DNA of 64,000 nt, taken from assembly GCF_000802235.1 (NCBI RefSeq), contig NZ_JTDL01000109.1:1-64000 (forward strand). The letters run 5' to 3'. Both the position numbers and the translations under genes were made by a program. The DNA comes from Sinomonas humi. GTDB taxonomy: Bacteria > Actinomycetota > Actinomycetes > Actinomycetales > Micrococcaceae. Below, piece after piece: positions 1 to 64,000 of the stretch (within the stretch, counting starts at the first letter, position 1; every line of letters begins with the position of its first letter). Below the pieces are notes generated by a model, which was not told where the DNA came from, did no database searches, and worked only from the letters and a program-made list of their open reading frames with translations.

Positions 1-200
1 TGCCCACCCGTCCAAGCGTCACCTCCCGACGGTGCCCACCCGTCCAAGCGTCACCTCCCGACGGTGCCCACCCGTCCAAGCGTCACCTCCCGACGGTGCC
101 CACCCGTCCAAGCGTCACCTCCCGACGGTGCCCACCCGTCCAAGCGTCACCTCCCGACGGTGCCCACCCGTCCAAGCGTCACCTCCCGACGGTGCCCACC
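1..200. repeat. 32-bp tandem repeat array A
   Basis: Six perfect copies of a 32-bp unit begin at 1, 33, 65, 97, 129 and 161, followed by an 8-bp partial copy. Each unit carries CCGTC and GACGG arms that can pair. There are no unique spacers, so it is not a CRISPR. The array runs off the left window edge, so its full length is unknown. Read as protein it gives only low-complexity repeats, and I do not call a gene. Confidence 0.95.
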
Positions 201-382
201 GTCACTACGTGACCAACAAACGAGCCACCACCGCCACTACGTGACCAACAAACGAGCCACCACCGCCACTGCGTGACCAACAAACGAGCCACCACCGCCA
301 CTGCGTGACCAACAAACGAGCCACCACCGTCACTAGGTGACCAACAAACGAGCCACCACCGTCACTAGGTGACCAACAAACG
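201..382. repeat. 32-bp tandem repeat array B
   Basis: Five copies (201, 233, 265, 297, 329) plus a partial copy (361-382) of a second 32-bp unit directly abut array A. The unit differs in sequence but has the same period. Its core GTCAC-TAC/TAG-GTGAC is a small palindrome, degenerate in the middle copies. It lies between array A and the pckG terminator. Confidence 0.95.
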
Positions 383-384
383 CG

Positions 385-419
385 GGAGGGCCGCCCCGTG
401 TGCAGCGGGGCGGCCCTCC
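385..419 (-). terminator. Strong GC-rich hairpin downstream of pckG
   Basis: 14-bp perfect stem (385-398 with 406-419) and a 7-nt loop. It lies about 65 bp past the pckG stop on the minus strand and ends transcription towards the repeat arrays. Confidence 0.75.
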
Positions 420-451
420 TAGGGTGTCCGGCGCCGTTCAGCTCGCCGGAT

Positions 452-481
452 CTTTTAGCGCGCCTCATTGCGCACTAAAAG
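452..481 (-). terminator. Intrinsic terminator of pckG
   Basis: Inverted repeat 452-463 / 470-481 (11 of 12 pairs) with an A/T-rich outer stem that gives a U tract on the minus-strand transcript. It starts only four bases after the pckG stop codon and is probably the primary terminator. Confidence 0.7.
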
Positions 482-484
482 TCT

Positions 485-2308
485 TCAGCCGAGGCGCTTC
501 TTGAGGCCCTCGAGCTCGTTGGTGAGGCTCAGCGGAAGCGAGCCGCCGAAGCGGGCGAACCACTCCTCGAGGCCGGGGACTTCGTCGCGCCATTCATCGG
601 CGTCGAAGCGCACGGCCTCCTCGACCTGCTCCGGGGTCATGTCGAGCCCGTCGAGGTCGAGGCTCTCCGCCGTCGGGACGAAGCCGATCGGCGTCTCGAC
701 CGCGTCGGCAGCACCCTCGATCCGCTCGATCGCCCACTTGAGGACGCGCGAGTTGTCCCCGAAGCCGGGCCACGCGAAGCCGCCCTCGCGAGTACGGCGG
801 AACCAGTTCACGAGGAAGATCTTCGGGAGCCGGGCCGGGTTGCCCTTGCCCGAGAGCCGGACCCAGTGGTTGAGGTAGTCGCCTGCGTCGTAGCCGATGA
901 AGGGGAGCATCGCCATGGGATCGCGGCGCACGACGCCGACGGCGCCAGCTGCGGCCGCCGTCGTCTCCGAGGAGAGCGTGGCCCCCATGAAGATGCCGTT
1001 CGCCCAGTCACGGGACTGGGTCACGAGCGGGATCGTCGTCTTGCGCCGGCCGCCGAAAAGGATCGCGTGGACCTCGACGCCATTCGGCGCGAAGTACTCG
1101 GGGGCGAGCATGTCGATCTGGTCGATCGGCGTGCAGAAGCGGGAGTTGGGGTGGGCGGCGGGACGGTCGGCCTCGGGCGTCCAATCGTTGCCCCGCCAGT
1201 CCGTGAGGTGCGCGGGGACTTCCTCGGTCATGCCCTCCCACCACACGCCGCCGTCGTCCGTCAGGGCGACGTTCGTGAAGATGCTGTTGCCCTTCGCGAT
1301 GGCGCGCATCGCGTTGGGGTTCGTGCCCCAGCCGGTGCCGGGGGCGACGCCGAAGAGGCCCGCCTCGGGGTTGACGGCGCGAAGCTCACCTTCCTTGCCG
1401 AAACGCATCCAGGTGATGTCGTCACCGAGGGTCTCGACCTTCCAGCCCTCGATCGTCGGGTCGAGGAGGGCGAGGTTGGTCTTGCCGCAGGCCGACGGGA
1501 ACGCGGCGGCGACGTTGTAGACCTTCTTCTCGGGGCTCGTGAGCTTGAGGATCAGCATGTGCTCGGCCAGCCAGCCCTCGTCCCGGGCCATGACCGAGGC
1601 GATGCGGAGGGCGTAGCACTTCTTGCCGAGCAGGGCGTTTCCCCCGTAGCCCGAGCCGTACGACCAAATCGAGCGCTCCTCCGGGAAGTGCACGATCCAC
1701 TTCTCAGGGTTGCACGGCCACGGGACGTCGGCCTGGCCCGGCTCGAGCGGGGCGCCGACCGAGTGGAGCGCCGGAACGAAGAAGGCGTTCGTCTGCTCGA
1801 TCTTCTTGAGAACGTCCGTGCCGATGCGGGCCATGATTCGCATCGAGGCGACGACGTAGGCGGAGTCGCTGATCTCGACGCCGAACTTCGGGTCCTCAGC
1901 GTCGAGGTGGCCCATGACGAACGGGATGACGTACATCGTGCGGCCGCGCATTGAGCCGGAGAAAAGGCCTTTGAGCTTGGTCTTCATCTCCGCCGGCTCC
2001 ATCCAGTTATTGGTGAAGCCCGCGTCGCGCTCGTTGCGCGAGCAGATGAACGTCTGCTCCTCGACGCGCGCGACGTCCGCGGGGTCGGAGAAAGCAGCGA
2101 AGGAGTTCGGGAAGAGATCGGGGTTGAGCCGGGTAAGCGTTCCTGCGGCGACCAGCTCGTCGGTCAGCTTGCGGTATTCCGCTTCGGAACCGTCCACCCA
2201 GTGGATCCGGTCGGGCTGAGTCAGTTCAGCGACTTCCTCAACCCAGGACAGCAGGGGCTCGTAGGTGGTAGGGGCTCCTTCGAGAAGCCGAAGACGAGTT
2301 GCGCCCAT
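485..2308 (-). CDS. pckG: Phosphoenolpyruvate carboxykinase (GTP)
   Basis: Converts oxaloacetate and GTP to PEP and CO2, the first committed step of gluconeogenesis in the cytosol. The 607-residue length fits the GTP-type family. The kinase loop PSACGKTN lies at about residues 271-278, with the conserved active-site Cys at 274; [11 protein letters not shown] near the C-terminus is also family-typical. An upstream in-frame ATG (2368) exists, but the ATG at 2308 has AAGGAGG six bases before it and gives the usual N-terminus, so I chose it. Monocistronic, with terminators downstream and a CRP-like palindrome about 146 bp upstream. Confidence 0.97.
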
Positions 2309-2453
2309 GTCTTCCTCCTTCGTCTGGGTGGTGTGTCCCTCAATGGTAGGGAAGGTGGTCTGTACCACCGGGGGGAGTGAGGCCTTTGAAACGAGAGTTA
2401 AACACTCGAAAGCCCGAGATCTTGGGGTTTTCCAGCCAAGACAAGGTAATTTA

Positions 2454-2469
2454 AGTGATCAAGGTCACA
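2454..2469. promoter_or_regulatory. CRP/GlxR-type operator upstream of pckG
   Basis: AGTGA-N6-TCACA, matching the cAMP-receptor-protein consensus TGTGA-N6-TCACA at 9 of 10 positions. It sits between pckG and the divergent tRNA-Arg gene, about 146 bp upstream of the pckG start codon. Carbon-source control of pckG through a cAMP-sensing regulator is inferred. Confidence 0.6.
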
Positions 2470-2576
2470 TAGACCGGTCTACTCCTATGTGTCCTCCCGC
2501 TTCGATTTGGATGTCCGATGGTCTTCGCGTAAAGTTATTCAGGCCGCGGCGCGGAAAACGCCAAGGCCAACGAGAT

Positions 2577-2650
<74 letters not shown>

Positions 2651-2655
2651 CAGAA

Positions 2656-2686
2656 GAACACCTCCGGTCATTGGCCGGAGGTGTTC
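2656..2686. terminator. Bidirectional hairpin between tRNA-Arg and the lipoprotein gene
   Basis: Perfect 12-bp stem (2656-2667 / 2675-2686) with a 7-nt loop, 6 bp after the tRNA. It also serves the convergent gene that ends at 2714. Confidence 0.8.
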
Positions 2687-2713
2687 GCATTTAAGCTGCG
2701 CCTCGCCCAAGCC

Positions 2714-4120
2714 CTACGAGCCTGCCAAGGCCGTCACGCCGTCCAGCGTCCCCACGAAAATCCGGCCCCCTGAGAGCGTCGGAGTCACGAAATGCGGCAC
2801 GGGACCGACCTGCACCTTCTGCTGGAGATGACCGTTGCCGGGATCAAGGCCGTACAGCTCGCCTGTCCCGTAGTCGATGACCCAGACCTCTCCGCCACCG
2901 ATCACAGGCGAGCCGGCCGCCTGCAGGGAAAGCCGCCAGCCCAGGCCCATGCCGCCCGATTCGCTCACCGTCACCTCCTGCAATCCGTCCTCGCACGGGA
3001 CGTAAACCGTCATCCCGGCCACAGCCGGGGCCCCGAACGCAGAGCAAACGGTGGCCTGGGCGCGCGCGCCTCCGCTTCCCCCGAAGTGGGCAGCATCGAG
3101 CAGGTAGCCAATGCCGCTCTTGCCGTCCGCGAACACGTACGGCCCGAGGCGGACGGGCGTCATCGACCCGAGATCGGCGTCGTCTGCATTGTCCTGCGCC
3201 CACGTGCTCGGGGCGAAGAAGTCCGTGCGGTGCAGGGATGCGTCGAGCGAGAGCACAGAGTCCGAGCCGTCGTAGCTTGTGGTCGATTCGCCGTTGCCGA
3301 CGCCCACGAGCAGTCGGGATCCATCTACGGCCAGTCCGCCAGGGGTCCAGATGCCGCCGAGCCGCGGAGTGGGCACCGAGTAGGAAGCGATTGGCCCCGT
3401 ACCCGTCGTCGCCACCGAAAGCACCGTGCCGACATAGTCCGAGCAGTCCCCGTCGAGGCCTCCGAAGGCAACGTAGACCCGGCCCTGCATGAGGGCGAGG
3501 GCGCCCCGCTGCTGGTACGCGAGGGGATCACCGCTGGGTGGCTCGATCTCGCGACGGACGGCTAGCGCGCCGTCGGCCGCGTTCAAGCCCACGAGCTCGT
3601 GGCGACCTCCGCTCAGCTCCGCGACAGCGAAGACCAGGCCTGTTGCGGGATCGTAGACAGGTGTCCCGGTGATGCCGAGCGGGTCGATGTCGCCGCAGGG
3701 CAAGGCCGTACCGGGTACTGGTGCCCCGAGGTTTCGCTGCCACACGACATGCCCGTCCGTGGGATCGAGCGCATACACGGTGTCCGATTCCGTCGCGACG
3801 ATGACCCGGCCGTGGACCACGAGCGGCTCGCCGTAGACAGCTCCATCGAGCCGCGCCGACCATGCATTCCGGAGCGCGCCCAAGCGAGAGAAGTCCGGCG
3901 CGGCCCCGGTCCGGGCTCCATCGAAGTGGTAGGTGGGCCAGTCACCCGGCCGCAGCGGCAGCGGGTGGGGCGCGCTGGGGGCCTGGGTCAAGGGGCTGAT
4001 CGGAGCACCGGACTGGCTCGGTTGCGGCACGGCAGTGCAGGCCGCGAGCAGTACGAGCACGACGGCGGCCAGGGCGCCCGTGAGCGCCTGGCCCGCCTTG
4101 CGCGCCTTGCTGCGTTCCAT
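2714..4120 (-). CDS. PQQ-like beta-propeller lipoprotein
   Basis: A 468-residue exported protein. The N-terminus has a basic region, a hydrophobic stretch and a lipobox LAAC with the acylated Cys at about 28, so it should be anchored to the outer face of the membrane. The rest consists of repeated propeller blades of the PQQ-binding/BamB type, for example VYALDPTDGHVVW and LYGLDPGNGHLQQ, each with a Y-L-D-G-W pattern. There is no dehydrogenase catalytic domain, so a binding or scaffold role is more likely than an enzymatic one. It is single and convergent with tRNA-Arg. Specific function unknown. Confidence 0.85.
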   Translation of the reverse strand: MERSKARKAGQALTGALAAVVLVLLAACTAVPQPSQSGAPISPLTQAPSAPHPLPLRPGDWPTYHFDGARTGAAPDFSRLGALRNAWSARLDGAVYGEPLVVHGRVIVATESDTVYALDPTDGHVVWQRNLGAPVPGTALPCGDIDPLGITGTPVYDPATGLVFAVAELSGGRHELVGLNAADGALAVRREIEPPSGDPLAYQQRGALALMQGRVYVAFGGLDGDCSDYVGTVLSVATTGTGPIASYSVPTPRLGGIWTPGGLAVDGSRLLVGVGNGESTTSYDGSDSVLSLDASLHRTDFFAPSTWAQDNADDADLGSMTPVRLGPYVFADGKSGIGYLLDAAHFGGSGGARAQATVCSAFGAPAVAGMTVYVPCEDGLQEVTVSESGGMGLGWRLSLQAAGSPVIGGGEVWVIDYGTGELYGLDPGNGHLQQKVQVGPVPHFVTPTLSGGRIFVGTLDGVTALAGS

Positions 4121-4181
4121 CCCTCTACAGTGACGCAGAACGGCCCGGGCGAGAATGGCCCGGGCGTCTGCGGCAAGTCCC

Positions 4182-5380
4182 CTAGACCGCTTCGAGGATG
4201 CTGACGTAGTTGGCGATCCCGACGCCGCCCATGTTCTGCACGGCCGCGCGCCGAGGGTTGGCCAGCTGCATCGCTCCGGCGGTCCCTGTGAGCTGCATCG
4301 CGGCGATGACGTGCTGGGAAACGCCGGTCGCGCCGACCGGATGGCCCTTGGCCTTGAGGCCGCCCGAGACGTTCACTGGCAGGCGCCCGTCCTTGTAGAC
4401 CCAGCCCTCCTGGATCGCCCGTGCGCCCTGCCCTGCCGGGGTCAGGCCCATGGCCTCGTACATGACGAGCTCGGCGATCGTGAAGCAGTCGTGCACCTCG
4501 GCGAAGTCCAGGTCCGCAAGCCCGACCCCGGCCATCGCGAAGGCACGCTCCCACGAGAGCCGGGTCCCGACGAACGCGGTCGGGTCGCGGCGCTCGGCGG
4601 GCAGGAAGTCGTTCGCGTGCCCGAACCCGGCGAGCCGCACCGGCGAGGTCGCGGCCCCCGAGCGCGGGGCGAGGGAAAGGACGACGGCGGCCGCCCCGTC
4701 GGAGACGGGCGAGCAGTCCGTGCGCCGCAGCGGGTCCGCGACCATGGGGTTCTTGTCCGAGCCGGTGCGGCAGAACTCGACGCCGAGGTCCTTGCGCAGC
4801 TGCGCATACGGGTTGTCGACCCCGTTGCGGTGGTTCTTGGCCGCGATGCTCCCAAGGGTGTCGGAGAGAGAAATGCCAGCGACCGGGCCGTAGCGCTTCT
4901 CGTAATGCTTGGCGACCTCGGCGAACAGCGCCGTGAACCCCGCCGAGGACGCCTGCCCGGCCATGTCGTAGTCAGCGCCCAGAAGAGCCGCGCCGACCTT
5001 CTCCGCCCCCGCCGGCGTCATCATCTCCGCCCCGACCACGAGCACGTTCCGGGCCGTCCCGGCCAGCAGTGCCTTCACGCCCTGCTGCACCGCCGCCGAC
5101 CCCGAGGCACACGCGTTCTCCACGCGCGTCGCCGGAACGCCCAGCAGGTCCGGGGAGAGCTGGAGCGCGAGCGAGGACGGGAACGCGAGCGGCATCATCC
5201 CGGCGTTGAACTGCCCGACGTAGACCTCGTCGATCTCCCCCGGCTCGAGGCCCGCGTGTGCGAGCGCCTCCCCCGCGACCTGCAGGATCAAGGACTCGAG
5301 CGTCTCCTCCGTCAGCTTCCCGAACCGGCTGTGCCCCCACCCCGTGATGAGGACGTCCTTGCCGAACTGCTCCCTGAGGC

Positions 5381-5384
<4 letters not shown>
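4182..5384 (-). CDS. Thiolase family protein (SCP-x type acetyl-CoA acyltransferase)
   Basis: A 400-residue thiolase of the SCP2/SCP-x-like branch. The acylated Cys is in [11 protein letters not shown] (about residue 92). The C-terminal half has [10 protein letters not shown] and [14 protein letters not shown], which carry the active-site His. Its ATG overlaps the stop of the upstream CoA-transferase beta gene (ATGA), so the two are translationally coupled. In this operon it probably cleaves the 3-oxoacyl-CoA made by the CoA-transferase. Substrate not determinable: acetoacetyl-CoA and longer or aromatic-derived 3-oxoacyl-CoAs are all possible. Confidence 0.88.
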
Positions 5385-6067
<683 letters not shown>

Positions 6068-6095
6068 CGTGGTCCTCCTCCTAATTCTGGGCGGC

Positions 6096-6815
6096 CTAGT
6101 TCTGGGCGGCGGCCAACGGCCGCGGCCGGACCGTGCGCTGCTCGATGTCCTTCACCCGCCGGCGCGCCTGCACGAGGTGCTGGACGAACACGCCCGGGGT
6201 GACGATGTGATTCGGGTCGATCTCGCCCACGCCGACGATCACCTCGGCCTCGGCAACCGTCACCTTCCCCGCCGTCACCACGACAGGATTGAAGTTGCGG
6301 GCCGTGTACCGGTAGACGAGGTTCCCCTCGGCGTCCGCCGTGTGGGCGTGCACTAGCGCCACGTCCGCGACGATGCCCCGCTCCTGGACGTACAGCTCCC
6401 CGTCGAACTCCTCGTGCGGCTTGCCTTCCGCCACCACCGTGCCGACGCCCGTACGTGTGTAGAAGGCCGGGATGCCGGCCCCGCCAGCGCGCAGCCGCTC
6501 CGCCAGGGTGCCCTGCGGGACGAACTCGACCTCGAGCTCGCCCGCGAGGTACTGCTGCGCGAACAGCCTGTTCTCCCCGACGTACGAGGCGATCACCTTG
6601 CGGACCTGGCCGGACTCGAGCAGGATCCCCAAGCCCTTTCCGTCGATGCCCATGTTGTTAGAGACCACCGTCAGGTCCCTGGCTCCGGTCTCCCGCACGG
6701 CCTCTATCAGGTCCACAGGAATCCCGCTCAGCCCGAAGCCCCCGACGGCGAGGATCGCGCCGTCGTCCAGCGCCTCCGCCAACACCTCGGAGATGTCCTC
6801 TCTCAGCTTTCCCAT
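6096..6815 (-). CDS. 3-oxoacid CoA-transferase subunit A
   Basis: 239 residues, the alpha subunit of the same CoA-transferase. The CoA-binding GGFGLSGIP motif is at about residues 25-33. The reading frame stays open far upstream (to 7088), but the ATG at 6815 with GGGAGA upstream gives the family N-terminus [16 protein letters not shown], and the longer version would overlap the divergent regulator. First gene of the operon scoA-scoB-thiolase. Its last codons GCC GCC CAG AAC TAG are followed at once by a near-identical in-frame copy ending in TAG. Confidence 0.93.
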
Positions 6816-6945
6816 TCGCGTTCTCCCTCGAAACACACCACTTTGTGGACGCCGATGCTGCTTGAATGAAGGTAGAAACTTCCCAGCTGGATAAGCAAGA
6901 GCCCTGAGGTGAGAACGCATACTATGGACAGGGGCGGAAGGCTTC

Positions 6946-6958
6946 TCCATATTGTGGA
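6946..6958. promoter_or_regulatory. Candidate IclR operator
   Basis: TCCA-N5-TGGA palindrome between the divergent CoA-transferase operon and the IclR gene. Related direct elements TTTGTGGAC (6842) and CTATGGACA (6922) lie in the same intergenic region. Binding by the adjacent IclR protein is inferred from position. Confidence 0.4.
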
Positions 6959-6979
6959 CAGGACTCAAAGGGGACTCGA

Positions 6980-7765
6980 GTGAGCGAGCGGGCAGCGGTT
7001 CCAGGCGCACAAGTAGTCGGCAGGGTCGGTCGCCTCCTGCGCCTCGTCGGCAGCAACCCTGCAGGGGCCACGACCACGTGGCTCGCACGCGAGGCTGGCC
7101 TCACCCGGCCCACAGCCCACCGACTCCTGGCCTCCCTCGCGGCCGAAGGCCTGCTGGACACCGACCCCCAGTCCGGCGACTGGGTCCTCGGCACCGAGCT
7201 GTACCTCCTCGGGTCCATTGCCGCCTCCCGCTTTTCTTTCGAGGAGCTCGCACGTCCGAGCATTCGGCGGTTGGCGGAGGCCTCGGGCGAGAGCGCCTTC
7301 TACAGCATCCGCCAAGGGAGCGAGACCGTCTGCCTCCTCCGGGAGGAGGGCAGCTTCCCCATCCGCTCCTTCGTGCTGCGCGAAGGAGTCCGGTTCCCCC
7401 TCGGCGTCGCCTCCGCGGGCCTTGCCATGATGGCCTTCCTGCCAGCCCCCGAGCAGGAGTCCTATCTGGCCCGCTGGAGCGAGCACGCCGGGCGCTTCGC
7501 CGAAGGCCACACCGAGCGCGTCGTCCGCCAGGAGCTCGAGCAGACTCGGCTACGCGGCTACTCGGTCAACCCGGGACTCGTGCTCGAGGGGAGCTACGGC
7601 ATGGGAGCGGCGGTCTTCGACGGCAACGGGAACCCGGTTGGGGCGGTTTCGTTCACCGGGATCGAGCCGAGATTCCGCCCCGAACGGCGCGGCCTCCTCG
7701 GCAAGCTCCTCATGGAAGAGGCGCACAGGATCAGCCTCCGCCTGCAAGGCTCACGGGAGCGCTGA
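6980..7765 (+). CDS. IclR family transcriptional regulator
   Basis: 261 residues. An N-terminal winged helix (about 12-72, with LAREAGLTRPTAHRLLASL as recognition region) is followed by an IclR effector-binding domain (about 85-255). The GTG start has AAGGGG nine bases upstream. It is divergent from the CoA-transferase/thiolase operon and shares a 164-bp promoter region with it, so it most likely controls that operon in response to a 3-oxoacid or aromatic-derived effector. Effector unknown. Confidence 0.92.
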   Translation: MSERAAVPGAQVVGRVGRLLRLVGSNPAGATTTWLAREAGLTRPTAHRLLASLAAEGLLDTDPQSGDWVLGTELYLLGSIAASRFSFEELARPSIRRLAEASGESAFYSIRQGSETVCLLREEGSFPIRSFVLREGVRFPLGVASAGLAMMAFLPAPEQESYLARWSEHAGRFAEGHTERVVRQELEQTRLRGYSVNPGLVLEGSYGMGAAVFDGNGNPVGAVSFTGIEPRFRPERRGLLGKLLMEEAHRISLRLQGSRER

Positions 7766-8040
7766 CGCCACAGATGCTGGCGTCGACCACCCATAGGGCA
7801 GGTGTGGCAGGGCGTTCAGACTCGCGGCCAGTCGATTCCGCCGTTGCCGCCACCGAGGAGGGGCGGCTTGAGGATGATCCGGCCATTCTGGCCTGAGTGA
7901 GGCAAACCTCTCCCGTGGAGGAGAGCCTGTCAATGCCGCACGCGCGAGGGCGGCGAGCTGCTGCCCTGTGCTTGGCGTAGGCGTCCCGAGCCTGGACAGG
8001 GCCCACCCGTCCCCGCGGCCCGTCCCGTAGCATCTGTGGG

Positions 8041-9453
8041 GTGGAGAGCGAGTACGACGTCATCGTGATCGGCGCCGGCGCGGCCGGCGAAAACGCAGCG
8101 GACCGCGTGGTCAAGGGCGGGCTGAGCGCGGCCCTCATAGAGAGCGACCTCGTGGGTGGGGCCTGCTCGTACTGGGCGTGCGAGCCCTCGAAAGCACTTC
8201 TCCGCCCCGGAACGGCGCTGCACGCCGCCCAACGCGTCCCGGGGTCAAGGGAAGCGGTTACGGGCACCCTTGACGTTCCCGCCGTGCTCAAGCACCGCGA
8301 CGACGCCGTGAGCAATTGGGACGACGAGTCGCAGGTCGAGTGGGTCGACGGCGCGGGCATCACCCTCGTCCGGGGCCGCGCACGACTCACGGGCGCCAAA
8401 CGGCTCACGGTCGACGACGCCAACGGCAACCATTTCGACCTCGTGGCACGCCACGCCGTCGTTCTCGCCACCGGCTCCCGGCCCTCCACGCCCAAGGTGC
8501 CCGGGCTCCAGCACACCCCGCACTGGACCACCGCAGACGCCACGAGCGCCCGCGAGGTGCCCGAAAGCCTCGTCATCCTCGGTGCGGGCGTCGCGGGCTC
8601 GGAGCTTGCGCAGGCGTTCGCGCGGCTCGGTTCGCGCGTCACGGTCCTCGCCCGCGGGAGCCTGCTCAGCGCGTTCCCGGAGGACGCCCGCGAGCTTGTT
8701 GCGGGAGCGCTGCGCGCCGACGGCGTCGAGATCATCGAGGGCGTCTCGCCGGAGCTCATCGAATCAACGGACGACGGCGGCGTGAGGGTCGCGCTCCCAG
8801 ACGGCCGTACGCTCGAGGCAGCAAGGCTCCTCGTGGCGACCGGTCGCCGGCCAGCGCTCGACGGGCTCGGGCTGCCAGCGTTCGGCATCGAGCCGACCGC
8901 ACTCCGCGTTGACGACACCGGGCTCGTGCTCGGCAACTCCTGGCTCTACGCGGTCGGCGACTGTTCCGGCCGGGCGATGCTCACGCATCAGGGGAAATAC
9001 CAGGCACGGATCACCGGCGACGCGATTGTCGCGAGGACCAAGGGCGAGCTCGAGAAGCGGCCCGCGCGATGGAGCCGGTACGCCCGGACGGCGGACGAAC
9101 TCGCTGTGCCCCGCGTCGTCTTCACGGACCCCGAACTGGCAATGGTCGGCCTCAGCGAGGAGGAGGCGTGGGAGCACGGCATCCGCGTCCGCGTCGTCGA
9201 CCTCCCCATCTCCGTGGCCGGAGCGTGGCAGCTGGCGGAGGACTACGAAGGCTGGGCCAGGTTCCTCGTGGACGAGGACCGGAGGACTCTCGTCGGAGCG
9301 TGCTTCGCCGGCCAGGACGTCGCCGAGCTCCTGCAGTCCGCGACGATCGCTGTCGTCGGCGAGGTCCCCCTCGAGCGGCTCTGGCACGCGATCCCGCCTT
9401 TCCCGACCGTCAGCGAGATCTGGCTGCGCTTCCTCGAGGCCTACGGACTCTAG
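8041..9453 (+). CDS. FAD-dependent pyridine nucleotide-disulfide oxidoreductase
   Basis: 470 residues, related to dihydrolipoyl dehydrogenase and mercuric reductase. The FAD site GAGAAG is at 11-16, and a redox-active pair sits in CSYWAC (Cys 42 and 47), the CX4C spacing of this family although the usual GGTCLNVGCIPSK is replaced by GGACSYWACEPSK. A second Rossmann motif GAGVAGSE binds NAD(P)H. The C-terminal dimerisation domain lacks the classic HAHPT, with HAIPPFPT instead. No E1/E2 genes are adjacent, so it is probably not the pyruvate dehydrogenase E3. GTG start; the ribosome-binding site is weak. Confidence 0.85.
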   Translation: MESEYDVIVIGAGAAGENAADRVVKGGLSAALIESDLVGGACSYWACEPSKALLRPGTALHAAQRVPGSREAVTGTLDVPAVLKHRDDAVSNWDDESQVEWVDGAGITLVRGRARLTGAKRLTVDDANGNHFDLVARHAVVLATGSRPSTPKVPGLQHTPHWTTADATSAREVPESLVILGAGVAGSELAQAFARLGSRVTVLARGSLLSAFPEDARELVAGALRADGVEIIEGVSPELIESTDDGGVRVALPDGRTLEAARLLVATGRRPALDGLGLPAFGIEPTALRVDDTGLVLGNSWLYAVGDCSGRAMLTHQGKYQARITGDAIVARTKGELEKRPARWSRYARTADELAVPRVVFTDPELAMVGLSEEEAWEHGIRVRVVDLPISVAGAWQLAEDYEGWARFLVDEDRRTLVGACFAGQDVAELLQSATIAVVGEVPLERLWHAIPPFPTVSEIWLRFLEAYGL

Positions 9454-9518
9454 CTTCGGCGCGGAGGACACCGCGTGCGCTCGCGGTCCGTGGTGGTTCT
9501 CAATGACAGACTGGCCCC

Positions 9519-10157
9519 GTGGCTCCTTCGCGATTCCTCCCCCTGCGCCGCAGCGCCCGCGTCACCCTGTGGTGCGCGGCCGCGGCGACCGTGATCACAG
9601 GGATCACGGCCTGGTTCCTCGAAGAATGGATGGGGATCCTCACCCTCGCGGCCATCGCCGCATTCGTCCTCTCCGCGCTCTACGCGGTTCGGGGGATGAA
9701 TCGCTACGTCCTCGCGGCGTTGGCGGCAGCGACGACGGCGACGACGGTCGGCTGCACCCTCGCGTTCCTGCGAGTGCTCGGCGTCGCGTGGGACGACGCG
9801 CCCGACGCAGTAACGACCATCTCGAGCCGGGACGCGGACCCCTACTTCTACATTGCGGTAGCCGCCTTCATAGCAACCCTCGTACTCCTCCTCGCGGGCG
9901 CTGCATGGCCACAGCGCCGGCCCGCGCCGGCAAGAGCGAGCCGCCGGCCGTCGTCGCGCGCCGGATCGCGGCCGGGGCCAACAAGCTCGCGCGGTACTGG
10001 CCCGCGCGCCGCGACGGGACGGGCTCAAGGCTCGCGTTCCTCAGAGGGACGGCCTTCGGCCGCACGCACAAACCCGCCAAAGCAGGCGGCGCCTCGGCCT
10101 AGTGCGAGTGGTGCCCGTGCTTCCGGCTCTCGGCCCTCGGCACCGCGAAATCGGTGA
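9519..10157 (+). CDS. Membrane protein with probable C-terminal frameshift
   Basis: GTG start. Residues 1-130 hold about four hydrophobic segments (for example VTLWCAAAATVITGITAWF and FYIAVAAFIATLVLLLAG). After about residue 130 this frame becomes Arg/Ser/Pro-rich, loses the strong G/C third-position preference and overruns the convergent sixA gene by 58 bp. The frame that ends at 10102 has G/C third positions in nearly every codon over 9905-10102 and reads a plausible basic tail (ARRIAAGANKLARYWPARR). I infer a -1 shift near 9900-9925, so the natural protein probably ends at 10102. Function unknown. Confidence 0.6.
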   Translation: MAPSRFLPLRRSARVTLWCAAAATVITGITAWFLEEWMGILTLAAIAAFVLSALYAVRGMNRYVLAALAAATTATTVGCTLAFLRVLGVAWDDAPDAVTTISSRDADPYFYIAVAAFIATLVLLLAGAAWPQRRPAPARASRRPSSRAGSRPGPTSSRGTGPRAATGRAQGSRSSEGRPSAARTNPPKQAAPRPSASGARASGSRPSAPRNR

Positions 10158-10653
10158 GCCGCGCGTCCTGCCCGTCAAGCTCTGCCCACGGCTTCTCGGT
10201 CTCGAGGACCGCAAGCCCGGCGGTCGGGAAGTGGTTCGCCGCGTCCAAGTAGGCATCCTGGTCTGAGTCGCGTGCGGCGAGGCGCAGCACGAGATCCTGC
10301 ACTCCCGGCATGTGCGCGATGACGAGCAGGGTCGTCACCGTGTCCGGGACATGGTTGACGACGGCGAGCATCCGCGCAGCGCTCGCCGCGTAGAGGCCCG
10401 TTTCAAGCTTGGGCGTGGGCGCAAGGTCGCCGAGGGCGCCGCACACCCACGTGCACGTCTGCCGCGTGCGCAGGGCGACCGAACACAGGATGAAATCCGG
10501 CACGACCTTGTGGGAGAGAAGCCATTTCCCCGCCTCGGGGGCGTCCGCATGCCCGCGCTCGGCCAGGGGCCTGTCGACGTCGGGGACGCCCACGGGCCAC
10601 GCGGCCTTCGCATGGCGCAGCACAACGAGTCGCCGGACGTGGTGCTTGCTCAT
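10099..10653 (-). CDS. SixA-type histidine phosphatase
   Basis: 184 residues, histidine phosphatase (RHG) superfamily, short SixA-like branch. The catalytic LRHAKAAWP motif is at about 12-20 and the second His is in VIAHMPGVQD near residue 110. SixA proteins remove phosphate from phosphohistidine in phosphorelay proteins, but small RHG enzymes vary in substrate. It ends in a His-rich tail KHGHHSH. It faces the membrane-protein gene and is preceded by the winged-helix regulator on the same strand. Confidence 0.85.
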   Translation of the reverse strand: MSKHHVRRLVVLRHAKAAWPVGVPDVDRPLAERGHADAPEAGKWLLSHKVVPDFILCSVALRTRQTCTWVCGALGDLAPTPKLETGLYAASAARMLAVVNHVPDTVTTLLVIAHMPGVQDLVLRLAARDSDQDAYLDAANHFPTAGLAVLETEKPWAELDGQDARLTDFAVPRAESRKHGHHSH

Positions 10654-10695
10654 GGAGCAAGCGTAGAGGTCCGGACGCTCTCGCCGGGCACGGCC

Positions 10696-11508
10696 CTAGA
10701 TCGAGTACTCCGGGGCCGCCCACACGATGACCTCGGGGTGCTCGTAGAAGCGGTACCCCTGCCCACGGACCGTGCGCACGGTGTTGGCCAGGCGACCGAG
10801 CTTCGAGCGCAGGCGGCGGATGTGGACGTCGATCGTGCGCTCGTTGGGGACTTCCTCGGCGTTCTTCCAGAGGTTCTCGAGCAGTTCTTCGCGGCTCACG
10901 GTGCGCGTGCCGTTCTCGACGAGGTAGTTAAGGAGCTCGAACTCCTTGAAGGTGAGGTTGAGGGAGTCACCGTCGAGGTGCACTTCTCGGCGGGCGAGGT
11001 CGATGAGGACGCCGCTGGGACGGCTCTCGTTCTGCTGAGCCACCCGCGGCTCGGGCCGGGGGCGGCTGCCGATGGTCGGGTCGCCGAAGGTAGAGCGGAC
11101 GACGTCGAGCGGGCTCCCCTGAGCGCCTGACGGGGCGACGGCGACGGCGGCGTAGCTCTCGACGCCGGGGACGAGGTTCTGGGCGTAGGCGCGGATCTCC
11201 TGGGCGATCCTTGCGATCGAGGAGCCGGCGGCAGCCGCCTGCTCCTCGGAGATCCCCACGTAGAGGACGAAGCCGTGGGCCACCGTGTCCGATGAGACCG
11301 AGCGGACGGGCTCGATGCCCGGCGCGACGACTGGAGTCGGCGCCGTCATCGGCGAGTAGTCGTCCGCGACGGGACGCAGCGGCCGCGCTGCACCATACGG
11401 CTCCTGCTGGACGGTGGGGCGGGCGCCGAAGGACTGACGGCCCGTAGCGGCCTGGGCGCGCTGGGCGTTGCGGACAGAGATGTGGACGTATCCGGATGCA
11501 ACCGACAT
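10696..11508 (-). CDS. Orphan winged-helix (OmpR C-terminal type) regulator
   Basis: 270 residues. The C-terminal 95 residues are an OmpR/PhoB winged helix (LTFKEFELLNYLVENGTRTVSREELLENLW and the wing VRTVRGQGYRFYEHP). The N-terminal part is not a receiver domain: there is no DD pair, phospho-acceptor Asp or Lys, only a disordered Pro/Gln stretch (about 20-75) and a small alpha/beta region. It must therefore be controlled without standard phosphorylation. No kinase is adjacent. A long 5' region with palindromes lies upstream. Confidence 0.85.
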   Translation of the reverse strand: MSVASGYVHISVRNAQRAQAATGRQSFGARPTVQQEPYGAARPLRPVADDYSPMTAPTPVVAPGIEPVRSVSSDTVAHGFVLYVGISEEQAAAAGSSIARIAQEIRAYAQNLVPGVESYAAVAVAPSGAQGSPLDVVRSTFGDPTIGSRPRPEPRVAQQNESRPSGVLIDLARREVHLDGDSLNLTFKEFELLNYLVENGTRTVSREELLENLWKNAEEVPNERTIDVHIRRLRSKLGRLANTVRTVRGQGYRFYEHPEVIVWAAPEYSI

Positions 11509-12097
11509 GAAGTGCTGACCTCGTTTGTAACTAGCCGACGCGGGCGGCTTCGAATGCTGAACAGGTTGAGCGAAGAGCCAAGTGCGGGGGTGGGCAGTCA
11601 GCTATGCATTCGACAACAGCACATGGTCCGGCCGGCGGGTGGGCCGGAGCGGAAGGCTGCAGGTGCCGTTGAGTTCTTGTTCACATCAGTGAGTGTGCCC
11701 CGTAACAAAGGCTACAGGCAAGTAACAATGGGGTCTCTGTCTCGGAATATGAGACAGATACCCGAATTGTGATGGAACTCACCATTCGGTGCATCCTATA
11801 TGTGAACCGATATCTTCACATATTCTTCGCCGACTCCCGATTGCTCCGAAGAATGTTCGGTTCTACAGCCCTGACTAGAGCCCCTACACCCCAAACTGAC
11901 GCCGTCTCACCATTCGGACAGGGTCTGACCACTTCCCATTCGAACGCCCCTCAAACAGCTCGCCCCCACTCGGGAGGCTATCCCCGATGCCAGCAGCCCT
12001 TTGCGCATCCGCTGTTACCCAAATGTGACAGAACGAGATCCGTACCGTAGGGTAGGGCGAGTGCACGGGACACCCCGTGCTCCTTTGGGTGCAGCCC
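11509..12097. promoter_or_regulatory. Long intergenic control region, no gene seen
   Basis: This 589-bp stretch is more A/T-rich than its surroundings and separates the winged-helix regulator from the riboswitch-controlled transglycosylase. It holds TCTGTCTC-N7-GAGACAGA (11736-11758), ATATGTGAA-N8-TTCACATAT (11798-11823), and a run of GTAAC/GCTAC/GTAAC at 11702, 11711 and 11722. A small hairpin (12063-12078) precedes the riboswitch. Short open frames here lack coding character. Confidence 0.6.
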
Positions 12098-12285
12098 GCC
12101 GAACTCTGCCGGCAGCCCAAGGGTTGAAACAGGCAGAGACGGAGGAACCAATCGGCCGAGGAGGCCTGTGGAGAGCCGTGTGCTCAAAACGGGAGCCGGG
12201 GCCTGGGGTGAAGCCAGACCGCAAGGTACGGCCGGATGACTCGCATCCGAACCCGGCAGCTAACTTCGCAGGCGCTAACGAGAGG
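12098..12285 (+). promoter_or_regulatory. ydaO/yuaA-type cyclic-di-AMP riboswitch
   Basis: The leader matches the conserved core of the c-di-AMP riboswitch: GCCGAACTCTGCC, GGTTGAAACAGGCAG, GGAGGAACCAA, GGGGTGAAGCC, GGATGACTCGCATCC and CCGAACCCGGCAGCTAAC followed by TTCGCAGGC. The closing stem pairs CTGCCGG (12106-12112) with CCGGCAG (12253-12259). In actinobacteria this riboswitch class is known to precede genes for cell-wall hydrolases and resuscitation-type factors, and here it ends just before a transglycosylase gene. High c-di-AMP is expected to turn expression off. Confidence 0.93.
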
Positions 12286-12293
12286 TTTCTTGC

Positions 12294-12986
12294 GTGAGCA
12301 GCATCACCATGCCTATGGGCGCGCCTGCGCGCCAGCGCGGCCGGCATCGTGCGGCGACCCCGCCGAGCCGTCTCGCCCGCATCACCGCCGGACTCGGCAC
12401 CGCAACGGGCGGCCGGTACCGCAACGCCGTCGTCGCCGCATCACTCGGCCTCGTTGCCGTCGGCGGAGGCGCCGCTGCAAGCACCGGCCACATCACGCCG
12501 GCGGGCACCACGACCGAGGCCAACGGCTCCGCTGCCGCCCCCATCAGCGCGACCGCCGACGCAAAGCTCGACTTCGCCCGCTCATCGGTGGCCTCGATCT
12601 CGAAGGCGCAGGTCGACCAGCAGGCTCAGGCCGCCGCTGCAGCAGCCCAGGCAGAGCTCCTCAAGACGCAGCCCGTCAACGACCCGACGGGCGCCCAGGC
12701 ATACGCCTCGACCCAGCTGGCCAAGTACGGCTGGGGCCAGGACCAGATGCAGGCCCTCATCACGCTGTGGAACCTCGAGTCCGACTGGACCACAACCGCG
12801 ACGAACTCGAGCAGTGGCGCGTACGGCATCGCGCAGGCACTCCCCGGCAACAAGATGGCCTCCGCCGGCAGCGACTGGCAGACCAACTACCGCACCCAGA
12901 TCGACTGGGGCCTCGGCTACATCAAGGACCGCTACGGCTCCCCCGCGAACGCCCTCACGTTCCACTACGCGAGCGGCTGGTACTGA
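12294..12986 (+). CDS. Exported lytic transglycosylase-like protein
   Basis: 230 residues. A basic N-terminus and a hydrophobic segment (about 44-65) direct export. A helical Ala/Gln linker (about 90-125) leads to a C-terminal SLT-like domain with the catalytic Glu in NLESDW (about 162) and the family pattern SSGAYGIAQALPG and DWGLGYIKDRYGSP. It should cleave peptidoglycan glycan strands during growth or resuscitation. Its GTG start follows the c-di-AMP riboswitch by a few bases, tying wall remodelling to c-di-AMP level. A strong terminator follows. Confidence 0.88.
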   Translation: MSSITMPMGAPARQRGRHRAATPPSRLARITAGLGTATGGRYRNAVVAASLGLVAVGGGAAASTGHITPAGTTTEANGSAAAPISATADAKLDFARSSVASISKAQVDQQAQAAAAAAQAELLKTQPVNDPTGAQAYASTQLAKYGWGQDQMQALITLWNLESDWTTTATNSSSGAYGIAQALPGNKMASAGSDWQTNYRTQIDWGLGYIKDRYGSPANALTFHYASGWY

Positions 12987-13066
12987 TCGGCGGCCGCAGC
13001 GCGGCCTGCCTCCCCACCCAGTCCGCTAGTCGGGCGCCAAAGCGACCCAAGCCGAAGCGACCACAG

Positions 13067-13107
13067 ACGACGGCGCCGCTCCCCACAATGGGGAGCGGCG
13101 CCGTCGT
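13067..13107. terminator. Bidirectional terminator
   Basis: 18-bp perfect stem (13067-13084 / 13090-13107) with a 5-nt loop, then TCTTCTC. It lies between the transglycosylase and the convergent DUF5666 gene. Confidence 0.88.
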
Positions 13108-13143
13108 TCTTCTCTGGCAAGAAGGTCTAATTGCCCGGTTCGA

Positions 13144-14163
13144 CTAGTTGCTCTGGCCGGACGAATTGCTCTGGCCCGAACCCGTCGAACCGGAGCCCGA
13201 GGTACCCGAGCCCAAGCCGTCCGAACTCGTGCCCGCTGTAGAGGAAACGAGGATCGTGAGCGCGGCGTTCCCGTTCTTGAGGGCGGTGACGCGAACCGTC
13301 TGGCCGGCAGCGAGATCCGACGCGCTCAGCGACCCGCTACCGGACTGGCTCTGGCGCCGGCCGGCGAAGCTCGCAATCGTCGTGTCGGAGGAGATGGCGT
13401 AGGCCTGGACGTAGCCGTCGTCGCTCTTGACCGTGACCTGGCTGCCTGAGACGGCGGTGATGGTGCCCGTCTGCTCAAGCTCGGTAACATACTGGCCGTT
13501 GTTCTGCACGACGTACTCGCCATGGAGCGCTTGGCCTGCGGCTCCCAGACCCATGTTGCCCGGGCCGCCGAAGCCGCGGCCGAAGCCCCCGCCGCTCCCG
13601 CCCTGGCCCAGGCCCTGCCCGCTGCCGCCCTGCCCGGGCGCTCCGCCGAAGCCTTGGTTCGACGAGGCCGCCGAGACGCCGTTGCTCGAGCTGTTCGCGG
13701 CGTAGTAGGCGGCCCCGGCGCCGGCAGCGACGACGACGGCGACGCCCGCCGCCGCGAGGCCCCTCTGCACAGGGGTAAGCCGGGCGAGGGCACCCCGGTA
13801 GCGACCCGTGGGACCGGCCGGACCCGCCGGTCGAGCACCCCAGCCCTGGCCCGGCCCGCTCGGGCCGGGAGCACCCCAGCCATGGCCCTGCGCAGAAGGG
13901 TCAGGCGCGCCCCAACCCTGGCCCGGGGCAGAATGTCCCTGCCCAGTCGGCCCCGGCGATCCCCAGCCGTAACCCGGCGCCGTCGGCCCTGTCGCATGGG
14001 GGCCAGGGGCACCCCAGCCCTGAGTCGGCTGCTGCACGCCAGGCTGGTTGGGGTAGAGGGTCTCGGTCGGTTGAGACGCGCGGTTCTGGTCCTGCTCCTC
14101 GTTGGCGGCCCGCTCTGGGTCCTGCCTCTGGGGGTTCTGAGGGTTCTGTTGTCCGAATGACAT
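13144..14163 (-). CDS. Membrane protein with repeat-rich N-terminus and DUF5666 domain
   Basis: 339 residues. Residues 45-112 hold imperfect repeats built on WGAPGP/WGSPGP in a Gln/Pro/Gly-rich, probably cytoplasmic region. One membrane span follows (about 134-155), then a Gly-rich linker and a DUF5666-type beta domain (GTITAVSGSQVTVKSDDG) that should lie outside the cell, and a Ser/Gly tail. Divergent from a two-component system, so it is a plausible target or partner of it. Molecular function unknown. Confidence 0.8.
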   Translation of the reverse strand: MSFGQQNPQNPQRQDPERAANEEQDQNRASQPTETLYPNQPGVQQPTQGWGAPGPHATGPTAPGYGWGSPGPTGQGHSAPGQGWGAPDPSAQGHGWGAPGPSGPGQGWGARPAGPAGPTGRYRGALARLTPVQRGLAAAGVAVVVAAGAGAAYYAANSSSNGVSAASSNQGFGGAPGQGGSGQGLGQGGSGGGFGRGFGGPGNMGLGAAGQALHGEYVVQNNGQYVTELEQTGTITAVSGSQVTVKSDDGYVQAYAISSDTTIASFAGRRQSQSGSGSLSASDLAAGQTVRVTALKNGNAALTILVSSTAGTSSDGLGSGTSGSGSTGSGQSNSSGQSN

Positions 14164-14365
14164 CGTGATCCTCCGGTGCTGGTCTGATGGCTGCTACCAG
14201 ACTCGCCGTTCATCCTGTGGCGCCCCTGTGCCGATCGGCTGGACAGGCTGTGCTTCACGCGCCCCAGAACAGGCCGCGACCGAGGCTCGGGGCTAGGCTG
14301 GGCTCCACAGGCTCCCCACAGAATTATCTCAGGCTCGGACTATCCATCCACAGGAGGCTGGAACC

Positions 14366-15106
14366 ATGGCAAGTCCTTATACGACCAACAATCTTCCGGC
14401 TCTGACCCACCCGGACGGATCCCCCATCCGTGCCCTCGTGGTCGACGACGAGCCCAGCCTCTCCGAGCTCATGAGCATGGGGCTGCGCATGACGGGATGG
14501 AGCGTTCAGGTCGCAGCGGACGGCCCCGCGGCGGTCAAGGCCGCACGCGACTTCCGGCCAGACGTCCTCGTCTTGGACGTAATGATCCCGGGCTTCGACG
14601 GCGTCGAGGTCCTCCAGCGGGTGCGGCAGTTCCTCCCTGAGGTCCCCGCGCTCTTCCTCACGGCGAAGGACGCACTCGAAGACCGCATCACAGGGCTTGC
14701 CGCGGGCGGCGACGACTACGTCACCAAGCCGTTCAGCATGGAGGAGGTCATGCTGCGCCTGCACCGGCTCGTGCAGCGTTCGGGCGTCGCGGCCCAGGAC
14801 GACGCCGAGCTCGTGGTCGGCGATCTCGTACTCAACACGGACACGCGGGAGGTAACCCGCGGCGGCGACGACATCCAGCTCACCGCGACGCAGTTCGAGC
14901 TTCTCCGCTACCTCATGGAGAACCCGAAGCGGGTGATCAGCAAGGCTCAGATATTGGATCGAGTATGGCAGTACGACTTCGGCGGCCAAGCGAACATCGT
15001 GGAGCTCTACATCTCGTATCTCCGGAAGAAGATCGACGCGAACAGGGCGCCCATGATCCACACCGTCCGCGGAGCGGGCTACGTCATCAAGCCCGCGGAG
15101 GGATGA
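14366..15106 (+). CDS. OmpR-family response regulator
   Basis: 246 residues. The receiver domain (about 22-135) has the acidic pair D27-D28, phospho-acceptor D71 in VLDVMIPG and K121 in TKPFS. The C-terminal winged helix (about 150-243) ends in IHTVRGAGYVIKP. AGGAGG precedes the ATG. Its stop overlaps the start of the sensor kinase gene (ATGA), so both are made together. It resembles the TcrX/PrrA-like regulators of actinobacteria. The signal is unknown; the divergent DUF5666 gene is a likely target. Confidence 0.94.
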   Translation: MASPYTTNNLPALTHPDGSPIRALVVDDEPSLSELMSMGLRMTGWSVQVAADGPAAVKAARDFRPDVLVLDVMIPGFDGVEVLQRVRQFLPEVPALFLTAKDALEDRITGLAAGGDDYVTKPFSMEEVMLRLHRLVQRSGVAAQDDAELVVGDLVLNTDTREVTRGGDDIQLTATQFELLRYLMENPKRVISKAQILDRVWQYDFGGQANIVELYISYLRKKIDANRAPMIHTVRGAGYVIKPAEG

Positions 15107-16647
15107 GCACTCTCGCGGGCGCCGTCCCACGGCCACGCCGGCGCTGGACGGATCCGAACGCCTGGCACCTGCGCACCAAGCTCGTCCTCGCGACGATGCT
15201 CCTCCTCGTCGCGATCTGCTCCGTGGTCGGCTCGGTGCTGTACGCCTCGATGGACGGCTTCCTCACTCAGCAGCTCGACACCCAGCTGTACCAGGCGAGC
15301 CACCGCGCGGCCCAGTTCGGCAGCGTGCCGCAACCCTCCGTTCCCGGGTCCTCGACCTCAGGGGCGGCGCAGAACCCTGGCGAGACGACGCCGCGGCCAG
15401 ATCCACTCGAAGCGCGCGGCCAGGGCGCGGGCACCCTGAACGCGAGGCTCCGCGACAACATCCTCGACGTGGCCGGATTCATCAGCCAGGACGGTCAGCG
15501 GGTCGCCCTCCGCAATTCGGACGCCGCCGTCCTCGTCTCGGTCGCGCAGACCGCTGTCCCGTCCGGTAGCGGTGCCCAGCCGGTGCCCGTGGACAAGAAC
15601 CTCAGCGTCGGTCACTACCGTCTGGTCGCGGTCCAGACGGCGACGGGCGACATCATCGTGACGGGCCTCCCGCTCGCCGCCAAGGACAGCACTCTCGCCT
15701 CGCTCGTGCTCACCACCGTGATCGTCTCGCTCGGCGGCCTCCTCTTCATCGGGCTCGTCGGGACCTACGTCATCCGCAAAACCCTCAAACCGCTCGACCA
15801 AGTCTCCTCCGTCGCGGCCAAGGTCGCCCAACTTCCGCTCGACGCCGGTGAGGTCGCCCTCGCAATGCGCGTTCCGCCGTCGGCCGCTCACCCCGGCACC
15901 GAGGTGGGCAACGTGGGGAATGCGCTGAACCGGATGCTCGACAACGTTTCTGGTGCGCTTCAGTCGCGCCAGGAGTCGGAGATGAAGGTGCGGCAGTTCG
16001 TGGCGGACGCTTCGCACGAGCTGCGCACGCCGCTCACTGCGATCCGCGGCTACACCGACATGCTCAAGATGACCGAGCAGCTCTCGCCGCAGGGTTCGGA
16101 ATCGCTCGGGCGCGTTGAGACGCAGTCCCTGCGGATGAGCCGACTCGTCGAGGACCTCCTCACCCTCGCACGGCTCGACGAAGGCCAACCGCTCAAGCTC
16201 GCGCCTGTAGACCTGACCCAGCTCGTCGTCGAGACGGTGAGCGACCAGAAGGTCATCGCCCCCGATCACCAATGGCGGCTCGACCTGCCGGACGATCCGA
16301 TCGAGGTCAAGGCCGACGGCGCGCGGCTGCACCAGGTGATGGTCAACCTGCTCTCCAACGCGCGAAAGCACACCGACCCCGGGACCACCATCACAACCGG
16401 CGTATCCCGCTCTGCCACAGGCGAGGCCGTCATCACCGTGACCGACACCGGGCCCGGCGTGCCGCCGGATCTGCAGAAGAAGGTGTTCTCACGCTTCACG
16501 CGCGCAGACAAGGCGCGGACAGGAACCGAGGGTTCCACCGGGCTTGGGCTCTCGATCGTCCAGGCGATCGTGGACGCCCACGGAGGTTCGGTCGAGCTCA
16601 CGTCCCGGCCCGGGCGAACGGAGTTCGCGGTCTACCTGCCGGCTTGA
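15103..16647 (+). CDS. Sensor histidine kinase
   Basis: 514 residues from the ATG at 15103, which overlaps the regulator stop and has GGAGGG upstream. It has a membrane span at about 26-48, an extracytoplasmic sensor region (about 49-199), a second span (about 200-224), a HAMP linker, the HisKA phospho-acceptor H305 in DASHELRTPL, and an ATPase domain with N-box VNLLSNARKH, VTDTGPGVPP and GLGLSIVQAIVDAHGG. All catalytic boxes are intact. Partner of the OmpR regulator immediately upstream. Confidence 0.95.
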   Translation: MSTLAGAVPRPRRRWTDPNAWHLRTKLVLATMLLLVAICSVVGSVLYASMDGFLTQQLDTQLYQASHRAAQFGSVPQPSVPGSSTSGAAQNPGETTPRPDPLEARGQGAGTLNARLRDNILDVAGFISQDGQRVALRNSDAAVLVSVAQTAVPSGSGAQPVPVDKNLSVGHYRLVAVQTATGDIIVTGLPLAAKDSTLASLVLTTVIVSLGGLLFIGLVGTYVIRKTLKPLDQVSSVAAKVAQLPLDAGEVALAMRVPPSAAHPGTEVGNVGNALNRMLDNVSGALQSRQESEMKVRQFVADASHELRTPLTAIRGYTDMLKMTEQLSPQGSESLGRVETQSLRMSRLVEDLLTLARLDEGQPLKLAPVDLTQLVVETVSDQKVIAPDHQWRLDLPDDPIEVKADGARLHQVMVNLLSNARKHTDPGTTITTGVSRSATGEAVITVTDTGPGVPPDLQKKVFSRFTRADKARTGTEGSTGLGLSIVQAIVDAHGGSVELTSRPGRTEFAVYLPA

Positions 16648-16663
16648 TCGACGGGTGTTCGCC

Positions 16664-17563
16664 TCACGGCCCCGTTGACGACGGCGCACCCGCCTCCAGC
16701 GCGGGCGCGGCATCGTGCGCCGTGCGGCGGGTCGCGAGGAACGTCCCGGCGAGCACGAGCACTGCGCCGACCGCGATGAGCGGCGTGAACGGGTCGCCGC
16801 GCAGGCTCACCCCGAGCGCAAGGGCGACGACGGGGTTCACGTAGGCGATCGCCGTCGCCCGGGCGGGCCCGGCCGCGGCAATGAGGCGGAAGAACAGCAG
16901 GAACGCCAGGGCCGTGCACAGCAGGCCGAGGAGCACGAGCGAGCCCAGCGCCGTCACGGACGGCAGCGCCGTCGGCCATGTGAGGGCGGCGAACGGCGCG
17001 GAGAGCACGGCGGCGATCGTGAGGCAGACCGCCGTCATGGGCAGTGGGGGCACACCGCCGAGCTTGGCGGCAGCGACTCGTGGTGCGATCGCGTAGCCGA
17101 CCGCCACGAGCAGCATCTCGACCACTGGCCAGGGGCCCGATGCCTCCATTCCCCCGCCCCCGAGCGCAGCGACGCCGCCTACAGCAACGACGAGACCGAC
17201 GATTCGCAGGCCGCCAATACGCCGCTCGAGGCCAATTGCTCGGGCGATCACGAGCGCCAGAACCGGAGCGAACGCGATGAGCAGTCCTGCGAGCGAGCTC
17301 GAAAGGTGCCGCTCGGCGTCGCTCAGCAAGAACCACGGACCCACCATTTCGAGGAGCGCAAACGCAAGCACCGGCCAGCGGTGCTCCCACACGACGCGCA
17401 GCTGCCGCCCCGCGAATGGCAGGAGGACGACGGCGCCAATCGCCGTGCGGGCGAATACGACGACGGCGGGGCTCACCTCAGCGACGGCCTCGCTGATGAG
17501 CAGGTATGGGACGCCCCAGATGAGGCTCATGGCCACGAAGAGCAGCCAGGTGCGGCGGGTCAC
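16664..17563 (-). CDS. EamA-family (DMT) transporter
   Basis: 299 residues with ten predicted membrane spans arranged as two EamA repeats (about 7-138 and 150-280). Family features include SLIWGVPYLLISEA at the start and AIAYVNPVVALALG in the second repeat. Members export amino acids, nucleotides or metabolites, and the substrate cannot be read from sequence. It is convergent with the sensor kinase gene, 16 bp away. Confidence 0.88.
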   Translation of the reverse strand: MTRRTWLLFVAMSLIWGVPYLLISEAVAEVSPAVVVFARTAIGAVVLLPFAGRQLRVVWEHRWPVLAFALLEMVGPWFLLSDAERHLSSSLAGLLIAFAPVLALVIARAIGLERRIGGLRIVGLVVAVGGVAALGGGGMEASGPWPVVEMLLVAVGYAIAPRVAAAKLGGVPPLPMTAVCLTIAAVLSAPFAALTWPTALPSVTALGSLVLLGLLCTALAFLLFFRLIAAAGPARATAIAYVNPVVALALGVSLRGDPFTPLIAVGAVLVLAGTFLATRRTAHDAAPALEAGAPSSTGP

Positions 17564-17669
17564 GAGCGCCCTCGGACCTCACCGAGGGTGGGCGACAGGA
17601 AGGAGATGCAAAGCTTCACCCAACAACTGTAGAACCGCCGACCGACAGCCGCCCCACCTACTCGTTTCG

Positions 17670-17776
17670 GGTACAGATACCACCCTCCCCAGCCATCTCA
17701 GGTACGCCAACTCCCCTCCCCCGCCATCTCGGGTACACCAACTCCCCTCCCCCGCCATCTCAGGTACAGAAAGTCC
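17670..17776. repeat. 31-bp tandem repeat array, forward
   Basis: Units starting GGTAC at 17670, 17701, 17732 and 17763 (partial), with an exact 31-bp period. The consensus begins GGTACGCCAACTC and continues with a C-rich stretch ending CCATCTC. The same first 12 bases occur inverted in the array at 17989-18111. It abuts the left end of an SRPBCC gene remnant. Confidence 0.92.
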
Positions 17777-17980
17777 ACCGCCGATGCGATCTCCGGCACG
17801 GAGAAACGCTACTCAGTCGGTGGAACGAGGCAACTATGTTGGGACTATGAGGCTCCATTAGGCCCACTAGGCCTGCTCGCGGAGTCCGTCGTGCTCAACC
17901 GGTACATGCCCGGCCTCATCCGTCAAAGAAATCAGCACCTCAAAGCATCAATCGAGTTCGGCGGTGGCGCGAACGCCTGA
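17777..17980 (+). pseudogene. SRPBCC-family remnant (C-terminal 67 residues)
   Basis: An open frame without a start codon runs from the last 31-bp repeat to the TGA at 17978-17980. It contains GGTRQLCWDYEAPLGPLG, LLAESVVLNRYM and GLIRQRNQHLKASIE, the pattern of the last strand and long C-terminal helix of SRPBCC (polyketide cyclase-like) proteins. The N-terminal half is missing and replaced by repeat DNA. This is clearly a gene relic. Confidence 0.65.
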
Positions 17981-17988
17981 ACCCGAAC

Positions 17989-18111
17989 GAGTTGGCGTAC
18001 CCGAAAGCCCTCAGGACGCGAGTTGGCGTACCCGAAACCCCTCAGGGCGCGAGTTGGCGTACCCGAAACCCCTCAGGACGTGAGTTGGCGTAACCGAAAC
18101 GAATGGGGGCG
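17989..18111. repeat. 31-bp tandem repeat array, inverted
   Basis: Units starting GAGTTGGCGTAC at 17989, 18020, 18051 and 18082, with an exact 31-bp period. GAGTTGGCGTACC is the reverse complement of the start of the units at 17670-17776, whereas the remainder of the unit (CGAAACCCCTCAGGACGC) differs. It lies just upstream of the glycosyltransferase gene at 18180. Confidence 0.92.
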
Positions 18112-18179
18112 GGGGCGGTCACAGGGGCGGCACAGCTTCGCTCTACTGGGGTCATAAGCCCACGGGGGAAAGTCGAACC

Positions 18180-19514
18180 ATGACGCTCACGGATCCCGCC
18201 TCCCAAGCCCTCGAGGCTCCGGAAGACCTCGGCGAGCAGACCGCCCAGCCGGGCTCCGCCGTCGTACTCGAGACGCCCACGCTCCGCCCCGGCGTCGCCC
18301 TCGACGTCGCTGCGCTGAACCACGCTGGAATCCCCCTGCTCGACGTGACGGTCCCCGTCTACAACGAGGAGGCCGACCTCGAGGCCTGCGTCCGCAACCT
18401 CGACGCCTACCTCTCCACCCAGTTCCCCCACACGTACCGCATCACGATCGCGGACAACGCCTCCACCGACTCGACGCTGCGCGTCGCCGAGCGGCTCTCC
18501 CGTGAACTCGAGAACGTCTGCTCAGTGCACCTCGAGGAGAAGGGCCGCGGGAACGCGCTGCGACGCGTCTGGCTCGCCTCGGACTCCCCAGTCCTCGCGT
18601 ACATGGACGTGGATCTCTCCACCGACCTCAACGCGCTCGCCCCGCTCGTGGCCCCGCTCATCTCGGGCCACTCGGACCTCTCGATCGGCACGAGGCTTTC
18701 GCGCTCGTCCCGCGTAGTGCGGGGGCCGAAGCGCGAGTTCGTCTCGCGTTCCTACAACTTCCTCCTGCACTCGCTCATGGGCGCCCGTTTCAGCGACGCC
18801 CAGTGCGGGTTCAAGGCGATCCGGTCGGACGTCGCCCGACAGCTCCTGCCCCACACGCTCGACAAGGCGTGGTTCTTCGACACGGAACTCCTCCTCCTCG
18901 CCGAGCGCTGCGGACTCCGGTGCGCGGAAGTCCCTGTGGACTGGACCGACGATCCGCACTCGAAAGTCGACATCCTCCGTACCGCCCTTGAGGACCTCCG
19001 CGGGATGTACCGGATGACGGTGGACATGGCCCGGGGCCGCATCCCCCTCACGCAGCTTCAGGCCGCGATGGCCCGAGGGCCGCTGCCGGCGGGCGAGCGC
19101 GCGGAGGAGGCCGGGCGGGGGCAGAGCCTCTTCGGCCAGTTGGTGCGCTTCGGAGCGATCGGCGTCGCGTCGACGCTCGCGTACGCGGCGCTGTACCTTC
19201 TGGGCCGGGCGCTCATGGGCGCACAGGCTGCCAACTTCGTGGCCCTGCTCATCACGGCGATCGCGAACACGGCCGCCAACCGCCGCTTCACTTTCGGAGT
19301 GCTCGGGGCTGAGAGGCTTGCCCGCCACCACTTCGAGGGCCTGATCGTCTTCGGCATCGGCTGGGCCCTCACAGCGGGCGCCCTGGCCTGGATGAACTCG
19401 CTTCCCCACCCGAGCCAATGGCTCGAGCTCGGCATCCTCACCGTCGCGAACCTCGCCGCAACCGCGCTGAAGTTCCTCCTCTTCCGCCTCTGGGTGTTCC
19501 GCCGCCGGGCCTGA
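18180..19514 (+). CDS. GT2 glycosyltransferase fused to a GtrA domain
   Basis: 444 residues. Residues 50-300 are a dolichol-phosphate-mannose-synthase-like GT2 domain with VPVYNEE at about 59-65, the metal-binding DVD at about 143-145 (YMDVDLSTD) and DAQCGFKAI. Residues 318-440 form four membrane spans of a GtrA domain (LVRFGAIGVASTLAYAALY), implicated in flipping lipid-linked sugars. The fusion would make and translocate a polyprenyl-phosphate sugar donor for the two GT39 transferases immediately downstream. Confidence 0.92.
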   Translation: MTLTDPASQALEAPEDLGEQTAQPGSAVVLETPTLRPGVALDVAALNHAGIPLLDVTVPVYNEEADLEACVRNLDAYLSTQFPHTYRITIADNASTDSTLRVAERLSRELENVCSVHLEEKGRGNALRRVWLASDSPVLAYMDVDLSTDLNALAPLVAPLISGHSDLSIGTRLSRSSRVVRGPKREFVSRSYNFLLHSLMGARFSDAQCGFKAIRSDVARQLLPHTLDKAWFFDTELLLLAERCGLRCAEVPVDWTDDPHSKVDILRTALEDLRGMYRMTVDMARGRIPLTQLQAAMARGPLPAGERAEEAGRGQSLFGQLVRFGAIGVASTLAYAALYLLGRALMGAQAANFVALLITAIANTAANRRFTFGVLGAERLARHHFEGLIVFGIGWALTAGALAWMNSLPHPSQWLELGILTVANLAATALKFLLFRLWVFRRRA

Positions 19515-19617
19515 TCCGACCGGCGCTCTCGCACCCCTTCGCGTTGCGTCCCCAGATCTGCGGTGAAGATCCGCCGAGCTCGCGGCGCAGCGGCCAGACC
19601 GACCGAAAGGCCAGAAC

Positions 19618-21744
19618 ATGACCGCCTCCACAGCCCCCGGCAGCACGGTCCCAGCGCCGCCCGGCACCCCGGTTCCCACACCCCCGGGCGCGGCGTCCGA
19701 CGACGGCGCGACCCGCCGTCGTCCGTCCCGCCCCGGCTCTCCCGCGAGCCGCCTTCAGCGCCTCGCCTTCGGGCGGGATCAGGCCCGCTGGGTGCGCCCG
19801 TCGAGCTTCGGCCTCGTGGTCGCGAGCGCGTTCCTGTACCTCTGGAACCTCACGAATTCCGGGTACGCCAACTCCTTCTACGCGGCCGCGATCCAAGCCG
19901 GCAGCAAGAACTGGACCGCATGGTTCTTCGGCTCCCTCGACGCAGGCAACGCGATCACCGTCGACAAGCCCCCGGCTGCGTTCTGGATCCCGGGCCTCCT
20001 GGGCCGCCTGTTCGGCTTCAACTCGTTCACGATGCTCCTCCCGGAGGCGCTCGCGGGCGTCGCCTCGGTGGCGCTCATGTACGCGGCGGTCAAGCGCGTG
20101 AGCGGCCCCACGGCGGGTCTGCTCGGCGGCGGTGCCCTCGCGGCCACGCCGGTCGCGGCCCTCATGTTCCGGTTCAACAACCCGGACGCGATGCTCACGT
20201 TCTGCCTCGTCCTCGCCGCCTACATGACGGTGCGAGCCATCGAGAAGGCGGGCTGGAAGTGGCTCGCCGCGGCGGGGGCGGTGATCGGCCTCGCGTTCCT
20301 CACGAAGATGCTCCAGGGCGTCATCATCGTCCCAGCCCTCGGCCTCGCATACCTCTGGGCCGCCCCGACGACGCTCCGGCGCAGGCTCGTGCACCTCCTC
20401 GGCGCCCTCGCCGGCATCGTTGCCGTGGCCGGCGCTTACATCCTTGCCTTCACGCTCACGCCCACGAGCGTTCGCCCGTACATGGCCGGGTCGCAGACGA
20501 ACAGCTTCCTCGAGCTCACCTTCGGCTACAACGGCTTCTCGCGCATCTTCGGCAATCGAGGTGGCAGCTTCGGCGGCGGGGGCACGTTCCGCGGGGCGTC
20601 CGACGCCGGTGCTGCCGCCGGCAGCGGCGCGGGGGCGTCGGGGTTCGCCGGCTTCGCTGGTGGATTCCCCGGCGGCGGCAACGGCGTTGGCCCGGGCGGT
20701 GCGAGCTTCGGCGGCTCGGCTGGCCTCCTGCGCATGTTCGGCTCGAGCTTCGGCACCGAGATCTCGTGGCTCCTTCCGGCAGCGCTCATCCTGCTCGTCG
20801 CGGGGTTCTGGTTCACCCGCCGCGCGGTCCGCACCGACCGCGTACGCGCCTCGCTCATCGTCTGGGGCGGTTGGACGATCCTCACCGCGGCGGTCTTCAG
20901 CTTCATGACTGGCACAGTGCACCCCTACTACGCCATTGCCCTTGCGCCCGGGATCGCGGGCGTCGTCGGCATCGGCGGCGCGGAGCTGTGGCGTGGCCGT
21001 GCCTACTGGCCGTCGCGGATCACGCTCGCCGCGACGATCCTCGTCACGAGCATCTGGAGCGCTGTGCTGCTCGGCCGCGATGCGTCGTGGCTTCCGTGGC
21101 TCAAGTTCGTCATCGTCGTCCTCGGCGTGCTTACCGCGATCGCGATCCTCGTCCGCTTCGACCGCCTCCGCGCGGGGGCAGTCTCTCTCGCCCTCGCTGC
21201 GCTCCTCGCGACCGGTCTGGGCACCGCGGCGTTCACGGTCGCGACTGCCTCCGTCGGCCATACCGGCTCCATCCCGACCTCCGGCCCCTCCGCCCAGAGC
21301 GGCTTCGGCGGCTTCCGGAACCGGGCGGGATTCGGGGGCGGCGCCGGCTTCGGGGGCGGCGCCGGCCTCGGCGGCGGCACGGGTGGCCCCGGCGGCAATG
21401 CGACCGCCTCAAGCGACCTCGTGGCGCTCCTCCAGCAGACCACCACCAAGTGGTCGGCCGCGACGAACGGCTCCAATTCGGCCGCGAGCCTCGAACTGGC
21501 CTCGAACACGAACGTCATCGCGATGGGCGGCTTCACGGGCAGCGACCCGTACCCCACCCTCGACGAGTTCAAGACCATGGTCGCGAACGGCGAGATCAGC
21601 TACTACATCGCCGACGGCGGCATCGGGGGCGGGGGCTTCGGCGGTCGCGGCGGAAGCGACACCTCGGCCATCACCCAATGGGTCGAGTCCAACTTCCAGA
21701 CAACCACAGTCGGCAACACGACGGTCTATAAATTGGTGAAGTGA
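19618..21744 (+). CDS. GT39-like membrane glycosyltransferase (first paralogue)
   Basis: 708 residues, ArnT/PMT-type (YkcB-like) GT-C transferase with about a dozen spans. After a Pro-rich cytoplasmic N-terminus the first outer loop carries YANSFYAAAIQAGSKNW and the conserved DAGNAITVDKPP. Gly-rich insertions occur at about 315-365 and 560-600, and the C-terminal outer domain includes MGGFTGSDPYPTLDEF. It should move a sugar from a polyprenyl phosphate to a surface acceptor. AAGGCC lies near the start; the stop overlaps the next GTG (GTGA). Confidence 0.9.
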   Translation: MTASTAPGSTVPAPPGTPVPTPPGAASDDGATRRRPSRPGSPASRLQRLAFGRDQARWVRPSSFGLVVASAFLYLWNLTNSGYANSFYAAAIQAGSKNWTAWFFGSLDAGNAITVDKPPAAFWIPGLLGRLFGFNSFTMLLPEALAGVASVALMYAAVKRVSGPTAGLLGGGALAATPVAALMFRFNNPDAMLTFCLVLAAYMTVRAIEKAGWKWLAAAGAVIGLAFLTKMLQGVIIVPALGLAYLWAAPTTLRRRLVHLLGALAGIVAVAGAYILAFTLTPTSVRPYMAGSQTNSFLELTFGYNGFSRIFGNRGGSFGGGGTFRGASDAGAAAGSGAGASGFAGFAGGFPGGGNGVGPGGASFGGSAGLLRMFGSSFGTEISWLLPAALILLVAGFWFTRRAVRTDRVRASLIVWGGWTILTAAVFSFMTGTVHPYYAIALAPGIAGVVGIGGAELWRGRAYWPSRITLAATILVTSIWSAVLLGRDASWLPWLKFVIVVLGVLTAIAILVRFDRLRAGAVSLALAALLATGLGTAAFTVATASVGHTGSIPTSGPSAQSGFGGFRNRAGFGGGAGFGGGAGLGGGTGGPGGNATASSDLVALLQQTTTKWSAATNGSNSAASLELASNTNVIAMGGFTGSDPYPTLDEFKTMVANGEISYYIADGGIGGGGFGGRGGSDTSAITQWVESNFQTTTVGNTTVYKLVK

Positions 21745-23780
21745 CGCCTTTGCCCCTCCAGCCGCGCTCCACAGCCGACGCAGCGACCCGCGCCGAAGGC
21801 GCCATCCGCAAGCGGCTCGAACTGGCTGCGGTCCTGGTGGCCATGGGCGTGCTCTACCTCTGGAACCTCGGAGTGAACGGGTGGGCCAACGCGTTCTACA
21901 GCGCCGCGGCCCAGGCTGGGAGCCAGAACTGGGAGGCGTTCTTCTTCGGGTCCTCGGACGCCGCGAACGCCATCACGGTCGACAAGCCCCCCGCATCCCT
22001 GTGGATCGTCGACCTCTCGGTCCGGATCTTCGGCCTGAGCCCGTGGTCGATCCTCGTGCCCGAGGCCCTCATGGCCGTCGCCACGGGATGGCTCCTCTAC
22101 CTCGCTGTGCGGCGGCCCGCCCATCTGGCTACCGGAAGCGAACGCGCGGCGCACGCCGCGGGGCTGCTCGCCGTCGTCGTTCTCGCGCTGACCCCGGTAG
22201 CGGCACTCATGTTCCGGTTCAACAACCCGGACGCGCTGCTCGTGCTGCTCATGACGGCGGCTGGATACGGTGTAGTCCGCGCGGTCCAGGACGGGCGGGC
22301 GCGATGGCTCATCCTGGCCGGCGCCCTGCTCGGCCTCGGATTCCTCACGAAGCAGCTGCAGGTGCTGCTCGTCGTCCCGGGCTTCGCGGCGGCGTATCTG
22401 TGGGCGGCGCCCCACCCCATCGTCAAACGGTTCGTGCACCTGCTCGGCGCCCTCGCCGCGATGGTGGCCGCGGCCGGGTGGTGGATCGTCGCCGTGATGC
22501 TCACGCCCGCCAGCGCAAGGCCCTACATAGGCGGCTCGCAGACCAACTCGATCCTCGAGCTCACGTTCGGCTACAACGGCTTCGGCCGGTTGAGCGGCGA
22601 CGAGGTCGGCTCCGTGGGCGGCGCCAACGGATGGGGCCAGCCTGGGCTGCTCAGGCTCTTCTCCTCGACGTTCGGCGGCCAGATCGCATGGCTGCTCCCC
22701 GCCGCGCTCATCTTGGGTGCCGCGCTCCTCTGGGTCGGCCGGCGAGCGCCGCGCACGGACCCTGTCAGGGCCTCGGTCGTGGCGTGGGGTGGCTGGGTTC
22801 TCGTCACGGGCCTCACGTTCAGCCTCATGCAGGGCATCATCCACGAGTACTACACCGTGGCCCTCGCCCCGGGCATCGCGGCGCTCGTGGGGCTCGGCGG
22901 AGGGGTCCTGTGGCACCGCCGGCGCCTCCCGTTCGAGGCCTCGGTCCTCGCGGCCGCAGTCCTCTCCGCGGGCGCCCTGGGAATCGTGCTCATGCTGCGC
23001 CCCGCAGGCTTCGTCTCGTGGGTGCCGTGGGTGATCGGCCTCGCGACGCTCGGCGCGGCAGGCAGCATTCTGGCGGTAGGTTTCGCTGCGGGCCGCCTCA
23101 GCAGCCGAGCGCTCCCCCGCCCGCTCGGGCGCACGACGGCGGCTGTCACCTTAGTCGCCGCCCTCGCCGGCCCGTTGGCTTTCACCCTTCAGACCGTCGC
23201 GACTCCCCATACCGGCGCGATCGTCACCGCCGGCCCAGCTTCCTCCGGCGGCCGGCCGGGCTTCGGCGGCTTCCGCAGCGGCCAGAGCGGGCTCAACAGC
23301 TTCCTCGGGATTGGCTCCGGTGGAACAGGCGGCCGGCCGGGCGGCTTCGGAGGCCAAGGCACGACGCCGACGGGAGGCGGCTTCGGCGGTCCCCCGAGCG
23401 GCTTCCGCGGAGGCGGCGGCGGTGCCGGCGGCCTCCTCGACGCGCCAACGCCGTCGTCCGCTCTGGTGACCGCCCTCCAAACCGACGCCTCGAAGTACAC
23501 GTGGGCAGCCGCCGTCGTCGGCTCCAACAATGCCGCGGGCTACCAGCTCGCGACGCAACTGCCCGTCATGGCCCTCGGCGGTTTCAACGGCACCGACCCC
23601 GCACCCACGCTCGCCCAGTTCCAGGAGCTCGTGAAGCAGGGGAAGGTCCACTACTTCATCGCCTCGAGCCTCATGCAGGGCAGCTCCGGCTCGGATGACG
23701 CGCAGCAGATCGCCCAGTGGGTCGAAACGAGCCACCCAGCCCAGACCATCGGCGGAACGAAGGTCTACGCGCTGGGCTAA
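21741..23780 (+). CDS. GT39-like membrane glycosyltransferase (second paralogue)
   Basis: 679 residues, clearly paralogous to the preceding gene: WANAFYSAAAQAGSQNW, DAANAITVDKPPA, GGSQTNSILELTFGYNGFGR and LGGFNGTDPAPTLAQF match equivalent blocks. The GTG start overlaps the upstream stop, so the two are coupled. It also has Gly-rich loops near 500-570. A tandem pair suggests two linked sugar additions or two acceptors served by one GT2-GtrA donor system. Confidence 0.9.
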   Translation: MTPLPLQPRSTADAATRAEGAIRKRLELAAVLVAMGVLYLWNLGVNGWANAFYSAAAQAGSQNWEAFFFGSSDAANAITVDKPPASLWIVDLSVRIFGLSPWSILVPEALMAVATGWLLYLAVRRPAHLATGSERAAHAAGLLAVVVLALTPVAALMFRFNNPDALLVLLMTAAGYGVVRAVQDGRARWLILAGALLGLGFLTKQLQVLLVVPGFAAAYLWAAPHPIVKRFVHLLGALAAMVAAAGWWIVAVMLTPASARPYIGGSQTNSILELTFGYNGFGRLSGDEVGSVGGANGWGQPGLLRLFSSTFGGQIAWLLPAALILGAALLWVGRRAPRTDPVRASVVAWGGWVLVTGLTFSLMQGIIHEYYTVALAPGIAALVGLGGGVLWHRRRLPFEASVLAAAVLSAGALGIVLMLRPAGFVSWVPWVIGLATLGAAGSILAVGFAAGRLSSRALPRPLGRTTAAVTLVAALAGPLAFTLQTVATPHTGAIVTAGPASSGGRPGFGGFRSGQSGLNSFLGIGSGGTGGRPGGFGGQGTTPTGGGFGGPPSGFRGGGGGAGGLLDAPTPSSALVTALQTDASKYTWAAAVVGSNNAAGYQLATQLPVMALGGFNGTDPAPTLAQFQELVKQGKVHYFIASSLMQGSSGSDDAQQIAQWVETSHPAQTIGGTKVYALG

Positions 23781-23794
23781 CCCAAGCTGAGCGA

Positions 23795-23837
23795 GCAGCA
23801 GGCGCGGGTCTGGCTCGCTGCAACCCGCGCCTGCTGC
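23795..23837. terminator. Bidirectional terminator
   Basis: 15-bp perfect stem (23795-23809 / 23823-23837) with a 13-nt loop between the GT39 gene and the convergent VOC gene. Confidence 0.85.
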
Positions 23838-23847
23838 GCACTCGCGC

Positions 23848-24225
23848 CTAGCCGTTCGGCCGGGACGGGATGTACTGCACGGCCCACTTATTGCCGTCGG
23901 GGTCCTGGAAGTACACGAAGTGGCCCCAGTCGAGCACTTGGATCTCGCTGCAGTCCACGCCGTTGCCCTTGAGCTGGTCGTGGGCCTTCTGGATATCGCT
24001 CACCACGAGCTGCAGGTTCGGTGCGGTTCCGGGCGCCGCATCGCTGAGGCCCTCCCCGATCGCGATCGAGCACGCGGATCCAGGCGGCGTGAGCTGCACG
24101 AACCTCAGGTTCTCGTTGACCCGCTCGTCGTAGTCGGCGTTGAAGCCCACCTTGTTGACGTAGAAATCCTTGGCCCGGTCGACGTCGGCGACGGGCACGA
24201 ACACCAGCTCAAGCTTCCAGTCCAT
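23848..24225 (-). CDS. VOC-family (glyoxalase-like) protein
   Basis: 125 residues, one vicinal-oxygen-chelate module pair. The pattern VPVADVDRAKDFYVNKVGF opens the first half and FQDPDGNKWAVQ closes the second. A paralogue with the same layout lies at 39230-39622. Such small VOC proteins include antibiotic-binding proteins and isomerases; metal ligands are not complete enough to name a reaction. It stands alone, divergent from the PPC-domain gene. Confidence 0.85.
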   Translation of the reverse strand: MDWKLELVFVPVADVDRAKDFYVNKVGFNADYDERVNENLRFVQLTPPGSACSIAIGEGLSDAAPGTAPNLQLVVSDIQKAHDQLKGNGVDCSEIQVLDWGHFVYFQDPDGNKWAVQYIPSRPNG

Positions 24226-24401
24226 GCCTCCAAGGTAGGGACGGACGACGGCGAGCGGTACCCGGCGCGGGCAAGCTGCGGACCGCGCGTGTCCGCTTCT
24301 TCAGGCGGCTGAGAACCGTGAGGCGTCAGGTGAACTGTGCCATCGGTTGACGCCTCGTAGACCGGGCATGAGCTTAATGCCGCCTATGAGAGGAGATGCC
24401 A

Positions 24402-24848
24402 ATGAAGACCACCAAGCTGCCGTCCGACGGGGAAGCAGTGTTCGTCGTAATTGGAGAACCGGGAGAGGACGCGTTCCAGCTGCTGAGCGACTTCGCCAAG
24501 AGCAACCAGCTCAGCGCCGCCCAGATCACGGGGGTAGGCGCGTTCAAGCGGGCCACGGTCGGCTGGTTCGATCGGGATGCCAAGGACTACCGGCATATTC
24601 CGGTGGACCAGCAGTGCGAGCTGCTCTCCCTCGTGGGCGACATCGCCCTTGCTGACAATGGCCCGCAGGTCCACGCACACGTCGTCCTCGGCCTACCGGA
24701 CGGCACCACGCGCGGCGGCCACCTGCTCAGCGCAGAGGTATGGCCCACTCTCGAGGTCATCATCCGCGAGACCCCAGCCGCGCTCCGGAAGACGAGCCAT
24801 CCCGACCTGGGTCTCGCGCTCATCGATCCGGACCGCACCAACCACTGA
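24402..24848 (+). CDS. PPC domain (DUF296) protein
   Basis: 148 residues from the ATG at 24402, chosen over the ATG at 24396 because AGGAG lies six bases before it. The whole protein is a PPC/DUF296 domain: ITGVGAFKRATVGWF, the HAHVVLG metal-binding-type motif and a GGHLLSAEV turn. Members include AT-hook-associated DNA-binding proteins in plants and small trimeric proteins in bacteria. An inverted repeat GAGGCGTCA-N19-TGACGCCTC (24320-24356) lies upstream. Role unknown. Confidence 0.85.
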   Translation: MKTTKLPSDGEAVFVVIGEPGEDAFQLLSDFAKSNQLSAAQITGVGAFKRATVGWFDRDAKDYRHIPVDQQCELLSLVGDIALADNGPQVHAHVVLGLPDGTTRGGHLLSAEVWPTLEVIIRETPAALRKTSHPDLGLALIDPDRTNH

Positions 24849-24998
24849 CGGGAGTCGTCGATTGCCCCTGCCCTGATTGCCCCTTGGTGAAAATTCTTTT
24901 GAAGAGCGCGTGACCTTTCGAGGGTCCCCTTCGGTTGGACGGGAGTAGGGCCGCCCAGACGGTCCTCCCAGTTGGCCCCGAACCTTCCAGGAGATTCC

Positions 24999-25688
24999 AT
25001 GTCGTTCTTCACTCTTGTCGCCTCGAGCAAGGTCGCCGTGAGCGCTGCCGCCCTCGGTGCCCTCGCCCTTGGCGGCGCGGGAACTGCCGCCTACGCGAAC
25101 GCGCTTCCGGCCTCGGCCCAGCAGACCGCCCACCAGCTCATCGGGGCTCCGGCCCCGGCACTCCCTGCCGCGGCACTCCCGGCAACGCCCGCCGTCCCTG
25201 CTGCGCCGGCCCTCCCGGCGACGCCGACGACGCCGGCCCTCCCCACAGGTGCCGCCTCGCAGGCTGCGTCTCACGCCGCTTCCGCCGCCAAGTCCGCGGC
25301 AGCCTCGGCGTCGAACCTCCCGTCGTCGATCGCTCCGAACGCGGGTGTGAACGCTCAGGCGGCCCTCGGCCTCTGCACCGCGTACGCGCAGGGCAGTCTG
25401 AACGCCAGCTCCATCGAGTTCCACAACCTCGTTGCGGACGCGAACGGTCAGTCGAATGTCTCCGCGTTCTGCAACACGGTGATCGCGGGCCAGTCCGCTC
25501 AGGCTTCGGCGAACGCGGGCGCCAACGCGGATGCAGGCGCCAACGCTGCCGTCCCCGTAGCACCGGCCGTCCCGTCGCTGCCTTCGGCTCCTGCCCTCCC
25601 GTCGCTGCCCTCGCACGTGGCCGTCCCGGCCGTCCCTGCGGTCCCGGCCGTTCCCTCGGTCCTGCCGTCGTCGCCGGTCCAGCCGTAA
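24999..25688 (+). CDS. Secreted Ala/Pro-rich protein
   Basis: 229 residues from the ATG at 24999, which has CAGGAGA upstream. The hydrophobic N-terminus (about 8-34, ending GTAAYA) looks like a cleavable signal. The mature part has Pro-Ala repeats (ALPAT/AVPAAP) on both sides of a compact core with two Cys (ALGLCTAYAQG and VSAFCNTVI) that could form a disulfide. No known domain recognised. It lies upstream of an ECF sigma/putative anti-sigma pair that encodes a similar Pro-Ala tail, suggesting a shared envelope role. Confidence 0.72.
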   Translation: MSFFTLVASSKVAVSAAALGALALGGAGTAAYANALPASAQQTAHQLIGAPAPALPAAALPATPAVPAAPALPATPTTPALPTGAASQAASHAASAAKSAAASASNLPSSIAPNAGVNAQAALGLCTAYAQGSLNASSIEFHNLVADANGQSNVSAFCNTVIAGQSAQASANAGANADAGANAAVPVAPAVPSLPSAPALPSLPSHVAVPAVPAVPAVPSVLPSSPVQP

Positions 25689-25869
25689 CGCAAGCCGCTC
25701 GCAACTGAGATAGGCTGGCAAGTCGTTCCGCGGGGACTGGCCGATCGGCCGGCCCCCGCGGCCTTGCCCGAGACCGGCGCGCGCAGCTGAGAGGCTGCCG
25801 CTGAAGCCCAACCCGCCCCGCATTGGCGGCCCGGCGCGCCCGGCCCAAGCACTACCCAAGGGAGACCGG

Positions 25870-26424
25870 TTGGAGCCCCACGAGGATCCAAGCCGCGAGA
25901 TCCCCACGATGGATCCCGGCGACCACGCTGAACTCTTCACCGCAGCCTTCCGTACCCTCTCGCCGTCGGTGCGCGGCTATCTGAGGGCACGCGGGGTCGA
26001 GGACAGCGAGGCGGTGACTCAAGACGTCTTCCTTTCGCTGTACTCCCGGATCGGGAGCCTCAAAGGAGGTCTCGAGGGGGCGAAGGCCCTCGTCTTCACG
26101 ATCGCCCACTCCCGCGCCGTCGACCACCACCGGCGCCGCGAGCGGACTCCGGCCCTCGTTCCCCACGATCCCGAACTGGATTCCCGCACCACACCGGCCA
26201 CGACCGAAGACCTCGCCCTCGGCGGGGCAGGCGCGTTGAGCCTCCTGAACTCCCTGACAGACGACCACCGCGAGGTCCTCCTCCTCCGGGTCGTCGCGGA
26301 TCTGTCGATCGAGCAGACCGCCGAAATCATGAGCCGCACCGCCGGCGCCGTCAAACAGCTCCAGCGGCGGGCCCTCGAAGCCCTGAGAAGTCACGCAGTC
26401 ATCACAGAACTGAGCCCGTCATGA
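25870..26424 (+). CDS. ECF-type RNA polymerase sigma factor
   Basis: 184 residues. Region 2 (about 18-85) contains DSEAVTQDVFLSLYSRIGSL, and region 4 (about 115-175) contains SLTDDHREVLLLRVVADLSIEQTAEIM. A TTG start with AAGGGAG upstream is preferred; an internal ATG at 25909 lacks a good ribosome-binding site. The stop overlaps the next gene (ATGA), which encodes a single-span membrane protein, the usual arrangement for a sigma factor and its membrane anti-sigma factor. Confidence 0.9.
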   Translation: MEPHEDPSREIPTMDPGDHAELFTAAFRTLSPSVRGYLRARGVEDSEAVTQDVFLSLYSRIGSLKGGLEGAKALVFTIAHSRAVDHHRRRERTPALVPHDPELDSRTTPATTEDLALGGAGALSLLNSLTDDHREVLLLRVVADLSIEQTAEIMSRTAGAVKQLQRRALEALRSHAVITELSPS

Positions 26425-27233
26425 ACCCCATCAACGATCGCGAGACCGACGATCACAACGACCAGAGGGTCATCGATCAGGTCCTGACTGACGTCGACCC
26501 CGACAGCGCCGATTCCCTCAGGCCGCTGCTCGCCGAACTGCGCACGCTGGCCCACGGAGACGCCGTAGAGCCCGGGCCGCTGCTCGAGGCGCTCCTGCTG
26601 ACCGAGGAGGCCGCCGCGACCTCCGAGGCGCCCGCATCCGAAGCGCCCGCCCCTGGTCCCGCGATCACTGGCACTCCAACCTTGCCCGCGCTCCGGGTCA
26701 TCGAGGGGGACGGCGCGTCCCGTCCCCCTCGCCCTGCCCGGCGTACCCGCCGCCGTCGTCCGCTCGCTGCCGCGCTCGTCCTGACGGCGGCAATCGGCGC
26801 CGGGACCGCCGCCGCGGCAGCAGCCGACGAGGGTTTCCGCTCGACGCTCAACGACGGCATCAACTCGGTCATCAGCGTTCTCGGGGGCCATGCGGCGAGC
26901 ACTCCCTCCTCGCCTCCCGCCGCGCCTGTCCCAGCCACAGTGCCCGCCCCCGCGGCTCCGTCAGCGGGCCCGTCCGCCCCAGCGTCGCCTGAGGCGGGAC
27001 AAAGTGAGACGGCGGGCCCGCGCGCGGAGGCGCCGGCGCCGTCGTCGGCCGCCACGAGCGCACCGCGGACGACGGCGGGTTCCAGCACGGCGTCCCCCTC
27101 ACCGAAGGCGAGCCTCCCGGCGCTGCCGACCCAGCTGCCGAGCCCGAATCTCGGCGTTCCCCTTCCGAAGCTTCCCGCGGTCCCCGGAGTCCTCCCGACA
27201 GCGCCGACCGGGCTCCCGGGGGGCCTGCACTAG
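26421..27233 (+). CDS. Putative membrane anti-sigma factor with Pro/Ala-rich exterior
   Basis: 270 residues: an acidic N-terminal cytoplasmic part (1-100), a basic patch RRTRRRR, one membrane span (about 114-133) and a long Pro/Ala/Ser outer region. The N-terminus has no HXXXCXXC zinc motif. Anti-sigma function is inferred from ATGA coupling to the sigma gene and the single-span topology, in the way RsdA-like factors pair with SigD-like sigmas. It could instead be a target gene. Confidence 0.65.
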   Translation: MNPINDRETDDHNDQRVIDQVLTDVDPDSADSLRPLLAELRTLAHGDAVEPGPLLEALLLTEEAAATSEAPASEAPAPGPAITGTPTLPALRVIEGDGASRPPRPARRTRRRRPLAAALVLTAAIGAGTAAAAAADEGFRSTLNDGINSVISVLGGHAASTPSSPPAAPVPATVPAPAAPSAGPSAPASPEAGQSETAGPRAEAPAPSSAATSAPRTTAGSSTASPSPKASLPALPTQLPSPNLGVPLPKLPAVPGVLPTAPTGLPGGLH

Positions 27234-27280
27234 GGCAGGTTTCGGGCGTTCAGAGTGCTTGCTGGCGTGGCCGCCTGGGA

Positions 27281-27916
27281 TTACTTGGCGAGTCCGTAGA
27301 GGCGGTCGCCCGCGTCCCCCAGACCGGGGACGATGTATGCCTTCTCGTTGAGGCGCTCGTCGATCGATGCAAGGACGACCCTCACGTTCGCGTCCCCAAC
27401 CCCCTTCTCCAAGCGTGCGAGGCCTTCGGGGGCTGCGAGGAGGCAGATGCAGGTGACGTCCCGCGCGCCGCGGCGGAACAGGAACTTGATTGCCTCGCTC
27501 AGGGTCCCGCCCGTGGCGAGCATGGGGTCGAGGACGAAGACCTGCCGGCCCGTGAGATCCTCGGGAAGCCGCTCGGCATAGGTGACTATGTCGAGCGTCT
27601 CCTCATCGCGGGCCATGCCCAGGAATCCGACCTCTGCAGTCGGAACGAGCTTGACCATGCCCTCGAGCATGCCTAGCCCTGCGCGCAGGATCGGAACGAC
27701 GAGCGGCGTCGGCTTCGTGAAGGCGGTGCCGGCCGTGCTCGTGATGGGAGTCTCGATCGTGACCGTCTCGGTGCGCACCTCGCGCGTCGCCTCGTATGCG
27801 AGGAGCGTCACGAGCTCCTCGGTGAGCTGCCGGAACACCGGACTGGGCGTGTTCTTGTCCCGCAGGACCGTCAGCTTGTGGGCGACGAGCGGGTGGTCGA
27901 CGACGAGGGTGCGCAT
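27281..27916 (-). CDS. upp: Uracil phosphoribosyltransferase
   Basis: 211 residues from the ATG at 27916, which gives the family N-terminus [15 protein letters not shown]; the frame is open upstream to 27970. The PRPP loop is [11 protein letters not shown] (about 128-138), and the C-terminal [14 protein letters not shown] binds uracil. It salvages uracil to UMP. No clear Shine-Dalgarno sequence precedes the ATG, so a short or absent leader is possible. Single gene, divergent from a small membrane-protein gene. Confidence 0.96.
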
Positions 27917-28003
27917 GGCTGCCAAACTATCATCCGGCCCCCTCCGCCGGGCCTCTTCCCGGGAGTACACTGGTGCCCTTCCTCGGTGAGGAGGTGACGC
28001 GTC

Positions 28004-28168
28004 ATGAAGGCGCTAATGGTCTCCTTGCTCGCATACTCCACCGCAGGGACGGGGGCCCTGTTCGGGATGTGGTTGGCTGCTCGATGGCCGAATCCACGGT
28101 GGAGTCATCTGGTTGCGTCCTGGGGGGTGATCATGGCCGTCGTCGCCGTTTGGGCGACGGTCCTGTGA
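28004..28168 (+). CDS. Small membrane protein (54 residues)
   Basis: ATG at 28004 with a strong GAGGAGGTGA eight bases upstream, stop at 28166-28168. Two hydrophobic helices ([19 protein letters not shown] and [20 protein letters not shown]) are separated by a basic loop with [10 protein letters not shown] -10-like TACACT lies at 27966-27971, and a 14-bp stem terminator follows the gene. The complete expression signals argue that it is real. Function unknown. Confidence 0.7.
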
Positions 28169-28194
28169 ATCCAGCATTCCGAAGCGAGTGTAGG

Positions 28195-28226
28195 GCTGCG
28201 GCGCCGGGCCATCCCGGCGCCGCAGC
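28195..28226 (+). terminator. Terminator of the small membrane-protein gene
   Basis: 14-bp perfect GC-rich stem (28195-28208 / 28213-28226) with a 4-nt loop, 26 bp after the stop codon. Confidence 0.8.
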
Positions 28227-28227
28227 T

Positions 28228-28281
28228 CTGTGCAAATAAGCAGCCCTGTGCAAATAAGGGGGCGCAGCACGAACCTATGAT
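28228..28281 (+). promoter_or_regulatory. tadA promoter with 13-bp direct repeats
   Basis: CTGTGCAAATAAG occurs at 28228-28240 and 28246-28258, spaced by 18 bp. A -10-like TATGAT (28276-28281) lies seven bases before the ATG at 28289, which would give a leaderless mRNA. Confidence 0.5.
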
Positions 28282-28288
28282 TGACAGC

Positions 28289-28801
28289 ATGGCCGCCCCG
28301 GAGTCTGCGCTCGACGCGTCCCCCTACGGGACGCCTTCCTATGAAGCGTGGATGCGGGTGGCGATCCAAGAGGCCAAGGCCGCCCTCGCGACCGGTGACG
28401 TGCCTATCGGCGCCGTGGTCGTCGATCCCGGCGGCGAGGTGATCGGGGTTGGGCGCAACGAGCGCGAGGCGCTCGCCGACCCCACCGCGCACGCCGAAGT
28501 TCTCGCAATCCGCGCTGCCGCTGGCGCGCTCAGAGCCCACGATCGTGGTGATGGCTGGCGTCTCGAGGACTGCACGCTCGTCGTGACGCTCGAGCCCTGC
28601 GCGATGTGTGCGGGCGCGGTCGTGCTCGCACGCATTCCGCGCGTCGTCTTCGGTGCGTGGGACGAGAAGGCAGGCGCTGCCGGCAGCGTCTTCGACATCC
28701 TCCGGGAACGGCGGCTCAACCACCGGGCGGAAGTCTATGGAGGAGTGCTTGGCGAAGAGTGCGCGGAGCTGCTGCGGGAGTTCTTCGCGGCCCATCGGTA
28801 A
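28289..28801 (+). CDS. tadA: tRNA-specific adenosine deaminase
   Basis: 170 residues from 28289 (ATG at 28277 is the alternative, adding four). Zinc ligands are in HAE (about residues 68-70) and PCAMC (about 104-107). It deaminates the wobble A of tRNA-Arg(ACG) to inosine; that tRNA gene is present at 2577. The start was chosen because TATGAT is well placed as a -10 for leaderless initiation here and there is no ribosome-binding site. Length and motifs match TadA and not a guanine or cytosine deaminase. Confidence 0.93.
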   Translation: MAAPESALDASPYGTPSYEAWMRVAIQEAKAALATGDVPIGAVVVDPGGEVIGVGRNEREALADPTAHAEVLAIRAAAGALRAHDRGDGWRLEDCTLVVTLEPCAMCAGAVVLARIPRVVFGAWDEKAGAAGSVFDILRERRLNHRAEVYGGVLGEECAELLREFFAAHR

Positions 28802-28842
28802 CCCAACCTCACATTTCCTGCCCCCACAGCGTCTACCAAGTG

Positions 28843-29346
28843 ATGGACATGAAACAGCCCTTCGAAAAGCTCGTGGAACTGCACGGCGCCACGGTGCTGC
28901 GGGTGTGCCGAGCTGTCGTGGGACCCGCGGAGGCTGAAGACGTATGGCAGGAAACCTTCCTCGCCGCGCTGCGCGCGTACCCCGAGCTCCCTCCCGACGC
29001 AAATAAGGAGGCGTGGCTTGTGACCATCGCCCATCGCAAGAGCATCGACGCCATGAGGTCGAATGGAAGGCGGCCCGTGCCCATCGAAGCCGTTCCTGAG
29101 ACGCCTTCCCCTCACGGCGTCCCTGGCTCCGGAGACGATGGCTGCGGACTCTGGAGCAGCGTGGCCAGGCTGCCCGACAAGCAACGGAGGGTCATCGCCT
29201 ACCGCTACCTCGCGGACTTGGCCTTCAATGACATCGCCGCCATTGTCGGCGGCACTCCTGCCGCAGCCCGGCGCGCTGCTTCGGACGGCCTCAAGTCGCT
29301 CCGTTCACGCCTCGTGGCCTCGCAGCCAGAAGGAGAAAGCGCATGA
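28843..29346 (+). CDS. ECF-type sigma factor heading an alkylation-repair operon
   Basis: 167 residues. Region 2 (about 5-75) has AEDVWQETFLAALRAYPEL and EAWLVTIAHRKSIDAMRS; region 4 (about 105-160) has ARLPDKQRRVIAYRYLADLAF and a helix-turn-helix. The frame is open upstream, but family similarity begins at MKQPFEKLVELHG; ATG 28843 and 28849 are both possible. Its stop overlaps the ogt start. No anti-sigma gene is adjacent. The position suggests it transcribes the repair genes behind it and perhaps itself. Confidence 0.9.
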   Translation: MDMKQPFEKLVELHGATVLRVCRAVVGPAEAEDVWQETFLAALRAYPELPPDANKEAWLVTIAHRKSIDAMRSNGRRPVPIEAVPETPSPHGVPGSGDDGCGLWSSVARLPDKQRRVIAYRYLADLAFNDIAAIVGGTPAAARRAASDGLKSLRSRLVASQPEGESA

Positions 29347-29969
29347 ACAACACCGAGTTGGGCCCCGTCGATATCGCCCTTGCCCCCGAACTCATCACCG
29401 TCGAACCCGAAGTCCTCGGCCGTCTCCATGCTGGGCTCGCCGAGCGTGCTTCGCGCGAGGGCATCCTCGACGTCGCTTACCGGATCGTGGAGACCCCGGT
29501 AGGGAAGCTCCTGCTCGCATCGACGGAACGTGGCCTGGTCCGGGTCGCGTACGAGCGTGAGGGCCTCGACGCCGTGCTCAACACCCTCTCGGAACGCTTG
29601 AGCCCGCGGATCCTCGAAGCCCCCGCGCGGCTCGGTGAGGCCGCACGCCAGGTCGAGGAGTACTTCTCCGGGCGGCGCCACGTCTTCGATCTCCCCATCG
29701 ACCTTGCCCTCTCGGCTGGCTTCCGGCGCACCGTGCTCCAGCACTTGTCAGGGATCGGCTTCGGTCGAACCGAGAGCTATGCGGAAGTAGCCCGCGCGGT
29801 CGGCAACCCCAAGGCGGTGAGGGCAGTCGGGACAGCGTGTGCGACGAATCCGCTGCCGGTCGTCGTGCCGTGCCACCGAGTGCTCCGTTCTGATGGGAGC
29901 CTCGGGGGTTACATCGGCGGTCTGGACGCCAAGACGACCCTGCTTCGGCTCGAGGCGGCCGCGGCGTGA
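29343..29969 (+). CDS. ogt: Methylated-DNA--protein-cysteine methyltransferase
   Basis: 208 residues. The suicide acceptor Cys is C177 in VVPCHRV; YAEVARAVGNPKAVRAVG and the final GGYIGGLDAKTTLLRLE are also standard. It removes O6-alkyl groups from guanine. Residues 1-45 form an extra acidic, helical extension before the usual start (DVAYRIVETPVGKLLLAS) and could contact the sigma factor; this is inference. Coupled by ATGA upstream and GTGA downstream. Confidence 0.95.
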   Translation: MNNTELGPVDIALAPELITVEPEVLGRLHAGLAERASREGILDVAYRIVETPVGKLLLASTERGLVRVAYEREGLDAVLNTLSERLSPRILEAPARLGEAARQVEEYFSGRRHVFDLPIDLALSAGFRRTVLQHLSGIGFGRTESYAEVARAVGNPKAVRAVGTACATNPLPVVVPCHRVLRSDGSLGGYIGGLDAKTTLLRLEAAAA

Positions 29970-30667
29970 ATGCCCTGTTCGGCGATGACCTCCTCGATCG
30001 GCCGCGCCGTGAGGTCGCTCCGGGAGCCGTACACTTGCCGGGCTGGCTCTCGATCGAGCAGCAGGCGTGGATCGCGGAGCGTTTCCGCGAATGGACGGCC
30101 GGCCCTGTGCCGCTTCGAGGTGCGAAGATCCGGGGCCACGAGATGTCGGTCAAGACGGTGTGCCTAGGGTGGCATTGGCAGCCGTACAAGTACACGCGCG
30201 AGGCAACGGACGTGAACGGGCGGCGGGTTCTGCCATTCCCCGATTGGATGGTCCGGCTCGGACACCGGGCGGTCGCGGAGGCGTATGGAATGCCGGCTTC
30301 CGCGGCCGACCTGTACACGCCCGATACGGCGCTCGTGAACTTCTACGACGCCGAAGCACGGATGGGCATGCACCAGGATCGCGACGAGGTGTCGCTGGAG
30401 CCGGTCGTGTCCCTCTCAATCGGGGACAGTTGCGCGTTCCGCTTCGGGAACACGGAGAACCGAGGGCGTCCCTACGAAGACCTCTCCCTTGAATCGGGGG
30501 ACCTCTTCGTCTTCGGCGGCCCGTCGCGGCTCGCGTTTCACGGCATCACCAAGGTCTTCCCCGGAACGGCTCCCACGGGCTGCGGAGTCCAGAACGGGCG
30601 TATCAATATCACCCTGCGCGTCACTGGCCTGCGCGACACCGAACGAAGGGAACCTGAGACCCAATGA
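29966..30667 (+). CDS. alkB: AlkB-type 2-oxoglutarate/Fe(II) dioxygenase
   Basis: 233 residues. Iron ligands are H136 and D138 in MHQDRDE and a distal His at about 192 in AFHGITKV. The 2-oxoglutarate-binding RINITLR follows, with Arg at about 212 and 218. It oxidatively demethylates 1-methyladenine and 3-methylcytosine in DNA or RNA. GTG start overlapping the ogt stop; ATGA overlap with tag. Confidence 0.95.
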   Translation: MNALFGDDLLDRPRREVAPGAVHLPGWLSIEQQAWIAERFREWTAGPVPLRGAKIRGHEMSVKTVCLGWHWQPYKYTREATDVNGRRVLPFPDWMVRLGHRAVAEAYGMPASAADLYTPDTALVNFYDAEARMGMHQDRDEVSLEPVVSLSIGDSCAFRFGNTENRGRPYEDLSLESGDLFVFGGPSRLAFHGITKVFPGTAPTGCGVQNGRINITLRVTGLRDTERREPETQ

Positions 30668-31293
30668 GCGAAGCAATAGTTGAGGCCTCCGAACCGAGCC
30701 CTCTGAGCACAGTTGTCATCGGGGAGGACGGGCTCGGCCGCCCTGTCTGGGCCAGCACAGATTCTCTTCTTCGGGACTACTACGACACCGAATGGGGTAT
30801 GCCCGTTCGGGACGAGCAGGGACTCTTCGAACGGATCAGCCTCGAGGGATTCCAAGCAGGTCTCTCGTGGGCGACGATCCTCCGGAAGCGCCCGGCGTTC
30901 CGCGAGGCGTTCGCCCAGTTCGATCCCGAGGTCGTGGCGGCGTTCACCGAGGATGACGTCGAGCGGCTCATGCTCAACGAGGGCATCATTCGCAACCGAG
31001 CCAAGATCAGGGCGACGATTCGCAACGCCCAGGCGACCCTCGCGCTGAGAGAGGAAGGCGGACTCGTCGAATTCGTGTGGTCCTTCCAACCAGAGTCGAC
31101 CCCGGCGCCCCGTTCCTTGGCTGAGATCCCGTCGAGCTCACCCGAGTCGATTGCCCTCTCGAAGGCGCTACGGAAGAAGGGCTTCTCGTTCGTCGGCCCG
31201 ACGACCATGTTCGCCCTCATGGAGGCGGTCGGCATCATTGACACCCATCTCGTGGACAGCCACCGTCGCGGTACGTCGGGCGTCTGGGCGTGA
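30664..31293 (+). CDS. tag: DNA-3-methyladenine glycosylase I lacking zinc ligands
   Basis: 209 residues. YYDTEWGMPV, SLEGFQAGLSW (active-site Glu at about 61) and FKFVG-like FSFVGPTTMFALMEAVG identify Tag. In E. coli Tag a zinc ion is held by Cys4, His17, His175 and Cys179. Here the equivalents appear to be Pro27, Tyr40, a retained His in DTHLVDS and no Cys, so the zinc snap is probably absent. The substrate pocket otherwise looks intact, so it should still excise 3-methyladenine. Confidence 0.92.
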   Translation: MSEAIVEASEPSPLSTVVIGEDGLGRPVWASTDSLLRDYYDTEWGMPVRDEQGLFERISLEGFQAGLSWATILRKRPAFREAFAQFDPEVVAAFTEDDVERLMLNEGIIRNRAKIRATIRNAQATLALREEGGLVEFVWSFQPESTPAPRSLAEIPSSSPESIALSKALRKKGFSFVGPTTMFALMEAVGIIDTHLVDSHRRGTSGVWA

Positions 31294-32213
31294 TGCCGGG
31301 CGGGGAGATGACGCGGGTCGGGGAATCCGTGGCAGCACTGCCGTGGCGCGTGCGGCTCGAGGCATTAGGTGGGCTTGAGCCCGATGCGATCCTCGGGAGC
31401 CTCGCGGCCCACACCGTGCCTGGAGCCGAGCAGACGGACCTCGGGGCCCGCACCCATTCGCGGCTGGTCTCCAGCCGCTTCGGCCCACAGCGCGTCCTCC
31501 TCCATTTCGACGAGGGTGGAATCGATCTCACGATCGAGAACCATCTCGAAGCCATGGCCCCCTCCCTCACGGACCATGACGAGTTGGCGGCCCTGTCTGC
31601 CACCATCCGGGCGTGGTTCGATCTCGATACGGATCTCGAACCGATCCGCCGAGTCCTCGACGCGGATCCCATGCTCACACCGCTCGTGGCGTCGCGCCCG
31701 AACCTGCGGGTGATCGGTACCCCTGACCCCTTTCAGAGCGCGGTGACGACAGTCCTTGGCCAACAGGTCTCCCTGCCCGCGGGCAGGACCTTCGCCGGGC
31801 GCCTAGTCGCTGCCTACGGCGAGCCCGTGCAGAGCGGGCTTCGGCGCTTCCCAGAAGCGAAGGTGCTCGCCGAGGCCTGCGCTGAGGAGCTTCGCGCCGC
31901 CGTCGGGCTCACTTCCGCCCGCGCAGCGACCGTGCTCTCCCTTGCCCAGGCTTGGCTCGTCTCGAATGACGGACTTGGCATGCCCACCCGGGAAGCGCTC
32001 CTCGCAGTGCCTGGCATCGGCCAGTGGACCGTCGACTACCTTGCGGTCCGCTTCGGAGACCGCGACGCCTTCACTCCGGGAGATCTTGTCCTGCGGCGAG
32101 CCCTCGGCGGCGTTACGGCAAAGCAAGCGACCGTACGGGCCGAGGCGTGGCGCCCATACCGCGCGTACGCCCTCATGCACCTCTGGACGCACACCGCCTA
32201 CACACGTCTCTGA
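31290..32213 (+). CDS. alkA: DNA-3-methyladenine glycosylase II
   Basis: 307 residues. An N-terminal AlkA-type domain is followed by the HhH-GPD fold: FQSAVTTVLGQQVSLPAGRT, the hairpin VPGIGQWTVDYLAVR and the catalytic Asp in FTPGDLVLRR. It excises 3-methyladenine, 7-methylguanine and other alkylated bases. There is no Ada-type methyl-sensing domain on it. GTG overlapping the tag stop is the outermost start; an ATG at 31308 behind GGGGAG is also plausible. Last gene of the operon, one base from the convergent surE stop. Confidence 0.94.
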   Translation: MMPGGEMTRVGESVAALPWRVRLEALGGLEPDAILGSLAAHTVPGAEQTDLGARTHSRLVSSRFGPQRVLLHFDEGGIDLTIENHLEAMAPSLTDHDELAALSATIRAWFDLDTDLEPIRRVLDADPMLTPLVASRPNLRVIGTPDPFQSAVTTVLGQQVSLPAGRTFAGRLVAAYGEPVQSGLRRFPEAKVLAEACAEELRAAVGLTSARAATVLSLAQAWLVSNDGLGMPTREALLAVPGIGQWTVDYLAVRFGDRDAFTPGDLVLRRALGGVTAKQATVRAEAWRPYRAYALMHLWTHTAYTRL

Positions 32214-32214
32214 T

Positions 32215-33078
32215 TCAGCCCTGACCAGCTGGTTCCCGAGCGTCCTCCCCCTCAGATCCCGCATCCGCCCCTTGCGCATCCGCCGCTTGTGCATCCGCCC
32301 CTGGTGATGGACGCTCCGGCAGCTCTCCTCTAAGAGCCGCCGTATTGATGGCTTGGAGTGCGGTGACCGGCGCGAATCCCTGAGCAAGGAGCGCGAAGTC
32401 AGTGCCTTCCTCGGCAACTTCTTGTGTGTCCGAGATGGAAAGGCGAACATGCTGCTGGCCCCGCTCGGCCAGGACTGTCTGGACGATGCCGAAGGACGCG
32501 AGGGACGCCTCCCGGTACGAGGGGGTTTCCCGCCGATTCGGCACGTTGAGGTTAAGTACCGTTCCCACGGGATGCTCAAGCAGGAACTCCATGAGGCCCA
32601 TCGCCGCATCGGCCGCAACCTCCCACTCGAGGCGAGCGGGACTGATTCCTGTGTCGAGCGAGACAGCGAGCGCACGTGCCCCGTTGGAGCCAGCGGTGAG
32701 GGCGGCGCCCACCGTTCCCGAGTGCAGGATGACGGTTCCAACGTTTGCTCCCCGGTTCACGCCAGAAAGGACGATTTCAGGGACGGCGCCGAACGCTCCG
32801 TGGGAGGCAATCATCGAAATGAAGCCGGGTGTTCCGTGGACTGCGAACGCCTCGACCCCGTCAAGGCCGGGCAGCTCCCGCCGCTCGATGCGGATTTTGC
32901 CCTCGTCCTCAACTGCGGTGATCGAGGCGCTGCTGCCGCTCGATTCGCGGGCGGGCGCGGCGATTATCACTTTGAAGCCGTGGTCGCGGGCACGCCCCGC
33001 CAAGGTGTGAAGACCCGGGGACTGGATGCCGTCGTCGTTCGTGACGAGCACGGTCCGAGCTGAAGTTGCCTGAGTCAT
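32215..33078 (-). CDS. surE: 5'/3'-nucleotidase SurE
   Basis: 287 residues. The metal-binding TNDDGIQSPG lies at about 13-22, with SGSSASIT, LSGVNRGANVG and HSGTVGAA also conserved. It dephosphorylates nucleoside monophosphates and is often linked to stationary-phase survival. The last 30 residues are a low-complexity Ala/Asp/Gly tail not seen in typical SurE proteins. Coupled by ATGA to the upstream PfkB kinase gene. Confidence 0.94.
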   Translation of the reverse strand: MTQATSARTVLVTNDDGIQSPGLHTLAGRARDHGFKVIIAAPARESSGSSASITAVEDEGKIRIERRELPGLDGVEAFAVHGTPGFISMIASHGAFGAVPEIVLSGVNRGANVGTVILHSGTVGAALTAGSNGARALAVSLDTGISPARLEWEVAADAAMGLMEFLLEHPVGTVLNLNVPNRRETPSYREASLASFGIVQTVLAERGQQHVRLSISDTQEVAEEGTDFALLAQGFAPVTALQAINTAALRGELPERPSPGADAQAADAQGADAGSEGEDAREPAGQG

Positions 33079-34094
33079 TGGACCCTCGCCTTCCGTGCCA
33101 GATCGTCCGGGGAAGCCTGCTCGATCGGCCCAGTCTGTCTCCCCTCGTCAAAGGGGACGACCTCGACGAGGTCCGCAAGCCGGCGGATGCTGTCCGCGTC
33201 GCCGCTGCCCAGGCCGTGTCTTGTGACATTGTTGGCGCCTGCGGAGGCGCCGAGCACCACCGCCGTCTGGAGGTCTTCTCCGGCTGCAAGGGCTGCAGCT
33301 ATGGCTCCTGTCATCGAATCACCGGCGCCGCGCTCATCCACGACCTGGAGTTCGGGGACTCGGACTTCCGAGACTCTGTCCCCGTCCAAGAAGAAGGCTG
33401 GTTCTGCACCTCTTGTGAGGACCACCGCTTTAGCCCCATCCGCAGCCATGGAGCGCATTGCCCGGATGAGCTCGTCAGGATCGTCGCTCTCGGCCCGCCC
33501 GCTCGCCATCATCTCGCCATGTGCCACCTTGACAAGCTCAAGGCCGCCCGCGATCGCCGCCTCCAGCCTGTCGCCGGAGAGGTCCGCGATGACGCGGCAT
33601 CCTCCCGAGCGGAGGTCCGAGGCGAGCCTTCGGTACATGTCGACCGGCACGGCATCGTCGCGTGGCGCTCCGCTCAGGATGGCGGTCTTGGCAAGGAGCC
33701 CCTCGCGGAGCACGAGGCCGTGTAGTTCGTCGAGCTCGTGGCGGGACAGGCGGTCTCCTGGGGCGGCAGCGATCTCGTCCCGACGTCCTCCGCGCCGATC
33801 GTGGACGTACGCGCTGCTGGCAGCGTGACCAGAGACCGATTTGACGCGAATCCCCTCATCCTCGAGCAGGTGGCCGATCACGCGCCCGGGCTCCCCGGAG
33901 AGCAGGGCGCAGTATGCGACGTCGCTGCCCAGCAGCTTCGCCATGCGCGCTTGCCAGACCCCTTGCCCGCCGGCATGCAGGTGGATGTCCGGAGCGCCCT
34001 CGACTTCCTCGATCGTGACGGTCAGCGTTGGGGTCGGGGCGAATACGACGACGTCTACGGGTGGTGCCTCGGCGCTTGGCTTCTGATCTTCCAC
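33075..34094 (-). CDS. PfkB-family carbohydrate kinase
   Basis: 339 residues. The catalytic Asp is in GAGDSMTGA (around residue 265) and the N-terminus HAGGQGVWQARMAKLLG resembles 1-phosphofructokinase and tagatose-phosphate kinases more than ribokinase. It phosphorylates a sugar or sugar phosphate with ATP; substrate uncertain. Its stop overlaps the surE start. Confidence 0.88.
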   Translation of the reverse strand: MEDQKPSAEAPPVDVVVFAPTPTLTVTIEEVEGAPDIHLHAGGQGVWQARMAKLLGSDVAYCALLSGEPGRVIGHLLEDEGIRVKSVSGHAASSAYVHDRRGGRRDEIAAAPGDRLSRHELDELHGLVLREGLLAKTAILSGAPRDDAVPVDMYRRLASDLRSGGCRVIADLSGDRLEAAIAGGLELVKVAHGEMMASGRAESDDPDELIRAMRSMAADGAKAVVLTRGAEPAFFLDGDRVSEVRVPELQVVDERGAGDSMTGAIAAALAAGEDLQTAVVLGASAGANNVTRHGLGSGDADSIRRLADLVEVVPFDEGRQTGPIEQASPDDLARKARVQ

Positions 34095-34248
34095 GGCTCC
34101 TCCTCCGGTAGCGCGGTGGCTGATAGTGCGGTCGCTCGCAACCGCAGCGGACTGTCTCGAAGGCCGTATTACCCGTGAGCCGGTTGCCTACCCATGGACG
34201 AAGACCCCCGGACCACGACGGCGGTCGAGGCCCCGCTCTTGGCTCGGT

Positions 34249-34277
34249 TTGGACTGGAGACGCCATCCCGGTAAAGT
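34249..34277 (+). promoter_or_regulatory. Sigma-70 type promoter of tRNA-Ser
   Basis: -35 TTGGAC (34249-34254), 17-bp spacer, -10 TAAAGT (34272-34277). The tRNA begins 11 bases after the -10. Confidence 0.7.
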
Positions 34278-34288
34278 GGATGCCTGCT

Positions 34289-34375
34289 GGTGGTGTGTCC
34301 GAGCGGCCGAAGGTGCATCACTCGAAATGATGTTTGGTGTAAAAGCCAACGGGGGTTCAAATCCCTCCACCACCG
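34289..34375 (+). tRNA. tRNA-Ser (anticodon CGA)
   Basis: An 87-nt class II tRNA with a long variable arm. Acceptor GGTGGTG pairs with CACCACC, anticodon stem CATCA/TGATG closes loop CTCGAAA, and the T-arm has GGTTCAAATCC. Its own promoter and terminator flank it. CCA is not encoded. Confidence 0.97.
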
Positions 34376-34382
34376 CCCAGCA

Positions 34383-34418
34383 CGAAGGCCCCGACATCTG
34401 CGGATGTCGGGGCCTTCG
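34383..34418 (+). terminator. Terminator of tRNA-Ser
   Basis: 16-bp perfect stem (34383-34398 / 34403-34418) with a 4-nt loop, 8 bp after the tRNA. Confidence 0.88.
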
Positions 34419-34504
34419 TCGCGTCTGTCGAGAAGACTGTCTACGTTCTTGCCCACAACTCTCATCGACTCCAGTTGATTGCCCCCCGCGGTCGGGAAGG
34501 CCCA

Positions 34505-35266
34505 TCAGCTACGCCGCGAGGTCCACCTAGTTCCATCACTGCCCCTGAGCACCCTGAGCGCGTCGATGCGGTTAGTGCACCCGAGCTTCGCGTACGCGTG
34601 CTCCAAGTGCTTGGCCACCGTCCTCGGGCTGATGCCCAAGAGGTGCCCTACTGCTACTCCCGTTAGGCCCTTCCCGACGAGCTGGAGAATCTCCAGTTCG
34701 CGGGGGGTGACGGCGTACCGCTCAGCCTGCGCTGTCCCCTCAGAGAGGGGCACGGGGTCGCGGTAGGCCGTGTCGAGCAGCCGCAGCATGGGTTGGATGT
34801 GCGCGGCGAGTTCAACCTCCTGGTCGGTGAAGTCCACGTTCCACCGGTTGATCCCCCAGCCCGCATAGCTACTGTGCGAAGACCAGCTGCACAGAAACGC
34901 GAGTTCCCTGTTCGTCTCGTGGACACGAAGGCCCTCTTGAAACGCCCGGGTCCGGAAGAACTTGAGGTCCGAGGCCACATCGCTGATACGGCGCGGCCTC
35001 CAAACGTCCGGCAGGGAGTCGTCTAGGAAGCTGATCCTCATCGGATGGTCAGCGTAGACATCGATCAGCCGGTCCGCCTGCTTGCCGAAGGGATGATCAT
35101 TCGGATAGGAGCGGATCTCGGACGCGTGCTCGCTTACGTCTAAAGAGACGCGGGAGACGACGTTCGACGGGAAGATGGCCGCCAGCATGTCGCTCGCCGC
35201 CTTGAGATAGGTCCCTCTGTCGGGCAGGTGGTTCAACTGCGCCGCGAGGTCAGCCGAAGGATCCAT
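34505..35266 (-). CDS. LuxR-type transcriptional regulator
   Basis: 253 residues. The N-terminal 170 residues resemble the sensor part of actinobacterial LuxR regulators without a receiver domain, with WGINRWNVDFTDQEVELA near its end. The C-terminal helix-turn-helix (about 186-245) has VTPRELEILQLVGKGLTGVAVGHLLGISPRTV. There are no close AHL synthase genes. It may govern the small genes on the opposite strand at 35.6-38 kb. Just upstream (35268 on) a frame ends in IDALRLLRGG, like this protein's IDALRVLRGS, hinting at a duplicated relic. Confidence 0.88.
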   Translation of the reverse strand: MDPSADLAAQLNHLPDRGTYLKAASDMLAAIFPSNVVSRVSLDVSEHASEIRSYPNDHPFGKQADRLIDVYADHPMRISFLDDSLPDVWRPRRISDVASDLKFFRTRAFQEGLRVHETNRELAFLCSWSSHSSYAGWGINRWNVDFTDQEVELAAHIQPMLRLLDTAYRDPVPLSEGTAQAERYAVTPRELEILQLVGKGLTGVAVGHLLGISPRTVAKHLEHAYAKLGCTNRIDALRVLRGSDGTRWTSRRS

Positions 35267-35620
35267 CTCATCCGCCTCTCAATAGCCTGAGAGCGTCGAT
35301 GGGGTCGATGCCGGGAACGGGGTCTCCGGGAGGGCGTGCACCTCTGCGGCGGGCCTGCACAAAGGTGGAGTGGGCCTCCATAACATGCCTGCGGGGGAAC
35401 TCGCTGCTCGGTCCCACCCAATGAGAGTAGGAACCCAGCGCCATACGCACAAGTGCGTATTCACCCGTTTTTGAGTCTGCGGGACTATGAAGGCGAAAAG
35501 CGAAACCCTCACGAAGAATCCCACCGGGCTCTTGCATCCACCGGCCAAAGAAGAGCTCACCCAAACGCACCTCGCTCAATTCGCGACCGCCGAATTCAGG
35601 ACAAGAAATCAGGATCAGCC
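35267..35620. other. Intergenic region, possible LuxR relic
   Basis: 354 bp. On the minus strand the first 60 bp read PGIDPIDALRLLRGG before a stop, similar to the end of the adjacent LuxR protein. No intact gene is seen; the rest should hold the divergent promoters. Confidence 0.35.
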
Positions 35621-35863
35621 ATGAACGCCTATCGCGCCGGCGCAGATTCACCCGACATCGGATTCACTGCATCTCTCGGCTTTGAGCGCAAAGCCGTCAC
35701 CGCGGCTCGCCTCTTCTCCATCCTTGTCGGCTTGTGTGTTGTGCTGGCGGCAGTAGTCGTCGGGCTGGGCACCGGGACAGAAGGCACGCCGACCACCTCC
35801 ATCCCGAGCCAAGTGGCCGTGCTCCGCGGCGCGGCCCCCGGCGACCTGTACGGAATCAGCTGA
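35621..35863 (+). CDS. Small membrane protein (80 residues)
   Basis: The ATG at 35621 has AGGA upstream. One membrane span (about 32-52, ILVGLCVVLAAVVVGLG) is followed by a short outer tail rich in Thr/Ser/Pro. No family recognised. A long hairpin terminator lies just behind it. Confidence 0.6.
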   Translation: MNAYRAGADSPDIGFTASLGFERKAVTAARLFSILVGLCVVLAAVVVGLGTGTEGTPTTSIPSQVAVLRGAAPGDLYGIS

Positions 35864-35876
35864 GCTGTCCAAATAC

Positions 35877-35919
35877 CCTCCTCGCCCGGCCGCCAGTAGC
35901 GGGGCTACTGGGCGAGGAG
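35877..35919 (+). terminator. Hairpin after the small membrane-protein gene
   Basis: CCTCCTCGCCC and CAGTAGC pair with GCTACTG and GGCGAGGAG around a GGG loop, with a 6-nt bulge in the stem. Confidence 0.6.
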
Positions 35920-35977
35920 CCCCAGAATCCAAGCGCGGCCCTAGCTCTCGCAAAAAGAACATCAAGGAGACACAACT

Positions 35978-36405
35978 ATGGAAACGAACAAGGACCTCGT
36001 CCGCCGCGCCTACGAACTCTTCGAAGCGGGCAGGGCCGCGGAGGCCGCGGAGCTGTTCGTCCCCCATGCCGTGTGGACCATGCCGGGGCGGCACGCGCTC
36101 AGCGGCGAGTACATCGGCAGGCAAAGGATCAAGTGGTGGTAACGAAAGAGTGGCCGGCTCAGGCCATCCTGCATGACTTCCTGTCCAAGCTCGCTGCCCT
36201 CACAGGCTCGACCTACCGAGCGACCGCCATGGACGTAGCCGAAGGCGACGAACACGTCTTCGTCCTGCAGAACAGCAGGGCCGAGCGCGGCAGTCAGTCG
36301 ATCAATAACTTCCTCTGCAACGTCTTCACCGTAAGGGATGGGCTCATCCACGCCGTCCATTCCTACCCGTACGACGCCGAGGCCCAAGAGGCCTTCTGGC
36401 GCTGA
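35978..36405 (+). pseudogene. SnoaL-like protein gene disrupted by a 38-bp insertion
   Basis: ATG at 35978 with AAGGAGA upstream. The first frame reads an NTF2/SnoaL-like start (NKDLVRRAYELFEAGRAAEA) but stops at 36140. A second frame from about 36160 carries the rest (AILHDFLSKLAALTG to EAQEAFWR). Removing 36122-36159 joins GRQ to AILHDFL in one frame and restores a 129-residue protein, the normal family length. The gene is therefore inactive unless the insertion is bypassed. SnoaL-like proteins are small cyclase or isomerase-like enzymes. Confidence 0.82.
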
Positions 36406-36480
36406 ACGCGGCCGGGCACCCAGACCTCACGCCGACCGAACCGCCCAGTGATCGAACTCTCAAACTGAATCGAGGATCCA

Positions 36481-36972
36481 ATGCCAGTCACCGACGAGGA
36501 CGTCTTCATCGCAGCACCGCCAGAGGCAGTCTTCGACTATCTCGACGACCCGACCCACTTCCCGGTGTTCGACCCCACCATCCTCACCGCCCAACTCGAC
36601 GGCGACGGTGCCTCCCGGGTCGGTTCCCACATCAGGGGAACAAGCAAGATCCTCGGCCAGACCTTCCATTGGGTGGTCGAAGTCATCGAACACGACCGCC
36701 CCAAGAAGCACGTTGCCAAATCGGTGGAAGGAGAGATCAGCTTCACGACCACCTACACCTTCTCTCCAGAGGCCGGGGGGACGAGGCTGCACTATCGGCT
36801 TGAAGCCGCCACGGGCCTTGGTGGTGTGTTCGGCGGCCTCGGAGACCCTGCCGTCAGCGAGGTCGGCGCGAGGCAGATGCGAACGAACCTTGCCACCCTC
36901 GCCCAGATCCTCGCCGGGCAGGACGGGAGCGCCCAACGCCTTCACGGAGAACAGGGGCTGACACCAGTCTGA
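36481..36972 (+). CDS. SRPBCC-family protein
   Basis: 163 residues. The START-like fold signature is clear: VFIAAPPEAVFDYLDDPTHFPVFDPT at the start and TRLHYRLEAA in the later strand, then a C-terminal helix that carries LATLAQILAG. Members bind hydrophobic ligands. Single ORF with all parts intact, between two broken genes. Ligand unknown. Confidence 0.85.
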   Translation: MPVTDEDVFIAAPPEAVFDYLDDPTHFPVFDPTILTAQLDGDGASRVGSHIRGTSKILGQTFHWVVEVIEHDRPKKHVAKSVEGEISFTTTYTFSPEAGGTRLHYRLEAATGLGGVFGGLGDPAVSEVGARQMRTNLATLAQILAGQDGSAQRLHGEQGLTPV

Positions 36973-37155
36973 TTCCGTTTCATCCGGCATCAGGCCCGGA
37001 CGACTAGCGGGGGAACCTTCAGTCTTGGTTGTCCGACGGGCTCCGGCTCCCGGAAGCACCGGGCTCTCACGTCCTGGCATTCGGCGGGAACCTCACGGTG
37101 CCTGACGGGTCGGTGTTCAACACAGGTGCGGATGCGATGAAGGGTCGTGATCAGG

Positions 37156-38013
37156 ATGATCTTGGTGGTGGGCGGAACCGGGGAGCTCGGCGGGCGAGTC
37201 GTCCGCCTGCTGCGGGCCAAGGGGCAGGACGTGCGCGCTCTGGTCCGGTGGCAGAGCGACGACCGAGCGCTGCGAGAGGTTGGCGCTGAGGTGGTGCGCA
37301 GCGACCTCACGAACGGGGTCAGCCTGGACTCAGCCTGCCGAGGGGCCGACATCGTGGTCGCTACCGCAAGCACCATCGTCAGGCGGCTCCAGGGTACAAG
37401 CCTCGCGACCCTCAAGCAGGTTGACGAAGAGGGAATGGCCTCCCTCGTGAAGGCTTGCTCTGGAGCACGCCAAGCAGGCGACCGAGGATCTCCTTGCCCG
37501 CTCGTCGATGCAGCAGGTCATCGTCCGTCCCGACTCCTTCCAAGAGATCCACCTCGGCCCGCTCGGCAGGTTCGACATGGCCAGCGGGAAAGCGCTGATC
37601 ATCGGCAAGGGCGGCAATCGGCTCCGCTTCGTGGCCACCGACGACGTTGCAGCCCTCATCGCGGCAGTCGCGCTTGAGCCCGAGCCACCGGGCGTGATCG
37701 AGTTCGGCGGCCCCGAGGCGCTCTCCAAGAACGAGGCCGTGGAAATCGCCGGGCAACTCACGGGACGCCCCATGAAGGCCCGGCATGTTCCCCGTGCTCT
37801 GGCCCGGCTCGCCGTCCGCGTGCTAGCTCGTCCGAACGACGCCCTGTCAACGGTGTTCGGCAACGGGCTGCTGCAGGACACCGTTGACGTGAGCTGGGAC
37901 GATAAGCCGCTCCGCCAACGGGGCATCATCCCTAAGGCCGCGAACGAATTCCTCCGAGAGCAGGCGCAGCGAATCTCAGGGGACATGGGGTCACGGCCGC
38001 GGAGCGAACCGGG
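37156..38013 (+). pseudogene. NAD(P)-binding (NmrA-like) oxidoreductase gene with internal deletion
   Basis: It starts ILVVGGTGELGGRVVRLL, a Rossmann GXXGXXG site. The frame from 37156 is good to VKAC (37458) and then degenerates, while a different frame from 37460 continues with LEHAKQATEDLLARSS and VIVRPDSFQEIHLGP up to NEFLREQAQR. The expected strand between them (a VFVS-type segment) is missing, so an out-of-frame deletion lies at 37459/37460. The natural C-terminal stop is also gone; the frame runs into the convergent DUF805 gene. Confidence 0.78.
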
Positions 38014-39078
38014 TCAGCTGCAGTCAATCCAGTCCAGATTCACGCTGTCCCCTTGCAGGCTGGGGTCGAAGGGAACGCCGATCTCTGTCGGGAGGCCTTG
38101 GGACAGCTCTGGCAACTTGGCCGAGCTGCTCCAGACCCGCTTCCCGTTGCTCATGAGGGACATCTCGATGGTTCCCCCCTCGCACGGGACCATCGAGATG
38201 TTCTCTAGCAGCGCCGTCGCGCAGCCGTGCGCTCCGACGCCTTGGCAGGCCGACTTGCCCGGCTCCCACTTGATGAACAGGCCGTCGCTGTACTGCTCCC
38301 AGCTCGGGTCCGCCTTGAGCTGGGCCCGGAGCGCGTCCTCCCGCGGGTCGACAGGGAGGGAGTAGGGATTCGCCTCAGGTGTCGCCTGCTCCTGCGCAGA
38401 CTGGGCGGGAGCCGCCTGGCCCACCGACCCCAAGAGCGAGGACGCCGCTACCGCGAGGACGACCACGAGGATGAGCGCGCCGAGGCCAGCAAGTGCCCAG
38501 CGCGCTCCTGACCTGCCCGACTCGGACCGCGCCCCCTGCGCAGGAGCAGCGTGGGCGGTCGGCCGAGGCAGCGACCCGCCTCCGTCCACGGGCGGAGGCC
38601 CCGCAAGCCCGGGAGCCAAGGGGATCGGCGGCGCAGTTGGCCGCGCGCGGACTACGTCGAACCTCACGCCAAGCGGGTTCGTCCTCCGCGTGAACATCAC
38701 GAGCAGCGCCATGGAGCCGACGAACGGCACGAGCCCGAGCAGCAGCCACCACCCGCTGAAGTTCGCGTCGTGGAGTCGGCGCACGCAGAGGGCGAGCCCG
38801 GGGACCATGCAAACGACGGCGACCGTGAGCATCAGGACCAGAACGCTGTACCCTATGACCGGATCCTTCAGAGCAGTCACCGCGTAGTCGAGGGCGTAGG
38901 ACAGGATGCTCACGATGGCACCGAGCCTGTACACGAGCCAGTATTCGCTGCGGCTGGCCCGGCCGGTGAACGTGAAGTCCTTCAGCCAGAACCTTCGGAA
39001 CGCCTCCCGGAACGTGGCCCCGTAGAGCGGCAGATCGAGCGACTGCTCCTGCCCTCGCTGCTGCTCTTGCATTGCCAT
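38014..39078 (-). CDS. DUF805 membrane protein with extracytoplasmic domain
   Basis: 354 residues. Residues 25-135 are a DUF805 domain with three or four spans (FTFTGRASRSEYWLV and LCVRRLHDANFSGWWLLL are diagnostic). A Pro-rich linker leads to another span (about 193-215) and an outer domain with several Cys (KSACQGVGAHGCATALLE) likely disulfide-bonded. Function unknown. Confidence 0.87.
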   Translation of the reverse strand: MAMQEQQRGQEQSLDLPLYGATFREAFRRFWLKDFTFTGRASRSEYWLVYRLGAIVSILSYALDYAVTALKDPVIGYSVLVLMLTVAVVCMVPGLALCVRRLHDANFSGWWLLLGLVPFVGSMALLVMFTRRTNPLGVRFDVVRARPTAPPIPLAPGLAGPPPVDGGGSLPRPTAHAAPAQGARSESGRSGARWALAGLGALILVVVLAVAASSLLGSVGQAAPAQSAQEQATPEANPYSLPVDPREDALRAQLKADPSWEQYSDGLFIKWEPGKSACQGVGAHGCATALLENISMVPCEGGTIEMSLMSNGKRVWSSSAKLPELSQGLPTEIGVPFDPSLQGDSVNLDWIDCS

Positions 39079-39229
39079 GACGACTCCCCCTAAACGCCAC
39101 TGCCCCCAATTGGGACAAGCGTATTGGATCCGAAGCGCAAGAAGTCCTACCTCAGTGCCACGTTCCGACGCCGAACCCTAGCCCGAGGTCTTCCCGTCGG
39201 ACGCGTACGCGACCCCGTTTCGTCAGTCA

Positions 39230-39622
39230 TCACCCCGAGTAGGCGGCTCTGGTCTCTGCAGGAGTCTCCCCCTGGAGGACCCACCGGTTGCCGTCGGGGT
39301 CGGCAAAGAACGCGAATTGGACCCCTCCCATGTCCTGGACCTCGCTGATTTCCAGACCGCGCTTCAAGAGCTCGGCGCGCACTTCACCCAAGTCGGGCAC
39401 CACGAGCTGGAGTCCTTCAAGGCTGCCCGGGCGCATGCCTGTCATCCCTGTGCCGATCACGATCGAGGCAGCAGAGCCAGGAGGCGTCAACTGCACGACC
39501 CGCATCCCGGGTATGTGCTCGACGTCGTGGTCGAGGGAGAAGCCGAGCTTCTCTGTGTAGAAGGCCTTCGACCTCGCCACATCCGCCACCGGTACCTGCA
39601 CGACTTCCAAGCGCATCTCCAT
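39230..39622 (-). CDS. VOC-family (glyoxalase-like) protein
   Basis: 130 residues, same layout as the protein at 23848-24225: VPVADVARSKAFYTEKLGF, RVVQLTPPGSAASIVIG and FADPDGNRWVLQ. The shared VQLTPPGSA block shows the two are paralogues. Substrate unknown. Confidence 0.87.
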   Translation of the reverse strand: MEMRLEVVQVPVADVARSKAFYTEKLGFSLDHDVEHIPGMRVVQLTPPGSAASIVIGTGMTGMRPGSLEGLQLVVPDLGEVRAELLKRGLEISEVQDMGGVQFAFFADPDGNRWVLQGETPAETRAAYSG

Positions 39623-39704
39623 GGAACCTCACGGTACAGCGGTTGCTCAGGACGGAGGGCGCTGGATCAGCGGCTCGCGGGCGGCCGATCGTGAGAGCCC
39701 GCGG

Positions 39705-40964
39705 CTACCCCTCCCCCAACCACGCGAGCGCGGCCACGACGAGCGTGGCGGTTCCGGTCTCAAGCGTCGGCTCGATGACCGGGGCGAAGCGTGGGGAGTG
39801 GTTGCCGGGGATGTCCGCGCTTACGGTGCCGTGCTCCTCCGCAGCCCGGTACAGACCGGGATCGATCCCGCCAACTCCCCAATACGTGTAGGGGATCCCG
39901 AAGGCATAGGGAATTGCGCTGAAGTCCTCGCTCGCCGTCTGCCTCCCGTAGTCGGTCACGCTGCCGCCGAAGTAGTCACGGAAGGCATCGGTGACCCGCT
40001 GGGTCACATCGGAGGAGTTATGCGTGAGCGGGTAGCTGTCGTAGACCTCGAACTCCGGCTCCCGAGAGGATCCCGACGCGGCACTCTCGGCCCTCGCGAT
40101 GCGCTCGATCGCCCCGAGGACCTGATCCCGAATCGAGGTGTCGTACGTGCGGATGTTCAGCTCGAGCACGGCATGGTCATCGATGATGTTGCTCTTCGCC
40201 CCAACCGCGATCCGCCCGACGGTGACGACAGCGAACTCCCCCGGTTGGACCTCGCGCGAGACGATGCCCTGCAGCCTGACGACAACCATTGCGGCCAGGA
40301 CGGCCGGGTCGATGGAGAGATGCGGCATGGAACCATGGCTCCCTCGCCCGAACAAGGTGATCCGCACGCTGTCGGCCATCGAGAGGAACGCGCCCGGGTG
40401 CGGACTCACCGTGCCCGCGGGGCGCGCGAGGACGTGCTGGCCGAGCGCGACGTCGGGCCGCGGTATGCGCGCGACGAGCCCGTCGTCGACCATTCCCCGC
40501 GCGCCGTCCGCTGTCTCCTCGGCTGGCTGGAACAACGCTACGAGCGTCCCCGACCAGGAGCCGCGGCTTCGGGCCATGAGGCGAGCCGCGCCGAGCAGGC
40601 ATGAGACGTGGACGTCGTGGCCACAGCCGTGCATCACCGGCACCTCGCGGCCAGCGGCATCCATACCGACGGCCGTGCTCGCATAGTCCAGCCCGGTTGC
40701 TTCGGCGATGGGCAGCGCGTCCATGTCGGCCCGCAGCAGGACGGTGGGCCCCTGCCCGTTCTCCAGAATCCCGACCACACCAGTCCCGCCAATACCCCCG
40801 TGGACGGTGAACCCGTCTTCCTTCAGCCGCTCGGCAACGATGCCGGCGGTGCGGGACTCCTGATGGCTCAGCTCGGGGTGCGCGTGCAGGTCCTTGTACA
40901 GCGATTCCTGCCAGGCCTTGATGTCCGGCTGTCCGGAAAGGACGGTGCTCACCGATGCTGACAT
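39705..40964 (-). CDS. M20-family amidohydrolase
   Basis: 419 residues from the ATG at 40964, with GGGAG six bases upstream; ATG 40970 abuts that site, and the frame is open to 41132. It has HAHPELSHQE, RADMDALPI, HGCGHDVHVSCLLGA with the metal-binding Cys/His, and QPAEETADGARGMVDDG, the features of N-acyl-amino-acid or hippurate hydrolases (IAA-amino acid hydrolase type). A dimerisation domain (about 195-310) is inserted. Probable role: release of an amino acid from an N-acyl compound. Confidence 0.9.
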   Translation of the reverse strand: MSASVSTVLSGQPDIKAWQESLYKDLHAHPELSHQESRTAGIVAERLKEDGFTVHGGIGGTGVVGILENGQGPTVLLRADMDALPIAEATGLDYASTAVGMDAAGREVPVMHGCGHDVHVSCLLGAARLMARSRGSWSGTLVALFQPAEETADGARGMVDDGLVARIPRPDVALGQHVLARPAGTVSPHPGAFLSMADSVRITLFGRGSHGSMPHLSIDPAVLAAMVVVRLQGIVSREVQPGEFAVVTVGRIAVGAKSNIIDDHAVLELNIRTYDTSIRDQVLGAIERIARAESAASGSSREPEFEVYDSYPLTHNSSDVTQRVTDAFRDYFGGSVTDYGRQTASEDFSAIPYAFGIPYTYWGVGGIDPGLYRAAEEHGTVSADIPGNHSPRFAPVIEPTLETGTATLVVAALAWLGEG

Positions 40965-41001
40965 GCTCATCTCCCTGTCCGAAGTACGAGTTCCTTGGAG
41001 G

Positions 41002-41706
41002 TCACTCCACTTGGCCTTCGTCCGTCCCGTTGGGGGCCTCCGGACGACGGCGGGGCCACCGCAATCCGGGCAGCGCCCCGAGCCTGAATTCAACAGGCTC
41101 GGGTAGCCTCCAACCACGGCGGCGGGCAACAAGGCTCACGGCGGAGCCGGTAACGATGGCGAGGGCGAACCCGAGGTTCTGCTGGCCCAGCGGATACAGG
41201 AGTGCCATCTCGGCGCTGCCGATGAGGGCTCCTGTGGCGTAGAGGGTGTTGCCGCCGAAGATCGCAGGCAGGCGCCCGACGGCGATGTCCCGCACCATTC
41301 CTCCGCCCACCGCAGTCAGCAGGCCCAGAAACATCGCAGGCAGCCAGCCCAGACCAAAGCCGAGCGCCTTCGCGGTGCCGGTCGCCGACCAACAGCCCAA
41401 CGAGAGGGAGTCGGCGACGAGGAGCACGCGCGTGGCCCAGACCCCGTCGAGACGCACCAGGAACGCCACGGCCGCGCCGAGCACCGCAGTCAGAAGATAG
41501 GCGGGGTTGGTCAGAGCCACCGGGAAGCCGTGCTGGAGCAGGGTGTCGCGCATGATTCCGCCGCCGAGAGCCGAGAGCACCGCGAGCACAACGAACCCGA
41601 TCGGGTCGAAGCGGAGCTGCCGCGCGACGGCGCCCCCGAGGATCCCGTTAGCCAGCACGCCGACGAGGTCGACGACGTCGAACACTCCCGCGGCCTCGAA
41701 CCCCAA
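41002..41706 (-). CDS. Trimeric intracellular cation channel (TRIC/UPF0126) family protein
   Basis: 234 residues, seven spans in two repeats, each with the GGG-RD kinked-helix motif (ALGGGIMRDTLLQ and AVGGGMVRDIAVGRLP). Prokaryotic TRIC proteins conduct K+. The outermost start is TTG at 41706; a GTG a few codons further in is possible. A basic 35-residue tail follows the last span. Confidence 0.87.
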   Translation of the reverse strand: MGFEAAGVFDVVDLVGVLANGILGGAVARQLRFDPIGFVVLAVLSALGGGIMRDTLLQHGFPVALTNPAYLLTAVLGAAVAFLVRLDGVWATRVLLVADSLSLGCWSATGTAKALGFGLGWLPAMFLGLLTAVGGGMVRDIAVGRLPAIFGGNTLYATGALIGSAEMALLYPLGQQNLGFALAIVTGSAVSLVARRRGWRLPEPVEFRLGALPGLRWPRRRPEAPNGTDEGQVE

Positions 41707-41870
41707 GCTTCACACCGCCCCTCAGGCCAGACCGTCTGCCTCGCGTCCCGGAATGAGCGCCGCGAGCCTGCCGTGCCCGACGATACTCCCCCACACCGGC
41801 CCTCCGCCCCAGTCCGGCGCCCCAATCGGGGCGGGCAGGCATCAAGAACCGGTAGGGCGGACGAGCTGGG

Positions 41871-42503
41871 TCAGTCGACGTCGCTCTCGACGGGAACCGG
41901 CACGGGCTCCCGGCGGGCCTTGGCACGCCGACGGAGGGCTTCGATACCGAGCGGCGCGACGGAGACCAAGACAAGGAGCGTGGCGAGGATGTCGATGTTC
42001 TTGGCAATGAAGTCGACCTTGCCGAGCCACATCCCGACGAGGGCCACCGCGACTGTCCACGCGATGGCGCCGAGCACGTTCCATCCCAGGAACTTCTTGC
42101 GAGGGTACCGAGCCGCGCCGGCGACAAGCGGAGTGTAGGTCCGGGCCACGGGGACGAAGCGGGCCAAGGCCAGAGCTCGGCCGCCGTACCGGGCGAAGAA
42201 GGTCTCGGCGCTTTCGAGGTGCTTGAGCTTGAGGATGCGGGCATCCTCGCGGAACCACCGCCGTCCGACGGCCTTTCCGATCAGGTAACCGACCTCGTTC
42301 CCGGCAATCGCCGCCACGGCCGCGACCAGGACCAGCACCGGGAGCGGCAGGGGCAGGTGCGGGCCGAGGACACCGAGCGAGAACAGGAGGGTGTCCCCGG
42401 GGAGGAACGGGAACAGAAGGCCCGATTCGATGAACATGATGACCGCGACGATCGCGATCAGCCACGGTCCGGAGCCGGACAGCAATGAGGTCAGGTCAGG
42501 CAT
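41871..42503 (-). CDS. DedA-family membrane protein
   Basis: 210 residues from the ATG at 42503, with GGGAGGA upstream. VTT/DedA features: FLPGDTLLFSLG, GNEVGYLIGKAVGRRW and RFVPVARTYTPLVAGAARYPRKKF. DedA proteins include undecaprenyl-phosphate translocases. Divergent from a second dedA gene, with a shared promoter region containing CTAAGA/TCTTAG boxes. Confidence 0.92.
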   Translation of the reverse strand: MPDLTSLLSGSGPWLIAIVAVIMFIESGLLFPFLPGDTLLFSLGVLGPHLPLPLPVLVLVAAVAAIAGNEVGYLIGKAVGRRWFREDARILKLKHLESAETFFARYGGRALALARFVPVARTYTPLVAGAARYPRKKFLGWNVLGAIAWTVAVALVGMWLGKVDFIAKNIDILATLLVLVSVAPLGIEALRRRAKARREPVPVPVESDVD

Positions 42504-42573
42504 GGTCCGGGTCCTCCCAATAGGCAATGCGTCGTAGGCGAAGGCGCCTTCGTATCCATGGTGCACGCAGCCA

Positions 42574-42626
42574 TCTAAGACGGCTCTAAGAAGCCGCCTC
42601 CGCCCGCTTCTTAGAATCCCCTTAGA
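42574..42626. promoter_or_regulatory. Repeated TCTAAGA boxes between divergent dedA genes
   Basis: TCTAAGAAG (42585-42593) and CTTCTTAGA (42607-42615) form a perfect 9-bp inverted repeat with a 13-bp spacer. Flanking half-sites are TCTAAGACGG (42574) and CTTAGACGG (about 42621). Looks like an operator for a dimeric regulator. Confidence 0.5.
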
Positions 42627-42724
42627 CGGAGGGGGCGAGCATGAATCCGGTGGCCTGCCTCCTTTCGGGCAGGCTTCGCGAGGCTGGGTAATGGCAGTGT
42701 GATGGGGAGGAATGAGAGGAGCCT

Positions 42725-43360
42725 ATGGGCGCCATTGTCGATGTGATCTTGGGGATGCCCCCTCTGCTGGCCTATGTGCTGGTGTTCGCGTTCGTGTTCG
42801 CCGAGGACGCGATCTTCGTCGGGTTCGTCATCCCCGGGGAGACCGCGGCGGTGCTCGGCGGTGTGATCGCCTCTCAGGGCAAGGCCACGGTGTGGCTGAT
42901 GGCCCCCCTCGTGGTCCTGGCCGCGATCGCCGGCGATTCAGTGGGATACGAGATCGGCAAGCACCTCGGTCCGCGCTTCCTCGACTCCAAACCCCTGCGC
43001 AAACACCGAAAGCGGCTCGACGACGCCCAAGACTTCCTGCGCCGCCGCGGCGGATGGGCAGTCTTCCTGGGCAGGTTCGTGGCGTTTTTCCGCGCCGTCA
43101 TGCCAGCTCTCGCCGGGGCCTCCCGGATGCGCTACCTGAAGTTCCTGGCCTTCAACGCCCTCGGCGGGTTCACCTGGGGCATCGGCTACGTACTCCTCGG
43201 GTTCCTCGCCGGGGCGTCCTATGAGGCAGTGGCCAAGGCTGCCGGGCGGGATATCACCGCAGGCGTTGTGGTCCTGGCCATCATCGCCGTCATCGTCTGG
43301 CGCGTGCGCAAGTCCCGCCGAGAACGCCGTGAGGAACGCGGGGAAGCCTCCGGTGCCTGA
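42725..43360 (+). CDS. DedA-family membrane protein
   Basis: 211 residues. VIPGETAAVLGGVIASQG, GDSVGYEIGKHLGPRFL and GRFVAFFRAVMPALAGASRMRYLKF show the VTT fold. It differs substantially from the divergent DedA at 41871-42503. The following phosphatase gene overlaps its end by 8 bp. DedA-PAP2 pairs, sometimes fused, suggest a joint role in recycling undecaprenyl (pyro)phosphate. Confidence 0.92.
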   Translation: MGAIVDVILGMPPLLAYVLVFAFVFAEDAIFVGFVIPGETAAVLGGVIASQGKATVWLMAPLVVLAAIAGDSVGYEIGKHLGPRFLDSKPLRKHRKRLDDAQDFLRRRGGWAVFLGRFVAFFRAVMPALAGASRMRYLKFLAFNALGGFTWGIGYVLLGFLAGASYEAVAKAAGRDITAGVVVLAIIAVIVWRVRKSRRERREERGEASGA

Positions 43361-45092
43361 GACCTCTCCCGCCACCACGGCCACGCACGCGGGCGGGAAC
43401 AGGGCCCCAGCGCCGAGGGGCGGCGGAGCGGCAGCCCACCTTGTGCTGGCTCTCGTGGCGGTGGTGCTGATCCTGGCGAGCCTCTACGCCGTCAGGACGC
43501 TTTCCCTTTTCGTCTCCCCGATGCTGTTCCTCGCCGCGATCTTCCTCGAGGTCGTGTTCATAGCCGTACTCGTCTACGCCCTCATCCAAGCGCTCGCCAA
43601 GCCCTCGGCCATGCTGCGGTCGCTGGGCGAGTCCGCGTGGACCGGGCTCGAGTCGAACGAGTACGTGGTCAGATTCAGGGCCTCCCGATCGCCTTGGCTG
43701 CGGTGGCTGCGGGATCGGTTCCGCCTCGACACACCGAGCGGGATTTGGCTCACCGCGACCGTCGTGGTCGCGGCCATCCCTTTCGGGAACTTCCTCAGCC
43801 TCGCCGTCGCCGTGGTCACCCACGGCGCGTTCACGCAGGTGGACCAGCGGATCGCGAACCTGATGCCTCTGGTCCGGACACCCGGCGAGACGTCGTTCTT
43901 CGCGGCGGCGACCATGCTCGCCAACGCCCAGACGCTTGTCCTGGTCACCGTTCTCGCCGTCGTCGTGCTGTGGTGGAGGCGCCGCCGCTTCCTCGCGGGC
44001 GTCGTCGTCGCCGTCGTCGTCGGGAATGAGCTGCTGTATTCGGCGGTGAAATTCATTGTGCACAGGGCGCGTCCGGATTCTGCGTTGGCCGTTCTGATCG
44101 ACACCTCCCCGAGCTTCCCCAGCGGCCACACGATGCGCGCGACCCTCGCCTACGGGATCATCGCCTACCTGCTGTTCAAGGCCTTCAAGTCCACCGCCGC
44201 GAAGGCGGCCACGGTGGCCGCCTATCTGCTCGTCGTGCTGCTCGTGGCCATGAGCCGGGTCTACCTCGGCGTCCACTGGACCACCGACGTCTGGGGCAGC
44301 ATGCTCCTTGGCAGCGCGGTGCTCGCCGCCGTCATCGGCACCCTTGAAATCGCCGCCCGCTTCCCGATCATGAGAGGACGACGACGGCCGATCACCCCGG
44401 GGAGGCTGCTCGCCGTCGTCCCTGCCTTGGGAGTCGTCTTCGCCGTGGTGAGCGCCCCCCTGCTGATCCACCCCGAAGCCCACGCGGCGCAGTTGCGCAC
44501 CCAGCCGCTGGGCTCGCTCGATTCTTCCTCGCTCGCTCGGCTGCCCGTGTACAGCGAGACCCTCACCGGGGACACGATGGAACCGGCCAGCTTCATCTTC
44601 GTCGGCACGCAGGACCAGCTCGTGCATGCCTTCGAGAGCCGCGGCTGGGAAGAGGCCGACCGTTCAACGCTGGCGAATACCCTGCGTGCCTTCGCTGTCG
44701 GGTTCCAAGGCGGCCAGTACCCGACGGCGCCCGTGACGCCCTCGTTCATGGCCTCCGAACCCGAGGCCGTCGCGTTCCAGAAGGCGACTGCCTCGAACAC
44801 CCTGCGCCAACGCCACCACATCCGCATCTGGCGCAGCGGTTACACCGCTCCGGACGGTCGTCCGGTCTGGGAAGCCACGGCGAGCTTCGACGACGGGATC
44901 GAGTTCGCTGGGGCTGCCAAGATCCCGACGCACCACATCGACCCCAACATCGACGCCGAGCGGGCCTACATCATCGGATCCCTCGGCTACCCCGACCACC
45001 TCATATCGTTCACCCATCCCCAGATGGGACACAACGGCAGCGGCGATGAGTTCTTCACGGATGGCAAAGCCGAACTCGTCACCCTGCATTAG
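43353..45092 (+). CDS. PAP2 phosphatase with LssY-like C-terminal domain
   Basis: 579 residues from the GTG at 43353; GTG 43329 is also possible. After two N-terminal spans the PAP2 motifs are KFIVHRARPDS, PSFPSGH and SRVYLGVHWTTD, all intact. A C-terminal outer domain (about 400-575) has the LssY_C pattern FIFVGTQDQLVHAFESRGWEEADR and HHIRIWRSG. Likely dephosphorylates lipid pyrophosphate. Overlap with dedA upstream implies co-expression. Confidence 0.9.
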   Translation: MPETSPATTATHAGGNRAPAPRGGGAAAHLVLALVAVVLILASLYAVRTLSLFVSPMLFLAAIFLEVVFIAVLVYALIQALAKPSAMLRSLGESAWTGLESNEYVVRFRASRSPWLRWLRDRFRLDTPSGIWLTATVVVAAIPFGNFLSLAVAVVTHGAFTQVDQRIANLMPLVRTPGETSFFAAATMLANAQTLVLVTVLAVVVLWWRRRRFLAGVVVAVVVGNELLYSAVKFIVHRARPDSALAVLIDTSPSFPSGHTMRATLAYGIIAYLLFKAFKSTAAKAATVAAYLLVVLLVAMSRVYLGVHWTTDVWGSMLLGSAVLAAVIGTLEIAARFPIMRGRRRPITPGRLLAVVPALGVVFAVVSAPLLIHPEAHAAQLRTQPLGSLDSSSLARLPVYSETLTGDTMEPASFIFVGTQDQLVHAFESRGWEEADRSTLANTLRAFAVGFQGGQYPTAPVTPSFMASEPEAVAFQKATASNTLRQRHHIRIWRSGYTAPDGRPVWEATASFDDGIEFAGAAKIPTHHIDPNIDAERAYIIGSLGYPDHLISFTHPQMGHNGSGDEFFTDGKAELVTLH

Positions 45093-45162
45093 GGCGCCCT
45101 TCGGGACCCAGCCGGGGCGTCCCCCATGTTTGGCCGAAGGCGCGTCGGGAACCGACATCGGT

Positions 45163-45405
45163 ATGAGTGATAAGGAGACACTCGGCAGCCCGACGCCTGA
45201 GCCCGGGGCCGGTATCAGCCGGGACCCAGAGGATTGGGTGACCGGAGACGAGCCGATGACCGCCGCCCAGCGGAGCTACCTCGACACCCTGGCCCGCGAG
45301 GCGGGCGAGGAGCTCCCTGCGGACCTCACGAAGGCCCAGGCCTCAGAGCACATCGACCGACTCCAGAACAAGAGTGGCAGGTTGTCGCGGGACGCCGATT
45401 CCTGA
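45163..45405 (+). CDS. DUF3072 protein
   Basis: 80 residues. MTAAQRSYLDTLAREAGEELPADLTKAQASEHIDRLQ covers the DUF3072 domain, a short helical module common in actinobacteria. The start at 45163 gives the natural N-terminus MSDKETLGSP; the frame is open further upstream. Function unknown. Confidence 0.85.
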   Translation: MSDKETLGSPTPEPGAGISRDPEDWVTGDEPMTAAQRSYLDTLAREAGEELPADLTKAQASEHIDRLQNKSGRLSRDADS

Positions 45406-45442
45406 AGTTGACCCCCTAAACCCCTTCAGCGGGATGGTCAGA

Positions 45443-45538
45443 ATGAGTGACGATCAGAGCCTCAGCGAACTTCAGAACCTGCTGCTGGATAGCCCTGACC
45501 TCAAGACCTTCCTCAGCAGCCTCTCGTCAGCAGCAGCT
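45443..45538 (+). pseudogene. GAF-ANTAR regulator, 5' fragment
   Basis: ATG at 45443. It reads MSDDQSLSELQNLLLDSPDL and FLSSLSSAAA, the usual start of actinobacterial GAF-ANTAR proteins, then coding resemblance ends at the GCTC of 45536-45539. The same gene resumes at GCTC 48848-48851 in the same frame, with 3312 bp (a multiple of three) between. Confidence 0.75.
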
Positions 45539-45539
45539 C

Positions 45540-45658
45540 GACGCGCCTCCTGGTACACGATGTCCGCGTCGGTCTCGCCCGTGGCGATCTGCTCGCGGTA
45601 CGCGGGCCATGGAGGCCAGGATGGGGGCGGCGTCGAACTCGGCCGATCCGACGTCCAT
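45540..45658 (-). pseudogene. Truncated gene fragment at the left end of the insertion
   Basis: Starts at ATG 45658, 33 bp after the DUF6308 stop. It reads DVGSAEFDAAPILASMA, then after a one-base shift YREQIATGETDADIVYQEAR, and is cut off at the insertion boundary. Family not recognised. Confidence 0.5.
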
Positions 45659-45691
45659 GAATGCCTGTGTGCGGCCCGCCCCGCTTTCGGC

Positions 45692-46390
45692 TCAGACGGG
45701 TGCGGCTTCGGCTGCGCGCCGTCCCCGCCGCTTGGGCGGCAGGTCCGCCAATGCCTTCTGCCCTGCCCTCCATGCGACGATGTCCAGGGCCCGGAGCGGG
45801 CTGATCGGCATCTGGTCTTCCGGGGCGAGGGCCGCCAGGGCTTCCCACTCCCGGTGGTGGCGCACCAGGTCATCCCGGACGGCGTCGAGCCAGGCCCGCG
45901 CGTAGCCCTCCCATGACCGGGCCTTCTCCACGGGTACGGGCGCGCCGTCGCACTCGGTGTAGCAGTGCCTGACCGCCACGTCGAAGACCGGGATGAGGCC
46001 GGGGCGCTTGCGGGAGAGCACCTTCGAAAGGGTTGTCATCCCCACGAACGCAGGCCTGCTGTCGAGGACCCCGAACAGGGCGGCGACCGACGCCAGGTCA
46101 TCCTCGGTCGCCTCGTCGAGCGCCAGCTGGGTCGGGACGTTCTGGAGGAGCTCGTTCAGGGTCGGGGTCAGGTCCTTGAGCGAGTAGTAGGTGGGCACCG
46201 GGTTCTGCGAGACGTTCAGCAGCGCCGGGGCCAGCAGGTCCGCGTCCCCGAGCAGCGGGGAGTCGGTGCCGGAGCCCTCGTAGGCGTCGTAGGCCGGGTA
46301 GCTGGAGCGCGGCGACGTCAGGTATTCGGTGGCCCAGGCCTTGGCCTGGTCGAGCTCGACGGTCAGCGCACCGACGGTGAGGGTGGTCAT
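45692..46390 (-). CDS. DUF6308 protein
   Basis: 232 residues. The pattern PRSSYPAYDAYEGSGTDSPLL near the start, LASVAALFGVLDSRPAFVGM and the later VAVRHCYTECDGAPVP match actinobacterial DUF6308 proteins, of unknown function. Follows the Fic gene by 57 bp on the same strand, so probably co-transcribed and a candidate partner (for example a target or antidote). Confidence 0.75.
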   Translation of the reverse strand: MTTLTVGALTVELDQAKAWATEYLTSPRSSYPAYDAYEGSGTDSPLLGDADLLAPALLNVSQNPVPTYYSLKDLTPTLNELLQNVPTQLALDEATEDDLASVAALFGVLDSRPAFVGMTTLSKVLSRKRPGLIPVFDVAVRHCYTECDGAPVPVEKARSWEGYARAWLDAVRDDLVRHHREWEALAALAPEDQMPISPLRALDIVAWRAGQKALADLPPKRRGRRAAEAAPV

Positions 46391-46447
46391 GGGCCCAAAG
46401 CTAGCCGACCGCGCCCGAGGCGGGCCGACGGCGCGCGGCGGCGGCGC

Positions 46448-47656
46448 TCAGTCGGCGCGTCCCCGCCGGCCGGCGCGCCGCGCGAAGGCGTCGAGCGCGT
46501 TCAGGATCTCCTCCGAGCGCCAGTTGCGGCCCATCTTGTGCTTGTTCACGCCTACGACGATCCCGGCCTCCTCGAGCTGGCCCATGGCCCGCCACGCGGT
46601 CTGACGGGAGAGCCCGAGCTCGTCCTCGAGCACCTTCGAGGTCACCACCGGCTGGCGCGTGAGCAGGTCTGCGACCTTCCAGACGGCGTTGTCGGCGCGG
46701 GCCGAGATCCTCCCGTTCCAGGACTCTCGTGCCTGCCCGATGTCGGATGCGAGGCGCCGGCCGTTCTCGATGGCACGGAAGGCCGCCTCTGCACCCATCC
46801 ACACGATGGCCTCGGGGTCCCCCTCCCGGTAGGAGTCCAGGGCCAGGTGGTAGGACCGGACGTCGACGAGGAGGCCTGCGGAGATCGGGACCGTGACATT
46901 CCTGGTGAGGCCCTTGCCCCGCAGGATTGCCTGCAGCAGGGCGCGCCCGGTGCGGCCGTTGCCGTCGGCGAAGGGGTGGATGGTCTCGAACTGGGCGTGG
47001 GCGAGCATGGCGTGGGCGAGCACCTGGACGTCGTTGCGCTTGACGAACGCGGCGAGATCGTCGATCAGCTCTGGCACGCGCTCGAACCGCGGGGCGACAT
47101 AGTCCGCACCGACCGGGGTCCGGGCGCTGGTGCCGATCCAGACCGGCTCCTCGCGCCATTTCCCTGCCTGGCCGGGGTCGGCGTGCGCCATGAGCGCGCG
47201 GTGCATGGCGAGGATGGTCTCAGGCGTCAGGTCGTCGGCCGCGGCGAGGGCGGCCTTCATCGCAGAGACGTTGTCGACGATCAGGGTGGCGTTCTGCCTG
47301 GACTGGTCCCCGAGCTCGGCCATGGCGACGCTGCGGGCGCTGGCAGAGACGTTCTCGATCATCGACGAGGAGACGGACTCGGTGCGCAGCAGCACCGATG
47401 CGAATGGGGCGAGGCCCGCTCCGAGCTCGGAGTCGAACTCCCGGATGGCGACGGCGGCGTCCTCGAGCTCTGCGGCGACGCTGCCCGTCGGCGAGTACTC
47501 TGCCTGTCGGATCAGGGCCGGGACCGCAGCCTCGTAGCGGTTGGCCTGCTCCCCGAGTGCGGCGCGGGGGCCGAACTCGTAGCGGCTGGTCCATTCCAAG
47601 GACTCGTGTCCGATCGCGGGCCAGCCCGCTCTTGCGGTTTCCGTCGCTGCCACCAT
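46448..47656 (-). CDS. Fic-family protein with C-terminal winged helix
   Basis: 402 residues. The N-terminal Fic_N region has the inhibitory helix SSMIEN (S97, E101, N102), which blocks ATP in class II Fic proteins. The catalytic HPFADGNGRTGR is at 227-238 with H227. The C-terminal about 70 residues look like a winged helix (KVLEDELGLSRQTAWRAMGQLEEAGIV). It probably AMPylates a protein and may repress its own promoter, which carries a perfect palindrome. GGAAGGAGGTC precedes the ATG. Lies in the insertion, but appears intact. Confidence 0.93.
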   Translation of the reverse strand: MVAATETARAGWPAIGHESLEWTSRYEFGPRAALGEQANRYEAAVPALIRQAEYSPTGSVAAELEDAAVAIREFDSELGAGLAPFASVLLRTESVSSSMIENVSASARSVAMAELGDQSRQNATLIVDNVSAMKAALAAADDLTPETILAMHRALMAHADPGQAGKWREEPVWIGTSARTPVGADYVAPRFERVPELIDDLAAFVKRNDVQVLAHAMLAHAQFETIHPFADGNGRTGRALLQAILRGKGLTRNVTVPISAGLLVDVRSYHLALDSYREGDPEAIVWMGAEAAFRAIENGRRLASDIGQARESWNGRISARADNAVWKVADLLTRQPVVTSKVLEDELGLSRQTAWRAMGQLEEAGIVVGVNKHKMGRNWRSEEILNALDAFARRAGRRGRAD

Positions 47657-47688
47657 GACCTCCTTCCGAGTTGGGAACCCTGTCGAAG

Positions 47689-47722
47689 TTTTGTTTCAAC
47701 TCCTATGCTAGTTGAAACAAAA
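47689..47722. promoter_or_regulatory. Perfect 13-bp palindromic operator upstream of fic
   Basis: TTTTGTTTCAACT (47689-47701), 8-bp spacer, AGTTGAAACAAAA (47710-47722), 33 bp upstream of the fic start. It is strongly A/T-rich against its surroundings. Likely bound by the Fic protein's own winged helix; this is inferred. Confidence 0.75.
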
Positions 47723-47804
47723 GTGAAGCGGCAGTTGGATCTGCGCCGGGACTTGGAACGACCGGGGAGGGGGCGTCTCAAGTGCTTCGACGTCGCCCGC
47801 GCAC

Positions 47805-47838
47805 GGGAGGGGCCGGAAGCGAAGGCCCGGCCCCTCCC
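47805..47838 (-). terminator. Terminator behind the AAA gene remnant
   Basis: 12-bp perfect stem (47805-47816 / 47827-47838) and a 10-nt loop, 12 bp past the stop. Confidence 0.7.
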
Positions 47839-47850
47839 ATGCGTCCACTG

Positions 47851-48850
47851 TCAGGCGGCGGCGACCACCCGGTGCTGGGTGTGCTGGAACAGCGCCATGA
47901 ACGCCGCCCGGAACCGCTCCGGGACCCGCTTGCCCTTCGGTAGCTGGTTCAGCAGCTTCGTCGCGCCCGGCATCGCCACGTCCGGCTTGCCGTTCTCAGC
48001 GAACACGGTCAGCACGTGCGCCGCCGGGGACCAGTTGGCATCCGAGAGCAGGCCGAGGGCCGTCACCGACTGGGCGAGGGCGAACAGCTTGTCCGGGCGG
48101 GCGCCGAAGTCCACGATCGAGGGGTCGTTCATGACCTCCAGCGGGTCGTAGAGGTCGTTCGCGGCGACCCACGCGAGGTACTCCGTCCCGGCGCCGTGCC
48201 CGACGAGCCCCTCCAGCACCAGCCGGGCGGCTTCCATGTCCTCCGGCTCCAGCTGGGCCAGGACCTCGATCGCGTTCGACCAGCTGCGCGGGGAGGGCCA
48301 CGCCTTCCCGGCCTTCGTCAGGTCCTTGGGCGGCTCCGGGGCGAGGTGCCTGCTGTTGTTCTTGATGAACGTCGCGACCTGCCCGGCGACCACCGCGCGG
48401 CGGGTTGACGGGTCGGCGGAGAGGATCCGGTCGAGCGCCGGGTACTGGACGTGGTCGAAGCCGGTGACGATGTTGTCGAGCCAGACGCCGCTGTCGAACT
48501 GCCAGTCCAGGTGCAGGAACCGGTTCGCCATGGCCGGGGCGAGGTCGTAGGCGTCCACCGCCGTGTCGGTCGGGTTCGCCGCCGCGACGATCGCCACGTG
48601 CGGCTCGAGAGCGTCCTCCCCGACCACGCGCTCCTGCACGGGGCGGAGCATGCCCTTCATCACCGAGGGGGCCGCGGTGTTGAACTCGTCCAGGAACAGG
48701 AGCGCCCGCCCTTGGCCTTGTTGAGCCGCCGCACCCACCCGAAGGTCGAGTAGGAGACGACCCCCTCCTTCTCCACCATGACCCCGAGGAAGTCGGTGGC
48801 CTCGCGGGTGGACCCGACCAGAGTCTCCACGTGCATGCCCCACGACTGCT
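47851..48850 (-). pseudogene. MoxR-like AAA ATPase remnant
   Basis: The C-terminal part reads ALLFLDEFNTAAPSVMKGML (Walker B with sensor region), then IVAAANPTD and NRFLHLDW. Upstream another frame reads GMHVETLVGSTREATDFLG and FGWVRRLNKAKG; one missing base near 48710 separates them. The Walker A part is absent because the gene is cut by the right insertion boundary. So it is both truncated and frameshifted. Confidence 0.8.
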
Positions 48851-49472
48851 CAGCGGCTGTCCTCGGACTTCCCCGTGCACTGCAGCGTTACGGTCGGCAG
48901 GAACGGGCGGCCGATGACGCTCGGTGAGAGCGATCAAGAGGCGCTCGAGCTGGACAAGATCCAGTACAGGAGCCTTGAGGGCCCGTGCATGGAGGTCCTG
49001 CGGACGGGGCAGGTCTACGACATCAGGGACGTGCAGAGCGAGGACCGCTGGGCCGGACACATAGACGCCATGCGCGAGAGCGAGATCCGCAGCGTGCTCG
49101 GCGTACCCATCCCGCTGCGGGGCGAGGCGAGCGCCTCGCTCAACAGCTACGCGGAAGCCGTCGGCGCGTTCGGCGGCGAGACCAGGCAGGCCGCCCTCGA
49201 TTTCGCCAAGTTCGCTTCCACCTCCGTGACTTTGGCGCTTCGCATCACGGCCGAATCCGAAAGGGCCTCGGACCTTGAGGCAGCCCTCGAGTCCCGCACA
49301 GCCATCAACCTCGCTGCGCGGTGTGATCATGGCCCAGTCGCGCTGCACGTCTCAGGAGGCGATGGAGATCCTCAAGCGGGCCTCCAACCAGCGCAATATG
49401 AAGGTGCGCGACATCGCCAGTTCGATCCTGGAGAGGTTCGACGATCCGAAGCCGCGCACTCATTTCACGTAG
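48848..49472 (+). pseudogene. GAF-ANTAR regulator, 3' fragment
   Basis: Reads LSSDFPVHCSVTVGRNGRPM and LRSVLGVPI-like IRSVLGVPIPL (GAF domain). The ANTAR part is frame-shifted: the frame ends AINLAARC while the next frame continues GVIMAQSRCTSQEAMEILKRA and stops at 49472. So the gene carries both the 3.3-kb insertion and a one-base shift near 49315. ANTAR domains bind RNA hairpins to block terminators. Confidence 0.82.
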
Positions 49473-49548
49473 CGCCGCCCAATGTCTGCTCAAGCTCAAG
49501 GCGGGTAGTCCTCAACTAAGGCTCGGGAATGACGGGGATGGGATCGCT

Positions 49549-49794
49549 ATGGATGAGACGACGCGCTTCGCCGAAGAGTGTGCTGTGGGGCAAGTGCGGA
49601 GGGACAACGGGATCAGCATGGTCGCGATCGGTGTGGTGGTGATGATGTTCGGGATTGTCGTCCCGATGAAACCGAACGTCACAGGCCTCATCGGCTTTGC
49701 CCTGATAGTTGCGGCGTGCTTCATGATCTCGTCCGGAAGACGGAAGATCCGCCGCGCGCTTGACGGCCTAGTCGGGAATCTTCAGCACCATTGA
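49549..49794 (+). CDS. Small membrane protein (81 residues)
   Basis: Two spans (about 23-42 and 46-62, MVAIGVVVMMFGIVVPM and LIGFALIVAACFMIS) and a basic tail RRKIRRALDG. Its stop overlaps the TTG start of the next gene. Family not recognised. Confidence 0.7.
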   Translation: MDETTRFAEECAVGQVRRDNGISMVAIGVVVMMFGIVVPMKPNVTGLIGFALIVAACFMISSGRRKIRRALDGLVGNLQHH

Positions 49795-50723
49795 AAGCCA
49801 TCGGACTGGACGAATGCGGGGGCCCGGAGGTTCTGGGAATTCATGAACTCCCCGAGCCCCATCCCGGCTCGCGCGAAGTGCGGATTCGGGTCGGAGGAAT
49901 TGCGGTGAGCCCGACGGATACTTCTTTCCGTTCGAGTCCCGCTCGTCACCCGGAAGGCTCCAAGCCCCCGTTCATCCCTGGGATGGATGCGGCCGGGGTG
50001 GTAGACGAGGTGGGACCGGAAAGCCGGTGGAAAGTCGGCGACGAGGTAATGGCAATCGCTCTTCCGAATTCCCAGCATGGCGGGGCCTACGTGGAGTATC
50101 TCGTCGCACCCGACGATTCGATTGCGCGGATTCCCGGGAACACGAGCATTGAAGAAGCGGCCACCATTCCCATGAACGGGCTGACCGCGACCCAGATCCT
50201 CGAACTTCTCGACCTCAAGCCCGGCCAGACGCTCGCCGTCACTGGTGCTGCGGGCACGCTCGGCAACTACGTGATCCAGCTCGCCAAGAATGCGGGCCTC
50301 AGAGTAATTGGGGATTCGGCCGAGAAAGACAGGGAACTGGTCGAATCCCTCGGGACGGACTACGTCGTCGCACGCGGGGATGCCGTAGCCCAGCACATCC
50401 GGGAAATTGTGCCTGAGGGTGTGGACGGCCTCGTCGATACGGCCCTCCTTCACGAGAAGGTCGTGCCCGCAGTGAAGGACGGCCGCGTCTTCGTTTCGGT
50501 TCGAGGCTGGAAAGGCGACGGCGCCCGTGGCATTCGCTTCGAAGCGGCCTCGGTCCGCGCCGAATACCTCGCGCATTCAAAACTGGAAGCATTGCGGGAG
50601 GCTGTCGAGCAAGGAATCTTGACCCCTCGCGTGGCCGCGGTTCTGCCGGCCGATCAGGCTCCCGAGGCTCACCGGCGTCTTGAAGCCGGAGGGACTAGAG
50701 GGCGTTTTGTTCTGAAGTTCTGA
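49791..50723 (+). CDS. NADP-dependent zinc-less oxidoreductase (MDR/quinone oxidoreductase type)
   Basis: 310 residues. PFIPGMDAAGVVDEVG, GAYVEYLVAP, AATIPMNGLTATQILELL and the nucleotide site VTGAAGTLGNYVIQLAK place it with quinone oxidoreductase-like MDR enzymes; no structural zinc Cys cluster is present. TTG start overlapping the upstream stop (TTGA). Confidence 0.9.
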   Translation: MKAIGLDECGGPEVLGIHELPEPHPGSREVRIRVGGIAVSPTDTSFRSSPARHPEGSKPPFIPGMDAAGVVDEVGPESRWKVGDEVMAIALPNSQHGGAYVEYLVAPDDSIARIPGNTSIEEAATIPMNGLTATQILELLDLKPGQTLAVTGAAGTLGNYVIQLAKNAGLRVIGDSAEKDRELVESLGTDYVVARGDAVAQHIREIVPEGVDGLVDTALLHEKVVPAVKDGRVFVSVRGWKGDGARGIRFEAASVRAEYLAHSKLEALREAVEQGILTPRVAAVLPADQAPEAHRRLEAGGTRGRFVLKF

Positions 50724-50736
50724 GCCGACTTTCGGC

Positions 50737-51330
50737 CTATTTCTCTGGTTGCTCCCTCAGGTGCGCCTCCACAACGAGTCGCCCGAGGCGGCGTCCGAGC
50801 TCGGCAGCTTCGCTCTCCCCCTCTGCGGAGGAGACGATCGAGCCCTTGATGAGCGTCTGGAGCTCTGCAGCGAACCCAACGGGGTCTGGGATGCCCCGCT
50901 CGGCGGCGAAGCGAGCTATGTCCTCCCGCAGCAGCGCCGAGTAATGGATGCAAGCCTTCCCGAGCCGGTGCTCAGGCCCGAGTTCCATCAGCACGTGGAT
51001 GAAGGACCTGGCCTCGGGGACGTGGGCGCGGAACAGCTCGGCATAGACGTCGAATACTCCCAATAACGCCATCGGTCCCTCCCCTGCCGCTTGCACCGCC
51101 GCGGCAAGTTCCTTCTGACGCTCCTGGTACAGGCGTTCCAGATAGACCAGGCCGAGCTCGTCCTTTGAGGCGAAGTGCCGGTAGAAGCTCGCCTTGGCGA
51201 CGTCGGAGCGAGCCAAAAGCTCCTCGATCCCGGTGTCCCGGACGCCTTGGGCGGCATACAGCTCGAAGGCCGCGGCGAGAACCCGTTCCCGGACACTCGG
51301 TCGGTCCTTGCGCCTCTGCTCGGCATCCAT
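50737..51330 (-). CDS. TetR/AcrR-family regulator
   Basis: 197 residues from ATG 51330 (a TTG lies directly before it). The HTH (about 10-58) has [27 protein letters not shown]; the C-terminal ligand domain has WP-like [15 protein letters not shown]. Convergent with the MDR gene and divergent from an alcohol dehydrogenase gene, with two palindromes between, so it probably controls that dehydrogenase and itself. Confidence 0.92.
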
Positions 51331-51336
51331 CAAGAC

Positions 51337-51360
51337 ATCGTACGATACAGACCTGTCTGT
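51337..51360. promoter_or_regulatory. Candidate TetR operator
   Basis: ATCGTACGAT (51337-51346) and ACAGAC-CT-GTCTGT (51347-51360), two abutting palindromes just upstream of the tetR start. Confidence 0.6.
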
Positions 51361-51508
51361 CTACCTCATGTTTCTTCCTGCGATTACCTTGTCCGCTCGG
51401 GGCTTAGCCCGCCCCAGCGTGGGTATCGTTACGGGTGTCTCCGTCGCCTTCGGCGCCAAGGCCAAAGCCGCCAGCCGGAAGCAAGACCAACCAACCAAGG
51501 AGAACCCT

Positions 51509-52552
51509 TTGCTCACCGTCAACGCCTATGCCGCCCCGTCTTCCGACGCTCCCCTCGAGCCGGTGAGGATCACCCGCCGCGATGTGGGCCCCAAGGATGT
51601 TCTGATCGAGATCAAGTACGCCGGCATCTGCCACTCCGATATCCACACCGTCCGGGAAGAGTGGGGCCCGATCAAGCACCCCCTCGTCGTCGGCCATGAG
51701 ATCGTGGGACTCGTCGCGGAGGTCGGCTCCGAAGTAACCAAGCACGCCGTCGGCGACCGGGTCGGCGTCGGCTGCATGGTCAACTCCTGCCGGGAATGCG
51801 AGAACTGCCTCGCGGGTGAGGAGCAGTACTGCCTCAACGGCAACGTCGGCACCTACGGCAGCGTCGACCGCGATGGGACCATCACCCAGGGTGGCTACTC
51901 GACGCACGTCGTGGTGGACGAGGACTTCGTCCTGCGCGTCCCCGAGTCGCTCGACTTCGCGGCCGCCGCCCCGCTCCTCTGCGCCGGAATCACGACCTAC
52001 TCTCCCCTGCGCCACTGGGAGGCCGGCCCCGGGAAGCGGGTCGCCGTCGTCGGAATGGGCGGCCTTGGCCACATGGCCGTCAAGCTCGCCCACGCCATGG
52101 GCGCCGAGGTCACCGTGCTCTCGCGGAGCCTCTCGAAGAAGGACGACGGCCTGCGCCTCGGCGCGGACCACTACTTCGCGACCGAGGATGCAAAGACGTT
52201 CGAGGAGCTCAAGAACAGCTTCGACCTGATCGTCAACACCGTCTCGGCACCGATCGACCTCGCCGCCTACCTCGGGCTCCTGCGCCGCAACGGCACCATG
52301 GTCAACGTGGGCGCTCCCGCCGAGCCGCTGCCCCTCACGGTATTCACCCTCTTCCGCAACCGCCGTTCCTTCGCCGGCTCGAGCATCGGCGGAATCCGTG
52401 AAACCCAGGAGATGCTCGACTTCTGCGCCGAGCACGGCATCATCCCGGACACCGAACTCATCGACGCCTCGTACATCAACGAGGCATGGAAGCGCGTCCT
52501 CTCCTCGGACGTCCGCTACCGCTTCGTCATCGACGCGGCGACCTTCGCCTAA
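51509..52552 (+). CDS. Zinc-dependent alcohol dehydrogenase (CAD type)
   Basis: 347 residues from TTG 51509, with AAGGAGA upstream. Catalytic zinc [13 protein letters not shown] and [12 protein letters not shown], structural zinc [15 protein letters not shown], nucleotide site [17 protein letters not shown]. Cinnamyl-alcohol-dehydrogenase-like family, NADP-preferring aldehyde reductases (YahK/AdhC type). The frame is open further upstream to 51194 but without a better start. Confidence 0.93.
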
Positions 52553-52564
52553 AAGCACCAAAAC

Positions 52565-52606
52565 GACGACGGCGCCCCGGGCCAAGAGGCTCGGGGCGCC
52601 GTCGTC
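52565..52606 (+). terminator. Terminator of the alcohol dehydrogenase gene
   Basis: 15-bp perfect stem (52565-52579 / 52592-52606) with a 12-nt loop. Confidence 0.85.
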
Positions 52607-52625
52607 TTCGGTCTTCCCTCTCACG

Positions 52626-52719
52626 GAGGCAGACGTTTCTCGCGAAGGCGGACGTTTCTCACGAGAGCGGACGTTTAGGCGCGCTGCAACGTGCGCTTTC
52701 GCCACAAACGTCCGCTCTC
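52626..52719. repeat. ACGTTTCTC repeat cluster with inverted arm
   Basis: GGACGTTT-type units repeat with 19-20 bp phase (about 52631, 52650, 52669), and GAGAGCGGACGTTT (52663-52676) is perfectly inverted at 52706-52719. A third intergenic repeat type in this window. Confidence 0.75.
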
Positions 52720-52823
52720 GGGGCGCCAACGCAGGATCCGCCAAAGATTTGGCAAGATTCCCGAGGCCTGCCCCTCTAGCAGTGTGGGATGTGAATGGGT
52801 GCTTTCAAGAAGGGGTTGTCGAC

Positions 52824-54023
52824 GTGGTCCACCAACGCAACGCCGTCTCTCCAGGCGATGCGTGGGCGGGTCGGGACAGTCAGGATAAGAAGCGAAAGCG
52901 ACTCGAATCGCTGACGAGCCTGCGGTTCTTCGCGGCGACCGCGGTGGCGCTCATGCACGGGCTGAACCGCTACGACCTCCCGGTCGTGAATCTCGGCTTC
53001 GTGGGGGTGAGCTTCTTCTTCGTCCTCTCCGGATTCGTCCTGACGTGGTCGGATTCCACGGTCGCAGGCACAGCGGCATTCCTCAGGAACCGTTTCGCCA
53101 AGCTGTTCCCACTGAGTGCGGCAACATTGGCGATCGCGGCAGTCGTGCCAGTCGCACCGAATTCCAGCCGGCTCTCCTTCCTCCAGAGTCTGACATTGAC
53201 CCAGGCATGGCGGCCGTCCTCGGCGACGTCCTTCAACCCAGTGACGTGGTCATTGTCGGCCGAGGCCTTCTTCTATCTCCTGCTGCCCGCGCTTCTCGCT
53301 GTGCTGCGTCGGCTCAACGCTCGCGAACTGACCGCCGCCGTTGTCCTCCTCGCGGTCCTGCAGCCCGCTATGTGGCTGGTCTGCCAGCTCACCCTCGGCG
53401 TACAGGTAGGGCCCTGGGCGGGGCACTTCTTCACGTATGACTTCCCCCCGTACCGCCTGCCTGAGTTCGCCATCGGCGTCGCCCTGGCCCTTCTCCTAGA
53501 AAAGGGGCACACACCGTCTCAGGCCGGCCAGCTCGCCGTCATGTCATTCGCAACAGCCGGAGCGGCCCTCGCACTCACGGCCAGCTTCCTGCACTTCACT
53601 CCCTACGGGGCCATCGACGCGCTCGTACTGCCAGCGATCATCGTCCTAATCTGGACAGCTGCCCTTCGCGAGCTCACCGGAACCAGCCGGTTCCTCGCCC
53701 ACCCCCGTCTTGTCGCCTTGGGAAACCGCTCCTTCTCTTTCTACATGGTGCACTACCTCGTCCTCGGAGCCGTCGGACTCTTGATCGGTCTGGGGCCTCA
53801 AGACCTCCCATGGTGGCTCGTGCCACCAGCCCTCCTCACGGCCGCAGCCATTGCAGGGCTGGCGTACCGCTTCGTCGAGAATCCCTGCGGACGAGCCATC
53901 CGGGACTTGTTCTCCGGCAAGACGGCCCCGGCCCCCGCCTCGACGTCTTCAGCAGGACTCCCGGATCTCGGCGATGGGCAGCCGGCAGAGGCCGGCATCG
54001 GCCTCAGCGGACGGGACCTATGA
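52824..54023 (+). CDS. Acyltransferase 3 (OafA/YrhL-like) membrane protein
   Basis: 399 residues from GTG 52824, chosen for the GGGG site ten bases upstream; the frame is open further upstream. Ten spans. LTSLRFFAATAVALMHG carries the conserved His, GFVGVSFFFVLSGFVL and WSLSAEAFFYLLLP are diagnostic. It transfers acyl groups to extracellular polysaccharide or lipid. Its stop overlaps the next gene (ATGA). Confidence 0.92.
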   Translation: MVHQRNAVSPGDAWAGRDSQDKKRKRLESLTSLRFFAATAVALMHGLNRYDLPVVNLGFVGVSFFFVLSGFVLTWSDSTVAGTAAFLRNRFAKLFPLSAATLAIAAVVPVAPNSSRLSFLQSLTLTQAWRPSSATSFNPVTWSLSAEAFFYLLLPALLAVLRRLNARELTAAVVLLAVLQPAMWLVCQLTLGVQVGPWAGHFFTYDFPPYRLPEFAIGVALALLLEKGHTPSQAGQLAVMSFATAGAALALTASFLHFTPYGAIDALVLPAIIVLIWTAALRELTGTSRFLAHPRLVALGNRSFSFYMVHYLVLGAVGLLIGLGPQDLPWWLVPPALLTAAAIAGLAYRFVENPCGRAIRDLFSGKTAPAPASTSSAGLPDLGDGQPAEAGIGLSGRDL

Positions 54024-55669
54024 GCGCGACAGGAGCCGGTGTCGAGAGTTCAGAAGCCGCCCCGGGAAGCCTCGTAGACGATCGGATCGCTGAGCGTCCC
54101 CGCGTCCAGCCTCGATGGTTGGCCGAGTCCACAGGAATGGTGCTCGCGTTGGCACTCGCGCTGCTGGCGGTATGGCACATGGATGCCACGGACCGCTCGT
54201 GGATCCTCTACTACGAGTCCGACAGCGTCCTGCCGGCGCTCGTGCGCGGGTCCGTCCTTGCTGGACAACCGCAGAACTGGTCCCTTTCGGCGGTGCTCTT
54301 CATCCCGGAGATGGGGCTCTATTTCGCGATCGCGGCGTTGGGGCTCGGGATCAAGGGAACCTTCGCGTTCAACGCGGTGGTGAACCTCCTCATGTTCTAC
54401 GGATCCTTGAGGCTCCTGAGCGGATTCGTGCAGCGGGAAGTGCCTCGATCGCGGCGCGTCGCCGGGGCGCTCGTCGCCTTCGGCGCACTGGTGTCCCTCA
54501 CTCTTCTGGAAGACTCCCCGCGTCCCGACACCTTCGAGCTCGCGTCACTGGTGGCAACGGCCACTTACTACAGCAGCACCGTGCTGGCGTCAGTGCTCGC
54601 GACGGGGATTGTCTCATCCCTTTCTACCGCTCGCCCTGGGCGGCGCCGGCGCCGACTCGAGTTCGGGCTGCTCGGCCTCACCGTCGCAGCCACCCTGACC
54701 AATCCTCTGTTCCTGGGCTGGGAGGTGGCCCCGCTGGCGCTGGTCCTTGCCCTCATGGCAAGGCGGCGCGTTATCCCTTGGCGCCACCTCATCCGTGTGG
54801 GTGTCGTCGTGGCCTTGGGCGCGGGACTCGGGTTCGCGGGCAGGATTCCCTTCTCGCATCTCATCGCGAAGGACGGTCCAGCCTATGTGGACCCTGGATC
54901 TGCTCCTTGGCTGGCCATCTACTACCCGAAGATGCTGGCCGAGCGCACTTCCACGATCATGGGGGCGCTGTCCCTCACAGCGGTCGTCGCCCTGATCCTC
55001 GTCTCAGGAATCGCCTTCCGCAAGTTCCTCTCCGAACGGGATGCGCGAGCTTCGGTGGTCGCCGGGATGGGATGGGTGGGGCCGGTGGTCGTCATGGTGG
55101 GTGCGATCGCCGTCGGCGCCTTCGGCACAAGATACTTCCAGCCGATGTTCTTCGCCCCAGTCTGCACACTCGCGCTCGCTCCCCGACTTTTCCGCGACGG
55201 TTTGATATTCATCCGTCCGCTTCCCCGCAGGACACTCAAAGTGCTTCTGGGCGCGACGGTGGCCGCCTGCGTGGCCTTCTCGGCGTTGGCCACGGGCGCC
55301 CTGAGCAGCTCGGCCACAACGATCAACCCGGACATCCGCTGTGTCGACGACTGGATCAGTGCAAGTCACCGCACGGGCGCGGGCCACTTCGGGACCATCC
55401 GCGGCCCCAAGGCCTATCTCGCTGAACCCGATCAGCTCATCCAGATAGACGATCCGTTCCGGGCCTTCCCTTGGCTTACCGACCGCACGGACTACGCCAC
55501 CAAGAAGGTCTCGTTCGTGCTCAGCGACGCGGCGTATCCCCTGCCGGTCCTGCCGGCGGCGGCCAAAGCGGCACCGCACCGCACCGTCTCCTGCGGCCGG
55601 TACACCATCACCGACTTCGGCCAACCCATTCTCCCCATCGGCCCAGCCCCAGCAGACTTGAGCTCATAA
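54020..55669 (+). CDS. Polytopic membrane protein, unknown
   Basis: 549 residues, about eleven spans, with a long outer loop after the first span and a C-terminal outer domain containing Cys residues (PDIRCVDDWISASH and TVSCGRYTITDFG). Layout resembles GT-C-type or flippase-like proteins, but I see no diagnostic motif. ATGA coupling to the acyltransferase suggests joint modification of a surface polymer. Confidence 0.75.
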   Translation: MSATGAGVESSEAAPGSLVDDRIAERPRVQPRWLAESTGMVLALALALLAVWHMDATDRSWILYYESDSVLPALVRGSVLAGQPQNWSLSAVLFIPEMGLYFAIAALGLGIKGTFAFNAVVNLLMFYGSLRLLSGFVQREVPRSRRVAGALVAFGALVSLTLLEDSPRPDTFELASLVATATYYSSTVLASVLATGIVSSLSTARPGRRRRRLEFGLLGLTVAATLTNPLFLGWEVAPLALVLALMARRRVIPWRHLIRVGVVVALGAGLGFAGRIPFSHLIAKDGPAYVDPGSAPWLAIYYPKMLAERTSTIMGALSLTAVVALILVSGIAFRKFLSERDARASVVAGMGWVGPVVVMVGAIAVGAFGTRYFQPMFFAPVCTLALAPRLFRDGLIFIRPLPRRTLKVLLGATVAACVAFSALATGALSSSATTINPDIRCVDDWISASHRTGAGHFGTIRGPKAYLAEPDQLIQIDDPFRAFPWLTDRTDYATKKVSFVLSDAAYPLPVLPAAAKAAPHRTVSCGRYTITDFGQPILPIGPAPADLSS

Positions 55670-55749
55670 AGGCCGTCGAGTAATGGCCGTCGAGCCTCCA
55701 AACACCGCTCCGGTGCGGGGCAGCTCCTCCGGCCGCCTTGCACTTCAGA

Positions 55750-55783
55750 CATCGACAAGGGTAAATATTCATCTGTGTCGATG
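55750..55783. promoter_or_regulatory. arsR promoter with ArsR-type operator
   Basis: CATCGACA (55750-55757) and TGTCGATG (55776-55783) flank a -10 TAAATA (55762-55767); a -35-like TTGCAC lies at 55738-55743 with an 18-bp spacer. Transcription would start at about 55774, so the mRNA for the GTG at 55775 is probably leaderless. Confidence 0.65.
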
Positions 55784-56131
55784 AATCCAGACCTGACCCC
55801 GGTGCAGGCGGTCGCGTGCTGCTCGCCCCTCGCCCGGGAGCCGTTGTCCGAGGAAGTGGCCGAGCAGGTCTCGGTCGTGCTGAAGGCGCTCGGCGATCCG
55901 GTACGGCTGCGCCTGATGTCCTTGGTCGCCTCCCACGAGGGCGGCGAGGCGTGCGTCTGCGACCTCAACAACGCCTTCGACCTCTCGCAGCCCACCATCA
56001 GCCACCATCTCAAGGTCCTGCACGAGGCCGGCCTCCTCGAGCGCGAGAAGCGCGGGGTCTGGGCGTACTACCGCGCCCGGACTGACATGCTCGAGAACCT
56101 CGCCGCCGTGATCGGCGGGACGCCGACGTGA
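55775..56131 (+). CDS. arsR: ArsR-family metalloregulator
   Basis: 118 residues. The winged helix (about 35-105) has DLSQPTISHHLKVLHEAGLLE. Cys pairs ACCSPL (15-16) and ACVCDL (about 59-61) are candidate As(III) ligands. A GTG start at 55775 is favoured by the promoter spacing; ATG 55781 is alternative. First gene of arsR-aqp-arsC. Confidence 0.93.
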   Translation: MSMNPDLTPVQAVACCSPLAREPLSEEVAEQVSVVLKALGDPVRLRLMSLVASHEGGEACVCDLNNAFDLSQPTISHHLKVLHEAGLLEREKRGVWAYYRARTDMLENLAAVIGGTPT

Positions 56132-56844
56132 GCCTGCTCGCCCGCCGCGCCACCGCCGAACTGGTCGGTACAGCGTTCCTGGTGATCGCCGTCGTCGGCT
56201 CCGGGATCATGGCCTCGCGGCTCTCCCCCAACGACACCGGGCTGGCGCTGCTCGAGAACAGCGTCGCAACCGGTGCGGCGCTCGTGGCCCTCATCGTGGC
56301 CCTCCAACCGGTCTCGGCGTCGTTCAACCCTGTGGTGACGCTCGTCGAGAAGGGCCTGGGCCTCGTGGACTGGCGCACGGCGGGGGCGCTCATCGTCGCG
56401 CAGTTCGTCGGCGGACTGCTCGGCACCGTGGTGGCCAACCTGATGTTCGGGCTCGACGCCGTGGCACTCTCCTCCCACACCCGAATGGGCCCGGGACTGT
56501 GGCTGGGTGAGGTCGTGGCCACGGTGGGCCTGCTGCTCGTGGTGTTCGGCACGGTCCGTTCGGGGCGCGCGGACCGGGTCGCCTTCGCCGTCGGCGGGTA
56601 CATCGCGGCGGCCTATTGGTTCACGAGCTCAACCAGCTTCGCGAATCCGGCAGTGACCCTCGCCCGCACCATCACGAATACCTTCGCCGGGATCGCCCCG
56701 GCCTCGGCCCCGTGGTTCGTCGTCGCCCAACTTGTGGGCGGCGCACTGGGGTTCCTGCTCGTCCGGTTCCTCTACCCCCTTGTTGCCAGCCACTCCTCCG
56801 AAGCCAGCGGCACAGCCGCGGCCGATCGAAAGGTCATCTCATGA
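56128..56844 (+). CDS. MIP-family aquaglyceroporin in ars operon
   Basis: 238 residues with six spans and two half-helices bearing NPV (FNPVVTLVEKG) and NPA (SFANPAVTLART). In ars operons, AqpS-type channels let As(III), formed inside by ArsC, flow out. Overlaps arsR (GTGA) and arsC (ATGA). No ACR3 or ArsB pump is seen in the operon. Confidence 0.92.
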   Translation: MSLLARRATAELVGTAFLVIAVVGSGIMASRLSPNDTGLALLENSVATGAALVALIVALQPVSASFNPVVTLVEKGLGLVDWRTAGALIVAQFVGGLLGTVVANLMFGLDAVALSSHTRMGPGLWLGEVVATVGLLLVVFGTVRSGRADRVAFAVGGYIAAAYWFTSSTSFANPAVTLARTITNTFAGIAPASAPWFVVAQLVGGALGFLLVRFLYPLVASHSSEASGTAAADRKVIS

Positions 56845-57251
56845 GCGCCAAGCCTTCCGTCCTCTTCGTCTGCGTGCACAACGCCGGCCGGTCCCAGATG
56901 GCAGCCGCCTACCTCAACCACCTCTCCGAGGGGCGGATCGAGGTCCGCTCCGCCGGATCCGAACCGGCCGAGAAGGTCAATCCCGCCGCCGTCGAGGCGA
57001 TGCTCGAGGAGGGCATCGACATCCGCAACGAGACCCCGAAGATCCTCACCACGGAGGCGGTGAAGGATTCCGACGTCGTCATCACCATGGGCTGCGGCGA
57101 TACCTGCCCGATTTTCCCCGGCAAGCGGTATGAGGATTGGGAGCTCGAGGACCCGGCGGGCAAGGGCGTGGAGGCAGTGCGCCCGATCCGGAACGAGATC
57201 AAGGGCCGGGTCCAGGCCCTCATCGCCGAACTGCTTCCCGCCGACGCCTGA
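56841..57251 (+). CDS. arsC: Arsenate reductase, thioredoxin-type
   Basis: 136 residues, low-molecular-weight phosphatase fold. P-loop CVHNAGRSQ (C11, R17), catalytic C85 and C89 in MGCGDTCPIFPG, WELEDPAGK. It reduces arsenate to arsenite. Starts at the ATG overlapping the aquaporin stop. Confidence 0.95.
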   Translation: MSAKPSVLFVCVHNAGRSQMAAAYLNHLSEGRIEVRSAGSEPAEKVNPAAVEAMLEEGIDIRNETPKILTTEAVKDSDVVITMGCGDTCPIFPGKRYEDWELEDPAGKGVEAVRPIRNEIKGRVQALIAELLPADA

Positions 57252-57327
57252 CTCCAAGAAGTCGCTACGCTCGGCCTCCAGCAAAATCCGGTACCGTTGC
57301 ATGGATTTTCCAGAGACGGGAGATGGC

Positions 57328-58518
57328 ATGGACCGGACCGCGGCAAGCGGCGGCGAGGACGACGGCGGAGATCGCCTCCTTGCCCTCGCCTCGCTGGGAT
57401 TGGTGGGCACCGGGGCCGAGGAACGCTTCGATCGGATCACGCGGGCGGCGCAGGAGCTGTTCGAGGTCCCAGTCGCCGCGGTGAACCTGCTCGACGACCA
57501 TTACCTCTACACGAAGTCGCCCCAGTTCCCGGGCACCGCCGTGCGGAACCGCCCAGACACGTTCTGCGACGTCACCATCAGCGCAGACGAGCTCACCGTC
57601 TCCCCCGACACCGCCGCGGATCCCCGGTTCTCAGACAAGCCCGACGTCGCCGGCGGGAGGGGCGTTCGCTTCTATGCCGGCCGCCCGCTCCACGTCGACG
57701 GCCACCCTGTCGGGACTCTCTGCCTCTACGACGTCCGTCCCCGCGAACTCACCCGAGACGCCCTGAATCGCTTCGATGAAATGGGCGCCTGGGCCGAACG
57801 GGAGCTGCTGGATTCCCGCGAAATCGAGCACGCCGTGACCGTTCAGCAGGCACTCCTGCCCACCATCTCTCCCGCCGCACCCGCCTACGCCGTCGCCGCA
57901 ACGAGCGCTCCCCTCAACGGACTCGGAGGCGACTTCTACTCATGGCGCCGGGTCGGCGAAACCGTCGAACTAACGGTGGCCGACGTCATGGGCAAAGGCG
58001 TTGCCGCTGCCCTCATGGCGGCCACCGTCCGCGCCGCACTGTATTCCCGGGAACCCGGCTCGCCAGCCGAGCAGCTCGAGGGAACCGGGAGAGTGCTCGA
58101 TCAGGATCTCGAGGCGACCGGGATCTTCGCGACGGTCTTCCACGCCCGGCTCGACATCGAGACCGGTGCCGTCGCCTACGCCGACGCGGGCCACGGGCTG
58201 AACCTCCTGGTCCGAGCCGACGGGGGCCACGAGCAGCTCCGCGGGTCCGGCCTGCCCCTCGGCCTCGAACTCTCCACGTCACGCCGTGACGAGCACGCCA
58301 CCCTCGAGCCCGGCGACACCCTCGTCTCCTTCACCGACGGGCTCCTCGAACTGCACGGGGGAACGCTCGCGGCCTTCGAGGACATCGCCCGGCTCGTCGC
58401 CGAACATCGCGACCCGAGCTCCATCGTCGAGGCCGTGAAAGCCCTCGTCGCCGAGGCGGCTCCGGACGACGACGTCACCGTCCTCGCCGTCCACAGAACC
58501 CGGGGCGAGGGAAGTTAA
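57328..58518 (+). CDS. GAF domain and SpoIIE/PP2C-type phosphatase
   Basis: 396 residues from the ATG at 57328 with GGGAGA upstream (ATG 57301 is alternative). The GAF domain (about 20-155) has FEVPVAAVNLLDDHYLYTKS; the PP2C-SpoIIE domain (about 185-392) has GLGGDFYSWRRVG, VADVMGKGVAAALMAA and FTDGLLELHGG. It probably dephosphorylates an anti-sigma antagonist in a partner-switching stress pathway; no such partner is adjacent. Confidence 0.91.
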   Translation: MDRTAASGGEDDGGDRLLALASLGLVGTGAEERFDRITRAAQELFEVPVAAVNLLDDHYLYTKSPQFPGTAVRNRPDTFCDVTISADELTVSPDTAADPRFSDKPDVAGGRGVRFYAGRPLHVDGHPVGTLCLYDVRPRELTRDALNRFDEMGAWAERELLDSREIEHAVTVQQALLPTISPAAPAYAVAATSAPLNGLGGDFYSWRRVGETVELTVADVMGKGVAAALMAATVRAALYSREPGSPAEQLEGTGRVLDQDLEATGIFATVFHARLDIETGAVAYADAGHGLNLLVRADGGHEQLRGSGLPLGLELSTSRRDEHATLEPGDTLVSFTDGLLELHGGTLAAFEDIARLVAEHRDPSSIVEAVKALVAEAAPDDDVTVLAVHRTRGEGS

Positions 58519-58873
58519 GTGGTACTTGGTCCGGATTCGAGTACCGGCAAGTGTTGGACCCGCCCGGGACGCGTGGGAGCGTAGAAGCATGTTCCGGCTG
58601 GGCGGGGCAGGGCCAACTGAATACGCCGAATATCTAACTAAATACCGGAATGAGGGCCTCTGAAGAAATGGGACTATGGGGGCCCTCATCGGTGTCTAGG
58701 ATCGGCTCAGTTCAGCCGCTATCTGCTGACCTTCGCAGTCGCCAACCCAGCCTTGAAAGCGCGCGGCGGCGTCGACGTCGTCGTCACCGTAGCCCTCTTG
58801 CTCCTCATCGCCCGCCCGGCGATTCCGGGCACCGGGCACCCGTCACCGAGGAGAAGGAAGCCCGCGGGCCCGC
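58519..58873. other. Intergenic region, no gene seen
   Basis: 355 bp between the phosphatase and the convergent helicase-associated protein gene. Short open frames are low-complexity Arg/Pro and unsupported; no terminator is obvious. Confidence 0.5.
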
Positions 58874-59143
58874 CTAGGCCCAGTGGGCTCCGAGGATCTC
58901 CTCGATCATCCTGCTCCGCGATTCAGGGAGCGTACCGCTGCGCTCGGCCGCCCTCTGCGCTTCGAGCCAAGCTCCGAGCCACGACTCGGAGGCTTCCTCT
59001 GCATTCCATTCGGGAACGCGGTCGTGCCTTTCGTGGAAGTCGGCCAGAGCGTGGAGGATCCTTGCGAACTGGTCCTCCGGCTGCTTCGGCTCGGGGAGTC
59101 CTGTGATCTCCCTCGCCATCCTCTGCCGCATCACTTCGTCCAT
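58874..59143 (-). CDS. Helicase-associated-domain protein
   Basis: 89 residues. The pattern FHERHDRVPEWNAEEASE, SWLGAWLEAQRAAERSG and a later Leu/Trp end matches the helicase-associated (HA) domain found in repeats next to superfamily 2 helicases. Here it is free-standing. GGGGGAG precedes the ATG. Third gene behind the BTAD regulator; probably nucleic-acid binding. Confidence 0.65.
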   Translation of the reverse strand: MDEVMRQRMAREITGLPEPKQPEDQFARILHALADFHERHDRVPEWNAEEASESWLGAWLEAQRAAERSGTLPESRSRMIEEILGAHWA

Positions 59144-59185
59144 TTGTCTCCCCCATCCCGAGCCGCTGTTGAGGTGAAGCGGCGC

Positions 59186-59359
59186 TCATTCGCTCCCTGA
59201 GGCCGGGTCCTCGACCCGCGTGGGTTCGGTTCCGGCTGAATGGCGGGGGTGCTGGCCCCAGCGGCGGAAGAACCTCATGCATCCTGTCCACCAGGTTCTG
59301 CGGCCACCGTGCCGAGAGAACCGAGCGGTTTCGAACCCTTCACCGTTGTCGAGGGCCAT
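59186..59359 (-). CDS. Small cationic protein (57 residues)
   Basis: ATG at 59359, two bases after the BTAD gene stop (TGA-AC-ATG); the GAAGGAGG that serves it is inside the BTAD 3' end, so translation is coupled. The middle is basic and aromatic (RRTWWTGCMRFFRRW) with one Cys; the C-terminus is acidic. No family recognised. The strong, well-placed ribosome-binding site supports it as a real gene. Confidence 0.65.
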   Translation of the reverse strand: MALDNGEGFETARFSRHGGRRTWWTGCMRFFRRWGQHPRHSAGTEPTRVEDPASGSE

Positions 59360-59361
59360 GT

Positions 59362-60129
59362 TCAACTGCCTCCTTCTGTTGTTGCGCCGCTTGCGTGGGT
59401 AGCAGCGGTGAGCGGACGACGACGGCCGCCCCCGCCGTACGTTTCCGTCGCCAGGCCGAGTGCCCCGGTAAGGGCTGGGCTCGGCTCGGCCCCTGTCTGC
59501 TTCAGGAGCCGGTGGCGGAAGTCCTCGTGGACGTAGAAGGCCTCGTGCAGGTTGCCGCCGAGGATGAGCGCTCGGATCAGGAGGGCGTGGGAAGACTCGC
59601 GCAGGGGCGCGATCGCTGCCGAGCTTCGTGCGGCGGCGGCGGCCGTTGCCGCGTCGTCGAACTGCAGGCTGCAGCGGGCGATCGCTTCGAGAGTGGCGAG
59701 GCGAAAGAGCCGCACCAGCTCGCGGTAATGCAGGGTCCAGCCTTCGGCCCACCCGGGGAGGAGCTCGGCGTCCCTGAGTTCGCCGATGAGTTCAGGAGCT
59801 GCGTGGACTATCGCGTTCGGGCCGTCGGCGGCCCGCAGCAGTTCGGTGAGGTCCACCCCGACCTCGGGCGCGAGGGCGAGCAGTTCCTCGCTGTCGTCCA
59901 GGAGTCCTGGCATGCCGTGCTGGACCCTGGACACCTCTGCCCTGAGCCGTTCCATGGAGTCTTCCGGCGCCCGCCCCGGCAGGAGAAGCTGCGCGACTGC
60001 TTCGAAGGAGGCTGGCCCGGCAAGGGTTACGCCGGCGACCAAGCGCCTCCTGAACCCACCGATGGGGACCGGTGCACCATCGCACACGAGTTCCCAGCGC
60101 CGCAGCAGCTGGACCTCCCATTTCGACAC
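59362..60129 (-). CDS. BTAD-type transcriptional regulator
   Basis: 255 residues from the GTG at 60129, with AGGGG seven bases upstream. N-terminal winged-helix-like part (EVQLLRRWELVCDGAPVPIGG is the SARP-type start) and C-terminal BTAD helices (LHYRELVRLFRLATLEAIARCS to AFYVHEDFRHRLL). Regulators of this type often switch on secondary-metabolite or surface genes. Heads a three-gene operon. Confidence 0.83.
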   Translation of the reverse strand: MSKWEVQLLRRWELVCDGAPVPIGGFRRRLVAGVTLAGPASFEAVAQLLLPGRAPEDSMERLRAEVSRVQHGMPGLLDDSEELLALAPEVGVDLTELLRAADGPNAIVHAAPELIGELRDAELLPGWAEGWTLHYRELVRLFRLATLEAIARCSLQFDDAATAAAAARSSAAIAPLRESSHALLIRALILGGNLHEAFYVHEDFRHRLLKQTGAEPSPALTGALGLATETYGGGGRRRPLTAATHASGATTEGGS

Positions 60130-60423
60130 ACTCACACCCCTGTACCGGCGTTGACCGCCCCAATCCCTGTCAAGGGCCGCGATAGCGGCCCACAATCCAG
60201 TACAGACCAGACCGTTCCTTCTGTCCCGAGTGGTGGCTACGCGTCCTTATTTGAGGGCCACTCAGGCTGTGCGGGCCCGGGTACTCAGGAGAGGAGTGCG
60301 GAACACGGGCGGCTACTCGAAATAGGGGCGGACGACGGCGGATGCGCACCTTCCTCGGGGAAGAGCACCGGGTGTGCCGCGAACGTGAGCAAAGCGTCCA
60401 TGAGACGGAGGCAAAGAAAAGAA
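60130..60423. other. Intergenic region, no gene seen
   Basis: About 300 bp upstream of the BTAD gene and downstream of the secreted-protein terminator. It should hold the BTAD promoter; no clear motif seen. Confidence 0.4.
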
Positions 60424-60447
60424 CCCCGCGATCCGTAGATCGCGGGG
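60424..60447 (-). terminator. Terminator of the secreted-protein gene
   Basis: 9-bp perfect stem (60424-60432 / 60439-60447), 6-nt loop, followed on the minus strand by a U-rich stretch (TTCTTTTCTTT). Confidence 0.85.
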
Positions 60448-60498
60448 CTCCTCTTGATGCGGCAACCCGATGGCCTGGCGCCTAGCTGGCTGTAGGGC

Positions 60499-61068
60499 TT
60501 ACAGGCCGGCGAGAAGGTTGTTGAGGACCTGGGTTAAGCCTGGGAGGCCATGCCCGTTGTCCAGCAAGCCAGCGACACTGCACAGCAGATTGCCGAGAAG
60601 GTTCCCCGGCCCGGGCTGTGCGGTGATGTTGAGGTTCACCTGGTTCAGATCGACAACGAGGCCGAGCAGATCGAGGTGAAGCGGCCCGAGAGTCAGGCTC
60701 AACACGTTACACGCGCCGCTGGTGGAAGCGTTCGTGACTGTTGAGGTGACCGGGGAGTTGACGATGTTCGTCACCGCTCCAGAAGCTGAGGTCAGCGTTC
60801 CATTGAAGAGACCCTGGACAACCAGCTGCCCGTTCTGGTTGAGGAAGTGAGTGGGCGTGAACGTGCCCGCCAAGGTGCTGCCGTCGGAGAGGACCTGGTT
60901 GATCGTCACGGGAGCAATAGTGGCGGGTGCCGTCTGGGCAGCGCTCGAGACGGAAGGAGCCGTGACCGATGCAGGTTCCGCAGCGTTGGATGCTGCTGCA
61001 GCCGAAACCATGAACGCCCCCGAGAGCGCGACGGTCAGGACGGGTGCGAGAAACTTCGTCTTCTTCAT
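60499..61068 (-). CDS. Secreted protein, unknown
   Basis: 189 residues. Signal peptide 1-30 (KKTKFLAPVLTVALSGAFM, cleavage near ASNAA). The mature part has a repeated beta pattern (VQGLFNGTLT), two Cys (GACNVLSLTLGPL and LLCSVAG) that may pair, and LHLDLLGLVVDLNQVNLNI, a motif seen in small actinobacterial exported proteins. GGAGGT precedes the ATG. Function unknown. Confidence 0.75.
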   Translation of the reverse strand: MKKTKFLAPVLTVALSGAFMVSAAAASNAAEPASVTAPSVSSAAQTAPATIAPVTINQVLSDGSTLAGTFTPTHFLNQNGQLVVQGLFNGTLTSASGAVTNIVNSPVTSTVTNASTSGACNVLSLTLGPLHLDLLGLVVDLNQVNLNITAQPGPGNLLGNLLCSVAGLLDNGHGLPGLTQVLNNLLAGL

Positions 61069-61281
61069 CTTGGATCTACCTCCAATAGATCAGCCGGAAA
61101 ACGGCCGCAAGCCGCTGTCCGGGCTCAATCTGAGCTGCGGGGCTCTCCCGCATTGCAGGCCGATACCCTCGCTCGAGAGGCCGTAATCACATCTGCGACC
61201 TGAGTGATGGAGGGGTAGACAAGGATCGAGAATGTCCTTCATCATGCCGCGCAAGACTGCGACAGAGGGCGGCTTGCGCTC

Positions 61282-62406
61282 TTACGAGGCGAGAAGTGAG
61301 AGCACTCCGCTCGCAAAGTTTTCAATCATCCCATCCAGCCGCGGGTATTCGCGCGGCAGAGACCTCGGCTCGGACTTGCTCTCGCTGAGGATGAGATCGG
61401 CGTACGCCTGCGGCGAGTCTTCGCTCTGCAGAAGCGACTCCCCCAGCTCGAGGTACTCAGATTCGGGGGCATGGTATGGCCAAGTTGTCGAGAGGACAGG
61501 CAGCCCGAGCGCCAAGGCATCGACGGCGATCAGGCCGATTCGCCCCGGCATGAGGATGGCGCGCGACTTGCGGCCCAAGGCAGCCTTGATCCGCGCGTCG
61601 GCGTAGCCAACAAGGCTGACTTGCCCTCTCTCGGACGCCCGGCTCAGAAGGGACTCTTCCTCGCCGCGCCCCGCTACGAGGAGCCGAATAGCGGGATCCT
61701 GATCCCAAACTCGGTCTAAAGCGTCCGCGAGGAATCCAATGCGTTTGCTCGCGTCGAGCCCCCCAATAAAGGCATACGTCTTTCGCCGATCGATCTCCCC
61801 GGTGGACGCGAGGAGCTCCGCGGCCTCGTGATCGTCGACGCCTGCGACCGCGTCATCGAGGGCAGTTGTGTCGATCGTGTTCATCACCGTGGTAACCCGG
61901 CGGGGATCGGCACCGAGTTCAACCGCGAGGCGAGCCCCGCCAGGCGTGTAGGCGAAGACCTGTAGCGCTTTGCGCACCTGCCAGCGTTCCACGAGGGCGT
62001 CCAACGGATTCGGGTCGCCGACATAGGAGCCGATGTGCCCCCACACTCCGACCTTGATGTTCCGGAACGTCGAGAGGGCGAGAGCGAGATTCGTGTCCAG
62101 CGACGAACCGAGGTGACCGACGACGACGGCGTCGCACCCTTTCCAGAAGCTGTAGGCAGTTCCGAGGCGAACAGTTCGTCTGCCCAAGGGAATCTGCCGC
62201 TGGCTGAAGTGCTCGACCCAAGGAAGATCGGCCGCATCGTTCCGCCCCGACTGGGAGCCGTCCGGGTCGTCGGCAATGATGGTGAGATCGATTCCGTGCT
62301 CATCGAGCCGTGCTCGTAGACCTTCGAAGAAGGCGACCCGGTAGGTCGGAACGTAAGGCTGAACGATCGCAACCTTTGCCCGCAGCTTGTTGTCAGCTTG
62401 CCCCAT
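61282..62406 (-). CDS. Glycosyltransferase, GT4-like
   Basis: 374 residues from the ATG at 62406. N-terminal Rossmann half KVAIVQPYVPTYRVAFFEGL, C-terminal half with the hinge FIGGLDASKRIGFLADAL and the donor-site region LALGLPVLSTTWPYHAPESEYL. Encoded directly behind UDP-glucose dehydrogenase, so the donor may be UDP-glucuronate-derived. Confidence 0.85.
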   Translation of the reverse strand: MGQADNKLRAKVAIVQPYVPTYRVAFFEGLRARLDEHGIDLTIIADDPDGSQSGRNDAADLPWVEHFSQRQIPLGRRTVRLGTAYSFWKGCDAVVVGHLGSSLDTNLALALSTFRNIKVGVWGHIGSYVGDPNPLDALVERWQVRKALQVFAYTPGGARLAVELGADPRRVTTVMNTIDTTALDDAVAGVDDHEAAELLASTGEIDRRKTYAFIGGLDASKRIGFLADALDRVWDQDPAIRLLVAGRGEEESLLSRASERGQVSLVGYADARIKAALGRKSRAILMPGRIGLIAVDALALGLPVLSTTWPYHAPESEYLELGESLLQSEDSPQAYADLILSESKSEPRSLPREYPRLDGMIENFASGVLSLLAS

Positions 62407-62411
62407 ACGGA

Positions 62412-63758
62412 TCAGACGCCCAGGGATGCGTAGTCGAAGACCGGAGCGTGCTTGCGGCCGAGCGCTGCAAATTCCCAGCCTGCCGAATTCCACCGATCAC
62501 CCGAAAACACGTTGCGCGCGTCCACAATCTTCCTGGCGGGTGTAAGGAGGGCAAGGCTTTCAGGGCTCATGCTCTTGAACTCATCCCATTCTGTCAGGAC
62601 CAGAATCAGGTCCGCATCGGCGACGGCGGCCGCCAGACTCTCCTCATAGCGGAGACGCGGGAAACGGCGTGCGGCGTTGAAGTTCGCCTTGGGATCGTAG
62701 ACCGCGACCTCCGCTCCCGCGTCGAAGAGGCGGACAGCGACATCGAGGGCGGGGGAATCGCGCACATCGTCGCTGTTGGGCTTAAAGGCTGCGCCTAGAG
62801 CAGCCACCTTCTTCCCCCGGAGTTCGCCGAGCATAGCGGTTGCAAGAAAGACGGCGCGCTCCCGCCGCCGCAGGTTGATGTCCTCGACCTCGGAGAGGAA
62901 TCGCATGCTGCGCTCGTGGCCCAGTTCGCTCGCTCTCGCTTGAAGAGCACGGATGTCCTTCGGGAGGCAGCCCCCACCGAAGCCGAGACCTGCCCGGAGA
63001 AACTTGGGCCCGATCCGTTCGTCGAGGCCGAGCCCAGCGGCAAGCGTCTGAATGTCCCCGCCAACGGTCTCCGTAATTTCGGACAGTGCGTTGATGAAGC
63101 TGATCTTGGTAGCCAGGAAGGCATTTGCCGCGACCTTGACGAGTTCTGCAGTCTCGAAGTCCGTCACGATGAAGGGGACGCCCTGTTCCTCTGCTGCCGA
63201 ATAGACGGCCTTCAACGTCCTCTCGTGAGCAGCGTCCTCTACGCCCACCACAATTCGGTCTGGGTGCAGAGTGTCCTGCACGGCGAAGCCTTCTCGCAAG
63301 AACTCCGGATTCCACGCGAGGCCGATCTCAACGCTCGGGTCCTGATGGCGGCGGAGCACCTCCCGGAGGCGCTGGGTGGTTCCGACAGGCACCGTCGACT
63401 TACCGACGATCAAGGCGTCGCGTGTGATCGTTTCCGCCAAAGACCGAACCGCGGCCTCAACGAAACTCGTATCGGCCGAACCTTCACCCTGACGTTGGGG
63501 CGTTCCGACGCCGAGGAAGTGCACCTCGGCCCACGCTCCTACCTCTTCGTATGACGTCGTGAATCGGAGGCGGCCCGTACCGACGTGGCGGTTCAGAAGT
63601 TCGGCCAGCCCGGGTTCGAAGAAGGGAAGTTCACCAGCCGCAAGGGACTCGATTTTAAGCGGGTCGGTATCGAGGCCGACAACGTCGTGCCCTAGTTCAG
63701 CCAGACAGGCAGCGTGGGTTGCGCCCAAATAGCCTGTACCGATGACGCTGATCTTCAT
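62412..63758 (-). CDS. UDP-glucose/GDP-mannose dehydrogenase family protein
   Basis: 448 residues. NAD site GTGYLGATHAACLAELGH, catalytic Cys in GFGGGCLPKDI (about 260), FKPNSDDVRDSPA. Most likely UDP-glucose 6-dehydrogenase, supplying UDP-glucuronate for capsule or other surface polysaccharide; GDP-mannose is possible. Followed 5 bp later by a glycosyltransferase gene. Confidence 0.92.
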   Translation of the reverse strand: MKISVIGTGYLGATHAACLAELGHDVVGLDTDPLKIESLAAGELPFFEPGLAELLNRHVGTGRLRFTTSYEEVGAWAEVHFLGVGTPQRQGEGSADTSFVEAAVRSLAETITRDALIVGKSTVPVGTTQRLREVLRRHQDPSVEIGLAWNPEFLREGFAVQDTLHPDRIVVGVEDAAHERTLKAVYSAAEEQGVPFIVTDFETAELVKVAANAFLATKISFINALSEITETVGGDIQTLAAGLGLDERIGPKFLRAGLGFGGGCLPKDIRALQARASELGHERSMRFLSEVEDINLRRRERAVFLATAMLGELRGKKVAALGAAFKPNSDDVRDSPALDVAVRLFDAGAEVAVYDPKANFNAARRFPRLRYEESLAAAVADADLILVLTEWDEFKSMSPESLALLTPARKIVDARNVFSGDRWNSAGWEFAALGRKHAPVFDYASLGV

Positions 63759-63784
63759 GGATCCCCCAAACCAAGCACGGAGCC

Positions 63785-63813
63785 TTTGACAAGTTAGTCA
63801 TGAGACTGTCAAA
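63785..63813. promoter_or_regulatory. Inverted repeat upstream of the dehydrogenase gene
   Basis: TTTGACA (63785-63791) and TGTCAAA (63807-63813) with a 15-bp spacer, 27 bp upstream of the start codon; TTGACA on the minus strand could also be a -35. Confidence 0.45.
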
Positions 63814-63856
63814 AACAGCCCACTACCGCACTTTCAAAACAAGCGATTTTTAAAAC

Positions 63857-63874
63857 GGCTTCCTTCTGGAAGCC
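63857..63874 (-). terminator. Second terminator of the surface-protein gene
   Basis: GGCTTCC-TTCT-GGAAGCC stem followed on the minus strand by GTTTTAAAAAT. Confidence 0.65.
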
Positions 63875-63890
63875 TTACTGCCAATTCAGG

Positions 63891-63927
63891 CCAACGGCCC
63901 GGAGCTCGATGAGCTCCGGGCCGTTGG
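63891..63927 (-). terminator. Terminator of the surface-protein gene
   Basis: 17-bp perfect stem (63891-63907 / 63911-63927) with a 3-nt loop, 12 bp after the stop. Confidence 0.85.
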
Positions 63928-63939
63928 AAGACGCTCTAC

Positions 63940-64000
63940 TTAGGCGCTGTGACGCTGGCGGCGAACGAAGGTCAGCGTACCGACGATCGCGACGCCGAGG
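63940..64000 (-). CDS. C-terminal end of an exported, probably sortase-anchored protein (partial)
   Basis: The last 19 residues, LGVAIVGTLTFVRRQRHSA, are a membrane span followed by a basic tail and stop, the usual end of LPXTG-type wall proteins. The rest lies outside the window, so the LPXTG itself is not visible. Confidence 0.6.
   Translation of the reverse strand, partial: LGVAIVGTLTFVRRQRHSA

What the first reader, a model, noticed from the sequence alone, without database searches (positions are those of the whole stretch)
28843..32213. Alkylation-repair operon headed by an ECF sigma factor
Five genes, each overlapping the next by 4 bp, encode a sigma factor, O6-alkylguanine transferase, AlkB, Tag and AlkA. 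In well-studied bacteria the adaptive response is governed by Ada, which senses damage through its own methylated Cys; no Ada domain and no anti-sigma factor is seen here. The layout implies an alternative adaptive response in which a dedicated sigma factor drives direct reversal, oxidative demethylation and two base-excision enzymes from one transcript. How the sigma is restrained is open.
Basis: partly seen in the sequence, partly recalled or inferred. Interest (0 to 1): 0.75.

Follow-up and report, generated by a model that had tools for sequence, protein, structure and literature searches.

The report
Sigma factor–alkyltransferase DNA repair operon
A soil bacterium that lacks the classical Ada regulator has an operon in which a dedicated sigma factor is paired with an O6-alkylguanine DNA-repair protein that may act as both damage sensor and brake, a pairing found in many actinobacteria.

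Summary
Confirmed: five genes (sigma, Ogt, AlkB, Tag, AlkA), each overlapping the next by 4 bp, in a Sinomonas-like genome with no Ada zinc-domain match. The sigma-Ogt pair is conserved: in 100 genomes drawn from the phylum (own included) the sigma occurs in 24, and all 24 have an Ogt directly downstream. A conserved promoter, CTCAC-N17-CGTY, precedes the sigma in 179 of 224 upstream regions (shuffle mean 0.3), usually 8-9 nt before the start codon, so transcripts are probably leaderless. In the fetched loci the motif also precedes other Ogt, AlkB and Oxygenase-NA genes, so the sigma very probably drives its own operon. The paired Ogt keeps its catalytic Cys and has an N-terminal helix region scored in 209 of 252 sigma-linked Ogts but 4 of 105 others; it sits in the usual anti-sigma slot. 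My model: unmethylated Ogt holds the sigma, self-methylation releases it. That step is inferred; co-evolution analysis was inconclusive. A review lists group ECF122, with Ogt neighbours, as 'unknown mechanism': the association is known, the mechanism is not.

The parts
28808..28836 (+). predicted promoter of the operon, CTCAC (-35) - 17 nt - CGTCTAC (-10); start codon 9 nt after CGTC, so probably a leaderless transcript
   Evidence: seen by eye; spacing 17 in 73 of the 74 loci with a hit, 99 tested; 179 of 224; shuffle mean 0.3; 114 of 141 in loci fetched after the motif was defined. Only match in the own genome to CTCACRTTN14-16CGTCT.
28843..29346 (+). ECF-type sigma factor (sigma2 + sigma4, 167 aa), probable ECF122 member
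   Evidence: Pfam; 256 distinct homologous ORFs at >= 95 bits collected
29343..29969 (+). Ogt-E: O6-alkylguanine-DNA alkyltransferase with N-terminal extension (predicted helix at residues 22-38); proposed damage sensor and anti-sigma factor
   Evidence: Pfam; Cys177, Asn169, Arg160, Tyr146 at 100% in 251 homologues; AF2 mean pLDDT 93.9, helix 22-38; extension model >= 10 bits in 209 of 252 sigma-linked vs 4 of 105 unlinked Ogts
29966..30667 (+). AlkB-type 2OG-Fe(II) demethylase
   Evidence: PF13532 1.3e-48
30664..31293 (+). Tag, 3-methyladenine DNA glycosylase I
   Evidence: PF03352 3.3e-68; TIGR00624 4.7e-68, just under its cut-off
31290..32213 (+). AlkA, 3-methyladenine DNA glycosylase II
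   Evidence: PF06029 + PF00730

Best explanation
The operon is a self-contained, Ada-independent response to DNA alkylation. The ECF sigma transcribes its own operon from CTCAC-N17-CGTY. The Ogt, made in step with it through translational coupling (ATGA/GTGA overlap), binds and restrains the sigma while its active-site Cys177 is free. When the Ogt repairs O6-alkylguanine it alkylates itself irreversibly, which in known alkyltransferases disturbs the fold; the sigma is released and makes more Ogt, AlkB, Tag and AlkA. Fresh unmodified Ogt then re-captures the sigma, so the response measures and ends itself. SHOWN by sequence: operon, no Ada-domain match, conservation of the pair, conserved promoter and its presence before other repair genes in the fetched loci, intact catalytic residues, sigma-associated N-terminal extension. 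INFERRED: that this sigma reads this promoter, sigma-Ogt contact, inhibition, and release by methylation.
For: Sigma next to Ogt in 24 of 24 sigma hits of a 100-genome phylum sample and in 249 of 252 distinct sigma ORFs at >= 95 bits with at least 700 nt downstream; of the 3 misses L274 is a sigma split over two frames whose second half does precede an Ogt, L241 and L306 are real. A start codon giving exactly a 4-bp overlap in 205 of 251 pairs (the start nearest to that overlap was chosen). Extension model >= 10 bits in 209 of 252 linked vs 4 of 105 unlinked Ogts; among linked Ogts outside the training loci 114 of 157. The best PDB matches are alkyltransferases aligned over 160-177 columns of the 208-residue model, which leaves the extension without an evident counterpart (inferred from lengths). 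Promoter in 179 of 224 and 114 of 141 loci fetched after the motif was defined. In 783 kb of loci, 96 motif sites vs 1 in the reversed control: 51 before sigma, 25 before an Ogt gene, 3 before SnoaL genes, 1 AlkB, 1 Oxygenase-NA, 15 unassigned. In 19 of 68 loci none of the searched repair genes follows the pair and no second Ogt precedes it, so the Ogt is the only constant partner, and a self-activating sigma needs a brake. Alkylated AGTs are destabilised (PMC4605297, passages). PF02805 in 25 of 123 sigma-bearing vs 148 of 273 other genomes.
Against: No direct evidence of binding. Coupling analysis on 251 pairs (effective 176): the top inter-protein score (1.64) lies within four fine within-cluster shuffles (tops 1.51-1.94); the mean of the top 40 (1.145) is only slightly above them (1.01-1.10), though above coarse (0.93-0.96) and global (0.82-0.84) shuffles; the extension is not enriched (5 of 40; expected 18%). 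Two loci keep the extension without a sigma (L019, L067) and two sigmas lack an Ogt. 43 of 252 linked Ogts score below 10 bits for the extension; the lowest-scoring ones printed come from distant lineages with a different N-terminus. The extension model was trained on the first loci, L019, L067 and L074 included. The helix is predicted at pLDDT about 90-94, so it may simply be part of the Ogt fold. At genus level the Ada/sigma avoidance is not significant (16 of 109 genera with both, p = 0.24). The loci scanned for the motif were chosen for having this Ogt, so one search is not a genome-wide regulon test; in the own genome the looser motif has 4 sites against 2 control hits.
Confidence: 0.58

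Rival explanations
1. Methylated Ogt-E is a positive co-factor: alkylation makes it bind or stabilise the sigma, much as methylated Ada becomes an activator; unmodified Ogt-E does not inhibit.
For: Same conservation, coupling and extension data. Precedent: methylated E. coli Ada activates, and alkylated human AGT contacts the estrogen receptor (PMC10779285, passages).
Against: The gene order and overlap are those usual for sigma/anti-sigma pairs (general knowledge); alkylated AGTs are unstable (PMC4605297, passages), which suits loss of an inhibitor better than gain of an activator.
Confidence: 0.17
2. Ogt-E is only a repair enzyme in the regulon; the sigma is limited by low basal expression, proteolysis or an unlinked regulator, and the N-terminal helix is structural.
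For: No clear coupling signal; helix predicted with high confidence within the Ogt model; extension persists in two loci without sigma; two sigmas without Ogt.
Against: This Ogt is tied to the sigma while other repair genes come and go (Tag 25, AlkB 23, Oxygenase-NA 20, AlkA 8 of 68 loci), although an extension-less second Ogt lies upstream in 34 of 68; positive autoregulation with no brake would lock on.
Confidence: 0.2
3. The sigma is controlled by another stress and the repair genes are part of a broader regulon.
For: Motif also precedes a SnoaL-like gene in three loci; 15 of 96 sites were unassigned.
Against: 78 of 96 sites lie before sigma, Ogt, AlkB or Oxygenase-NA genes (in loci chosen for this Ogt); a single strict site in the own genome.
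Confidence: 0.05

Closest known systems
ECF sigma group ECF122 (Casas-Pastor et al. 2021, as cited in PMC8999054)
   Same: ECF sigma without recognised anti-sigma, conserved neighbour a 6-O-methylguanine DNA methyltransferase; the representative listed is from Cellulomonas, and L052 (Cellulomonas) has this pair
   Different: The review files it under unknown mechanism; the passages read give no promoter, regulon, Ogt extension or model. Group membership could not be scored here
Ada adaptive response (E. coli ada-alkB, alkA, aidB)
   Same: Works like it: an alkyltransferase thought to double as sensor, with AlkB and AlkA in the regulon
   Different: No Ada N-terminal zinc-domain match in the genome; control by a sigma factor; the sensing Cys would be the O6-alkylguanine acceptor, not the phosphotriester acceptor
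[quoted passage not shown]
   Same: Sigma followed at once by an overlapping partner gene; probably autoregulated promoter
   Different: Partner is a DNA-repair suicide enzyme; no anti-sigma domain found in it
Ogt/MGMT (M. tuberculosis Ogt 4bhb, Ada-C 1sfe)
   Same: Fold and PCHR active site
   Different: About 44-residue N-terminal extension with a predicted helix

Membership tests
ECF sigma factors | sigma2 and sigma4 domains only | tested here: met
   PF04542 at 10-77, PF04545/PF08281 at 106-154 of 167 aa
ECF122 | conserved MGMT neighbour, no anti-sigma domain | tested here: met
   description taken from PMC8999054
ECF122 | match to the group's own profile/phylogeny | not testable with these tools
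   Group profiles are not among the libraries and the defining paper is not held
Ada adaptive response | Ada N-terminal Zn/methylphosphotriester domain | tested here: not met
   PF02805: no match in the own genome
Class I anti-sigma (for Ogt-E) | anti-sigma domain in the partner | tested here: not met
   Only MGMT domains in Pfam; the 39 PDB matches at E <= 0.001 are alkyltransferases or alkyltransferase-like; this does not test inhibition itself
Anti-sigma factor by function (for Ogt-E) | binds and inhibits the cognate sigma | tested here: inconclusive
   Co-evolution not clearly above null; association and extension statistics are indirect
Ogt/MGMT | MGMT fold with PCHR active site | tested here: met
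   Pro176, Cys177, His178, Arg179 at 100% in 251

The most novel reading that the evidence does not exclude
A DNA-repair suicide enzyme is itself the anti-sigma factor: each self-alkylation event irreversibly frees a sigma molecule, giving a stoichiometric, self-ending alkylation dosimeter that can stand in for Ada in actinobacteria and travels as a cassette (also found on three plasmid records).
Probability: 0.5. Interest if true: 0.85.

Novelty: new variant of a known kind. Interest (0 to 1): 0.66.

Why it matters
It would explain how bacteria without Ada induce alkylation repair, add a new type of sigma control (an irreversible enzyme modification read directly by a sigma factor), and turn a group listed as 'unknown mechanism' into one with a predicted promoter, regulon and testable switch residue. 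A compact sigma/sensor/promoter set could also serve as a genotoxin reporter.

Tried and rejected
Loose promoter pattern CTCACN16-18CGTCTNC over 38 genomes matched in all 38, many sites looking like coding sequence, and was dropped for stricter forms. Direct coupling analysis was inconclusive. Ada/sigma avoidance is strong by genome (Fisher p = 1.4e-10, 6 of the 25 double genomes by weak PF02805 matches of E 1e-6 to 1e-3) but not by genus (p = 0.24), so it is not a main argument. Literature searches in the held open-access library: judged by their listings except for the papers named; ECF122 occurs in two held papers, of which only PMC8999054 concerns sigma factors.

Rows dropped: 5 duplicate loci left out of the conservation and profile sets and L061 for lack of an ATG/GTG start; identical sigma cores merged, and 8 sigma ORFs under 95 bits left out of the pairs: of these, four have no Ogt (L105, L106, L108, L109, 58-68 bits) and four do (L164, L208, L210 and the second half of L274, 59-91 bits). 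Counted without that cut, 253 of 260 ORFs with room have the Ogt. Sigma genes headed by a second Ogt within 15 nt or with under 80 nt upstream were left out of the 224; loci with under 3.5 kb downstream left out of the 68. The tree used 45 of 252 linked and 58 of 105 unlinked Ogts; it needs 10 changes of the label (at least 3 by well-supported branches; shuffled mean 34), i.e. clustered but not one clean clade.
Full report
What is there. Five + strand genes at 28843-32213 (sigma, Ogt, AlkB, Tag, AlkA), each overlapping the next by 4 bp, with clear domain matches. Upstream is tadA (28277-28801). The nearest named relatives are Sinomonas. The own genome has no PF02805 (Ada) match and one Ogt match at E <= 1e-18, the one in this operon.

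The pair is the conserved unit. Of 96 Ogt relatives found, the best 80 were kept and examined: 77 have the sigma directly upstream; L074 is cut by the contig end, L019 and L067 lack it. In 100 genomes drawn evenly from the phylum, own genome included, the sigma (E <= 1e-20) occurs in 24 and in all 24 an Ogt hit lies directly downstream on the same strand (compared by coordinates); Ogts at E <= 1e-18 occur in 82 of 100, so most genomes with an Ogt lack this sigma at that threshold. In wider samples the sigma (E <= 1e-22) is in 46 of 325 (class) and 123 of 396 (order) genomes. Of 252 distinct sigma ORFs at >= 95 bits with at least 700 nt downstream, 249 have the Ogt; the others are L274 (sigma split over two frames, Ogt present), L241 and L306. 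Without the score cut it is 253 of 260. In 205 of 251 pairs a start codon gives an overlap of exactly 4 bp (the start nearest to that overlap was chosen).

Gene content. In 68 loci with enough downstream DNA: a second Ogt upstream in 34, Tag in 25, AlkB in 23, an Oxygenase-NA in 20 (the query gene is PF09859), AlkA in 8; 19 show none of the searched genes after the pair and no second Ogt (similarity searches only, so other genes may be missed). The window's order without a second Ogt was seen in 2 of 68; with it, in 4; some loci are fuller. A RefSeq-annotated plasmid of Tsukamurella tyrosinosolvens carries ogt-sigma-ogt-2OG oxygenase, each overlapping the next by 4 bp, then alkB; a Rhodococcus antarcticus plasmid carries sigma-ogt-oxygenase and a small Ada-metal-binding protein. 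Three of 72,556 plasmid records matched the sigma.

Promoter and regulon. Upstream regions share CTCAC(A/G)TT...CGTCTAC. Spacing was 17 in 73 of the 74 loci with a hit, of 99 tested. On the larger set, 179 of 224 sigma-headed regions have CTCAC-N17-CGTY within 80 nt (20 shuffle rounds: mean 0.3, maximum 1), and in 143 of the 179 the start codon follows after 8-9 nt, which suggests leaderless transcripts. In loci fetched after the motif had been defined it is 114 of 141. Where a second Ogt overlaps the sigma, a motif was found before that Ogt in the loci listed; in the larger set 29 of 36 loci with a second Ogt and no motif before the sigma had one further upstream. Over 783 kb of loci there are 96 sites against 1 in the reversed control: 51 before sigma, 25 before an Ogt gene, 3 SnoaL, 1 AlkB, 1 Oxygenase-NA, 15 unassigned. 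These loci were chosen for the Ogt, so this is not a genome-wide test. In the own genome the strict form occurs once, at 28808; a looser form four times, against two control hits. Recognition by this sigma is inferred from position and conservation.

The Ogt. Cys177, Asn169, Arg160, Tyr146 and the PCHR motif are invariant in 251 homologues, so it is probably an active alkyltransferase. Its N-terminus adds about 44 residues with conserved positions (L28 89%, L32 86%, A36 89%, D43 94%, Y46 89%). AlphaFold2 gives mean pLDDT 93.9, pTM 0.86 and a helix at 22-38; the best PDB matches are alkyltransferases over 160-177 alignment columns of 208 residues. The extension model scores at least 10 bits in 209 of 252 sigma-linked and 4 of 105 unlinked Ogts; the four are L019, L067, L074 and L274, of which only the first two clearly lack the sigma, and the first three were in the training set.

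Mechanism. A sigma that transcribes its own gene needs a brake. The only constant partner is Ogt-E, made in step with it through the overlap, the usual position of an anti-sigma gene (general knowledge). Alkylated alkyltransferases lose stability (PMC4605297, passages), which offers a direct release step. I therefore propose sequestration by unmodified Ogt-E and release on self-alkylation. Binding and release are inferred. Coupling analysis neither supported nor excluded contact.

Relation to known systems. PMC8999054 (first part of section 8 and passages read) names 6-O-methylguanine DNA methyltransferases as conserved neighbours of ECF122 and files the group under unknown mechanism; the original classification was not available. 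By their listings, the searches showed no held paper on a sigma-driven alkylation response of this kind. The operon works like the Ada response but is not a member: no match to the defining Ada domain was found. In 396 genomes of the order, PF02805 occurs in 25 of 123 with the sigma and 148 of 273 without, a genome-level avoidance that is not significant by genus.

Noticed in passing
window 25870-27233: A second ECF sigma (25870-26424) overlaps by 4 bp a 270-aa protein with one hydrophobic stretch (by eye) and no Pfam match: looks like an ordinary sigma/membrane anti-sigma pair.
   Followed up: partly
L082, within 90 nt upstream of the sigma: A close relative keeps a short piece resembling the second Ogt (AVYFPGRWTLP-like reading) before the promoter, so this lineage may have lost that gene; read by eye, not tested.
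   Followed up: no
L014:9298, L022:9365, L026:7723: The promoter motif precedes a SnoaL-like protein gene in three different genera: a possible extra regulon member of unknown role.
   Followed up: partly
L046:6199-6944: A second motif with near-leaderless start precedes an Oxygenase-NA (PF09859) gene apart from the sigma operon.
   Followed up: partly
L241 and L306: Two high-scoring sigma genes with no Ogt in about 1.4 kb downstream.
   Followed up: partly
L274: Sigma gene split over two reading frames in front of an intact-looking Ogt.
   Followed up: partly
L360:5888-6190: A stand-alone 100-aa Ada metal-binding protein follows sigma-ogt-oxygenase on a Rhodococcus antarcticus plasmid.
   Followed up: no
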